A stretch of 36,492 nt of DNA from Nitrososphaerota archaeon (lineage in GTDB: Archaea > Thermoproteota > Nitrososphaeria > Nitrososphaerales > Gagatemarchaeaceae), in contig JAPCJP010000016.1 in assembly GCA_027886885.1 (NCBI GenBank), positions 1-36,492 of the forward strand, given 5' to 3'. The notes beneath the pieces were generated by a model. It did no database searches and was not told the origin of the DNA. It saw only the letters and a list, made by a program, of their open reading frames with translations. Position 1 is the stretch's first letter. Every line of letters starts with the position of its first letter. Positions 1-36,492 of this stretch are shown here, in pieces. The translations under genes and the position numbers were made by a program.

Positions 1-689
1 AGCGAGACGAACAAGGAAGTCGCTACGAAGATGTAACCAGCATTCGTTCCACCCTGAGATACGGCCACCGATACCGTCCCGTTTTCAAATTGATCAGGGA
101 ACGTCCATTGACTCGTCCAAAGCCAGTTCCCAGAAGTTGAATAGGCTTCCAGGAAATTGCCGTCTATTTCGAGCATGTTGGACGGGTCGAATTCTTCCCC
201 AACCAAGTAGACCAGATTTCCTCCGCTGTTAATTGCAGAACCCGTGATGGCGTAGGGCGCTCCGGACGGAGCAGAACCAGGTTTGGGGGCATCCCCGGCC
301 GAAGGGCCAGACGGGAGTACCGGAGCTGTAACGCCAGGAAGCACGTTACTCGTGGTCGGGGGAAAACTAGGACCTTCGGTAGCCTGGAGTCCATACGGAA
401 CCGCACCTGCAGGATTCTGATCTTCGGACCGCACCAAGAGGGGACTTCTGGGGATTGACGATTGGGAGTTCCTCATGGTATCGACGGAGGTCGAGATAGC
501 CGATGCGGGCGACGGAATACTCGAAGAGGTTAACCACGCACCGACTGAGTCCGGCGGTGTGGAGGCTCCGGTGTTTCTTGCAGCGAAGGTCAAAGTGGAC
601 GCTGGAGTCAACAGAATCAGAACGAGACAAACGATTGCGACTAGTCCCTTCAATTGGAATAGGCTCCCTTCTGATTGGGCTCCGCGCAA
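1..689 (-). CDS. Secreted hypothetical protein, C-terminus beyond the left edge
   Basis: An open frame runs from a TTG at 689 to the window edge (229 codons) with no stop. Its first 36 residues look like a classical Sec signal peptide: a short N-region with one Lys, a hydrophobic core (LVAIVCLVLILL) and a cleavage-like TFA-A site. After it comes a Pro/Ser/Thr-rich stretch of about 100 residues, then sequence like a beta-sandwich or propeller repeat (NGTVSVAVSQGG, GYIFVATSLF near the edge). No ATG or GTG lies between the upstream in-frame stop near 731 and the signal peptide, so TTG is the only usual start. The leader would be about 50 nt from the TATA-like box at 764-773. I do not recognise a named family. 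An extracellular or cell-surface role is inferred from the signal peptide. The start is the least certain part. Confidence 0.6.
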   Translation of the reverse strand, partial: MRGAQSEGSLFQLKGLVAIVCLVLILLTPASTLTFAARNTGASTPPDSVGAWLTSSSIPSPASAISTSVDTMRNSQSSIPRSPLLVRSEDQNPAGAVPYGLQATEGPSFPPTTSNVLPGVTAPVLPSGPSAGDAPKPGSAPSGAPYAITGSAINSGGNLVYLVGEEFDPSNMLEIDGNFLEAYSTSGNWLWTSQWTFPDQFENGTVSVAVSQGGTNAGYIFVATSLFVS

Positions 690-763
690 CGGGCTGCACA
701 GGATAACGCGTGTCCGAACCCGCCTTGTCTACGGGACGCCACACCTGTATTGGGATTCTCACC

Positions 764-790
764 GGTATTAAACTTTGGCAACCATTCATA
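764..790 (-). promoter_or_regulatory. TATA-like box with adjoining TTGGCAACCA element
   Basis: On the minus strand the order is TATGAATGGTTGCCAA, then GTTTAATA, at the 5' side of the first secreted-protein gene. The same module, with the same spacing, lies before the large secreted protein at 5863-5888. The box and the adjoining inverted-repeat-like element are probably a promoter plus an activator or repressor site. Confidence 0.55.
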
Positions 791-917
791 GTTGTCTCTG
801 GTCCTGACCATGTAGATACGCCACCATTTGCAAAATACATGAAGGCAACATGGGCAACCTTACGAACATTCCCAAAGGATTTGGCCTAAAACATGACCAC
901 CGCCATATCTCTAGTCG

Positions 918-943
918 AAAAAACGGGTTGTCCTCTTATGAGG
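918..943 (-). terminator. Possible terminator after the large secreted-protein gene
   Basis: On the minus strand, 25 nt past the stop of the 1623-residue gene, a small hairpin (CCTC-ATAA-GAGG, 932-943) is followed after seven bases by a run of six T. Archaeal termination depends mainly on the T-run. The stem is short, so this is tentative. The rest of the 690-967 gap holds the promoter of the next gene and nothing else I recognise. Confidence 0.4.
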
Positions 944-967
944 TGTGCAGTTTGGCCGGGGTATTTT

Positions 968-3900
968 TCACGATACGACAGCGAACGAAATCTCGCACCA
1001 GGGCGCGCTGGCGCCCAGTGAGAACTGCGACGTCGTTGCCGTGCCGCCCTGTGCCGACTCGTCAGCGAGCCCCGTTTGGGTCTGGGACAAGAGCGAGTAC
1101 CCAGGTCCCGCGCTCCAAGACTGGTAGGCAGATTCTTGAGCAGCAGCGATTACAAGAGAGTTGGACGGAGGCGTGTAAGACGTAACGGCCGGTGTTGCAG
1201 ATGTTCCCGAGCCGGTCGAGAATGCGCCAATGCTCGCGGCCCCCTTGATTTCGTGTATCAACACGCCAGGATAGTTGCCCTGCCCGACCACATACACGTC
1301 ATCTGTCCCACTGGCCTTGGCGAAGGTGTAGTACACATACAGGTCATAGGTGCTGGTCGGGACCGGCACGGAGGTGAGCAGGGTGTAGGTGTTGCCCTGG
1401 GAGTCTGCGATAGCGGGAGCGACATCGGAGACTTCCACGACTATCATGTCTCCCTGAGTAACGGGGCTTGTCAGCGCGCAGGTGAACGATGGATCCTGTT
1501 GCAGCGGCGGAACCGCAGCGTTTGAACAGGTTTGGACTATGGTCGGGGTGCTCGAACCTGAGCTCTCCGTGAGAACGACTCCAGCCTCCACGTCGTCAAC
1601 GACAGATGAGAACGGGAATGATGTCGACCCCGCACTGGATGCGATTTCATACTCTGTTCCAGCGATTCCCGAGGCCACATACTGATCGAACGTGAAGCCT
1701 GACCCTCCTCCCGTCTCGTCTCGAGCAGTGGCTATGAGAACGGAAGACGCAGGATAGGCAGAGGCTGAGGAGCACGAGGGTCCGCAGGTGAAGGTGCTCC
1801 CTATCGAGTTGACACCGGTGAACTCCCAGCCCTGGACTCTAAGAGCCACCGACGAGCTGGGTTCCGAGACGCGCAAGGTATCAGCCCCTGCGGAGGCGAT
1901 GATGCCCCAGTAGACGTCCGCCTGGCAGGACCCCGAGTTCGACGTGCACCCCGTCGCTTCTGTTGCCGAGACCGCAAGTTGGAACGTCGTGCCCAAGGAG
2001 TCGCTCACCTGGAGGTTGGTCAGGTCATCGCTGACGACGGTGACCACCAGCATGTCCCCGCTCATCACGGCTGATGGGAATGCGGCGGTCGTCTGGCTCC
2101 CGGAACAGGGCGAGGAACAGGTATTCGCAGTCTGCTGGACAAGAGCGGGCCCGCCGCTTGAGCTAGCCTGTATCGTGAACGCGTTCCCGGTCGCGGTGTT
2201 CCCGCTGGCGACATCCTCGATGAACATCGTGTAAGACCCAGCGATCAAGGAGGGACTGTTGGCGAGATTCACGGAACTGGTTACCTTGCCGCTCGAGTTG
2301 AAGCTCGTGACGCTCGGGTATAGCTGATATCTTATGCTGTTGGCCGAGTTGATAGCGTAGACCAAGTACTGGCCGTTCGGCGTGCCTCCGGAGCCCGTGA
2401 TGGTCGCGGTGGAGGTCAGGATCAACGTCGTGGGAGCGATGCTGACAGCAAGTGGAGAGCCAGAACCTGAACCCTCCGTGAGGACCACGCCGTCCTCCTC
2501 AAGGCTGGCTGCAGGGGAGAACGGGAAGGTGGTCGAACCCGCGGTCGATGCGAACATCAGCTCGCTCCCCGCTACGCCGGAAGCAGTGTAGACGTACCAC
2601 GTGAAGCCGGCTCCTGCTCCTGTGACGGTCGAGCCGGTGGCGAGAAGAATCGAAGAGGCAGGATACGCTGTGGAAGCGCAGGTCGGAAGGCATGAAGCAG
2701 TATTCTCAACCTCGTTGACCCCCTTGAATTCCCAGATCTGGAGTCGTATCGCCGCGTTCGAGCCGGGCTCCGTTACCGTGACCGTGTCGACGCCCGAGGC
2801 CTTCAGGATGCCCCAGTAGATGTCGGCCTGGCAGTAGGTCGATGGAGACCCACATACTGGGTTCTGACTCTGCGAAGTGTGTGAGCCGACCGCCAATTGA
2901 ATCATCGTCCCGAGGGTATCGGTGACCGTTAGGGTGGGCTGGTCGTCTTCGACGACCGTGATGACCAGCATGTCCCCGCTCTGGACCTGCGAGCTAAACG
3001 TCGCGCTGTCCTGCCCGCTCGAACAGACATACGAGCAGGTCGTTTGTGATTCCTGGACGAGAGTGGGTCCGCCGCTGGACGAAGGCTGGAAGTTAGCCGT
3101 AATCGTTCCGGCGCCGTTGACCGTCATCGTAGTGCTCGCGCACGTACTGCAAGCGATCGTGATCGACGCAGAGCTGGAACTCCAAGAGGAGAAAGTGTAG
3201 CCAGGCGCCGCGGTCGCGCTGATCTGGACTTGGGTACCGGCAGAGTAGGTCTGAGAACCGGTCGGCGCTGTAGACCCGCTGGACGCCAGCGGAGCGACCG
3301 CGAAAGTGACCGTGTATTGCGGTGACGTGATAGTGAAGGTGTTGCCATTAGCCGTCTTTCCGCTCGCTACGTCCTCGATGGATACCGTGTAACTTCCCGC
3401 CGTCAGGGTCGGGCTGTTCGCCAGATTGACGGTTGTGGCGACGGTCCCGGTGGCACCGAAGACGGTGACGGTCGGATAAAGCTGGTACTTCATCGCGTTG
3501 GCGGTGCTGATGGCATACACAGAGAACTGGCCATTCGGCGTTCCGCCTGACGCGGTTATCGTCGCGGTCGATGTGGTCGTGAGCGTCGTAGGTGTTATGC
3601 TCACGATGAGCGGGGTAGTGGCCAGGACGGTCAGAGAGAAGTGGGCGGTTCCTGTTTGCCCGTCAATTCCCCTGCCATCCACTGTGATTGGATAGGTGCC
3701 TGGTGCGGTCGTCCCGGTCGTTGTTATCGTGAGCACATCGCTCGTGCCACCAATCGAGTCCTTGACCGGATTTACCGTCCACGATGGTGGCTGGACACCG
3801 GGTGGCAGCCCTAGGACCTGCAGAGTGACCAGTTGGGAGGCGCCATAAACTGTGAACGTCTCGGAGCCTTGCGAACTCTGGGTTATTGATAGCGGCACAC

Positions 3901-5839
3901 CCTGAGAGAGCGTGACCGAAGGAATGAAATCGGCTGTAACGCTTCCTGAACCTGTGACCCTAACGGTGTATTGACCATTGTTCAGTGTCAGGATATTACC
4001 CCCCGTGACCTGCCATGTCGAAAATACGTAGCCGGGTTGCGCGGAGGCTGTAAGCGGAAAAGTTGCCCCCGAAGCGTAACACTGAGTTCCCGTCGGACTT
4101 GTGGTGCCACTCCCCAGGGGAGCGACGTTGAAGCTAATCTTGAATGGTAGAGCCGCGACAGTGACGGTGGCGTGTGCAATTGGCGTGCCCTGATAGTAGA
4201 CGTACACCGATGCTTGTCCTCCACCGGAGCACGAAGGAATGGCCACGCTCGTCGCGGGGGGTATCACTGCTGGTCCTGAAGACGCTGCGGTGCCATCGAA
4301 AGCCGTAGAGGGACCGCTGCACACGTTCCCCGAAGAGACGAAGCAGGACGTATACTGGACTCCCGGGGTATACCCCCTCCCCGATATCGTCACCGAAGAA
4401 CCTGCGGAAACGACTATGGGGCTTGCTGCCACTGTGGGAGAGATCTGGGTGAACAGGCTCCACCCAACCGGGGTGCCCGCGTATAGAACATCTGCACCTA
4501 TGTCGTAAATGTCTCCTATGGTGAAGGTTGTCGCGGCGATTGTTCCCGAGGCAGACGAGGTTACCTGTATCGGAAAGGCAGACGGGTCACAACCGTATTC
4601 GCCGTTTTGGACAGAAATCACGTACTGCTCGGAGGTGATGCAGACGGAGTATTTCGTTGAAACTTGGAAACCCGACCCTGTTACCTGTATGGTGGAGCCT
4701 ACGGTCCCAAAGGGTGAAGCGATTTTCACGGAGGGACTAGTGACTTGAAACGGCTGCGAAGCGACTAGAGTCCCTGAACCGGCATAGAGGGGCCCCTCAT
4801 ACCCATTCATGACGACCGCGTACCAAGTCACCGAGCTCGAGGACGGGTAACTGTTCACAGCGAGGGTAGTCCCTGCAGGGATTGCTCCAAGGGTTGAGGT
4901 CGCGCTAGAGGGGACAGGGGTGAACGTGGAGAAAGAGCCGCTGCAGGTCTTCGAAGAAGTGCTCAAACAATACTCGTAGGTCTGCCCTACCTGGTAATTC
5001 ATTCCCTGCAACGTTGTAGTGGTAGGAATGGGACCATGGTTCGGATTGAGAGAAAAAGTTGGTGGAGGCGGCGGAGGAGGGGCAGCAGACACGCTCACCC
5101 CGGTGACCGTGATGTAGTTTGGTGAATTGTAAAAATCAACCGCAGCGTTCGCGGCGGTCCCTTCGTCATAACCCGCTTTCGCAACGACCAGGAATCCTCC
5201 CCCGAAGTAATACGTACCAGCCTGAGGCGCAGTGAAGAGCGAAGTGAACATACAGATTGAATTAGGACAGCCAGGTTGATTGGCTGAACTAAACGTACCC
5301 CCACCACCAGAATTAAATTCCTCGACAACCCCCTGGGGGTCAGTCGAACAACAGCCCCCGGGTCCCGAGACTTTAAAGACGTAAGAAAGGAGTGCGTCTG
5401 AAACGAGTGCGTCCGGACCCATCGAGCTTTTTATCACACCCAGGTATTTTGCTGAAATCTGCAGTTGTAATTGCTCTCCTTGGGTCGCCGCGAAGGATGC
5501 TCCATCTCCCGCCCCCGCATCGTCGAAGAAAACGTAGCCGAATGCGGTAACGCTGCCGCTGCAATCGCCTCCGACCCCGCACTCCTTCGGGAAGGCCTGT
5601 GCCTGTAGTCCTATCACCCCTGAATACATCCCGGGAGTTGCGGCGGCCGCACTTGCGTCGGCGCAAGCGTACCCAATCACGCTGGCGCATGAGCCTACGC
5701 TTGTGTAGATGTCTGCGTGATTGAATGGTGGCACGATTACGGAGCCTTGGGCCATCGCTCCCGGCGAGCCTGAGAGAAGTAACACAAGAAGAAGGCAACC
5801 CCCAACAACGATCGGACCATCCCGGAGACTGCGCCCCAT
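968..5839 (-). CDS. Giant secreted repeat protein (1623 aa), surface or adhesin-like
   Basis: The protein begins with a signal peptide (residues 1-31, core VVGGCLLLVLLLSG, ending AMA-QG). An N-terminal region of about 220 residues leads to a Pro run near 253-260. Residues about 262-565 hold several IPT/TIG-like beta-sandwich modules with paired Cys. Two InlB B-repeat-like units (about 565-637 and 840-917) end in the typical T-A-D/N-F motif after GYxFSxW. Between and after them come two copies of a roughly 95-residue module (about 743-836 and 1128-1218) and three copies of a roughly 200-residue module (about 918-1125, 1225-1431, 1435-1623) that shares the G-D-M-hydrophobic-V-x-V strand, the Q-A-D-hydrophobic-Y-W-G motif and conserved Cys pairs. 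There is no C-terminal membrane anchor, so it may be released or held by binding. Ligand and function are unknown. A near-leaderless promoter lies at 5863-5888. The ATG at 5839 fits it. Confidence 0.85.
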   Translation of the reverse strand: MGRSLRDGPIVVGGCLLLVLLLSGSPGAMAQGSVIVPPFNHADIYTSVGSCASVIGYACADASAAAATPGMYSGVIGLQAQAFPKECGVGGDCSGSVTAFGYVFFDDAGAGDGASFAATQGEQLQLQISAKYLGVIKSSMGPDALVSDALLSYVFKVSGPGGCCSTDPQGVVEEFNSGGGGTFSSANQPGCPNSICMFTSLFTAPQAGTYYFGGGFLVVAKAGYDEGTAANAAVDFYNSPNYITVTGVSVSAAPPPPPPPTFSLNPNHGPIPTTTTLQGMNYQVGQTYEYCLSTSSKTCSGSFSTFTPVPSSATSTLGAIPAGTTLAVNSYPSSSSVTWYAVVMNGYEGPLYAGSGTLVASQPFQVTSPSVKIASPFGTVGSTIQVTGSGFQVSTKYSVCITSEQYVISVQNGEYGCDPSAFPIQVTSSASGTIAATTFTIGDIYDIGADVLYAGTPVGWSLFTQISPTVAASPIVVSAGSSVTISGRGYTPGVQYTSCFVSSGNVCSGPSTAFDGTAASSGPAVIPPATSVAIPSCSGGGQASVYVYYQGTPIAHATVTVAALPFKISFNVAPLGSGTTSPTGTQCYASGATFPLTASAQPGYVFSTWQVTGGNILTLNNGQYTVRVTGSGSVTADFIPSVTLSQGVPLSITQSSQGSETFTVYGASQLVTLQVLGLPPGVQPPSWTVNPVKDSIGGTSDVLTITTTGTTAPGTYPITVDGRGIDGQTGTAHFSLTVLATTPLIVSITPTTLTTTSTATITASGGTPNGQFSVYAISTANAMKYQLYPTVTVFGATGTVATTVNLANSPTLTAGSYTVSIEDVASGKTANGNTFTITSPQYTVTFAVAPLASSGSTAPTGSQTYSAGTQVQISATAAPGYTFSSWSSSSASITIACSTCASTTMTVNGAGTITANFQPSSSGGPTLVQESQTTCSYVCSSGQDSATFSSQVQSGDMLVITVVEDDQPTLTVTDTLGTMIQLAVGSHTSQSQNPVCGSPSTYCQADIYWGILKASGVDTVTVTEPGSNAAIRLQIWEFKGVNEVENTASCLPTCASTAYPASSILLATGSTVTGAGAGFTWYVYTASGVAGSELMFASTAGSTTFPFSPAASLEEDGVVLTEGSGSGSPLAVSIAPTTLILTSTATITGSGGTPNGQYLVYAINSANSIRYQLYPSVTSFNSSGKVTSSVNLANSPSLIAGSYTMFIEDVASGNTATGNAFTIQASSSGGPALVQQTANTCSSPCSGSQTTAAFPSAVMSGDMLVVTVVSDDLTNLQVSDSLGTTFQLAVSATEATGCTSNSGSCQADVYWGIIASAGADTLRVSEPSSSVALRVQGWEFTGVNSIGSTFTCGPSCSSASAYPASSVLIATARDETGGGSGFTFDQYVASGIAGTEYEIASSAGSTSFPFSSVVDDVEAGVVLTESSGSSTPTIVQTCSNAAVPPLQQDPSFTCALTSPVTQGDMIVVEVSDVAPAIADSQGNTYTLLTSVPVPTSTYDLYVYYTFAKASGTDDVYVVGQGNYPGVLIHEIKGAASIGAFSTGSGTSATPAVTSYTPPSNSLVIAAAQESAYQSWSAGPGYSLLSQTQTGLADESAQGGTATTSQFSLGASAPWCEISFAVVS

Positions 5840-5862
5840 GTGACCATGGCAACCGAGTGACG

Positions 5863-5888
5863 ACTAATAAACATTGGCAGCCAATCAT
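5863..5888 (-). promoter_or_regulatory. Promoter of the giant secreted protein: ATTGGC-A-GCCAAT palindrome next to TATA box
   Basis: A perfect inverted repeat (six-base arms, one-base centre, 5873-5885) abuts a TATA-like box (TTTATTA on the minus strand, 5865-5871). The box centre is about 29 nt before the ATG at 5839, so the transcript should be leaderless. The palindrome sits where BRE or an upstream regulator would bind. Confidence 0.6.
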
Positions 5889-5946
5889 AAGTATTTTAAG
5901 CATGAATCATGGCTCGACGCCATACGAATTCTGAAGGTTCCAGAAA

Positions 5947-5960
5947 CCCGACAAATCGGG
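5947..5960. promoter_or_regulatory. Small inverted repeat CCCGA-CAAA-TCGGG in the divergent gap
   Basis: A perfect five-base inverted repeat with a four-base loop sits between the two divergent promoters, upstream of the TATA-like AAATAAATC (5991-5999) of the HTH regulator gene. It could be an operator, for example for autoregulation. It could also be chance in GC-rich DNA. Confidence 0.3.
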
Positions 5961-6029
5961 CGGGGAAAAGGCTGAACAATCCATAACTAGAAATAAATCC
6001 TAGCGAAAAACAGCCGCAGCAAACACCAA

Positions 6030-7184
6030 ATGTCACCTCATCCCGTCACGAAGACAGTCGGAAGCTTCGAGAGGAAGGCTCCTCGAATGAGTGCGATAGT
6101 CCGCGCCATGGAGGAGGTCGGGCCGGACGTGGCGGAGATCGCCAGGAGGACCAAGGAGCCCGCCGAGAGCGTGAGATACATCCTGAAGACGAAGATCTTT
6201 GGAAAGGGGCTCGGCGTCTACGCCATCTACAACGCCTACGCCTTGGGGTTGACGAAGCGGGCCCTCATCGCGGACCTGGCCGCCCCTTACTCCGAACGGA
6301 CCTGGGACCTCTTCAACGCCATGGAAGAGAAATGGTTTCTCACCTACAGCTTCCGAATGATACCAGAGGGTACGTATGCGATGATCTTCGACGTGCCGGA
6401 CGGACGGGAGGAAGATTTCACAGAGCTAATCCAACGCATGCAAGAGGTCGGGTTCATCAAGAAAGTGCACGACGACCTTGGCTTCGAGTGGAGGAGGAAC
6501 AACGAGATGCGAGCCGAGCTCTTCGACTTCAAGCGAAGCGAGTGGGACTTCGACTGGACCAAACTCCCGGTCCGGCCCGCTCCTCCCATCCCGGTCGCCA
6601 AGAAGATAGAGGAGATCCACCTCGCCGATCTGGGGCTGATGGCGGAGCTGTGGGTCGACTCGGCGAGGTCTCTCGCGGAACTGGCAAAGCCCAACGAGAT
6701 GAGCGTAAGGTCGGCGGTCAGGCACATGAGACACGTCAAGGAAAAAGGCTTCTCGACCGGGTATCGAGTCAACTGGATGAAGTCCCAGAAGCTCAATACC
6801 TCGGGTAGATACCTCACCTCGCCACACAAGTACCTCGTCACGGGCGTCTTCGTGCGCGGCATAACCCAGCAGGAGCAAAGAAAGGTCAGGGACGCCCTGA
6901 ACCGGCTGCCCTTCCTCTGGGTCGAAGCGGGGGGGAACAACTACTTCGCCGAGCTGATAGTCCCGCTCGCGCTGACCAACGAGACTATCCAGTTCATCCA
7001 CAGGGAATTCACGGGGCTCTCGCACAAGACCAGATTCTATATCCTGGACTGGGGGAGCGGGATGAGCTCCTCGACCCCGCGCCATCTCTTTGACCCCAAG
7101 CGCCAGCAGTGGGTCTACGAGCCCGAGTCACAGGTCAGGGACCTGGAGGCGGCCATGGCTAAGGTCGCCACTGTCCCCAAGTGA
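6030..7184 (+). CDS. Two-domain helix-turn-helix regulator (paralog of 26196-27374)
   Basis: This 384-residue protein has an N-terminal HTH-like block (about residues 18-60: GPDVAEIARR, then ESVRY, then KTKIFGKGLG), a middle domain that resembles an AsnC/Lrp-type sensor fold, the signature WDFDW near 172, a second HTH-like block (about 200-250: LMAELWVDSARSLAELA) and another sensor-like domain. It therefore looks like two Lrp-like halves in tandem. The gene downstream of tfb in this window is clearly a paralog with the same order of motifs. It probably binds DNA, but the targets are unknown. The ATG at 6030 lies 35 nt past a TATA-like AAATAAATC (5991-5999). The next Met (6087) would remove 19 residues before the first HTH and is less likely. 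It stands alone, divergent from the large secreted protein, so a role in controlling that gene is possible but unproven. Confidence 0.75.
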   Translation: MSPHPVTKTVGSFERKAPRMSAIVRAMEEVGPDVAEIARRTKEPAESVRYILKTKIFGKGLGVYAIYNAYALGLTKRALIADLAAPYSERTWDLFNAMEEKWFLTYSFRMIPEGTYAMIFDVPDGREEDFTELIQRMQEVGFIKKVHDDLGFEWRRNNEMRAELFDFKRSEWDFDWTKLPVRPAPPIPVAKKIEEIHLADLGLMAELWVDSARSLAELAKPNEMSVRSAVRHMRHVKEKGFSTGYRVNWMKSQKLNTSGRYLTSPHKYLVTGVFVRGITQQEQRKVRDALNRLPFLWVEAGGNNYFAELIVPLALTNETIQFIHREFTGLSHKTRFYILDWGSGMSSSTPRHLFDPKRQQWVYEPESQVRDLEAAMAKVATVPK

Positions 7185-7263
7185 GTCTTTTCCAACCGTT
7201 TTTATCGACAGCTCCGGAACCCCGGGTTCTCTGGAGTAATCTGACCTGCCAATATCATTCGAG

Positions 7264-8754
7264 GTGAGGGAGACAGACCTCATGGGGAGGAACGGCATCC
7301 TCACCGTCGACGGCAAGAAGGTCGAGACCCCTTGCCTCACTCCCGTAGTCCACCCCGTGACCGTGGACATTCCGATATCACAGTTCAAGCAGATGGGGTT
7401 CGACGCGCTCATGACGAACTCGCTCATAGCGTACAGGCGAAGAAGGGAGGAGGCGCTCGAGAAGGGGCTCCACGCAATGCTCGGGTTCGACGGGGTGATC
7501 ATGACTGACTCGGGCGGATATCAGGTGCTGGAATACGGCCAGCAGGACATTACCCCCTCGATCATCGCGGAGTTCCAGTCGTCCATCGGCTCGGACCTGG
7601 CAGTCACGCTGGACCGTCCGACAGGCTACTCCCACTCCCGGGAATACGCCGAGGAGACAGTCGACGTGAGCCTAAAGGGAGCGAGGGAGACGATGAAGAA
7701 GTTCGGCCGCTCGAAGACGACCTGGGTCGGCCCCATCCAGGGAGGGCTTTTCGGAGACCTGGTCGCGCGCTCGGCGAAGGCTCTGGTCCGCTCGGGTTTC
7801 GAGATACTAGCCTTGGGAAGCCCCGTGGAGCTCATGGAGAACTACCTCTTCGAGGACCTCGTCAGGATGATAGTCGCCGCAAAGAAGAGCATCCCCTATT
7901 CCACACCGTTCCATCTCTTCGGGGCCGGACACCCCCTGACCCTTCCGCTCTCGGTGGCTCTTGGATGCGATACCTTCGACTCGGCGAGCTACATCCTGTT
8001 CGCGAAACAGGGGAGGTACATGACGGAGCGGGGTACCCTTGTGCTCGAGGACATGACCCATCTTCCTTGCAGCTGCCCCACCTGCAACTCCACGACCAGG
8101 ACCGACCTCGTGTTGATGAAGCGAGAGGAGCGGGTCAGGAAGCTCGCCCTGCACAACCTCTACCTGCTCAGGCAGGACGTGCTGCGCTGCAGAGAGGCGA
8201 TCTCCGAGGGGAGGCTATGGGACCTCGTGGAGGAGAGGGCGATAGTCCACCCGAGGACGATGGCCGCGTTCGCTGAGCTGGCGAAGAACTCGAAGTGGCT
8301 CGGGTCCGCCACGCCGCACTTCAAGGACAGGGGGCTCATCATTAGGAGCGAGCTGGATGCCACGCGGCCGGAGGTTGGACTCGTAGCCGAGCGGCTCGAG
8401 GGGGCGATGAACTCGAACCCGGGGAGGAAATCGCGGTCGGGCAACAAGGGTGACTCGACTGCCTATCTCCTGGTCTCCGATGACGAGAAGCCTCTATCGA
8501 GGAACCCCATGTCGGCGAAGGTGCGTACCCGCATCGAGAAGGAGCCTCATAGGATGTACAAGCTCCACCCCGTGCTGGGAGCCTACCCCGCGGAGCTGGA
8601 ATTCGTCTACCCGTTCACGCAGACGGTGACGGAGATGGAGGTGACCAAGAAGGGCATCAGAGAGGCCGTCAAAGTGTTGAGGCGGCTGGGCTACAATAAG
8701 GTCCTTGTCTGCGATAGGAAGGGCGTGAAGACGGTCACGAGTAGATCGCGCTAG
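7264..8754 (+). CDS. tgtA: Archaeosine tRNA-guanine transglycosylase
   Basis: It exchanges guanine 15 in the D-loop of archaeal tRNAs for preQ0, the first tRNA-bound step to archaeosine. Visible features are the substrate-binding DSGGYQ motif (Asp82), the nucleophile region CDTFDSASY (Asp239), and a zinc site C-x-C-x2-C at 269-274 with a likely fourth ligand His297. After the catalytic domain (to about residue 330) there is a C-terminal region of about 160 residues, but I see no PUA domain after it. At 496 residues it is shorter than the PUA-bearing enzymes of Pyrococcus. The GTG at 7264 follows an in-frame F-E-V that family members normally have inside the protein (F-E-I/V then the D-L/A-x-G-R region), so translation may begin at a CTG at 7246. 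A TATA-like box is at 7198-7206. The gene converges with the PAC2 gene, overlapping by 20 nt. Confidence 0.93.
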   Translation: MRETDLMGRNGILTVDGKKVETPCLTPVVHPVTVDIPISQFKQMGFDALMTNSLIAYRRRREEALEKGLHAMLGFDGVIMTDSGGYQVLEYGQQDITPSIIAEFQSSIGSDLAVTLDRPTGYSHSREYAEETVDVSLKGARETMKKFGRSKTTWVGPIQGGLFGDLVARSAKALVRSGFEILALGSPVELMENYLFEDLVRMIVAAKKSIPYSTPFHLFGAGHPLTLPLSVALGCDTFDSASYILFAKQGRYMTERGTLVLEDMTHLPCSCPTCNSTTRTDLVLMKREERVRKLALHNLYLLRQDVLRCREAISEGRLWDLVEERAIVHPRTMAAFAELAKNSKWLGSATPHFKDRGLIIRSELDATRPEVGLVAERLEGAMNSNPGRKSRSGNKGDSTAYLLVSDDEKPLSRNPMSAKVRTRIEKEPHRMYKLHPVLGAYPAELEFVYPFTQTVTEMEVTKKGIREAVKVLRRLGYNKVLVCDRKGVKTVTSRSR

Positions 8755-9430
8755 GCGGGCCCCTTTCCTTGTCCTTCTGGGCCAACCCCATCATCTCCTT
8801 CTCCAGCTCTTCCGCACCCTGTATGAGCGGCGCGGTCACTATCTTCAGCTTGTACCTCTTTGCGACGAACTCCGCCGCGGAGGCTGCGGCCCTGGGGTCT
8901 ACCCGCTCGGTGCTCGAGTAGGCCAGGATGGCGTAGGCGGGGAAGTCGTGCATCTGGAGGCGGTTCAGCAGTAGGGCGACCGGACCCACGATCATCTTGC
9001 CGTCCTCGAGTATGGGCTCGCCCTTCATCTCCCCCTTCTTCTTCATGGCGTCCGTGAGGACCACCCTGTACTTTGAGTCGTCGGTCCTTAGCGATTCGTC
9101 TAGGCCCCCGATGAGCGCGACCTCATCCACCCCCGAATCGAGGATCCAATCCCCGAGCTCTCTGAAGAACCTAGTCTCGTTCTCTCGGAGGGGAGGGACG
9201 TCGGCCTTGAGGAAGGCGATCTTCCCGGCGGCGAAGACCTCGTAGGGGGTGGAGATCGATTTGTTGAGCGTCGAGGATACTGCGGGGGCAAACTCGGAGT
9301 CTATGTAGAACGCTCTCTTGGCCTTCACCTCGTCGATCAGGAACTTCACGGACCAGTACCCCGTGGCCCCGATGCCGTGGAACCCCGCGATGAGGGTCTT
9401 GGCCTTGAGTTTGGAACCCGCGGGAACCAC
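8735..9430 (-). CDS. PAC2-family protein (proteasome assembly chaperone-like)
   Basis: The sequence matches the archaeal PAC2 family. It opens with a hydrophobic strand and a glycine loop (TLIAGFHGIGATGYWSVKFL), then has A-F-Y-I-D, a strand D-E-V-A-L-I-G-G-L-D near the middle, and V-G-P-V-A-L-L-L. Archaeal relatives (PbaA/PbaB) act in proteasome assembly, while others are of unknown function. The frame stays open to 9625, but the extra 60 residues are Arg/Ser-rich and unlike the family. A TATA-like TTTAAGG (9509-9515) lies inside that extension, so I take the GTG at 9430, giving about 231 residues. The start is uncertain. Its 3' end overlaps the tgtA 3' end. Confidence 0.75.
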   Translation of the reverse strand: MVPAGSKLKAKTLIAGFHGIGATGYWSVKFLIDEVKAKRAFYIDSEFAPAVSSTLNKSISTPYEVFAAGKIAFLKADVPPLRENETRFFRELGDWILDSGVDEVALIGGLDESLRTDDSKYRVVLTDAMKKKGEMKGEPILEDGKMIVGPVALLLNRLQMHDFPAYAILAYSSTERVDPRAAASAAEFVAKRYKLKIVTAPLIQGAEELEKEMMGLAQKDKERGPPSAIYS

Positions 9431-9645
9431 TGCGACGGACGGAGAAGCGGAATGGGAAGGGCTGCTCCTTCTTGAAGACAAACGGAGACACTCGCCCCTT
9501 CGGCCTCTCCTTAAACCCATCTGTCGCGTATGGAGGACGTTCGAAAGCGGCGACGGCGCGCAGGTCTGACGGAGCGAAAAACTGACAAGTTTGCGAATTT
9601 TTCCTCGTTTCGACCTCTTAATCATTTCAAGGGAACAAGTCTGCG

Positions 9646-9990
9646 ATGCCGAAAGAGCTAGAGTACCAGTTGGCGACGGTAATCGACATCATCGAATTGA
9701 TTGAAGAGTCGATTCGAGGTGTGAACGATCTCCACAGGGAACGGCAAAAGCTTCCGAACAACGACCCCTATTCCCAGGCCGAGAATAACCTAATCGACGA
9801 TATCAACTGGGCCGCAATTCAGCTCGCGTCATCAAAACGGACTCTTCTGAAGATACAGAAGAGGAGTCGTGACGAACCCTCTCCAGCGGAGGTCTCCACA
9901 GTGCTCGCCTCCACCTTGGACCACGCCTCCGGCCTCCAGGTCGACGGTGGGCGCGTGGGGAGCCGTCCATCTGTCCAAATTGGCGACTAG
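9646..9990 (+). CDS. Small helical hypothetical protein (114 aa)
   Basis: I do not recognise this protein. Its first 80 residues are strongly helical and charged (IDIIELIEESIRGV, then QAENNLIDDINWAAIQLASSK), and the last 30 are low in structure. The TATA-like CTCTTAATCA (9615-9624) is centred 26 nt before the ATG, a leaderless arrangement that supports a real gene. Codon use is more AT-rich than in the neighbours. It is divergent from the PAC2 gene and is followed by the promoter of the beta-CASP nuclease. Confidence 0.55.
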   Translation: MPKELEYQLATVIDIIELIEESIRGVNDLHRERQKLPNNDPYSQAENNLIDDINWAAIQLASSKRTLLKIQKRSRDEPSPAEVSTVLASTLDHASGLQVDGGRVGSRPSVQIGD

Positions 9991-10069
9991 CCCCCGCCAC
10001 AGTTAGTCATCCAACGCACGCCAAACACTTAAAGAATGGACGAAAAGGCGAAGCTCGAAAGTTAGAGTT

Positions 10070-11329
10070 ATGCAAGTTAAAGTTCTGGGGGCAGCCCGCC
10101 AGGTAGGCAGGTCTGCCTTCATGGTCTCCCAGGGGAGCACCAACATCCTGCTCGACTACGGCGCGATGACGTCGAAGGAACCCGGGTTCCCGATGCACGT
10201 CCAACCGAAGTTGGTAGACGGTCTCGTGCTGAGCCATGCGCACCTGGACCACTCGGGTTCGACTCCGGTCTTCTTCCTCGGCGGGGACAAGGTCAAGCTC
10301 CACGCGACGCCGGTGACCACCGAGCTCTCGAACTTGCTCATCGAGGACTTCATCAAGATCTCCGGGCCCTACCTCCCGTTCGAATTCATCGACCTGATGG
10401 CCATGAACAAAGCCACCGTCAACCACCCCTACAAGGAGAGCTTCCAGATCAAAGACCTGACCGTGACGTTCTATGACGCCGGGCACATCCCCGGCTCCTG
10501 TATCACCGTGGTCGAGGGCGGTGGGAAGAGGCTCATCTACACCGGGGACATCAACGGCGCGGAGACGGAGCTGCTCAACGGTTCCTACAAGGACCTGGGC
10601 GAGGCCGACATGGTAATCACCGAGAGCACCTATGCGACCGCCGACCATCCCGCAAGGCAGGCGGTCGAGGAAGCGTTCGTGAACCACGCAAACGAGGTGG
10701 TCGACAGGGGAGGAGTTCTTCTGGCGCCAGCATTCTCGGTCGGTAGAGCACAGGAACTGGCGATGACGCTTGTAAGGCACGGGTTCAAGCACCCCATCGG
10801 CATGGACGGGATGGCACTGAAGGTCAACGAGGTGCTGATGCGGTACCAGGAATACCTACGGGACCCCGCCCTCTTCAGGAGGACCCTGGAGAACACGGAG
10901 CTCATCAACGGTTGGAGCGCGAGGCGGAAGTTCATCCAGAAGCCGGGGGTCATCATCGCGCCGGCGGGGATGCTCGTAGGGGGCGCTTCGGTCTTCTACA
11001 ATCAGCAGCTCTCGCAGAGGGAGAAGAACGGCATCGCCCTGGTCAGCTTCCAGGTCCCCGGGACCGCCGGCAGGACACTGCTGGACAGGGGTCTCACCCT
11101 GATAAACGGCAAGCCCACGAAGGTAAAGGCCGAAGTGAAGAAGTTTGACTTTTCGTCGCACAGTGGAAAGGCGGTCCTCTCGGCGGACCTGAAGGCGATA
11201 AAGGGCGACCCCAAGTTCATGACGGTGCACGGCGAAGAGGAGAGCTGCATCCAGCTCGCCAAGGACCTCCACACAGACCTCGGCGTCGAGACCTACGCTC
11301 CAAGCGTCGGTGAAGTCTACGAGGTCTGA
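10070..11329 (+). CDS. Beta-CASP metallo-beta-lactamase nuclease, KH-less archaeal CPSF type
   Basis: It is likely an RNA-processing nuclease acting in 3'-end formation or RNA decay. The metal site is complete: HAHLDH at 56-61, His139 in AGHIPG, Asp160 in YTGDI. The beta-CASP motifs follow, with an acidic residue in ITESTYA, His364 in SSHSGK and His387 in HGEE. It has no N-terminal KH domains, so it belongs with the short archaeal CPSF2-like proteins (about 420 residues) rather than the longer aCPSF1 that terminates transcription. The ATG at 10070 follows a TATA-like CACTTAAAG (10026-10034). The presenilin-like protease starts 9 nt after the stop, so the two are likely co-transcribed. Confidence 0.85.
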   Translation: MQVKVLGAARQVGRSAFMVSQGSTNILLDYGAMTSKEPGFPMHVQPKLVDGLVLSHAHLDHSGSTPVFFLGGDKVKLHATPVTTELSNLLIEDFIKISGPYLPFEFIDLMAMNKATVNHPYKESFQIKDLTVTFYDAGHIPGSCITVVEGGGKRLIYTGDINGAETELLNGSYKDLGEADMVITESTYATADHPARQAVEEAFVNHANEVVDRGGVLLAPAFSVGRAQELAMTLVRHGFKHPIGMDGMALKVNEVLMRYQEYLRDPALFRRTLENTELINGWSARRKFIQKPGVIIAPAGMLVGGASVFYNQQLSQREKNGIALVSFQVPGTAGRTLLDRGLTLINGKPTKVKAEVKKFDFSSHSGKAVLSADLKAIKGDPKFMTVHGEEESCIQLAKDLHTDLGVETYAPSVGEVYEV

Positions 11330-11338
11330 CACCGGCCT

Positions 11339-12190
11339 TTGGACCCCGAAAACCTGAGGGGGATCACCAGCCGCGGGGTCGCGGTCACCGTCGCGTTCAT
11401 CGTCGTCATCCAGGTCGCCGCTATGTGGTTCACCTCAGTGAACGAGCCCATTACGTCCCAGGCTGGGGCTACCTATGCTCCCGCGGGCACTTCCGCCTTC
11501 GGCTCGCTGCTGAACGCGCTCATCCTCATCGCCGCGGTCTTCGCGACGACGATCGTGGCCGTCTGGCTGATAAGGAGCAAAAGGGTCAGGGTCTTCACCT
11601 CCGTGATCTTCGTGGGGACGGCGCTCGCCCTCTTCCTTCTCACTCTTCTGACGGCCATCGACCTGACGCAGAACTACATGAACGAGGACCTCTCCCTGTA
11701 CCTCTCGCTCGCCCTAGCGGCGGGCGTCGTGGTCGTCCTCGGCTTGACCACGAAGAGGACACGGTTCTTCATCCTGGCCCCGTTCATCACCGGGCTCCTC
11801 TCGGCCGAGGTGGGGAGCTACTTCGCTTCGAGCCTCAACCTCTTCACCGCTCTACTCCTCCCCGTGGTCTTCTCGGTCTACGACATCTACGCCGTCTTCC
11901 GGGGGCCGCTGAAGCAGCTGGTCACGTCAGCGCCCGCCGAGGTGCTGGCTGGCGTAACCTCGAGGCTGGGGGAGTTCGCCATCGGCACGGGGGATACCAT
12001 ATTCTACTCTCTCCTCCCCTCGATAGCTCTGATCCAGTTCGGGCTGGGACTGGCGGTGGCCACGATGTTCGCGGTGGACGCGGGGGTGGTAATCACACTG
12101 TACCTGCTGACGAGGTCTAAGATGCTGCCGGGGCTCCCTATACCCATGGCCCTCGGGCTCGCCGTGATCGTCGTCTACGCGGCGCTTTAG
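11339..12190 (+). CDS. Presenilin/signal-peptide-peptidase-like membrane aspartyl protease (family A22)
   Basis: This is a 283-residue protein with about eight hydrophobic segments. The two catalytic aspartates of the family are present: Asp182 in SVYDIYAVFRGP and Asp219 in the GxGD motif (IGTGDTIFYS). A LPGLPIPMAL stretch near the C-terminus corresponds to the conserved PAL region. Family members cut transmembrane helices of membrane proteins and leftover signal peptides within the bilayer. The start is a TTG 9 nt after the nuclease stop, with no separate promoter visible, so it probably reads through from that gene. The 3' end overlaps the convergent eL38 gene by 4 nt. A long extracytoplasmic loop of about 25 residues (near 33-55) follows the first helix. 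Confidence 0.88.
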   Translation: MDPENLRGITSRGVAVTVAFIVVIQVAAMWFTSVNEPITSQAGATYAPAGTSAFGSLLNALILIAAVFATTIVAVWLIRSKRVRVFTSVIFVGTALALFLLTLLTAIDLTQNYMNEDLSLYLSLALAAGVVVVLGLTTKRTRFFILAPFITGLLSAEVGSYFASSLNLFTALLLPVVFSVYDIYAVFRGPLKQLVTSAPAEVLAGVTSRLGEFAIGTGDTIFYSLLPSIALIQFGLGLAVATMFAVDAGVVITLYLLTRSKMLPGLPIPMALGLAVIVVYAAL

Positions 12191-12429
12191 TATTCTACGA
12201 CTGGAGTCTTTGTTCCCTTGACCAGGGAGTCCGCGTCATCGTCGGTCGTCTTGAACGTGTAGAGACGATTTCCCGTCCGTATCTTGATCTTTGTCTGGGA
12301 GGTCCCTGCCGCGCCCTTGGAGTCACCCTCCTTCTCGTCTGAGTCATCCTTGCCTCGGACGACCCGGATCTCCGTCGCCATGGGCAGGAGCTTCTCAAAT
12401 TCTTCCCTGCTCTTTATCTCTCTGGGCAT
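12187..12429 (-). CDS. rpl38e: Ribosomal protein eL38 with an acidic insertion
   Basis: The 80-residue protein begins MPREIKSREEFEKLLPMA and ends with the eL38 pattern K-I-K-I-R-T-x-N-R-L-Y-T-F then T-D-D-D-A-D-x-L-V-K, closely like eukaryotic L38. It is a component of the large ribosomal subunit found in some TACK and Asgard archaea. I chose the ATG at 12429 rather than the GTG-like extension to 12450 because the TATA-like GGTTAAATC (12454-12462) is centred 29 nt upstream and family members start with MPR. Residues about 27-46 form a charged, low-complexity insertion (RGKDDSDEKEGDSKGAAG and on) that typical L38 proteins do not have. The stop overlaps that of the convergent presenilin-like gene. 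Confidence 0.85.
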   Translation of the reverse strand: MPREIKSREEFEKLLPMATEIRVVRGKDDSDEKEGDSKGAAGTSQTKIKIRTGNRLYTFKTTDDDADSLVKGTKTPVVEY

Positions 12430-12453
12430 TTGCGGGACCCCTCCGTCCACTCA

Positions 12454-12462
12454 GATTTAACC
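12454..12462 (-). promoter_or_regulatory. TATA-like box for the eL38 gene
   Basis: GGTTAAATC on the minus strand, centred 29 nt before the ATG at 12429. It supports a leaderless eL38 mRNA and decides the start codon. Confidence 0.6.
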
Positions 12463-12486
12463 AATGCTAGGCAATGTCAGACTGTG

Positions 12487-12539
12487 TTAGCTTAGCCCAA
12501 ATCTCTCTCCCTGTTAGCCGGGCTGACGCTCTAAGCTGG
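12487..12539. other. Nested inverted repeat, possible structured RNA or terminator
   Basis: TTAGCTTAG (12487-12495) can pair with CTAAGCTGG (12531-12539) over nine positions with two G-U pairs. Inside it, AGCCC (12494-12498) is complementary to GGGCT (12520-12524). The two stems overlap slightly and may be alternatives. It lies between the end of the two-helix membrane protein gene and the eL38 promoter, in otherwise empty sequence, so it may be a 3' structure of the upstream operon. Confidence 0.3.
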
Positions 12540-12579
12540 TTTGTTGCGGCTCCGCTTGCTGGACGGGTCTGCAAGGAGT

Positions 12580-12771
12580 TTAGTTTTGACTGAGGCGTGG
12601 CAAGTAATACTTGGTGACCAGTGTCACGATAACGACCCCTGCCACCACGACCGCCGAGGTCTCTATTTCACCGTTGAGGAGGCTCTGGTCAAAACCTGTG
12701 ACGGAAGTCACATAGAAGTAGGGCGTCCAGCTTGCTGTCAACACTACCGCAGTGAGGATGGCTAACCTCAG
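12580..12771 (-). CDS. Two-helix small membrane protein with non-standard or disrupted start
   Basis: This frame has two clear transmembrane segments (LAILTAVVLTASW and SAVVVAGVVIVTLVT) joined by a polar loop (TSVTGFDQSLLNGEIE), and it ends YYLPRLSQN. Frame and composition are those of real protein. It has no ATG, GTG or TTG ahead of the first helix. The first possible start is CTG at 12771 (63 residues). A TATA-like CTTAAAAT (12811-12818) is centred 26 nt before an ATG at 12788. That ATG would give the protein only if one G were added in the following GCGG, producing MAGQTLLRL and 69 residues. So this is either a CTG-started gene, a recent frameshift, or a sequence error. It lies directly after the CHAD gene and may be the last gene of that operon. 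Confidence 0.5.
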   Translation of the reverse strand: MRLAILTAVVLTASWTPYFYVTSVTGFDQSLLNGEIETSAVVVAGVVIVTLVTKYYLPRLSQN

Positions 12772-12810
12772 TAAGGTCTGTCCGCCATGGATAGAGTTGG
12801 GAGAGGCCCG

Positions 12811-12818
12811 ATTTTAAG
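12811..12818 (-). promoter_or_regulatory. TATA-like box overlapping the CHAD stop codon
   Basis: CTTAAAAT on the minus strand overlaps the CHAD stop (12814-12816) and lies 26 nt before the ATG at 12788. It suggests that the two-helix membrane protein has its own leaderless promoter. Confidence 0.4.
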
Positions 12819-13653
12819 GCTTAGGCCCAGATTGCAGTCGGGCCGGACGGGAGCGTCGACCTTCCTCGAGGGTCGCTCCGTTGGTCTTCACGAACCTCAG
12901 ATACCGCGTATGTCTGCTGAGCCGTTCTGCCTGAATGAGGTCCTTCACGCCGGCCGCGGTGTCCTTCCGCCCCAGGCGGTCTATGAAGACGTCGCTGTCC
13001 CTTATGAGCCCGAGAGCATCCTGCCAGCCTCTCAGGACCCTCGCGCGGGCGAGCCTCTGGGAGGAGTTCGGCAGCAGCTCAATCGTGTACCTGAGCCTCT
13101 TGCACCGCTTGCGGAGGGAGTGGAGCTCCTCGACCCTGCTCTCGCTCCCGAGGACCTGGCGAAGCTCGTCGGCCACCTTGCCCTCGAGGGACCTTATCAT
13201 CCTCCTTGCATGAGACTCTGACCCGCGGACGGTCCTCTCCTCCAGTTCTGGAGGGCGCATCTCGAAGAGCTTCCACGCGGCCGACATGGAACGCTCCACG
13301 TGCTCCCTCCTCTGAGATTTGAGCTTCCTAGCTATCTTTGACAACGAGGGGTGCGAGATTTCAGAGTCCAGCTTCCCAAGAATCATGTCGATGTCCCTTA
13401 TCTGGGACGTCAGCTTGAGCACCTTGCGGCACCTTCGCCTGCAATCGTCGATCGACCTATCGCCCCTCCTGGCCTCCTTCGGCAAGACCCTGAGGATCGC
13501 GTCGAGTCTACGTATGGAGCCCCTCAGCGACTGGACGTTGGATGCCTTGGTGTCACCAAGGTATTCGCGGAGCCTGTCGTTCACCGCCTTCGAGGTCGAC
13601 TGGTAATGTTCGAGGAACCGGGCCGCCCCGACCGAGCTAGGGGTTCTTGCCAT
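12814..13653 (-). CDS. CHAD-domain protein (polyphosphate-binding)
   Basis: It is a 279-residue, Arg/Lys-rich all-helical protein. The C-terminal half has the CHAD hallmark H-S-L-R-K-R-C-K-R-L-R-Y (His178). The N-terminal half has the matching helix V-Q-S-L-R-G-S-I-R-R-L, with Gln where the family usually has His. CHAD domains bind inorganic polyphosphate through this basic helical channel and are commonly encoded beside polyphosphate enzymes. Here the gene is the last of a tight minus-strand run with ppx and sixA and overlaps the preceding kinase-like gene by 17 nt, which fits co-expression. There is no attached CYTH domain. The His-to-Gln change in the first half might weaken one phosphate contact (inference). 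Confidence 0.87.
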   Translation of the reverse strand: MARTPSSVGAARFLEHYQSTSKAVNDRLREYLGDTKASNVQSLRGSIRRLDAILRVLPKEARRGDRSIDDCRRRCRKVLKLTSQIRDIDMILGKLDSEISHPSLSKIARKLKSQRREHVERSMSAAWKLFEMRPPELEERTVRGSESHARRMIRSLEGKVADELRQVLGSESRVEELHSLRKRCKRLRYTIELLPNSSQRLARARVLRGWQDALGLIRDSDVFIDRLGRKDTAAGVKDLIQAERLSRHTRYLRFVKTNGATLEEGRRSRPARLQSGPKP

Positions 13654-14386
13654 GGAGATACCGGTCTATTCTGTTCTGAAGGTCCTCGTTTACCTCGACG
13701 ATGGAGCGGTTCGCGTCTATCTGCACGAGCCCGTAGGTGCTCTCCATCTTCTTGAACTCCTTCGCCATCCTGCGCTGGTAGATGATGAACGAGTCGAAGA
13801 GGTCGTCGGAGAGCCCCAGGTCAGCACCTGCCTCGTAGTAGTCGAGCGTCGAGTACTTTTGGAAGACCCGGTGGAAGAGCTCGTGGGGGTCGACGTCGAG
13901 ATAGAAGACGAGGTCGGGCTTGATGCTGAATCCGAAGAGGTCGTGGGACCACCTTCTGCTGAGCCCCCTCACTGTGCTCCGCGCCATCAGCGTGTAGATG
14001 TACCGGTCTGCCAGCACGATGTACCCGGCCTCGAGCGAGGGGATGATGTGGTGCTCCAACCTGTCCGCGAAGTCGGCGGCGTAGAAGAGGGTGAGGGTCT
14101 TCTGGCCCAGGGGCAGTTTCTGCTTGGCTTGCAGGATGCCCGTGCCTATGAGCTCGGACCTCTTCAAACCCGTCGTCGCGACCGCGTGACCCTGGGACTC
14201 CAGCCTCGCGGTGATCAGGTCCACCTGGGTGCTTCTGCCGGAACCGTCGGGCCCCTCGATCACGATGAGGCGTCCCTTGAGCCTCTTCGCATTGAGGTAG
14301 GGTATGCCTTCGCCGTAGAACTCGATCTCTCGCTCTTCGAGCCTCGGCCGGCTCGGAGACCCTCCCTGTTCCTCTTCTGAGTCCAT
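13637..14386 (-). CDS. Thymidylate-kinase-like P-loop protein with Walker A Lys replaced by Arg
   Basis: This protein of 249 residues is clearly homologous to its upstream neighbour (14386-15147) and to dTMP kinases. It has the P-loop (IEGPDGSGRST), the L-A-D-R-Y-I-Y-T motif (DR[YFW] of TMKs), and A-R-S-T-V-R-G. The invariant Walker A lysine is an arginine (Arg51, codon AGA at 14236-14234), so normal ATP turnover is doubtful. The N-terminus has about 38 extra residues before the first strand, and the protein is longer than typical TMK (about 200-215). It could be a regulatory or structural partner of the lysine-bearing paralog, or could use another phosphate donor. The start is ATG 14386 in a TGATG overlap with the upstream stop, or GTG at 14389. 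Confidence 0.85.
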   Translation of the reverse strand: MDSEEEQGGSPSRPRLEEREIEFYGEGIPYLNAKRLKGRLIVIEGPDGSGRSTQVDLITARLESQGHAVATTGLKRSELIGTGILQAKQKLPLGQKTLTLFYAADFADRLEHHIIPSLEAGYIVLADRYIYTLMARSTVRGLSRRWSHDLFGFSIKPDLVFYLDVDPHELFHRVFQKYSTLDYYEAGADLGLSDDLFDSFIIYQRRMAKEFKKMESTYGLVQIDANRSIVEVNEDLQNRIDRYLHGKNP

Positions 14387-15147
14387 CACTCGGCGCTCAG
14401 CTCCCTCGAGGCGATTGTCGCCACTGCGGGCGGGAGAAGCTCCAGGACCTGGCGCCTCATTATCTTCTGCTGGAGCTCGATATCGAGGGTCCCATCCATG
14501 ACACGGAACCCCTCCTTCGGCGCCATCCCCTTGTACTCCTCGATTATCCGGCTCTGGAAAATTCTGTAGCTCTCGTACTCGTCGTTGCTAAGGTTGAGGT
14601 CCATCCCGGCTTCGTAGTACTTGAGTTTGGGCCGCCCGGTCAAGATGCGCTTGACCGCTATATCCACGGGGACGTGAAAATAGAACGCCAAGTCGGGCTT
14701 GGTGGCGAAAGCGTAGATCTTCCTGACCCACTTGGGGTTGCACCCGCGGACCGCGTCTCTGGCGTAGGCGGTGTAGATGTAGCGGTCTGCGAGGACGAAG
14801 TAGCCAGCCCTCATGAGCGGGTGCACGTTCCTCTCGAAACGGTCCGCGAAATCGGTTGCGTGGAGGAGGCTGAAGGTAGTCGGCGTGAGCAGCGCTTTCT
14901 TCTTCCCCTTGGAGGTTATCTCCTTCACCACCTCGGAGGAGTTCCACTCCGTGTTGAAGACCATCAGCCCCAGGTGCCTCAGCCACTTGTCCAAGAGGTG
15001 CAGCTGGGTGGACTTGCCTGAACCGTCGATGCCCTCGACGACTATCAGCCGACCCCTGGGGCCCTCCTTGGAGGCCGTCCCAGGGACTTGGGCGCGTTCG
15101 GTGACCTTCTGTTTGGTTGTCGCTTTGTTGTTCATCGTCAAGCTCAC
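14386..15147 (-). CDS. Thymidylate-kinase-like P-loop kinase
   Basis: It has an intact Walker A (VEGIDGSGKST, Lys45), the DRYIY motif followed by T-A-Y-A-R-D-A-V-R-G, and the TMK-like lid region near K-Y-Y-E-A-G-M-D-L. By fold it phosphorylates a nucleoside monophosphate such as dTMP. The gene context with ppx, sixA and CHAD raises the alternative of a polyphosphate-linked kinase, since PPK2 enzymes have the same P-loop fold. At 253 residues it has an N-terminal extension of about 32 residues and a C-terminal extension beyond the usual TMK length. The GTG start at 15147 overlaps the ppx stop by 4 nt (GTGA), and its own stop overlaps the next kinase gene, so the genes are translationally coupled. 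Confidence 0.85.
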   Translation of the reverse strand: MSLTMNNKATTKQKVTERAQVPGTASKEGPRGRLIVVEGIDGSGKSTQLHLLDKWLRHLGLMVFNTEWNSSEVVKEITSKGKKKALLTPTTFSLLHATDFADRFERNVHPLMRAGYFVLADRYIYTAYARDAVRGCNPKWVRKIYAFATKPDLAFYFHVPVDIAVKRILTGRPKLKYYEAGMDLNLSNDEYESYRIFQSRIIEEYKGMAPKEGFRVMDGTLDIELQQKIMRRQVLELLPPAVATIASRELSAE

Positions 15148-16667
15148 CGGACAATCCGTTCCCGGGCAAGCGAACCGGGTTTCACTCCTGCCTTGTTCGG
15201 CTCGACATTGATTCTCACGCGGAGACCCGTCGCCTCCTCAAGGTCCTTGGCGGTCTGGCCCAGGACCAGCATGGGGAACTCCTCCACAGACGGAGCCTGG
15301 ACGTCGATCTTCAGCAAGTCCTGGTCCAGATGGAACTTGACGTTCGACCTTGTGAGGCCGAGGACCTCGGTGAGCTGGACCACCGCGCTCATCCTCTCGA
15401 TGGACTCGCGCTCCACACCCTTCAGCACTGCTACGTAGTTGTCGAAGAACCATTCTGCCATCTTTGGCGCCTTGGCCCTTACCAGTGCGATGGCGGCGGC
15501 CAGCTGGTCGTCGTGCGCAAGCACGCTGTCTTGGCTGATTATAGAGTAGAATAGAGTCTCGGGCCGCGTGGACAGGTAGAGGTCCATGAAGCTGCGCGCG
15601 GTCTCTTGAAGAATGTTCTCCTCTCGGGGGCTGATTATCCCGCGAAATGCGAGGGCCCTAGCCACCTCAGCGTGAGGCCGGCGGAGCTCCCTCCAGGCAG
15701 ACAGGGAAGCGGTGGCTCTCCTCACCCCGAACTCGTCGACAGAGTAGGAGCGCGGGTCTCTGAGGAACTCCGATAGCACCCCGTCCCGGAGCCCGTGGGT
15801 GCTCACGACGACCTCATCGAGGTCCAGGCGACCCATCAACGTGCCGATGACTATCGAGCCGGCGGTAATGCTCTCCGCCCTATCTTTGCCGAAGGCTTCG
15901 ATTCGGGAGATCTTCTCAGGGCCCATCCGCCTCAAGAGTTTGTGTATCGACATTATCGACTTCCTTCGCAACCTGTAGTTGTGCACCTTGTTGAGCGGAT
16001 AGCCGCGCAACCACTGATCATACCTGGCGAGTGCCCGGAGCGTACCTCCCACCCCCATGAGCCGCGTGCCTTTCCGCAATCCTAGTTCCCGTCTCGAAGG
16101 GAGCAGTTCTGTCATCCGCCGTCTCATCCGGTTGTAATCTTTCTTGGAGAACCTGCCATCGTTCCCCGCGTAGAGTTCGGTCAACCTCAGTGCACCGAGG
16201 GGGAGGGACATTATCTCGCTCACCCGCGAACCCTCAGCGCGGGTCAGTTCGAGCGAGCCTCCACCGAGGTCGAAGAAGAGAACGTCAGGCAGTTCTACCG
16301 CCTTGGCGGCCCCGACGTAGGAGAAGAGCGCCTCTTCCTTCCCCGAAAGCACGCGGAAGCGCAGTCCCGTAGCTGCTTCGGCCTCCCTTACGAACTCGGA
16401 ACCGTTGCCAGCCTCTCTGACGGCGGAGGTGGCGATGGCTAGTATTCTATCCACCTTCGAGAGCCTGTTGACCTCGTTGAAGAGCTTGAGGACTCGTATC
16501 GTCCTGTCCATGGGTTCGCTTCCCAGAAAGCCAGTTCGATTGAGGCCTTCTCCGATTCGGGTCAACTCGCCACGCTGGTCGTAGGCCCTGAACGAGCCGT
16601 CCGGCCTCACCTCGTAGCTCACCATCTTCAGGGAGTTGTAGCCGAGGTCGATGACGGAGGCCCTCAT
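15144..16667 (-). CDS. ppx: Exopolyphosphatase / GppA family phosphatase
   Basis: An actin-like ASKHA phosphatase of 507 residues that removes terminal phosphates from polyphosphate or acts on pppGpp. It has the N-terminal phosphate loop V-I-D-L-G-Y-N-S (usual form DxGSNS), the region A-T-S-A-V-R-E-A, the second phosphate loop F-F-D-L-G-G-G-S-L-E-L, and the adenosine-like motif M-G-V-G-G-T. The C-terminal third is the HD-like helical domain of long Ppx enzymes, followed by about 70 further residues. The frame continues to an ATG at 16766, but a TATA-like box (16690-16700) lies inside that stretch, centred 27 nt before the ATG at 16667. So I start there, which also matches where family members begin. 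It is the head of the coupled part of the cluster. Confidence 0.9.
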   Translation of the reverse strand: MRASVIDLGYNSLKMVSYEVRPDGSFRAYDQRGELTRIGEGLNRTGFLGSEPMDRTIRVLKLFNEVNRLSKVDRILAIATSAVREAGNGSEFVREAEAATGLRFRVLSGKEEALFSYVGAAKAVELPDVLFFDLGGGSLELTRAEGSRVSEIMSLPLGALRLTELYAGNDGRFSKKDYNRMRRRMTELLPSRRELGLRKGTRLMGVGGTLRALARYDQWLRGYPLNKVHNYRLRRKSIMSIHKLLRRMGPEKISRIEAFGKDRAESITAGSIVIGTLMGRLDLDEVVVSTHGLRDGVLSEFLRDPRSYSVDEFGVRRATASLSAWRELRRPHAEVARALAFRGIISPREENILQETARSFMDLYLSTRPETLFYSIISQDSVLAHDDQLAAAIALVRAKAPKMAEWFFDNYVAVLKGVERESIERMSAVVQLTEVLGLTRSNVKFHLDQDLLKIDVQAPSVEEFPMLVLGQTAKDLEEATGLRVRINVEPNKAGVKPGSLARERIVR

Positions 16668-16689
16668 CGCTTCGCTCAAGCGCGGATGT

Positions 16690-16700
16690 CCTATTATATT
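16690..16700 (-). promoter_or_regulatory. TATA-like box for ppx
   Basis: AATATAATAG on the minus strand is centred about 27 nt before the ATG at 16667, in the 59-nt gap after sixA. It suggests that ppx and the kinase and CHAD genes can be transcribed without sixA. Confidence 0.55.
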
Positions 16701-16726
16701 GTGGGTTGCTCCTTGGCCGTGAGAGG

Positions 16727-17224
16727 CTAGGAAAGTTTCTTGATCTGTCGAGGCGTTAGCAGCCATTTTAGTTCTCCCGATGCCTTGGGCGTGAGCGAGT
16801 CGATGGTCACCTTGGCCATTCCGGCCTTCTTCAACGAAATCCGCCCCCGAGGATTGCCGGAGATCAGGTCCGAGAGCAGCATGCTGAGATAGGGCTCGTG
16901 GCCCACGATGAGGACCGAAGAGTCCTCCCTCAGTTTGGAGAGGCGCTTGAAGAGCTGCAACCTCTCGCCCTCGGGCTTGAGCTCGTCCCAGGACTCCAGG
17001 TCCTTGGACTTGTTGAGCTCTTTGGCGACTATCTGAGCTGTCTCGAGCGACCTTGTCAGCGGGCTCGTGACGATATGATGGACCTCGACGTTCAGCTGCT
17101 TGAGGGATTTTGCAATCTCTTCGACCTCCCTCCTGCCCTCCACCGTGAGGGCCCTCTCCGAGTCCTGGCTGGCCATCGGGATACGGGTGCCTGCCTCACC
17201 GTGCCTAAGTATGATTAACTCCAA
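16727..17224 (-). CDS. sixA: SixA-like histidine phosphatase
   Basis: This 165-residue branch-2-type histidine phosphatase has the L-R-H-G-E-A active site (His8, Arg7), a second arginine in T-S-P-L-T-R-S-L-E-T-A and His109 in L-I-V-G-H-E-P-Y. The length matches SixA, which in bacteria removes phosphate from phosphohistidine on phosphotransfer proteins. In archaea SixA homologs often sit beside ppx and CHAD genes, so a substrate linked to polyphosphate or phosphohistidine is plausible here. The start is a TTG (no ATG fits before the MELIILRHG start). No strong TATA box is seen close by. It is the first gene of the minus-strand cluster and is divergent from the TRAM gene. Confidence 0.88.
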   Translation of the reverse strand: MELIILRHGEAGTRIPMASQDSERALTVEGRREVEEIAKSLKQLNVEVHHIVTSPLTRSLETAQIVAKELNKSKDLESWDELKPEGERLQLFKRLSKLREDSSVLIVGHEPYLSMLLSDLISGNPRGRISLKKAGMAKVTIDSLTPKASGELKWLLTPRQIKKLS

Positions 17225-17461
17225 CTAGGACACCAACAACTAGGAACGGCGGGCTTCGTGGAGGCCGTTACATAATCGTTGGCAAGGTAAAGACATGGAG
17301 ATATATTGTCCTGTATTGCCTGATGTATCACAAAGACCACCCCCGGCTTGCCGATCGGACTCAAGGCGTCCAGTCGATTCGGTGAATTGTGAATAACGCT
17401 TAATTATCTCGGAGGCAACAAGTTGGTTACCGACTGGAACACCGGTAGGATGTGAAAAAGG
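17225..17461. other. Divergent intergenic region with weak promoter signals
   Basis: Between sixA and the TRAM gene, 237 bases contain a TATA-like GCTTAATTATC (17398-17408) that could serve the TRAM gene with a leader of about 34 nt. A weak CATAATC (17271-17277) faces sixA. Short open frames on both strands look random. I see no RNA gene. Confidence 0.4.
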
Positions 17462-17782
17462 ATGAGTTTCGGACAATCAGACGGACACAACAGTAGTGGA
17501 TTCGGCGGCGGAGGGTCCTCCAAGCCAAAGCCAGTGGAGGTTGGAAAGGAGTACGATGTTACCGTTTCCGACGTCAGCAGGCGAGGCGATGGAATAGCGA
17601 AGATAGACGGCTTCGTGATCTTCGTCGCAGGGGCGAAGCAGGGCCAACATGCAAGGGTCAAGGTGACCCAGGTCTCGAACAGGTTCGCGAGCGCGCAGCT
17701 CGTCGACGGCTCGACGCCCATGGGCACCACGGACGACATGTCCTCCGAGGAAGGGTCCATGGACGAGCCGGCGGAGGGGTAG
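17462..17782 (+). CDS. TRAM-domain RNA-binding protein
   Basis: It has 106 residues. After a Gly/Ser-rich N-terminal tail (residues 1-23) comes a single TRAM domain (about 25-83): V-E-V-G-K-E-Y-D-V-T-V-S-D-V-S-R-R-G-D-G-I-A, I-D-G-F-V-I-F-V-A-G-A, then V-K-V-T-Q-V. The C-terminal tail is acidic with Ser and Met. Stand-alone TRAM proteins are small beta-barrel RNA-binding proteins. In methanogens and thaumarchaeotes they act like cold-shock RNA chaperones. The gene stands alone and is followed by a hairpin and T-run at 17806-17839. The Gly-rich tail in front of the domain is typical of proteins that bind RNA loosely. Confidence 0.88.
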   Translation: MSFGQSDGHNSSGFGGGGSSKPKPVEVGKEYDVTVSDVSRRGDGIAKIDGFVIFVAGAKQGQHARVKVTQVSNRFASAQLVDGSTPMGTTDDMSSEEGSMDEPAEG

Positions 17783-17805
17783 GTTTCTCCGCCACTGGGT
17801 GAACG

Positions 17806-17839
17806 GGTTGGCCCTCCGAGGGCAACCGCTCACTTTTTT
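17806..17839 (+). terminator. Hairpin plus T-run after the TRAM gene
   Basis: GGTTG-G-CCCT (17806-17815) pairs with AGGGCAACC (17819-17827) around a CCG loop with one bulged G. A run of six T (17834-17839) follows. Confidence 0.6.
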
Positions 17840-17906
17840 GAGAGGTTGTTTTGCGCCAACTGACGCCTAAAGATTTGATCGAGATATTCACCGATGGGCT
17901 CTGCGA

Positions 17907-18437
17907 GTGGGTGCTTTTATCAGCCCACAGATTGAAACTCCATTGCTGACTGAGTGCGACAAAGCCTGGATGGCGGGGTTCTTGGATGGTGAGGGGCACC
18001 TTAACATTACCAGGCAGGTTAGAAAGCAAAGGCCATCCCCGGCTTATCGACCCTATGTTACGGTCACCAACACCAAACGAGAGGTTCTATTAGGGTTCCT
18101 GAACGAATATGGGGGAGCAATCTACACGCACTACGAGGGGCGTGCGGATAAGACGGGGACAAAATGGTCTGACGCATACACATGGTATTGCCCCATTTCA
18201 TCGACAAAGAGACTCCTTCTTGACACATTGAATTACTTCAGGCTCAAAAGAAGGCAAGCAGACCTGATACTCCAGTTCTTGGGAAAGAGGCGTTCTTTCG
18301 CGAGGAGGGGGCGAAATGGTAGGTTCGGTTCAGCGCCCTTATCAGCGGAAGAAATCGCCTTTCGGGAACGCCTGCGTATGCAGATCCACGAGCTCAACAG
18401 CAAAGGCTATGATGCTCGTCACGCCCCCAAGAAATAG
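17907..18437 (+). CDS. Free-standing LAGLIDADG endonuclease-like protein
   Basis: A 176-residue protein with one LAGLIDADG motif at residues 23-32 (AGFLDGEGHL; the acidic residue that binds metal is present). This is followed by T-R-Q-V and a strand-rich core (Y-V-T-V-T-N-T, G-G-A-I-Y-T-H-Y), and a second helix pair with R-L-L-L-D-T-L. One motif implies a homodimer. It lies between TRAM and RNase HI in the same direction. No intron or intein boundary is visible: neither neighbour is interrupted, and no rRNA or tRNA half flanks it. Codon use is more AT-rich than around it, which suggests transfer. It may be a homing endonuclease that has lost its host intron, or a domesticated regulator. Start is a GTG, with a weak TATA-like CCTAAAGAT at 17866-17874. 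Confidence 0.8.
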   Translation: MGAFISPQIETPLLTECDKAWMAGFLDGEGHLNITRQVRKQRPSPAYRPYVTVTNTKREVLLGFLNEYGGAIYTHYEGRADKTGTKWSDAYTWYCPISSTKRLLLDTLNYFRLKRRQADLILQFLGKRRSFARRGRNGRFGSAPLSAEEIAFRERLRMQIHELNSKGYDARHAPKK

Positions 18438-18518
18438 CGAGGCGACCAAACTGGTCCGGTCCGGATTTGCCATCACAACCTAAATAGCGGCGCGAGGTCA
18501 GTTCAGAGTTCCCAAGGG

Positions 18519-18983
18519 TTGCAGCGATTTATCCAATTGAGCGTTACTTTGGTCTACGTTGATGGTCTCGCAGAGCCGAACCCTGGGATAGGGACCTACG
18601 GTTACGCCATCTACCGCGACGGGAGGGTCGTGAAGACCGGTCACGGGTTCGACGGCGACCCCGTGAGCAACAACCACGCCGAGTACGCGGGGCTCGTCGA
18701 AGCTCTCAAGTCCGTGATGAGGTTCCGCGAAGAAGAGATTGTGGTCAAGTCTGACTCGAAGATGATGGTGAACCAGATGGCTGGCGAATGGAAGGTGAGC
18801 AAGAAGGCCTTCAGGAACCCTGGCGAAGCGTCCTACGTCCCGATGTACCTCGAAGCGAAGAAGGTCGCGGAGAGCTTCAGCCGTCTGCGCTTCGAGTGGA
18901 TCCCCCGGGAGAGAAACGGCGAGGCGGACGAGCTGTCGCGCGTCGCATACAGGGAGCAGCTACAGAAGTGGAGCCGAAGATGA
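18519..18983 (+). CDS. rnhA: Ribonuclease HI-family protein
   Basis: It should cleave the RNA strand of RNA-DNA hybrids. It has the type-I RNase H motifs: VDGLAEPNPGIGTYGYAI (first Asp), the glutamate in N-N-H-A-E-Y-A-G-L, V-V-K-S-D-S-K (second Asp) and N-G-E-A-D-E-L-S-R (last Asp). At 154 residues it matches the short archaeal/bacterial form with no hybrid-binding domain. The TTG at 18519 lies 36 nt after a TATA-like CCTAAATAG (18479-18487). A second TTG at 18537 is possible. The stop overlaps the ABC ATPase start (ATGA), so the two are coupled even though their functions seem unrelated. Confidence 0.88.
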   Translation: MQRFIQLSVTLVYVDGLAEPNPGIGTYGYAIYRDGRVVKTGHGFDGDPVSNNHAEYAGLVEALKSVMRFREEEIVVKSDSKMMVNQMAGEWKVSKKAFRNPGEASYVPMYLEAKKVAESFSRLRFEWIPRERNGEADELSRVAYREQLQKWSRR

Positions 18984-19900
18984 GCGCGACCGCTGGCGAG
19001 CTACGCTGCGAAGGCCTCGGCAAGGTCTACCCCAACGGGAAGAAGGCGCTCGGGTCCGTGAGTTTCTCAATCCCCACTAACGGAATCTTCGCCCTTATCG
19101 GGAGAAACGGCGCTGGGAAAACCACGCTCACACGGATCCTCTCGACCATACTAGAGCCGAGCTACGGGAAGGCCACCATAGATGGGCTCGACGTGATGGC
19201 AGACGCGACTAGGCTACGCGAAAGGATGGCAGTGGTCCCGCAGGAGGGCAGGACCATATCATGGACAACGCCGACGCAGATGATCGGCTCCTACCTTATG
19301 TGGCGGGGGTTGGGATACGAGGAGTCGAGGGCCAAGGCTCGGGAGGCCATCGCCCAGGTAGGGCTTGAAAAACACGCAGACAAGCTGAACAGCACGCTCT
19401 CGGGCGGCATGAAGAGGAAGGTCCTCGTGGCCATGGTCATCGCCTCGGACGCAGAGCTGGTCTTCCTAGACGAACCCAGCACGGGGCTGGACCCCATATC
19501 ACGACAGGAACTCTGGAACATCTTGACGGAGCTCGGGAAGAAGCGCTTTCTCTTTCTGACGACCCACTACCTCGAGGAGGCGGAACAGATAGCAGACCGG
19601 ATCGGCATCCTAAACGGCGGCAACCTGGTGGCCCTGGGGACCCTGCCTGAACTTAGGAGCAAGCTCCAGTACACCTACAGCCTCAAGGCCCCAAGAGGCA
19701 CGGCACTCCCCACAATCCAAGGAGAGAGCGTGACTAGGAGAGATGGCCAGGTGCAGATAATGACCACCGAGGACGAGGCCCTCGCCATCTCCAAGGGCCT
19801 GATCGAGAGGAAGACTCAGTTCTCGGTCAACCCCGTGACGCTGGATGACATATTCCACTACCTGGTGGCACAGAACGAGAGCGCTGGGGGGCGAACCTAG
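18980..19900 (+). CDS. ABC transporter ATP-binding protein (ABC-2 exporter type)
   Basis: The nucleotide-binding domain has Walker A G-R-N-G-A-G-K-T-T-L (41-50), a Q-loop near V-V-P-Q-E-G-R, the signature L-S-G-G-M, Walker B L-V-F-L-D-E-P with T-G-L-D, and the switch His in T-T-H-Y. A C-terminal extension of about 80 residues follows, as in drug and lipid exporters of the DrrA/CcmA kind. I start at ATG 18980 (306 residues), whose A-T-G-A overlaps the RNase HI stop. The longer open frame upstream runs through rnhA out of frame. Together with the next gene it forms an exporter of unknown substrate. Confidence 0.9.
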   Translation: MSATAGELRCEGLGKVYPNGKKALGSVSFSIPTNGIFALIGRNGAGKTTLTRILSTILEPSYGKATIDGLDVMADATRLRERMAVVPQEGRTISWTTPTQMIGSYLMWRGLGYEESRAKAREAIAQVGLEKHADKLNSTLSGGMKRKVLVAMVIASDAELVFLDEPSTGLDPISRQELWNILTELGKKRFLFLTTHYLEEAEQIADRIGILNGGNLVALGTLPELRSKLQYTYSLKAPRGTALPTIQGESVTRRDGQVQIMTTEDEALAISKGLIERKTQFSVNPVTLDDIFHYLVAQNESAGGRT

Positions 19901-20640
19901 TGGGCCGGGTCGCGAACCAGCTGCTCGCGTCGATACTCGTCAATTCCATCTACGAGATGAAGAACTACCCCGTGGTCCTGGTCAACACGGTCCTCTCACC
20001 GCTATCGTTCCTGATCCTGATATTCTTCGTGAGCGATGGGAAGCTGCTGGGCGACGCCATCGAGGGAGGGCTGATCATGACGATGTTCTCGAGCGGCACA
20101 AGTCTCCAGTCGGACCTCTCACACTACAAGAACGACTTCAAGCTCCAGGACATCGTGGTCGGTTCCCCTACCATCCCGGGCGTGTACGTCGCGGGAATGG
20201 CTATCTCCGAGCTGCTGTATTCCTCGCCGGCCATAGCCATCCTGATTGTGTTGTTCGGCCTTTTCGTGCATGCCACGCCCCTGCAGGTCCTCGGCATTGC
20301 CGCGGTAATGGTACTGATGTTCCTCACCTCGGTCTCTCTGGGCTTCGCTCTGGCAAGCATATCGGCTGACATCGTGCAGAGTTACGCGTACACCCGTCTT
20401 CTTTCCACGGTGTTCTCCACGCTGCCTCCGGTCTACTATCCCATCACGCTGATTCCCCTACCGTTCCGATACCTCGCCTATCTCTCCCCGACGACCTATG
20501 CGTCCGAGATCGCGCAGAACCTTGCAGGCCTACTCCAGCTCTCCAGCACGATGTTCGCCATAGACTGGGTGATACTCCTGGGCCTTTCTGCGGTCTTCCT
20601 CTGGATAGGAGTCAGGCACGCCCGATGGCGCGAAAAGTGA
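19900..20640 (+). CDS. ABC-2 type permease
   Basis: It has 246 residues and about six hydrophobic segments (for example LVNTVLSPLSFLILIFFVS and AIAILIVLFGLFV). A conserved-looking loop, T-T-Y-A-S-E-I-A-Q-N, precedes the last helix, as in ABC-2 permeases. It is the membrane half of the exporter with the preceding ATPase. The GTG start overlaps the ATPase stop by a base, a sign of tight coupling. The stop at 20640 is 9 nt from the convergent flavoprotein's stop. Confidence 0.85.
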   Translation: MGRVANQLLASILVNSIYEMKNYPVVLVNTVLSPLSFLILIFFVSDGKLLGDAIEGGLIMTMFSSGTSLQSDLSHYKNDFKLQDIVVGSPTIPGVYVAGMAISELLYSSPAIAILIVLFGLFVHATPLQVLGIAAVMVLMFLTSVSLGFALASISADIVQSYAYTRLLSTVFSTLPPVYYPITLIPLPFRYLAYLSPTTYASEIAQNLAGLLQLSSTMFAIDWVILLGLSAVFLWIGVRHARWREK

Positions 20641-20648
20641 GCTTCTGG

Positions 20649-21980
20649 TCAGAGCAGCCAATCTTCCCGTTCCACGTCGCGTTTCCTGAATCCAAGCTTT
20701 GAAGCGCGGTAGGTCGCACCCCCGAAGAGCTCCACCTCTGTCTCCTCTCCGTTCCTGTAGACCGCGTCGACGACCCTGCCGAGAGAGTCTCCCTTCATCA
20801 CGCCGCTCCCGCTGTCGCCCCCCACGACCACCAACCCGTCTCCTTCGAAGACGTAGGGAAGGTTGTCGACGGTATTGTACGAGTACAGTCCTGACCACAT
20901 CCTGCTCGGTCCCGCCCCCGCGAAGTCCGGGAGGTAAGCCCTGAGGACCGGATGGATGCTCATCTCGTAGTAGGCGCGTTCCGGCGGGTAGTTGGCGTCG
21001 ATGTCCTCTTCGGGGTAGGCCAAGAACTGCCTATTGACCTCGTCCTCTCCACCGACCCAGAACTCGGCCTGTTCGGACATCGGCTTGACTATCACCCCTC
21101 CCTTTGGCAGGATCAAGAATGGGATTGTGCCGGACGGGTTGAACCCCTTGGTGTGCAGGAGCCGCGCGAGCGCGCTCCCGCTCTGAGCCGGCACCGTGAA
21201 GAGCTGGCGCATCTTCGACTTGGCATGGCCGTCGATCCCGGTCGGGTCCAGGAGCTCGTTGGTCCAGGCGCCAGCCGCGACCACCGTGGTCGCGGCGCGA
21301 ATCTCTCCGCCGTCGGACAGGCGGACGCCTGCCACCCGCGAATCCTGCCAAAGGAAGGGCTCCCCTTCCAGCCCGGTCGGGACCGTGGCATCTACGATGA
21401 GACTCTTCGCGTCCGCTCCAAAAATCAGGTCGCCCCCTAGGTCGAGGAAGCGCTCTTTGTAGAACCTTGCGAGTTTCTCGGGGGCGAGCCTCCCGCACTT
21501 GGGTCCGAAGTAGGCTCCGGCCACGTCTTCGAGGTTCATCAGCCTGGACTCCTCTTTCTCAGCTTGATTTAACGCGAGCCCGGGGATCATCTCGCCGAGG
21601 TCCCTGGCGCCATAACGGACCACCTGGACACCGTTCTCCTCCATGCTATCGACGTGATGACTGGAGGTTGAGAGCTGTCTCTCGCTCATCAGCCACAGGT
21701 AGCCGATGGGGTCCACCCCGATGTCGACTTTCATATCTCGCTGAACGTGGGTGTAGAAGTCTATTGTGGCGTTAGCCAGCTCTCGGTTGTCCCCCGAAGT
21801 GAACATGTTCCGGAACATTGCGTTGCTCCGCCCCGTGTTCCCCTGGGCCACGTCCGCGAAGCGGTCGATGGCGAGGACCCTCTTCCCGGGGCTGTTCTTC
21901 TTGATGTGGTATGCCGAGGCCAGTCCGAAGATGCCCGTTCCCACGATGAGTACGTCGCAATTCTTGACGCTGGTCGCCAG
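20649..21980 (-). CDS. DAO-type FAD-dependent oxidoreductase
   Basis: The Rossmann fold begins V-L-I-V-G-T-G-I-F-G-L-A-S-A-Y (Gly14-x-Gly-x-x-Gly19 counted from 21980). The FAD-domain end signature is V-V-G-G-D-S-G-S-G. These place it with glycine/sarcosine oxidase, glycerol-3-phosphate and D-amino acid dehydrogenases, but the substrate is unknown. A plain start-codon search gives GTG inside the Rossmann motif, which would remove its first strand. The upstream in-frame stop near 22013 leaves only a CTG (21980) as a possible start, preceded by a TATA-like GATTCATAAAG (22009-22019) at 33 nt. The gene overlaps the EamA frame by over 200 nt. A frameshift in one of the two is the other explanation. 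Confidence 0.85.
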   Translation of the reverse strand: MATSVKNCDVLIVGTGIFGLASAYHIKKNSPGKRVLAIDRFADVAQGNTGRSNAMFRNMFTSGDNRELANATIDFYTHVQRDMKVDIGVDPIGYLWLMSERQLSTSSHHVDSMEENGVQVVRYGARDLGEMIPGLALNQAEKEESRLMNLEDVAGAYFGPKCGRLAPEKLARFYKERFLDLGGDLIFGADAKSLIVDATVPTGLEGEPFLWQDSRVAGVRLSDGGEIRAATTVVAAGAWTNELLDPTGIDGHAKSKMRQLFTVPAQSGSALARLLHTKGFNPSGTIPFLILPKGGVIVKPMSEQAEFWVGGEDEVNRQFLAYPEEDIDANYPPERAYYEMSIHPVLRAYLPDFAGAGPSRMWSGLYSYNTVDNLPYVFEGDGLVVVGGDSGSGVMKGDSLGRVVDAVYRNGEETEVELFGGATYRASKLGFRKRDVEREDWLL

Positions 21981-22903
21981 GTCTGGTCGATGGATCGGGC
22001 GGTTCCCGCTTTATGAATCATGCTGCGCGGGGAGATCAGCGAGGCCGGCGGCGTGGAAGTAGAGGAGGAGGCCTTCTCCCCGCGATGGGCTAGGATATTG
22101 GAGGTGTAGATGCCGATGAAGATGAGGGCGACCCCTGCGAGGGTCAGCCAGTTTGGGACCACGCCGGTCGTGATGACGTCGTAGGCCATGGTTATCACCG
22201 GGGTGACGAAGATGATCACCGTCAACCTCGTCACCCTCTCGAGCTTGAGGAGCCGGCCCCACAGGTAGAGTGAGACGACGCTCGCGGCTAGCACCAGGTA
22301 ACCGACGTCGAACCCGAGGTTGTAGGAGGGTTGGAACCTGAAGTCGAAGACGGCGAGTAGGCCCCAGAGCGGGGTGGCCACGAGGAACCCTGTCGTCAGC
22401 GTTACAAGCGGGTCCTGGAAGGAAAGTCGTTTCATGTAGACCGAGAAGACAGCCCAAAGGACCGCTCCGCAAAGAGCCAGGGATATGCCGAGGGCGTCGA
22501 ACTCGCCCTTCAGCAGTGGTATGTTGAAGAGTATGACCCCTGCGAACCCGACCATGCCTCCGTAGGCTTCGATACGGGAGGACCTCTCACCCAGCATGTA
22601 CACGGAGAGGGGTATGGCAAAGAGCGGCATTGTGAAGGAAAGGATGGCTGATTGCGCCGACGAGATGTAGGTCAAGCCGTAGAGCCAGCACACCCCGCTC
22701 GCCCAGAAGAAGACGGAGAACATGAGCGTCTGCTTCGTCAGCGCCAGCTTTCCTTTGGTGAGGACGAGGAGGACCGCGAGGGTAATGGCGCAGACCACCA
22801 CCTCCAACCCTGCGGGAGTCGAGTAGCCCAGAGCATCCTTGGCCACGACGTATTGGAAGGCTAGAATCAACACGTAGGGGACAAGATAACGGCCAGGAGC
22901 CAC
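21761..22903 (-). CDS. EamA-family transporter with out-of-frame C-terminal extension
   Basis: The first 276 residues form the ten-helix EamA/DMT transporter (two five-helix repeats). It has hydrophobic segments throughout, the re-entry P-L-F-A-I-P-L-S-V-Y-M-L-G-E-R-S in the first repeat, and the matching block near V-I-I-F-V-T-P-V in the second. Such carriers export or take up small metabolites, drugs or amino acids. After about residue 276 (A-H-R-G-E-K) the frame turns into Ser/Thr/Arg-rich sequence that is only the flavoprotein gene read in another frame, so the natural stop has probably been lost by a frameshift. The GTG start (22903) is 27 nt from a TATA-like CATAATTGA (22926-22934), which supports a leaderless start. 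Confidence 0.8.
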   Translation of the reverse strand: MAPGRYLVPYVLILAFQYVVAKDALGYSTPAGLEVVVCAITLAVLLVLTKGKLALTKQTLMFSVFFWASGVCWLYGLTYISSAQSAILSFTMPLFAIPLSVYMLGERSSRIEAYGGMVGFAGVILFNIPLLKGEFDALGISLALCGAVLWAVFSVYMKRLSFQDPLVTLTTGFLVATPLWGLLAVFDFRFQPSYNLGFDVGYLVLAASVVSLYLWGRLLKLERVTRLTVIIFVTPVITMAYDVITTGVVPNWLTLAGVALIFIGIYTSNILAHRGEKASSSTSTPPASLISPRSMIHKAGTARSIDQTWRPASRIATYSSWERASSDWPRHTTSRRTAPGRGSSPSTASRTWPRGTRGGATQCSGTCSLRGTTESWLTPQ

Positions 22904-23022
22904 GGACCGCGCTCCCTTTTCGAGACATAATTGAATGTTCGTCGATTCGCGAGGGCTTCTTCCTGCGCGGGACCATCGGACACGTCCCGTGGGGGCCGTG
23001 GGACGCGGGAGAGATGACTGCC

Positions 23023-23937
23023 TTAGGCGGGCGGGAGCGCGGTTATTCCTTCCTTTATCGTCTGGGCGCCCTTGGCGAAGGCTGCCTTCTCGGTCTCGTT
23101 CAGGTTGAGCTCGTAGATCTTCTCGACGCCACCCGCCCCCAACATCAGGGGCACCCCGATCGAGAGACCGCTTAGGCCGTACTCACCGTCGAGATGGGCC
23201 GACGCCGGCAGGACCTCCTTCTTGTCCCAGGCTATGGATTTGACCATCCTCGCGATGGCGTTGCCAGGGGCCTCCGAGGTGGCTCCCTTCTTGGCGATCA
23301 CATCGATGGCGACCTGTCTGGTGCTCGCTATCGTCGCTTCGATCTCGGCGGCGCTGAGGAGGCTCGTCAGCGGGACCCCTCCGACCGAAGTGAACCTTGG
23401 GAGGGGGAGCATGTTCTCTCCGTGCTCGCCGATGACCAGGGCCATGATGGAGGAACGGGAGACGCCGAGCTTGGCCGACAGGACGTGCTTGAAGCGAGAG
23501 AGGTCGAGGATTCCTCCCATGCCCACCACGCGGTTCTTCGGGAACCCCGTCGCCCTGAGCACGACGGTGTTCATGACGTCCATGGGGTTGGTGACCGTGA
23601 TGATTATGGAGTCTGGGGCGTTCTTCGCCACTTCCTTGGCGACCGACCCGATTATGCCGGCGTTCTTGCCGAGCAGGTCCATGCGTGTCATGCCGGGCTT
23701 CCTCGCCAGTCCGGCCGTGATGACGACGACCCTCGCCCCCTTCAGCGTCGAGTAGTCGGAGGAACCGGAGACCGCGACGTCCACGCCGGTCTCTGACAGC
23801 TTGTGGCTGATGTCGAGCGCCTCCCCCTCTGCGAGACCGGGGATGATGTCCACCAGCGCGATATCGTCCACTCCCACAGACGCGACCTCGAGCGCGGCCT
23901 GAGCGCCTACACGTCCAGCTCCAACGAATCCAATCAT
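23023..23937 (-). CDS. mdh: Malate dehydrogenase (LDH/MDH family)
   Basis: It interconverts malate and oxaloacetate with NAD(P) in the TCA cycle or related routes. The NAD-binding G-A-G-R-V-G is at the start, the dinucleotide acidic residue is in A-L-V-D-I, the substrate Args are in L-A-R-K-P-G-M-T-R-M-D-L, and the active site is in G-E-H-G-E, with T-N-P-M-D-V between. The Arg at the substrate loop argues for malate over lactate. At 304 residues it has the usual length. The ATG at 23937 follows a TATA-like GTTTTTATC (23971-23980) with a leader of about 10 nt. Confidence 0.93.
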   Translation of the reverse strand: MIGFVGAGRVGAQAALEVASVGVDDIALVDIIPGLAEGEALDISHKLSETGVDVAVSGSSDYSTLKGARVVVITAGLARKPGMTRMDLLGKNAGIIGSVAKEVAKNAPDSIIITVTNPMDVMNTVVLRATGFPKNRVVGMGGILDLSRFKHVLSAKLGVSRSSIMALVIGEHGENMLPLPRFTSVGGVPLTSLLSAAEIEATIASTRQVAIDVIAKKGATSEAPGNAIARMVKSIAWDKKEVLPASAHLDGEYGLSGLSIGVPLMLGAGGVEKIYELNLNETEKAAFAKGAQTIKEGITALPPA

Positions 23938-24007
23938 ATCGTCTATCGGTCCTCGGGGGATTGAGGAGGGGATAAAAACGTAGACAGCAGAGATTGCTTT
24001 GCAGCGG

Positions 24008-24304
24008 TCAGAGCTTCAGACCGAAGGACTGGGCAAAGTCCTCGAACTGGAAGTACGCCGTCAGGAAGCTCATTCCTCTTTCGCTTATCTTGTATTTCGC
24101 TGACTTTTCGAGGTTGAGCTCTTCTAAGAGTCCAGCCCCCACGAGGTCGGTGATGAGCTTGGTCATTCTGCCGTAGGAGACGTTACCCTTCCTGAGGAGC
24201 ATGGTGATGCCGACTCCTTCCCCGCCCGTGTTCATGTCTCGGGCAGTGGTGAGAATGTCTGCTATGATCCTCGTTTGAGTCCTATACGGGGCCAACCCAC
24301 TCAC
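24008..24304 (-). CDS. Winged-helix transcriptional regulator (98 aa)
   Basis: This small winged helix has a helix I-I-A-D-I-L-T-T-A-R, a recognition-like segment V-S-Y-G-R-M-T-K-L-I-T-D-L and a wing ending K-Y-K-I-S-E-R-G, then a C-terminal helix with F. It matches the archaeal single-domain wHTH group (COG3432-like), in which many are found next to membrane proteins. The gene overlaps the upstream seven-helix protein by 23 nt, so the two are coupled. A membrane sensor plus regulator arrangement is possible but not shown. Confidence 0.75.
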   Translation of the reverse strand: MSGLAPYRTQTRIIADILTTARDMNTGGEGVGITMLLRKGNVSYGRMTKLITDLVGAGLLEELNLEKSAKYKISERGMSFLTAYFQFEDFAQSFGLKL

Positions 24305-24932
24305 TACTCTTCCTTGCGAAGGAGAACTTGAGAACTGGTATGAATAGAATTACTAGTCCAACTTCTTTCATCAATAACTGCACGATACTTAACAAAATGC
24401 TATCCCCCGCCATCAGGGAGAGCCACCAGCCCGAAGCCAGAAGGCTTAGCCCGGAGGCTATGAAGAGGGTGTTCGGGTTCCTGTTCTTCGAATAAGCGAA
24501 GAGGGTCTCTACCACACCATAGACGATGAAGTAGAACGACAGGCTCGTCAGGATCACTGCCAAGCTGGTCTGGTTTATGGCCATGATGGGGAAGAGGGCC
24601 AGCATCACTCCCATCCTCTTGTCAAAGACCACGTCCAGCATGTGCGAGAAAGCGAGGAAGAAGTAACCTGCCGTCTCCAGGAACAGCCCGGAGATCAGGA
24701 GTGTCGTCAGAGATACTTCGAACCCCGGAATCACTTGCAAAGTCCCGAAGCCATAGAACCCCTCGAGGAGGAAACCGGTGCCCAGGAAGACAAAGGCGGC
24801 GGCGAGGCGAAGCAGAGATGAGCTCTGGGTCTGCCGAACCCCCTTGTAGGATACTAGGGCGATTGAAAAGGCCACAAAGGCCCCTACGAATTGTAGGGAG
24901 TTCTCCAGTAGTACGAGACCCTGGGCCGACAA
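24282..24932 (-). CDS. Integral membrane protein with about seven helices
   Basis: The 216-residue protein has about seven hydrophobic segments (for example FVGAFVAFSIALVSY, LTTLLISGLFLETAGYFFLAF, SFYFIVYGVVETLF, and LLMKEVGLVILFIPVL at the end). I do not recognise a named family. The TTG start at 24932 follows a TATA-like CTTTAATAGC (24961-24970) by about 33 nt. It is coupled to a winged-helix protein by overlapping ends. Confidence 0.75.
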   Translation of the reverse strand: MSAQGLVLLENSLQFVGAFVAFSIALVSYKGVRQTQSSSLLRLAAAFVFLGTGFLLEGFYGFGTLQVIPGFEVSLTTLLISGLFLETAGYFFLAFSHMLDVVFDKRMGVMLALFPIMAINQTSLAVILTSLSFYFIVYGVVETLFAYSKNRNPNTLFIASGLSLLASGWWLSLMAGDSILLSIVQLLMKEVGLVILFIPVLKFSFARKSSEWVGPV

Positions 24933-25105
24933 GCCTAACCATTTGCGTTCTTCGGATTCGGCTATTAAAGTTTAGTGCAGGAATGTTCCATATGGTAAGC
25001 GCGTCCTGGGGGATTCGGGTCAGGTGTTACCGTGGAGCGGCGCAGGAGAAAGGAATCGTCCCTCATACACTCGTCTCGAGAGGATGATAAGCGGAAATTC
25101 AGTAA

Positions 25106-25142
25106 CATTTAAATATGCAATTCCGAGCCAGCGTATAAAATC
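25106..25142 (+). promoter_or_regulatory. Double TATA-like promoter of tfb
   Basis: CATTTAAATATGC (25106-25118) and GTATAAAATC (25132-25142) lie 26 nt apart. The second is centred about 24 nt before the GTG at 25160 and fits a leaderless start. The first would give a leader of about 25 nt. Confidence 0.55.
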
Positions 25143-25159
25143 TTTCCGGAGTAATCGAC

Positions 25160-26098
25160 GTGTCCTACGACAAAGATTTCTCGAGACTGATGAAGCTGCA
25201 AAAGGCGCTTGACAAGTGCCCCCGTTGCGGGAAGGGTCCCATGATCATGGACAACAACGGAGGGGAACTGGTCTGCAGCAGTTGCGGTTTTGTGGTGAAG
25301 GACAAGATAGTCGAGACGGGCCCGGAGTGGAGGTCGTTCTCCAAGGAAGAGAAGGACGACCGCTCGAGGGGCGGGATGCCGACCTCCATAGCCATGCACG
25401 ACATGGGGCTGGCCACGGTCATCGGTGGGGTCAACAAGGACGCTTCGGGCAAGTCTCTATCGGCCTCCATGAAGGCCACGGTCGAGAGGCTAAGGACCTG
25501 GGACAGCCGGTCGCAGGTGCACGAACCCATGGACAGAAACCTAAGGCAAGCTTTCAGCGAGCTGGACAGGCTGTCCGACAAGCTTGCAGTCTCCGACGCA
25601 GTGGTAGAGAAGGCCGCTTACATCTACCGAAAGGCGCTGGAGAGGGGGCTCGTGAGGGGAAGGTCCATCTCCGCCATAATCGCCGCTTCCCTCTATGCAG
25701 CATGCCGGGACCGGGAGACCCCCAGGACCCTCAAGGACCTTGCCTTGGTCTCGAACGTCAAGAAGAAAGACATCGCAAGGTGCTACAGGTTGCTGCTGAA
25801 GGAGATGGACATCAAGATGCCAGTGGTAGACCCGACCAAGTGCGTCTCTAGGATCGCGTCGAGGGCGGGCCTCTCGGAGAAGACCAAGAGGAGGGCACTG
25901 GAGATACTGAAGCGGGCAGAGGAGGCGAGGATCTCCGCAGGAAAGGACCCCATGGGCCTGGCGGCAGCGGCGCTATACGTGTCTTGCACGCTGGAGGGCG
26001 AGGACAAGACCCAGAGGGACGTGGCAGAGGCGGCCGGGGTCACCGAAGTCACCATTAGGAACCGCTACAAGGGACTCCGTTCAGCGCTGAGCATCTGA
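25160..26098 (+). CDS. tfb: Transcription initiation factor B
   Basis: It recruits RNA polymerase to TBP-bound promoters. The N-terminal zinc ribbon has Cys20, Cys23, Cys39 and Cys42 (C-P-R-C then C-S-S-C). The B-reader/linker has G-P-E-W-R-S-F, and two cyclin repeats follow (A-A-S-L-Y-A-A-C-R in the first, A-A-A-L-Y-V-S-C in the second, with the C-terminal HTH T-Q-R-D-V-A-E-A-A-G-V-T-E-V-T). At 312 residues it is a full-length archaeal TFB. It is divergent from the membrane protein and followed 98 nt later by a two-domain HTH regulator. It is one of several TFBs that a lineage like this may carry. Confidence 0.96.
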   Translation: MSYDKDFSRLMKLQKALDKCPRCGKGPMIMDNNGGELVCSSCGFVVKDKIVETGPEWRSFSKEEKDDRSRGGMPTSIAMHDMGLATVIGGVNKDASGKSLSASMKATVERLRTWDSRSQVHEPMDRNLRQAFSELDRLSDKLAVSDAVVEKAAYIYRKALERGLVRGRSISAIIAASLYAACRDRETPRTLKDLALVSNVKKKDIARCYRLLLKEMDIKMPVVDPTKCVSRIASRAGLSEKTKRRALEILKRAEEARISAGKDPMGLAAAALYVSCTLEGEDKTQRDVAEAAGVTEVTIRNRYKGLRSALSI

Positions 26099-26195
26099 GT
26101 GTTTCGACCTCGGGAACGGCAATTCGTCCAAGGAAAGTTAGATATAACATAAAGATTTAGAGCATAACATATAAGGGCCGAAGTGACGGGGGTAG

Positions 26196-27374
26196 ATGGA
26201 ACAGGCAGCCAGAATGTCGTTAGAGAAGAGCACCCCGGAAGGAGGGGTCGACGAGGCGAGTTCAAACGTGAAGACGGGGCAACTCGCCAGCATGATAATC
26301 GAGCTCGGACCCAACATCTCCGAGATTGCAAGGAGGCTGGGCCAGTTCAAGGAGAGCGTGCGATACCGGTACAAGGAGAAGCTGCTGAGCAAGGGCTTTG
26401 CGGTCCGCGTCGCCGTGGACAACGAGAAGCTCGGCCTAAGGAGGGTCGTATTGCTGGTCGATTTCTCGGACGCCTACCAGGAGGTCGCCCAGAAGATACT
26501 GAGGGCAATGAGCGAAGAGGGCTACCTCGCCAGCTACGAGAAGACCCTGCCGGACGGCAAGTTCCTCGTGCATGCCTCGGTCCCGGAGGAGTGCGTGGAG
26601 GATTACCGCGAGTTCTTTGGGGACCTCCGCCAAAAGGGATACTTCAGGTCAGTAGAGTTCTACACGTTCCACTGGTTCCGGAACCCGCCCATGAAGACGG
26701 AGATGTACGACTTTGACGAGGGGAGGTGGGACTTCGACTGGTCCACGGAACAAAAGTACGACAAGTCCGGTGCCCTCCACGCACCCTCGACCAAGGAGAA
26801 GTTCGACATGGTGGACCTCCTCATCCTCAAGGAGCTCCAGAAGGACGCGAACAAGTCCCTCGCCGAGATGGCCGCGGGCCTGAAGATCAACTACAAGACC
26901 CTCACCTGGCACTTCCGCAACCACATTGAGGCCAGGCACCTCATCAGGGGCTACGTCATCAACTGGATCGGGTCGAAATACGAGTACAAGCTGGACAAGG
27001 CCAGCAACAAGAAGCACACCTATCTCTACGTTGCTCTGCTCTTCCCGAACCTCGACAGGGCCAAGCGCATGGAGATCATGGCTAAGCTCAACATACTTCC
27101 TTTCATCTGGTGCGAGTGCGTCGGGGACTCTTACGAAGCGGAGCTGGTCTTCCCCATTTCCACGCTCACCGAGGGGTTGCAGTACCTGTCTGAGGTCATC
27201 GCCGAGAGCCAGACGCAAGCGAGATACTTCATAATCGACCAGACGAACTCTCTCACGTTCTCCCTGATACCCGAGCTCTATGACGATTCGAGGCAACGAT
27301 GGAAGTTCGACAAGGAAAAGATGGCTAGCAGGATAGAGGCGTTGCTCCTCGAGGTCAAGGAGAAGCCCCGTTAA
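26196..27374 (+). CDS. Two-domain helix-turn-helix regulator (paralog of 6030-7184)
   Basis: A 392-residue protein with the same plan as the gene at 6030: an N-terminal HTH-like block (about residues 28-70: G-P-N-I-S-E-I-A-R-R, then K-E-S-V-R-Y), an AsnC/Lrp-like sensor region, W-D-F-D-W near 184, a second HTH-like block (about 205-255: L-L-I-L-K-E-L-Q-K-D-A-N-K-S-L-A-E-M), and a final sensor-like region ending in a charged helix. The shared landmarks mark one family. The TATA-like ACATATAAGG (26167-26176) is 25 nt before the ATG, so the transcript is leaderless. The regulator may act with the neighbouring tfb in setting promoter choice (inference from position only). Confidence 0.75.
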   Translation: MEQAARMSLEKSTPEGGVDEASSNVKTGQLASMIIELGPNISEIARRLGQFKESVRYRYKEKLLSKGFAVRVAVDNEKLGLRRVVLLVDFSDAYQEVAQKILRAMSEEGYLASYEKTLPDGKFLVHASVPEECVEDYREFFGDLRQKGYFRSVEFYTFHWFRNPPMKTEMYDFDEGRWDFDWSTEQKYDKSGALHAPSTKEKFDMVDLLILKELQKDANKSLAEMAAGLKINYKTLTWHFRNHIEARHLIRGYVINWIGSKYEYKLDKASNKKHTYLYVALLFPNLDRAKRMEIMAKLNILPFIWCECVGDSYEAELVFPISTLTEGLQYLSEVIAESQTQARYFIIDQTNSLTFSLIPELYDDSRQRWKFDKEKMASRIEALLLEVKEKPR

Positions 27375-27425
27375 GGGGCCGCTCCAACCTCAACGAGTTC
27401 TTGGCTGTTAAAGTCGCCTTAGGAC
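27375..27425. other. Short gap, nothing recognised
   Basis: This 51-base gap lies between the convergent regulator gene and the 39-residue peptide gene. It holds no obvious terminator hairpin. Confidence 0.3.
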
Positions 27426-27545
27426 CTAGGGTCCGACGCCGCCGATCGGGTCTAGGATACCGGGGTGGAGCCCGATGCCCGCGATCAACATTGTCGCTGC
27501 GGTGGCCGCAGCCATTCCAAATCTGACTTTCTGGTCTATGGTCAT
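27426..27545 (-). CDS. 39-residue small peptide, likely membrane-associated
   Basis: A complete short frame begins M-T-I-D-Q-K-V-R-F-G-M and continues with an alanine-rich hydrophobic segment (AAATAATMLIAGIG), ending H-P-G-I-L-D-P-I-G-G-V-G-P. The start is an ATG whose TATA-like TTTTTATCG box (27568-27577) is centred 28 nt upstream, the same spacing as other genes here, and the composition is protein-like. The N-terminal charged part followed by one hydrophobic helix and a Gly/Pro tail suggests a single-span membrane peptide or a peptide that associates with a membrane complex. No family is recognised. It is below the length limit of routine gene callers. Confidence 0.6.
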   Translation of the reverse strand: MTIDQKVRFGMAAATAATMLIAGIGLHPGILDPIGGVGP

Positions 27546-27567
27546 GCCAGAAGGTTGGAAAACCTAG

Positions 27568-27577
27568 CGATAAAAAT
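27568..27577 (-). promoter_or_regulatory. TATA-like box for the 39-residue peptide gene
   Basis: ATTTTTATCG on the minus strand, centred about 28 nt before the ATG at 27545. It is the main non-coding evidence that the small gene is expressed. Confidence 0.5.
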
Positions 27578-27624
27578 TAGTTTGTTAATAGGATTTCAGT
27601 TAGATTTCCCACGAAAGTGCTAAT

Positions 27625-28149
27625 TTACTCGCTGACGCGCGCTTTCTTCTTGGCCTGGAGTTCGTCGCTCGTGAAGAGCGTCTGGAAGTGCTTGGAGAGT
27701 ATGTCGATGTAGATGTCCGTCTCCTTTTCATCCATGTACTGGAACATGTACCCTCCCCTGTATGGCGAGGGCTCGCCTTCCCGCGTGATGAACTCGATGT
27801 GGATGAGAGGGTCACCGCGGTTGACGGTGATCGGCCTCCGTTCGTTGTTCAGGTTTACCAGTTCCAGCGCCAGCCGGCCCACAAAGCCGCTGTGGACCTT
27901 GACGGAGTTGAGGAAGGAGAGCCCCATCCGGCCGAACTTGCTCTTGGCCGTCAGGTGGGCGACGTAGTTTGGGGGCGTGAAGATGACCTCCTTGGATATC
28001 ATATTCCTGTGCTCCAGATAGTTGAGGGTCCGGTCCTCTCTGACCGTCAGCACGTAACCGTCTCCGTCGAAGCCTTCGTCGTGGGTGGGGTAGATGACCT
28101 TGTATTTTTCAACCAGGTCCATTAGGACGGACTCGCCGATGACGGTCAT
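27625..28149 (-). CDS. dcd: dCTP deaminase / dUTPase family protein
   Basis: A 174-residue trimer-fold protein with K-S-K-F-G-R-M-G-L, V-H-S-G-F-V-G-R-L-A-L-E-L-V-N (catalytic Glu in the LELVN region, cf. HPGWEGxxxLEixN of the family), and R-G-D-P-L-I-H-I-E-F. It most likely deaminates dCTP to dUTP or hydrolyses dUTP to keep uracil out of DNA and supply dUMP for thymidylate. Typical family residues are partly changed (H-S-G rather than H-P-G), so exact activity is not settled. The ATG at 28149 is 27 nt from a TATA-like TTATTAAGCC (28171-28180), so it is leaderless. It is the second nucleotide-related gene type in the window, along with the TMK-like pair. Confidence 0.8.
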   Translation of the reverse strand: MTVIGESVLMDLVEKYKVIYPTHDEGFDGDGYVLTVREDRTLNYLEHRNMISKEVIFTPPNYVAHLTAKSKFGRMGLSFLNSVKVHSGFVGRLALELVNLNNERRPITVNRGDPLIHIEFITREGEPSPYRGGYMFQYMDEKETDIYIDILSKHFQTLFTSDELQAKKKARVSE

Positions 28150-28214
28150 GCGCTGCGCGTCTCTTGTGCCGGCTTAATAACTCGGTCGCGACGGAATGAC
28201 CTATCGCGGTTCCT

Positions 28215-29345
28215 TCAGTTGGCGGCGTACTTTACGTACTCGTTCTGGCACGCAGGATAGCGGGCGATCCACCACTCGTGCTTCCGGGGCACCATGACCC
28301 AGGAGTCGAAGGTGATCGAGTGCTTGGTCTCGGATTCGTGGGAGCAGATGGAATAGGGGTAGTTGACGTGGTCCCGGAGTATGCGCTCGCAGGCTTCCAG
28401 GTCGATGTTCGGCGAACTCTGGGCCAAGAGCTTGTCCATCCTGTTCTGGTGCACCACGCTCGCCATGTTCGCCTCTTTCTTGTCGGGGCTGTAGGCCACC
28501 GTCTCCGCCATCTGTCCGTCCTTGTACTTTAGCCTGAGGTAGTGGTTGGCGTGGCCCATGGTCCTGTCGAAATAGGAGACGTCGATGTCGTCGGGCGTGG
28601 CCTCGATGTCGTAGACCTCGCCGTTCTCGTCGGCGACGACGAAGTTGAAGCACCCGGCCCTCTTGGCCCTGACCACGGCGGCGAGCGCGTCCCCGATGTT
28701 CTTCGACCTCAAGACCTCGGAGATTATGACGTAGGTAGGGACGCCGACGTCCAGGTTCCGCCGCGGCACGCTGTTCCAGGAGAGGCACAGGCCGTTGGAG
28801 TTCATCCCGGCCCAAGTAACGAAACCCGGTGCATTGTAGGCGAGAAGATTGGGGCCGTCGGTCCTCGTCTCGTGAAGTAGAAAGGGGGCCTCACCATTCC
28901 AATAGATCTCGGTGTGGAAGTCCCAGTTCTGCCCGATGAAGGTCTCCCCGCCGACAGTGGCAGGACCCGTGGCGCCGAACGAGGTGCAGTGGTCACGGTA
29001 GACGGCGCACTTGTCCTTTGGGGTGTGCATCTCCTCGTGCATTTGGATCAGCGTGACCTCTTCGATGGAAGCCCCCGAGCCCTCGGCGATCCCTTCCATT
29101 ATCTGGAAGGTTTCCGGAGAGTACTCCTGGACGAATGGGATGTGCTTCGCCGCGAATTGCAGCAGGGTCTCCTTGGAGACGTTCTCCTTGGCAAAATAGT
29201 CATAGAACTCTTGCTTGAGCATGCGGTGGACTCCGGCCTTCAGTTGCGTCCCCTGTTGGTGTCCTCGCTCCCGGGGCGACCCAGAAACCTCCAGCAGCTT
29301 CAGGGGCCTGACCGTTGACTCTACAACCTGGAGCGTCAATGCCAA
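28215..29345 (-). CDS. C45-type Ntn acyltransferase/hydrolase (acyl-CoA:6-APA acyltransferase-like)
   Basis: The family (peptidase C45) cleaves itself before a Cys that becomes the N-terminal nucleophile. Here this is Cys120 in R-D-H-C-T-S-F-G-A, like the fungal isopenicillin N acyltransferase. Other family features are G-Q-N-W-D-F-H after it, M-N-S-N-G-L-C-L-S-W-N, and A-N-H-Y-L near the C-terminus. In prokaryotes such enzymes act on amide or acyl substrates and are usually not penicillin enzymes. Substrate is unknown. The TTG start follows a TATA-like TTTTTAATCG (29361-29370) by 21 nt. It is divergent from the dimethylglycine-dehydrogenase-like gene, so the two share a 151-nt regulatory gap. 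It has no signal peptide. Confidence 0.85.
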   Translation of the reverse strand: MALTLQVVESTVRPLKLLEVSGSPRERGHQQGTQLKAGVHRMLKQEFYDYFAKENVSKETLLQFAAKHIPFVQEYSPETFQIMEGIAEGSGASIEEVTLIQMHEEMHTPKDKCAVYRDHCTSFGATGPATVGGETFIGQNWDFHTEIYWNGEAPFLLHETRTDGPNLLAYNAPGFVTWAGMNSNGLCLSWNSVPRRNLDVGVPTYVIISEVLRSKNIGDALAAVVRAKRAGCFNFVVADENGEVYDIEATPDDIDVSYFDRTMGHANHYLRLKYKDGQMAETVAYSPDKKEANMASVVHQNRMDKLLAQSSPNIDLEACERILRDHVNYPYSICSHESETKHSITFDSWVMVPRKHEWWIARYPACQNEYVKYAAN

Positions 29346-29496
29346 AGTGAGGAGGCTCGACGATTAAAAAGGCTTGGAGCACTTTCGAGCACCGCTCTTT
29401 CCATCGGCTGGCTGGGCGCGGATTCTCCTCTCGTCCGGGCCATCGGAGCCGGCCAAGATTTTAAGCGGAGGGGGCTCATCGCTTGCCGTCAAGCCG
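29346..29496. promoter_or_regulatory. Shared divergent promoter gap, C45 enzyme and dehydrogenase
   Basis: Left TATA-like TTTTTAATCG (29361-29370, minus) and right GATTTTAAG (29457-29465, plus) face outward. The frame of the plus-strand gene stays open upstream to 29374, but the right box lies within it. Confidence 0.45.
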
Positions 29497-31923
29497 TTGG
29501 CAGACCGCGCGAAAGTGGTGATAATCGGCGGCGGAGTGGCCGGCTGCAGCACTGCCTACCACCTCTCCAAGATGGGTGAGACCGACGTCCTCGTCCTGGA
29601 ACAGGGGCCCCTGTTCACCCAGGGGAATTCCACGGGGCACGCGCCAGGCATAATCTTCCAGACGAACTTCTCGAGAACGATGACCAAGTTCGCCCAGCGC
29701 TCGGTGGAGCTCTACTCCAGCCTGAAGCTGGACGACAAACCCTGTTATCACGCGGTGGGAGGCATGGAGGTCGCGTATACCGATGAGCGATATGAGGACC
29801 TGAAGAGGAAACTGGGGGCCGCAATGTCCTGGGGCGTGGAGGCCAGGCTCATCACCCCGGGGGAGGCGAAGGAGATGATCCCGCTCATGGACACGGAAAT
29901 AATCAAGGGGGCTTACTTCGTGAACCGGGACGGCGTGGCGAAGGCTCCGCGCGCCTGCGAGGCGATGGCCCGCGAAGCCCAGACCAAGGGAGTCAGGTTC
30001 CGGGGGGAGACGGAGGTGACAGGCATCGTGGTTAGTCAGGGCAGGGTCCGGGGGGTGGAGACCAAGGACGGGCGCATCGATGCCGAGCAGGTGCTCATCA
30101 CAGGCGGCATATGGGGACCTCGGGTCGCCAGGATGGCGGGTATCAAGCTCCCCCTCTCGCCGATGGAGCACCTATACGCCAGGACGGACCCGTTGCCCGA
30201 ACTCCACGGGACCAAGGCCGAGGTCACACAACCAGTGGTCCGCCATCAAGACAGGGCGATGTACTTCCGCCAGGACGGAGAGACCTACGGGGTGGGTTCA
30301 TACTTGCACGAACCCCTGCTCGTGAGCGCGGACGACCTCGGCAAGCGCGGGGAGGGCGCTGCCGCACCTTCGATCCACAGGTTCACCCCCGAGCATTTCC
30401 GCAGGGGTTGGGATGCGGCCGTGGAGCTGTTCCCACCGTTGAAGGGCGCCGGTCTGAGTTACGCGATAAACGGGATGTTCTCCTTCACCGTTGACGGGAT
30501 GCCCATCATGGGTCCGACCCGGGAGGTCGAAGGGCTATGGGTGGCAGAAGGGGTGTGGATCACCCATTCAGGCGGGGTGGGTAAGGCGATGGCCGAGTGG
30601 ATGGTGGACGGCGCGCCGAGCCTCGACCTTCGGGAGTGCGACGTCAACAGGTTCCATGGGTATGCCTACAGCCCCTCCTACATCAGCACGAGGGCCGCGC
30701 AACAGTACAGGGAGGTGTATGACATCATCCACCCGGCTCAGCAATTGAAGTCACCGAGGCAGGTCCGGCTCACCCCCTTCTATGGTCGGCATCAGGAGTT
30801 GGGGGCGGTCTTCTTCGAGAACGTTGGGTGGGAGCGACCTCAGTGGTTTGAGGCAAATCGACCACTCCTCGATGGGAAGGGCTGGCCGGTCCGGTCCGGA
30901 TGGGAGGCGAGGTTCTGGTCTCCGGTGCAGGGCGCCGAGCATCACGCCACGAGGAACGGCGTCGCGATTTACGACATGACTCCCTTCACAAAGATTGCGG
31001 TACAAGGTCCCAGCGCGCTGACATATCTGGAGCGCATCTGCGCCAACAGGGTCGACCAACCGCTGGGGAGGGTCGTCTACACCCAGATGCTGAACGGCAA
31101 AGGAGGGATAGTCTGCGACCTCACCGTCTCGAGGTTGGGTTTGGACTCATTCCTCGTAGTGACCGGAGGCTCCACGGGGATGCACGACCTGGCTTGGATG
31201 CAGGCACATCTTCCTGGGGACGGCTCAGTCAGCCTCACTGACGTGTCTGCCGGAATGTGCTGCCTTGGATTGTGGGGGCCGAGGGCCCAAGACCTCCTGG
31301 GCATGGTGAGCAAGGATGACCTCTCTGCAGGCTCGTTCCGACCATTCACCGCAAAGAGGATCATCGTCGGCAACGTCCCGGTACTCGCCCTGCGAGTGTC
31401 CTACGTCGGGGAGAACGGCTGGGAGCTCTACGCTGATACGGGCTACGGGTTGATGCTATGGGACACCCTTCGGGAGGCGGGGCGCGGGTTCGGCATGGTG
31501 GCGGCGGGGGCGGCGGCCTTCGACTCCCTAAGGCTCGAAAAGGGGTACCGGCTCTGGGGGAACGACATCCATACGGAGTACAACCCGCTCGAGGCGGGGC
31601 TCGAGTTCGCCGTCAAGATGGACAAGGGTGATTTCATCGGAAGGGACGCACTACAAAAGGCCAAGGAGGAGGGCCTCACCAGGAAGCTCTCGAGGATGTA
31701 CTTCGATGAGCCGGGGCGAGTGGTCCTGGGGAAGGAACCCATAATCCACGAAGGCGGCGTCGTGGGTTACGTCACGAGCTCGAACTATGGCTACACCCTC
31801 GGGACCGGGATCGCCCTGGGTTACCTTCCCCTGGAGCTCTCCAAGGAGGGAACAGGGGTCGAGGTCTACTACTTCGGTAGGCGATACGCGGCGACGGTCG
31901 TCAGCGACGGCCGGATGAGCTAG
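29497..31923 (+). CDS. Dimethylglycine/sarcosine dehydrogenase-like flavoprotein with GcvT domain
   Basis: The 808-residue protein has an N-terminal FAD domain with G-G-G-V-A-G (11-16), then S-T-G-H-A-P-G (His48). This His sits where mitochondrial dimethylglycine dehydrogenase carries its covalently bound FAD. A linker (about 375-430) leads to a GcvT-like folate-binding domain from near 430 (A-T-R-N-G-V-A-I-Y-D-M-T-P-F and C-A-N-R-V, ending in the aminomethyltransferase C-terminal barrel). It would oxidise an N-methyl glycine and pass the one-carbon unit to a folate or pterin. In archaea the acceptor may be tetrahydromethanopterin. The start TTG at 29497 is 36 nt past a TATA-like GATTTTAAG. 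The longer frame from 29374 adds unlike residues. The 3' end overlaps the convergent CPBP gene by 4 nt. Confidence 0.87.
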   Translation: MADRAKVVIIGGGVAGCSTAYHLSKMGETDVLVLEQGPLFTQGNSTGHAPGIIFQTNFSRTMTKFAQRSVELYSSLKLDDKPCYHAVGGMEVAYTDERYEDLKRKLGAAMSWGVEARLITPGEAKEMIPLMDTEIIKGAYFVNRDGVAKAPRACEAMAREAQTKGVRFRGETEVTGIVVSQGRVRGVETKDGRIDAEQVLITGGIWGPRVARMAGIKLPLSPMEHLYARTDPLPELHGTKAEVTQPVVRHQDRAMYFRQDGETYGVGSYLHEPLLVSADDLGKRGEGAAAPSIHRFTPEHFRRGWDAAVELFPPLKGAGLSYAINGMFSFTVDGMPIMGPTREVEGLWVAEGVWITHSGGVGKAMAEWMVDGAPSLDLRECDVNRFHGYAYSPSYISTRAAQQYREVYDIIHPAQQLKSPRQVRLTPFYGRHQELGAVFFENVGWERPQWFEANRPLLDGKGWPVRSGWEARFWSPVQGAEHHATRNGVAIYDMTPFTKIAVQGPSALTYLERICANRVDQPLGRVVYTQMLNGKGGIVCDLTVSRLGLDSFLVVTGGSTGMHDLAWMQAHLPGDGSVSLTDVSAGMCCLGLWGPRAQDLLGMVSKDDLSAGSFRPFTAKRIIVGNVPVLALRVSYVGENGWELYADTGYGLMLWDTLREAGRGFGMVAAGAAAFDSLRLEKGYRLWGNDIHTEYNPLEAGLEFAVKMDKGDFIGRDALQKAKEEGLTRKLSRMYFDEPGRVVLGKEPIIHEGGVVGYVTSSNYGYTLGTGIALGYLPLELSKEGTGVEVYYFGRRYAATVVSDGRMS

Positions 31924-33029
31924 TCCCCCAGGCGGTCCGAGACTAGCCGTTCGGCGGTCTGCACCGGTAGGTCACCAGAGGGTGTTGCTACCTGTTGGAC
32001 CTCCCGACCGGACTTTCTCGTGAGCATCCACCGCCAGAGGCGGTAGGCAATGTACAGCAGACCGGGGACTCCGACGGCGAATAGGATGTCGTAAGAGGGC
32101 AGAAGGCTGTAGGAGCTGTCGTTGGTCCAGGGAACCCCGTACACTGCCTGACCGTAGAAGGCGAAGGCGTTGAGCGCATAGTCGGTCGCCCAGTGATAGA
32201 TTATGCTGGCGTGGAGGCCATAGCGGACGTAAAGATAGCCGAGGGCAACTCCGTCCAGCGCTGCTTCGCTGACCTTGCCGATGCTCCAACCCGCGCCCGA
32301 CAGGTAGTGGGCGAGTCCGAAGACAACGGCGCTGAGCGCGACCAGCAACACGACGAGAAGCTTGTGGGAGTCCTCCAACTGCGGGCGCGCGCCGGAGGCG
32401 TCGACATCCCATGCGGCAGAAGGCCTCCAGAGCGTCTTCACGGACCTGCGGAGCGAGTCCCGGGTGAGCAAGAGGACGAGAAATAGAGGGACCCCTATGA
32501 GGAAGAACCTGTAGCCTATCTCTTCGATGAAGGGCGCGAGCACGAAGCTGATCAGGAGCTCCAGTGGGTCCCCGCTGATGCCTCCCGTGGCCACGCCGGC
32601 GGAGGTCTGGACATAGTCGAGCAGGATTGTAAGTAGGAGCGACGCTCCCAGGATTATTACCGTGGCAGTTAGGGGGTTCTGGAAGAGAGGCGACACTCCT
32701 TCTTGGGGGGTGGCCTTCAGGGCCTTCACGATGCCTCCGCCCTGCCAAGCAGCCAGGGCGATGAAGAGCACGATCACCGCCGTGAGGACCGCGAAGGTGG
32801 CTCCGTAGGAGGCATCGAACGGAAGCCTCACAGTGAGCAGGGCTATGTAGAACGGGACGGAGTACTGAGTCTGCGCGCTGTAGGGTGGGTTGTGAGTGGA
32901 AAGGGTCGTGAAGAAGACAGTGTAGAAGCCCACCGGGATGGAGAGGACGAACATGACTATCGCCGAGACCACAGCGAGCGAGTAAAGAGTCGCCACGGGG
33001 TCGGAAATGCGAGAGCCCAACGGACTCAA
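31920..33029 (-). CDS. CPBP (CAAX-protease-like) membrane protease
   Basis: The protein has eight or so hydrophobic segments and the family's metal site: E-E-I-G-Y-R (Glu169, Glu170, Arg174), F-G-L-A-H-Y (His241), and a further His279 in I-Y-H-W-A-T-D. These enzymes are membrane endopeptidases of the Rce1/CAAX and bacteriocin-processing superfamily. In prokaryotes they act on unprenylated substrates. A 25-residue N-terminal tail and a charged C-terminus of about 40 residues lie outside. The open frame continues to 33116, but the start is most likely TTG at 33029, which overlaps the zinc-ribbon stop in ATTGA. That predicts translational coupling, with 369 residues. Confidence 0.83.
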   Translation of the reverse strand: MSPLGSRISDPVATLYSLAVVSAIVMFVLSIPVGFYTVFFTTLSTHNPPYSAQTQYSVPFYIALLTVRLPFDASYGATFAVLTAVIVLFIALAAWQGGGIVKALKATPQEGVSPLFQNPLTATVIILGASLLLTILLDYVQTSAGVATGGISGDPLELLISFVLAPFIEEIGYRFFLIGVPLFLVLLLTRDSLRRSVKTLWRPSAAWDVDASGARPQLEDSHKLLVVLLVALSAVVFGLAHYLSGAGWSIGKVSEAALDGVALGYLYVRYGLHASIIYHWATDYALNAFAFYGQAVYGVPWTNDSSYSLLPSYDILFAVGVPGLLYIAYRLWRWMLTRKSGREVQQVATPSGDLPVQTAERLVSDRLGD

Positions 33030-33274
33030 TCCTTTGTTGTCTCGGGGTCGGGTTCCAGATAGACGTAGCCCGTGTAGCCGCACTTGGGGCAGAAGTAGCT
33101 CTGGGGGACAAGCCACCCGCCCAGCTCTCCCACCTTCTTCAGGGGCGAGAGGCAGACGGCGCAGAGCCGCGCCCTGTTCGCAAAGGCCTTGCGCCTCACG
33201 AACCTGGGGGTTCCTATCTGCAGGTCGACCTTGTTGGTCTGAGCGTCCTCCTTCGGCTGGCCCGGCTCTTGCAT
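33026..33274 (-). CDS. Small zinc-ribbon protein
   Basis: At 82 residues it has one C-x2-C pair in the middle (C-A-V-C) and a second in the C-terminal part (C-P-K-C-G-Y-T-G-Y), the pattern of a four-Cys zinc ribbon, after a basic stretch (R-F-V-R-R-K-A-F-A-N-R-A-R-L). It could be a nucleic-acid or protein-binding adapter. I do not recognise a named family. The TATA-like GGTGTTTAAG (33301-33310) is centred 31 nt before the ATG. The stop overlaps the start of the membrane protease gene by 4 nt, which suggests they work together or are at least made together. Confidence 0.75.
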   Translation of the reverse strand: MQEPGQPKEDAQTNKVDLQIGTPRFVRRKAFANRARLCAVCLSPLKKVGELGGWLVPQSYFCPKCGYTGYVYLEPDPETTKD

Positions 33275-33317
33275 TACTACTGGGCGATTCGCGGCGACGG
33301 CTTAAACACCTTTCGTA

Positions 33318-34847
33318 TCACGCGGCGGTTACTTCTATGGGAATGTAGACCGACCTGAAGGTGAGACCGTCGGTGACCGTGAAGAGGAGCAGGTACTGCC
33401 CGGCTGGGGTCCCGGACGCCACTGTCACGTTGAGGTCGATGGTCTCGTCCGAGTTGGGTCCCGTGATGGAACTGACGCGGTAGGTGATGTTCATCGGGAC
33501 GGAGGTGTGGTACTCGGTATCCGCGAGCTGCAGGGCAAGCGGAGCGACTAGCGTATTCGAGACCTTCAACTGGAGCGGCAGCGTGCCGCCCTGCACTATG
33601 CTGGTCACGGACGCGTTAGCCGAGGAAGAGATAGAGAAGGGCGGGGTGATCGATGCGTTGACGAACCCGACCTTGTCGGCCGTCCAGCCCGTGAACCAGA
33701 CCAGGTTCTTGTCTATGGCGATTGTCAGCGCGTTGTCGATGTTGACCGTGGAGGTCGATATGTTCGACATGCTGTACTCGGTCAGGACCTTCCCGCCCTC
33801 GGAGAGCACGGCCATTTTGTTGCCATCGTGCTCGTTGAACCATAGCTCGGAACCGTTAGCCGCCAGATAGTACGGCAGCGACAGCTCGACCTTCGGGTTG
33901 ACGGACGTCGGATAGAAGGTCCACTGACCGGATGTCTGATTGTAGAACCCGACGTTCGAAGCCTGGTGCTCGCCCACCCAGAGGCCTCCCTGGCTCACGG
34001 CCACGCTGTAGGGACCGAGGAGGGTCTCGTTCCCGCCCACCGGGAGGAAGGTGGGGGAGGGTTGCATCGGGTTGAAAGAGAATATCTGGCCCAGGTCGTC
34101 GCCGAGGTTCAGGGTGACCACGTAGGCGAGGCTGCTGTTGTAGAAGAGAAGGGACGACGAGATGTAGCCGTCGGGCGCAGGGACCGAGTAGTAGGTGACC
34201 GCGTCCGTGCTGGGGTCGACCGTGCCGATCTGGGTCGGCGTCGAAGTCTCTGTGAACCAGAGATTTTGGTCGGGGCCGACGGCAAGATAGCGCGGGAGCG
34301 AGCCGTTCCTGAGGGGTATAGTCTTGAAGCTGTCGCTCGACGGGACAAGCCCCACCAATTGGCTGCGCGCCGGGTCGGTAGCCCATACGGTGCCGTTCAG
34401 GAGCACCACGCCCCATATCTCAGAGCGGTCCGAGCAGAGAGCTGCTCCCGCATAGGTGAACGGCCACGGGTATTCGACCAAGGTCCCGTTGAGGAAGAGG
34501 TGCGCCACGCCGGGCACCGCCACCTCACCGAACCACACCGAACCGTCCGGGGCTGAGGTGATCGAGTTAGGGCTTCTCAGGGGTCGAGGGAGCGCGTAGG
34601 TCGTGACCTCCCCGAATTGGACCGCCGTGAGCTGGCTCTTCTGCGTGCCCGTGAGGTTGGTGCACTGGGGGACGGACGTCGTCGTGGAGTTTGTTGTCGC
34701 CGTCGAGGTGCTGCTGGAGGACGTGGTCGATGTCGACGACGTCGAGCTCGTGGCGTGAGGACCAAAGAACGCGCCCGAACCTAACACGAGGACGAAGGAG
34801 CCGAGCAACAACACCACCACGACGATGGAGATGACTCGTTGCTTCAT
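33318..34847 (-). CDS. Secreted beta-propeller protein (virginiamycin B lyase-like)
   Basis: The protein has an N-terminal signal or anchor helix (about residues 5-27), a Ser/Thr-rich linker (about 32-60) and then a beta-propeller to about 400 made of repeated blades such as S-P-N-S-I-T-S-A-P-D-G-S-V-W-F-G-E and L-P-R-Y-L-A-V-G-P-D-Q-N-L-W-F-T-E. The W-F/W-V with E in each blade is typical of the Vgb/streptogramin-lyase and NHL-like group. A C-terminal domain of about 100 residues looks Ig-like. Related proteins in archaea and bacteria are mostly of unknown function, and lyase activity is not implied. It follows the copper-protein gene by 49 nt, with its own TATA-like box at 34870-34878 (27 nt before ATG). 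Confidence 0.82.
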   Translation of the reverse strand: MKQRVISIVVVVLLLGSFVLVLGSGAFFGPHATSSTSSTSTTSSSSTSTATTNSTTTSVPQCTNLTGTQKSQLTAVQFGEVTTYALPRPLRSPNSITSAPDGSVWFGEVAVPGVAHLFLNGTLVEYPWPFTYAGAALCSDRSEIWGVVLLNGTVWATDPARSQLVGLVPSSDSFKTIPLRNGSLPRYLAVGPDQNLWFTETSTPTQIGTVDPSTDAVTYYSVPAPDGYISSSLLFYNSSLAYVVTLNLGDDLGQIFSFNPMQPSPTFLPVGGNETLLGPYSVAVSQGGLWVGEHQASNVGFYNQTSGQWTFYPTSVNPKVELSLPYYLAANGSELWFNEHDGNKMAVLSEGGKVLTEYSMSNISTSTVNIDNALTIAIDKNLVWFTGWTADKVGFVNASITPPFSISSSANASVTSIVQGGTLPLQLKVSNTLVAPLALQLADTEYHTSVPMNITYRVSSITGPNSDETIDLNVTVASGTPAGQYLLLFTVTDGLTFRSVYIPIEVTAA

Positions 34848-34896
34848 GCCTCTGCGGGTCCCACCAGCGTCTTTACGGGTTTCGATGCAGAAGGTA

Positions 34897-35607
34897 TTAC
34901 GGCGCGACTACGGTGATCTTGCCTGTCATCCACAGCGGGTGCCATTCGCAATTGTACACGTAGGTCCCTGTCGCGTTCATGACAAGGGTGTTGATCCGCC
35001 CCGGAAGGCTGTAAAAGTCGAACCCGAACTTGACGGTGGAAGGCCAGGCGGTCGAACCGATTATATGCTCCTGGGTGTCGTTGTTGTAGAAAACGATGGT
35101 GCTGTTGACACCGAGGACCACCGTGATGTTATCTGGAACGAACGTGATTCCCAGGGCTTGGGCGTCAGAATTCTGAATGCCCGGGGGTATCACCACCAGG
35201 ACTTCTCCCTTGCAGAGTGCGATGCTCGAAAGGGAAACGGATGCGCTCGACGAAGAGGAGGCACAAGAGGAGGCCGAGGTTGTCGAGGTCTCCGAAGACG
35301 ACCCAGTCGAAGACGAGGAAGAAGAGGACGAGGAGGAAGAAGAGGACCCCGTTTCCGAGGAACTCGCGGACGAGGAGCTCGATGTGTGGGAGGTGCTTTG
35401 GGAACCGGTCGAGGATGCGCTCGAAGCGCTGGACTGCGAGCTAGACGTCGTCGTGCTCGTCGTTGTTGTGGGGGTTGTCGACCCGGAACTAGAGGTCATG
35501 CCGGAGATGGCATAGTAGGAGCCGAACCCGATCGCCGCGGCCACCAAGATGATCACCACTATGATGCTCGACGCCATCCCTCGACGCGGACTGCCTTCGA
35601 ACTTCAT
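34897..35607 (-). CDS. Membrane-anchored cupredoxin with long serine-rich stalk
   Basis: A 236-residue blue-copper protein. An N-terminal membrane helix (about 11-35: MASSIIVVIILVAAAIGFG) leads into a Ser/Thr stalk of about 85 residues that includes runs of eight or more Ser. A plastocyanin-like domain follows from about 130. The copper ligands are visible as His181 (Q-E-H-I-I), Cys220, His223 and Met227 (C-E-W-H-P-L-W-M). It should carry single electrons at the outer face of the membrane. Thaumarchaeal genomes are known for many such copper proteins. The TATA-like CCCTTAAATC (35635-35645) is centred 33 nt before the ATG. The Ser stalk may be glycosylated (inference). Confidence 0.88.
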   Translation of the reverse strand: MKFEGSPRRGMASSIIVVIILVAAAIGFGSYYAISGMTSSSGSTTPTTTTSTTTSSSQSSASSASSTGSQSTSHTSSSSSASSSETGSSSSSSSSSSSSSTGSSSETSTTSASSCASSSSSASVSLSSIALCKGEVLVVIPPGIQNSDAQALGITFVPDNITVVLGVNSTIVFYNNDTQEHIIGSTAWPSTVKFGFDFYSLPGRINTLVMNATGTYVYNCEWHPLWMTGKITVVAP

Positions 35608-35802
35608 GGTCTCTAGATTTTAGGGGTGTTTCTGCGATTTAAGGGTTGTTCAGCTTGAGTTCATTCGTGAGGATGGATAACCGGAGGGAAGACGTGCAGC
35701 CCCGTGCCCGAGGTAGGGCCGCTCCGGTGGTCCGCCGGAATTGCCGCTCGGAAAGAAAAGTAAACAAAGGAGACCTCATCTCAAGGATTCAGATCAACTG
35801 CC
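35608..35802. other. Gap with strong hairpin and copper-protein promoter
   Basis: It holds the TATA-like box of the cupredoxin gene (35635-35645, minus) and a GC-rich inverted repeat near 35732-35747 (CCGGTGG and CCGCCGG with a short loop). No other gene is seen. Confidence 0.35.
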
Positions 35803-35922
35803 GTGCCCGAGCAGATGTGCTACTGCGGAACGAAAATGACGTCGGTACAAGCCTGTCGCTACCAATGTCCCAGTTGCGGAATGCTCTGGGATTGCGAGGA
35901 CGTGCTGGGCCTCCCTCGCTGA
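35803..35922 (+). CDS. 39-residue cysteine-rich microprotein
   Basis: A complete short frame begins at GTG and runs M-P-E-Q-M-C-Y-C-G-T-K-M, then A-C-R-Y-Q-C-P-S-C-G, then M-L-W-D-C-E-D-V-L. Six Cys in 39 residues, with C-x-C and C-x2-C-G pairs, suggest one or two zinc (or Fe-S) sites. An ATG in frame at 35815 would give 35 residues. The upstream sequence has an A-rich patch (GTAAACAAAG, 35760-35769) that may be a weak TATA-like box. Conservation is unknown. It precedes the dehydrogenase gene, whose TATA-like box begins right after its stop. Confidence 0.5.
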   Translation: MPEQMCYCGTKMTSVQACRYQCPSCGMLWDCEDVLGLPR

Positions 35923-35971
35923 TGGTTTTAACTAGAGCAGCGGCCGGCTCGGGGCAGGAGTTGCGTAGAAG

Positions 35972-36492
35972 TTGAGAGCGGTGATGATTGACTCCCCCGG
36001 GAAAGTGAAGGTCGTCGAGATGCCGCGGCCGGTTCCCGCGGAGGGCGAGGTGCTGGTGAAGCTCCGATGCTGCGGGATCTGTGGGACCGACGTCGAGAAG
36101 GTTCAGGGCGACGGGATAACCACGAAGGTACTCGGTCATGAGACCGTCGGGGAACTGGCGGAGCTCGGTACGGGCGTGGAGGAGCTCAAAGTGGGAGAGA
36201 GGGTCTTCACCCACCACCATGTCCCCGACCTTACCTGCGGGTACTGCGAACGCGGCGAGTACACATACTGTTTGGAGTACATGAAGCACAACCTGATCCC
36301 CTGCGGCCTCGCGGACTACTACATCGTCCCGAGCTACAACGTGAGCAGGGGAGCGGTGCTTAGGCTCCCAGACTCGCTCGGCTACGAAGAGGCGAGCTTC
36401 ATCGAGCCCCTGGCGTGCTGCATCCGGGGTCTCGAGAAGGCAGGGGGACAGAACGCGGTTTCGGCGATGGTCTACGGCGCGGGCCCCGTCGG
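35972..36492 (+). CDS. Zinc-dependent alcohol/polyol dehydrogenase, cut by the right edge
   Basis: 173 complete codons of a medium-chain dehydrogenase are present. It starts with TTG and reads M-R-A-V-M-I-D-S-P-G-K-V, as in the MDR family. The catalytic zinc site has Cys37 (G-I-C-G-T-D) and His56, Glu57 (G-H-E-T-V-G). The structural zinc loop is present in part (D-L-T-C-G-Y-C, then T-Y-C). The edge falls in the Rossmann loop V-Y-G-A-G-P-V-G. The group includes sorbitol, glucose and threonine dehydrogenases; substrate cannot be fixed from half a protein. The TATA-like GGTTTTAACT (35924-35933) lies about 43 nt before the TTG, leaving a leader of about 18 nt. Confidence 0.87.
   Translation, partial: MRAVMIDSPGKVKVVEMPRPVPAEGEVLVKLRCCGICGTDVEKVQGDGITTKVLGHETVGELAELGTGVEELKVGERVFTHHHVPDLTCGYCERGEYTYCLEYMKHNLIPCGLADYYIVPSYNVSRGAVLRLPDSLGYEEASFIEPLACCIRGLEKAGGQNAVSAMVYGAGPV

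Follow-up and report, generated by a model that had tools for sequence, protein, structure and literature searches.

The peptide gene and its surroundings

The window, i.e. the whole stretch of 36,492 nucleotides of DNA analyzed here, contains a small peptide gene that runs tail to tail with the gene of a putative transcription regulator. The features of this locus are collected in Table 1. Translation of the small gene gives MTIDQKVRFGMAAATAATMLIAGIGLHPGILDPIGGVGP, followed by a TAG stop codon. In the AF2 model, the peptide forms one helix at residues 3 to 23, and the tail is unstructured. The TATA-like box TTTTTATC has its center about 27 nt upstream of the ATG, the right spacing for a leaderless archaeal promoter and mRNA.

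Table 1. Genes and elements of the peptide locus, with the evidence on which each assignment rests
Feature	Position	Strand	Evidence
TFB (TFIIB); conserved flank, outside the proposed mechanism	25160..26098	+	NCBIfam PRK00423, 390 bits
Partner regulator, 392 aa, tandem (winged HTH + RAM-like) x2	26196..27374	+	pairing, Pfam, AF2, fold search
Small peptide gene, 39 aa + stop	27426..27545	-	sequence, translation, homologue matches
Codons 31-39, C-terminal tail LDPIGGVGP; candidate ligand/mature peptide	27429..27455	-	remodelled forms
Codons 3-23, predicted single helix/hydrophobic segment with conserved N-terminal D-x-K-x-R	27477..27539	-	AF2, column conservation
TATA-like box TTTTTATC, -31 to -24 from ATG	27569..27576	-	sequence, family-wide spacing
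dCTP deaminase-like; flank, outside the proposed mechanism	27625..28149	-	Pfam DCD
Rce1-like (CPBP/CAAX) membrane protease; candidate maturation protease	31920..33116	-	Pfam PF02517

The original prediction of a 39-residue, ATG-started frame, comprising one hydrophobic segment followed by a Gly/Pro tail, is confirmed by the sequence. Its leaderless-type promoter is upheld as well: in 42 of 75 non-redundant promoters of the peptide family, a TATA-like hexamer starts between -36 and -25, compared to 2 to 6 in other 12-nt windows. The ORF is confirmed as a real, conserved gene, an example of the class below 45 codons that annotation can miss. A chance ORF is ruled out by the conservation across genomes and the pN/pS ratio described below, and an RNA feature by the absence of both an Rfam match and a tRNA from the window. 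A mobile or viral origin was rejected, since viral contigs contained no relative and PHROGs matched neither the peptide nor the regulator. A role in defense was rejected too (PADLOC matches none of peptide, regulator and protease). A known family was likewise rejected, as NCBIfam matches none of four peptides. Pfam gave no match for the focal peptide, nor for two of the three relatives scanned; a DUF630 match of the third was below threshold (E 0.21) and was dismissed.

Distribution and conservation of the peptide family

The proposed homology check in related archaeal genomes was positive: a search with the single peptide gave matches in 40 of 61 genomes (E ≤ 1). The nearest matches (G005, 66% identity; G006, 63%) are both free of stops. 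In a sample of 300 genomes of the order, a family profile built from 39 rows gave matches in 55 (E ≤ 0.01), namely 42 of the 46 genomes of the host's own family, the Gagatemarchaeaceae (Group I.1c), and 13 genomes from other families. The genome of the window itself contains three full-length copies in the profile search (in the window, at C115:40842 and at C115:137269). Across 33 loci, the named MAGs with close relatives are Nitrososphaerota/Thaumarchaeota or archaea of no finer label, including AcS1-13 and SubAcS15-57. According to PMC10640624, both of these are Gagatemarchaeaceae and AcS1-13 is a Ca. Gagatemarchaeum.

Taking 89 of the 90 order-level match rows (one in G027:C47, which runs to the contig end, was left out) together with the loci of the single-peptide search resulted in 85 distinct genes. 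Their products are 38 to 46 aa long, with the exception of one short, weak match. The pooled pN/pS of 0.215, calculated from 139 pairs (≥80% identity, non-independent, window copy excluded), demonstrates purifying selection on the codons of the family. The column conservation in 78 distinct sequences is bimodal, with M1, D4, K6, R8 and G10 close to the N-terminus and G25, P30, L31, G35, G36 and G38 at the C-terminal end. The peptide combines a conserved N-terminus with a single hydrophobic helix and ends in a [DE]xIGGxG tail.

A putative tandem Lrp-fold regulator adjoins the peptide gene

A neighborhood comparison that was blind to the regulator revealed one gene cluster common to 79 of the 85 peptide loci. 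In a recount with a profile, 81 of the 85 copies adjoin the regulator, 74 of them convergently and 7 divergently; all seven divergent pairs belong to family f9. The four copies without a regulator comprise two at contig edges (103 and 12 bp past the peptide) and two weak matches (22-23 bits). The gap of the 74 convergent pairs ranges from -26 to 349 bp, with a median of about 13 bp and 11 overlaps. The pair in the window is convergent too, with 51 bp between the two stops. The original prediction found the peptide but missed its convergent partner.

With regulator presence called at E ≤ 1e-10, the regulator was found in all 55 peptide-bearing genomes of the order sample; 9 of the 300 genomes contain the regulator alone and 236 neither. 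The same 4 of the 46 own-family genomes lack both genes. The distances of regulators and peptides are correlated (Mantel r 0.79, n = 72, and 0.66, n = 46), a correlation that linkage alone also gives.

The AF2 model of the regulator (pLDDT 89.7, pTM 0.87) consists of two units of a winged HTH and a RAM-like domain. Pfam HTH_24 (PF13412) matches the second half with 24.0 bits (cut-off 21.9), PF13404 remains below its cut-off (22.8 bits, cut-off 27), and the NCBIfam Lrp models score far below theirs. No TPR was found in the Pfam scan of the window regulator, which gives HTH_24/AsnC-type matches only, and its model is a tandem Lrp fold. The best solved fold is NirDL (4ch7; Z 16.9, 292 residues aligned, rmsd 4.6, 10% identity). 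Lrp/AsnC and stand-alone RAM chains match one half or the other at Z 6.5-8.8, and a PDB sequence search also returns Lrp regulators. The RAM ligand domain is assigned from the fold. The first HTH unit carries a conserved basic recognition helix, which suggests that the protein binds DNA. This helix and the presence of two HTH units make a role as regulator likelier than one as enzyme.

Tandem-Lrp genes also occur in other arrangements. Two or three of them lie close together at three loci (L118, L029 and L041), one being convergent with a peptide. The window contains a second paralogue (6030-7184, plus strand), which shares 29% identity with the partner regulator and is divergently oriented to an ORF of 1623 aa with InlB-type repeats at 968-5839. 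A peptide for this second regulator was searched for downstream, and no recognizable gene was found.

Remodelling of the peptide retains the tail

Regulators that seemed to be without a peptide were examined, and several adjoin a remodelled form, the shortest being L197 with 20 aa and the longest L221 with about 80 aa. L196 (G001) and L197 (G002) are loci of the window type, with 92-93% identity for the TFB and 82% for the dCTP deaminase. Their small genes keep the promoter spacing and the DPIGGxGP tail and lack the helix and the N-terminal block. L197, a 20-aa DPIGGAGPS gene, encodes MGRPSRDPIGGAGPSLCPRA, and the product of L196 has three (D/E)PIGGFGPSY units. The peptides of L221 and L224 begin differently, with an N-terminus that includes a hydrophobic stretch, and continue with three and two GDPGGPG[AE]PN units, respectively. 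When the repeat units were compared (nine codons in L196, ten in L221 and L224), the synonymous and non-synonymous differences between unit pairs amounted to 12/0 in L196, 17/0 in L221 and 7/0 in L224. Since only synonymous differences separate the repeats, selection preserves the tail unit at the amino-acid level. It is the Gly/Pro tail that is kept when the gene is remodelled. No Sec signal is evident in L196 and L197; export would therefore be non-obligatory or proceed by another route.

These forms qualify two earlier expectations. The frame was expected to be unbroken in close relatives, which is the case in the two nearest matches, yet the gene at the same locus in two species of the same genus lacks the hydrophobic segment. 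The description as a new small membrane peptide fits the anatomy and the lack of any Pfam, NCBIfam, PHROGs or PADLOC match. Given that the tail rather than the membrane segment survives remodelling and that a regulator lies convergent, this description is probably incomplete as to function.

The remodelled forms also bear on an alternative in which the peptide is a membrane tether or anti-regulator: its cytoplasmic N-terminus (DEKIR) would hold the regulator at the membrane or inhibit it, while the tail senses the outside. The N-terminal residues D4, K6, R8 and G10 are conserved as much as the tail, beyond the need of a mere export signal, and the single predicted helix and the near-universal pairing with the regulator also favor such a tether. 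It is nevertheless unlikely, as L196 and L197 have lost helix and N-terminal block while keeping the tail, the locus and the promoter spacing, and as tail units are repeated.

A promoter element of the peptide genes

Most of the 75 non-redundant promoters share the element ATGnAAAnGC between about -39 and -49, as an expectation-maximization search showed (log-likelihood 195, compared to 42-47 for shuffles). The motif was trained on one half of the promoters and scored on the other at a threshold of 5. Hits were obtained in 18 of 37 and 20 of 38 held-out promoters, versus 3 and 5 of 166 other genes and 1 and 4 of 79 regulator genes, a test that overstates the power of the motif because related sequences occur in both halves and the start codons of the controls are uncertain. 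The peptide promoter in the window matches weakly (best 2.3, at -67). The motif may be the operator of the regulator or the site of another factor. Separately, the promoters of subfamily B (L053, L054, L056, L057, L059, L092, L097 and L118) show a TTGATGAAAAGGnGGAACTAG-like block at the expected TATA position.

Flanking genes and a candidate protease

At loci of the window type, the module changes fast between slower flanks. Syntenic identity is 92-94% for TFB (5/6 loci), 66-83% for DUF7521 (5/6) and 79-82% for the dCTP deaminase (4/6), compared to 39-68% for the regulator and 39-55% for the protease (both 6/6). An acyltransferase-like gene (28215-29345, PF03417) and a DAO/GcvT-type gene (29374-31923) lie between the dCTP deaminase and the Rce1-like protease; they stand there only in the window, not in the relatives examined. 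In the wider family, VIT1-like genes (c1) stand beside 18 and SpoIIM-like genes (c5) beside 12 peptide loci, mostly as syntenic copies.

Such membrane-protein neighbors might point to the peptide as an effector, i.e. a small membrane protein that modulates, for example, a membrane enzyme or transporter and is controlled by the regulator as its dedicated transcription factor. The pairing and the promoter element common to the peptide genes would agree with this. As the neighbors vary by module type, no single target complex is apparent, and tail-only and repeated-tail forms exist. An effector is therefore improbable, somewhat more so than a tether.

The Rce1-like gene exceeds the Pfam cut-off (41.5 bits, cut-off 22.4), and its translation contains EEIGYR; EExxR is the motif of Rce1-like (PF02517) membrane proteases. 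It is one of two Rce1-like matches found in the genome. A gene cluster that looks Rce1-like (c14; both of the two representatives scanned are above the Pfam cut-off) occurs at 7 of the 85 loci in three families (f1, f6 and f14), and most modules have no adjoining protease. Fifteen genomes, with one to four Rce1-like genes each, were searched, and in 8 of them such a gene lies no more than about 5 kb from a module. As five of these 8 have it at a common syntenic locus, they represent about three independent cases. At the window-type locus, the gene is present in 6 of 6 relatives, one copy being cut by the contig start. A joint loss of protease and helix was considered and not seen, as L315 keeps the protease gene.

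The poorest candidate is a bacteriocin- or RiPP-like system, in which the repeated tails would be core peptides and the Lrp-fold protein an autoregulator or maturation enzyme: repeated cores, the linked Rce1-like protease and the Lrp-fold enzyme as best fold match speak for it, but no recurrent immunity, transporter or other maturation gene stands by the modules in the clusters examined, of which representatives of some were scanned.

Proposed mechanism

The preferred reading, to which a probability of roughly one half is given, is a two-gene module in which a transcription regulator responds to the short peptide encoded next to it, the tail of the peptide being the ligand. It builds on what the sequences establish: the family, its tail-to-tail pairing and co-occurrence with the regulator, the purifying selection, the tail-keeping remodelling and the linked Rce1-like gene. 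The peptide would be made from a leaderless mRNA. Its helix would insert into the membrane, leaving the tail outside or otherwise accessible, and a membrane protease, possibly the Rce1-like candidate, would release the tail. Single Lrp proteins bind amino acids at their RAM domains; the tail, still intracellular or after re-uptake, would bind between the two RAM-like domains of the tandem regulator. Re-uptake is possible in view of the 8 SBP_bac_5 (PF00496) matches in the genome, a family that presumably includes oligopeptide-binding proteins of importers. The tail-bound regulator would then alter the transcription of genes, probably of the peptide gene among others, because a TCATGnAAAGGC-like element stands next to the TATA box in most promoters of the family (weakly in the window copy). 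By analogy, the pair would act as a peptide-responsive switch like the bacterial propeptide-receptor pairs.

The likeliest purpose of this switch would be communication between cells (quorum sensing). More specifically, the modules might constitute an archaeal peptide-pheromone system, in which a D[PE]xIGGxG-type peptide, secreted or set free from the membrane, is sensed by a tandem-Lrp receptor inside the cell. Each cell would have several paralogous channels, and the system would have arisen independently of the bacterial TPR systems. This proposal is tentative and held with less confidence than the pairing of ligand and regulator, for two reasons that weaken a pure secreted-pheromone model: the helix-less forms indicate that membrane insertion is sometimes unneeded, and the conserved N-terminus calls for a second role of that part. 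Against the ligand role itself stand the conservation of the N-terminus, the many regulators without a recognizable peptide, the weakness of the promoter motif in the window and its rarity before regulator genes, the modules that have no adjoining protease, and NirDL, an enzyme, as the closest fold of the regulator.

Comparison with known systems

No description of the pair was found in the titles and abstracts of the literature searched. The nearest functional parallel is the RRNPP group of Firmicutes (Rap-Phr, Rgg-SHP, PrgX and AimR-AimP). As delimited in PMC10075063, these are adjacent genes at -60 to 400 bp, for a propeptide of 10-100 aa and a receptor of 250-500 aa with a DNA-binding domain; the receptor is a TPR protein, the propeptide is secreted (Sec or PptAB), and repeat duplications occur inside propeptides. 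The archaeal pair resembles them in peptide length (38-46 aa, remodelled 20 to about 80 aa), in the adjoining 392-aa regulator (gaps within that range in 74 of 85, including the window), in the repeats within the propeptide and in the short C-terminal mature peptide proposed. It differs in the tandem Lrp/AsnC-fold receptor instead of TPR, the archaeal host, the tail-to-tail order with near-overlapping stops and the putative nature of export. Size and adjacency thus agree with RRNPP and the receptor does not, so the pair may work alike without being a member.

As in Lrp/AsnC (feast/famine) proteins, each half of the regulator combines a winged HTH with a RAM-like domain. The two halves are, however, joined in one chain of about 390 aa, and a genome encodes several such proteins, which usually have a peptide gene of their own. 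If the proposal is true, the Lrp fold would be extended from amino-acid sensing to peptide sensing. The siroheme decarboxylase NirDL has the same tandem Lrp-like architecture; the regulator differs from it in pairing with a small peptide gene and in the low sequence identity. No haem-biosynthesis genes, the context of NirDL/AhbAB, were found among the module neighbor clusters examined.

Archaeal cell-cell communication is little known. As described in PMC12240190, Haloferax volcanii signals its cell density by a secreted signal, as is proposed here, and the account there includes no peptide gene or tandem-Lrp partner. The signal of H. volcanii is reported in PMC13286277 to be a secreted small molecule. 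Its CsmR was considered as a counterpart and ruled out, being a 13 kDa protein. According to PMC12240190, a role in a quorum-sensing pathway had previously been demonstrated for a single archaeal gene, and the signals listed there are AHL-type, diketopiperazine or unknown. The present pair has the anatomy of a peptide and its receptor, in several copies per genome, in archaea of acid soils, and offers concrete peptides to synthesize and a receptor to test.

Relatives beyond the order

Homologues of the regulator occur in 40 of 300 genomes of a class sample and 57 of 300 of a phylum sample (E ≤ 1e-20). At the order level, the leftover regulators had a candidate small ORF in 7 of 39 cases versus 3 of 41 control genes, and the scan is uninformative there. 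A convergent hydrophobic small ORF lies beside 6 of 20 phylum-level regulators versus none of 15 controls, although one of them (L309) looks spurious. Three phylum-level loci of family f32 (L301, L302 and L304) encode convergent hydrophobic peptides of 46-47 aa with a 4-nt overlap with the regulator stop; these are similar to each other and have no IGG tail.

At the class level, such an ORF was found beside 10 of the 20 regulators examined, compared to 2 of 21 control genes, and several are clearly alike, e.g. MTIEQKVRIGSILAIAGASLILAHLGLVGPLDIIGGAGPA of L254. In the class-level family f19 (L271, L272 and L273), distant regulators are preceded on the same strand by ORFs of about 64-68 aa; each has a single hydrophobic segment and an acidic tail that ends in PWHPA, PVYPA or PWVPG. 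This same-strand layout is possibly a third arrangement of the pair.
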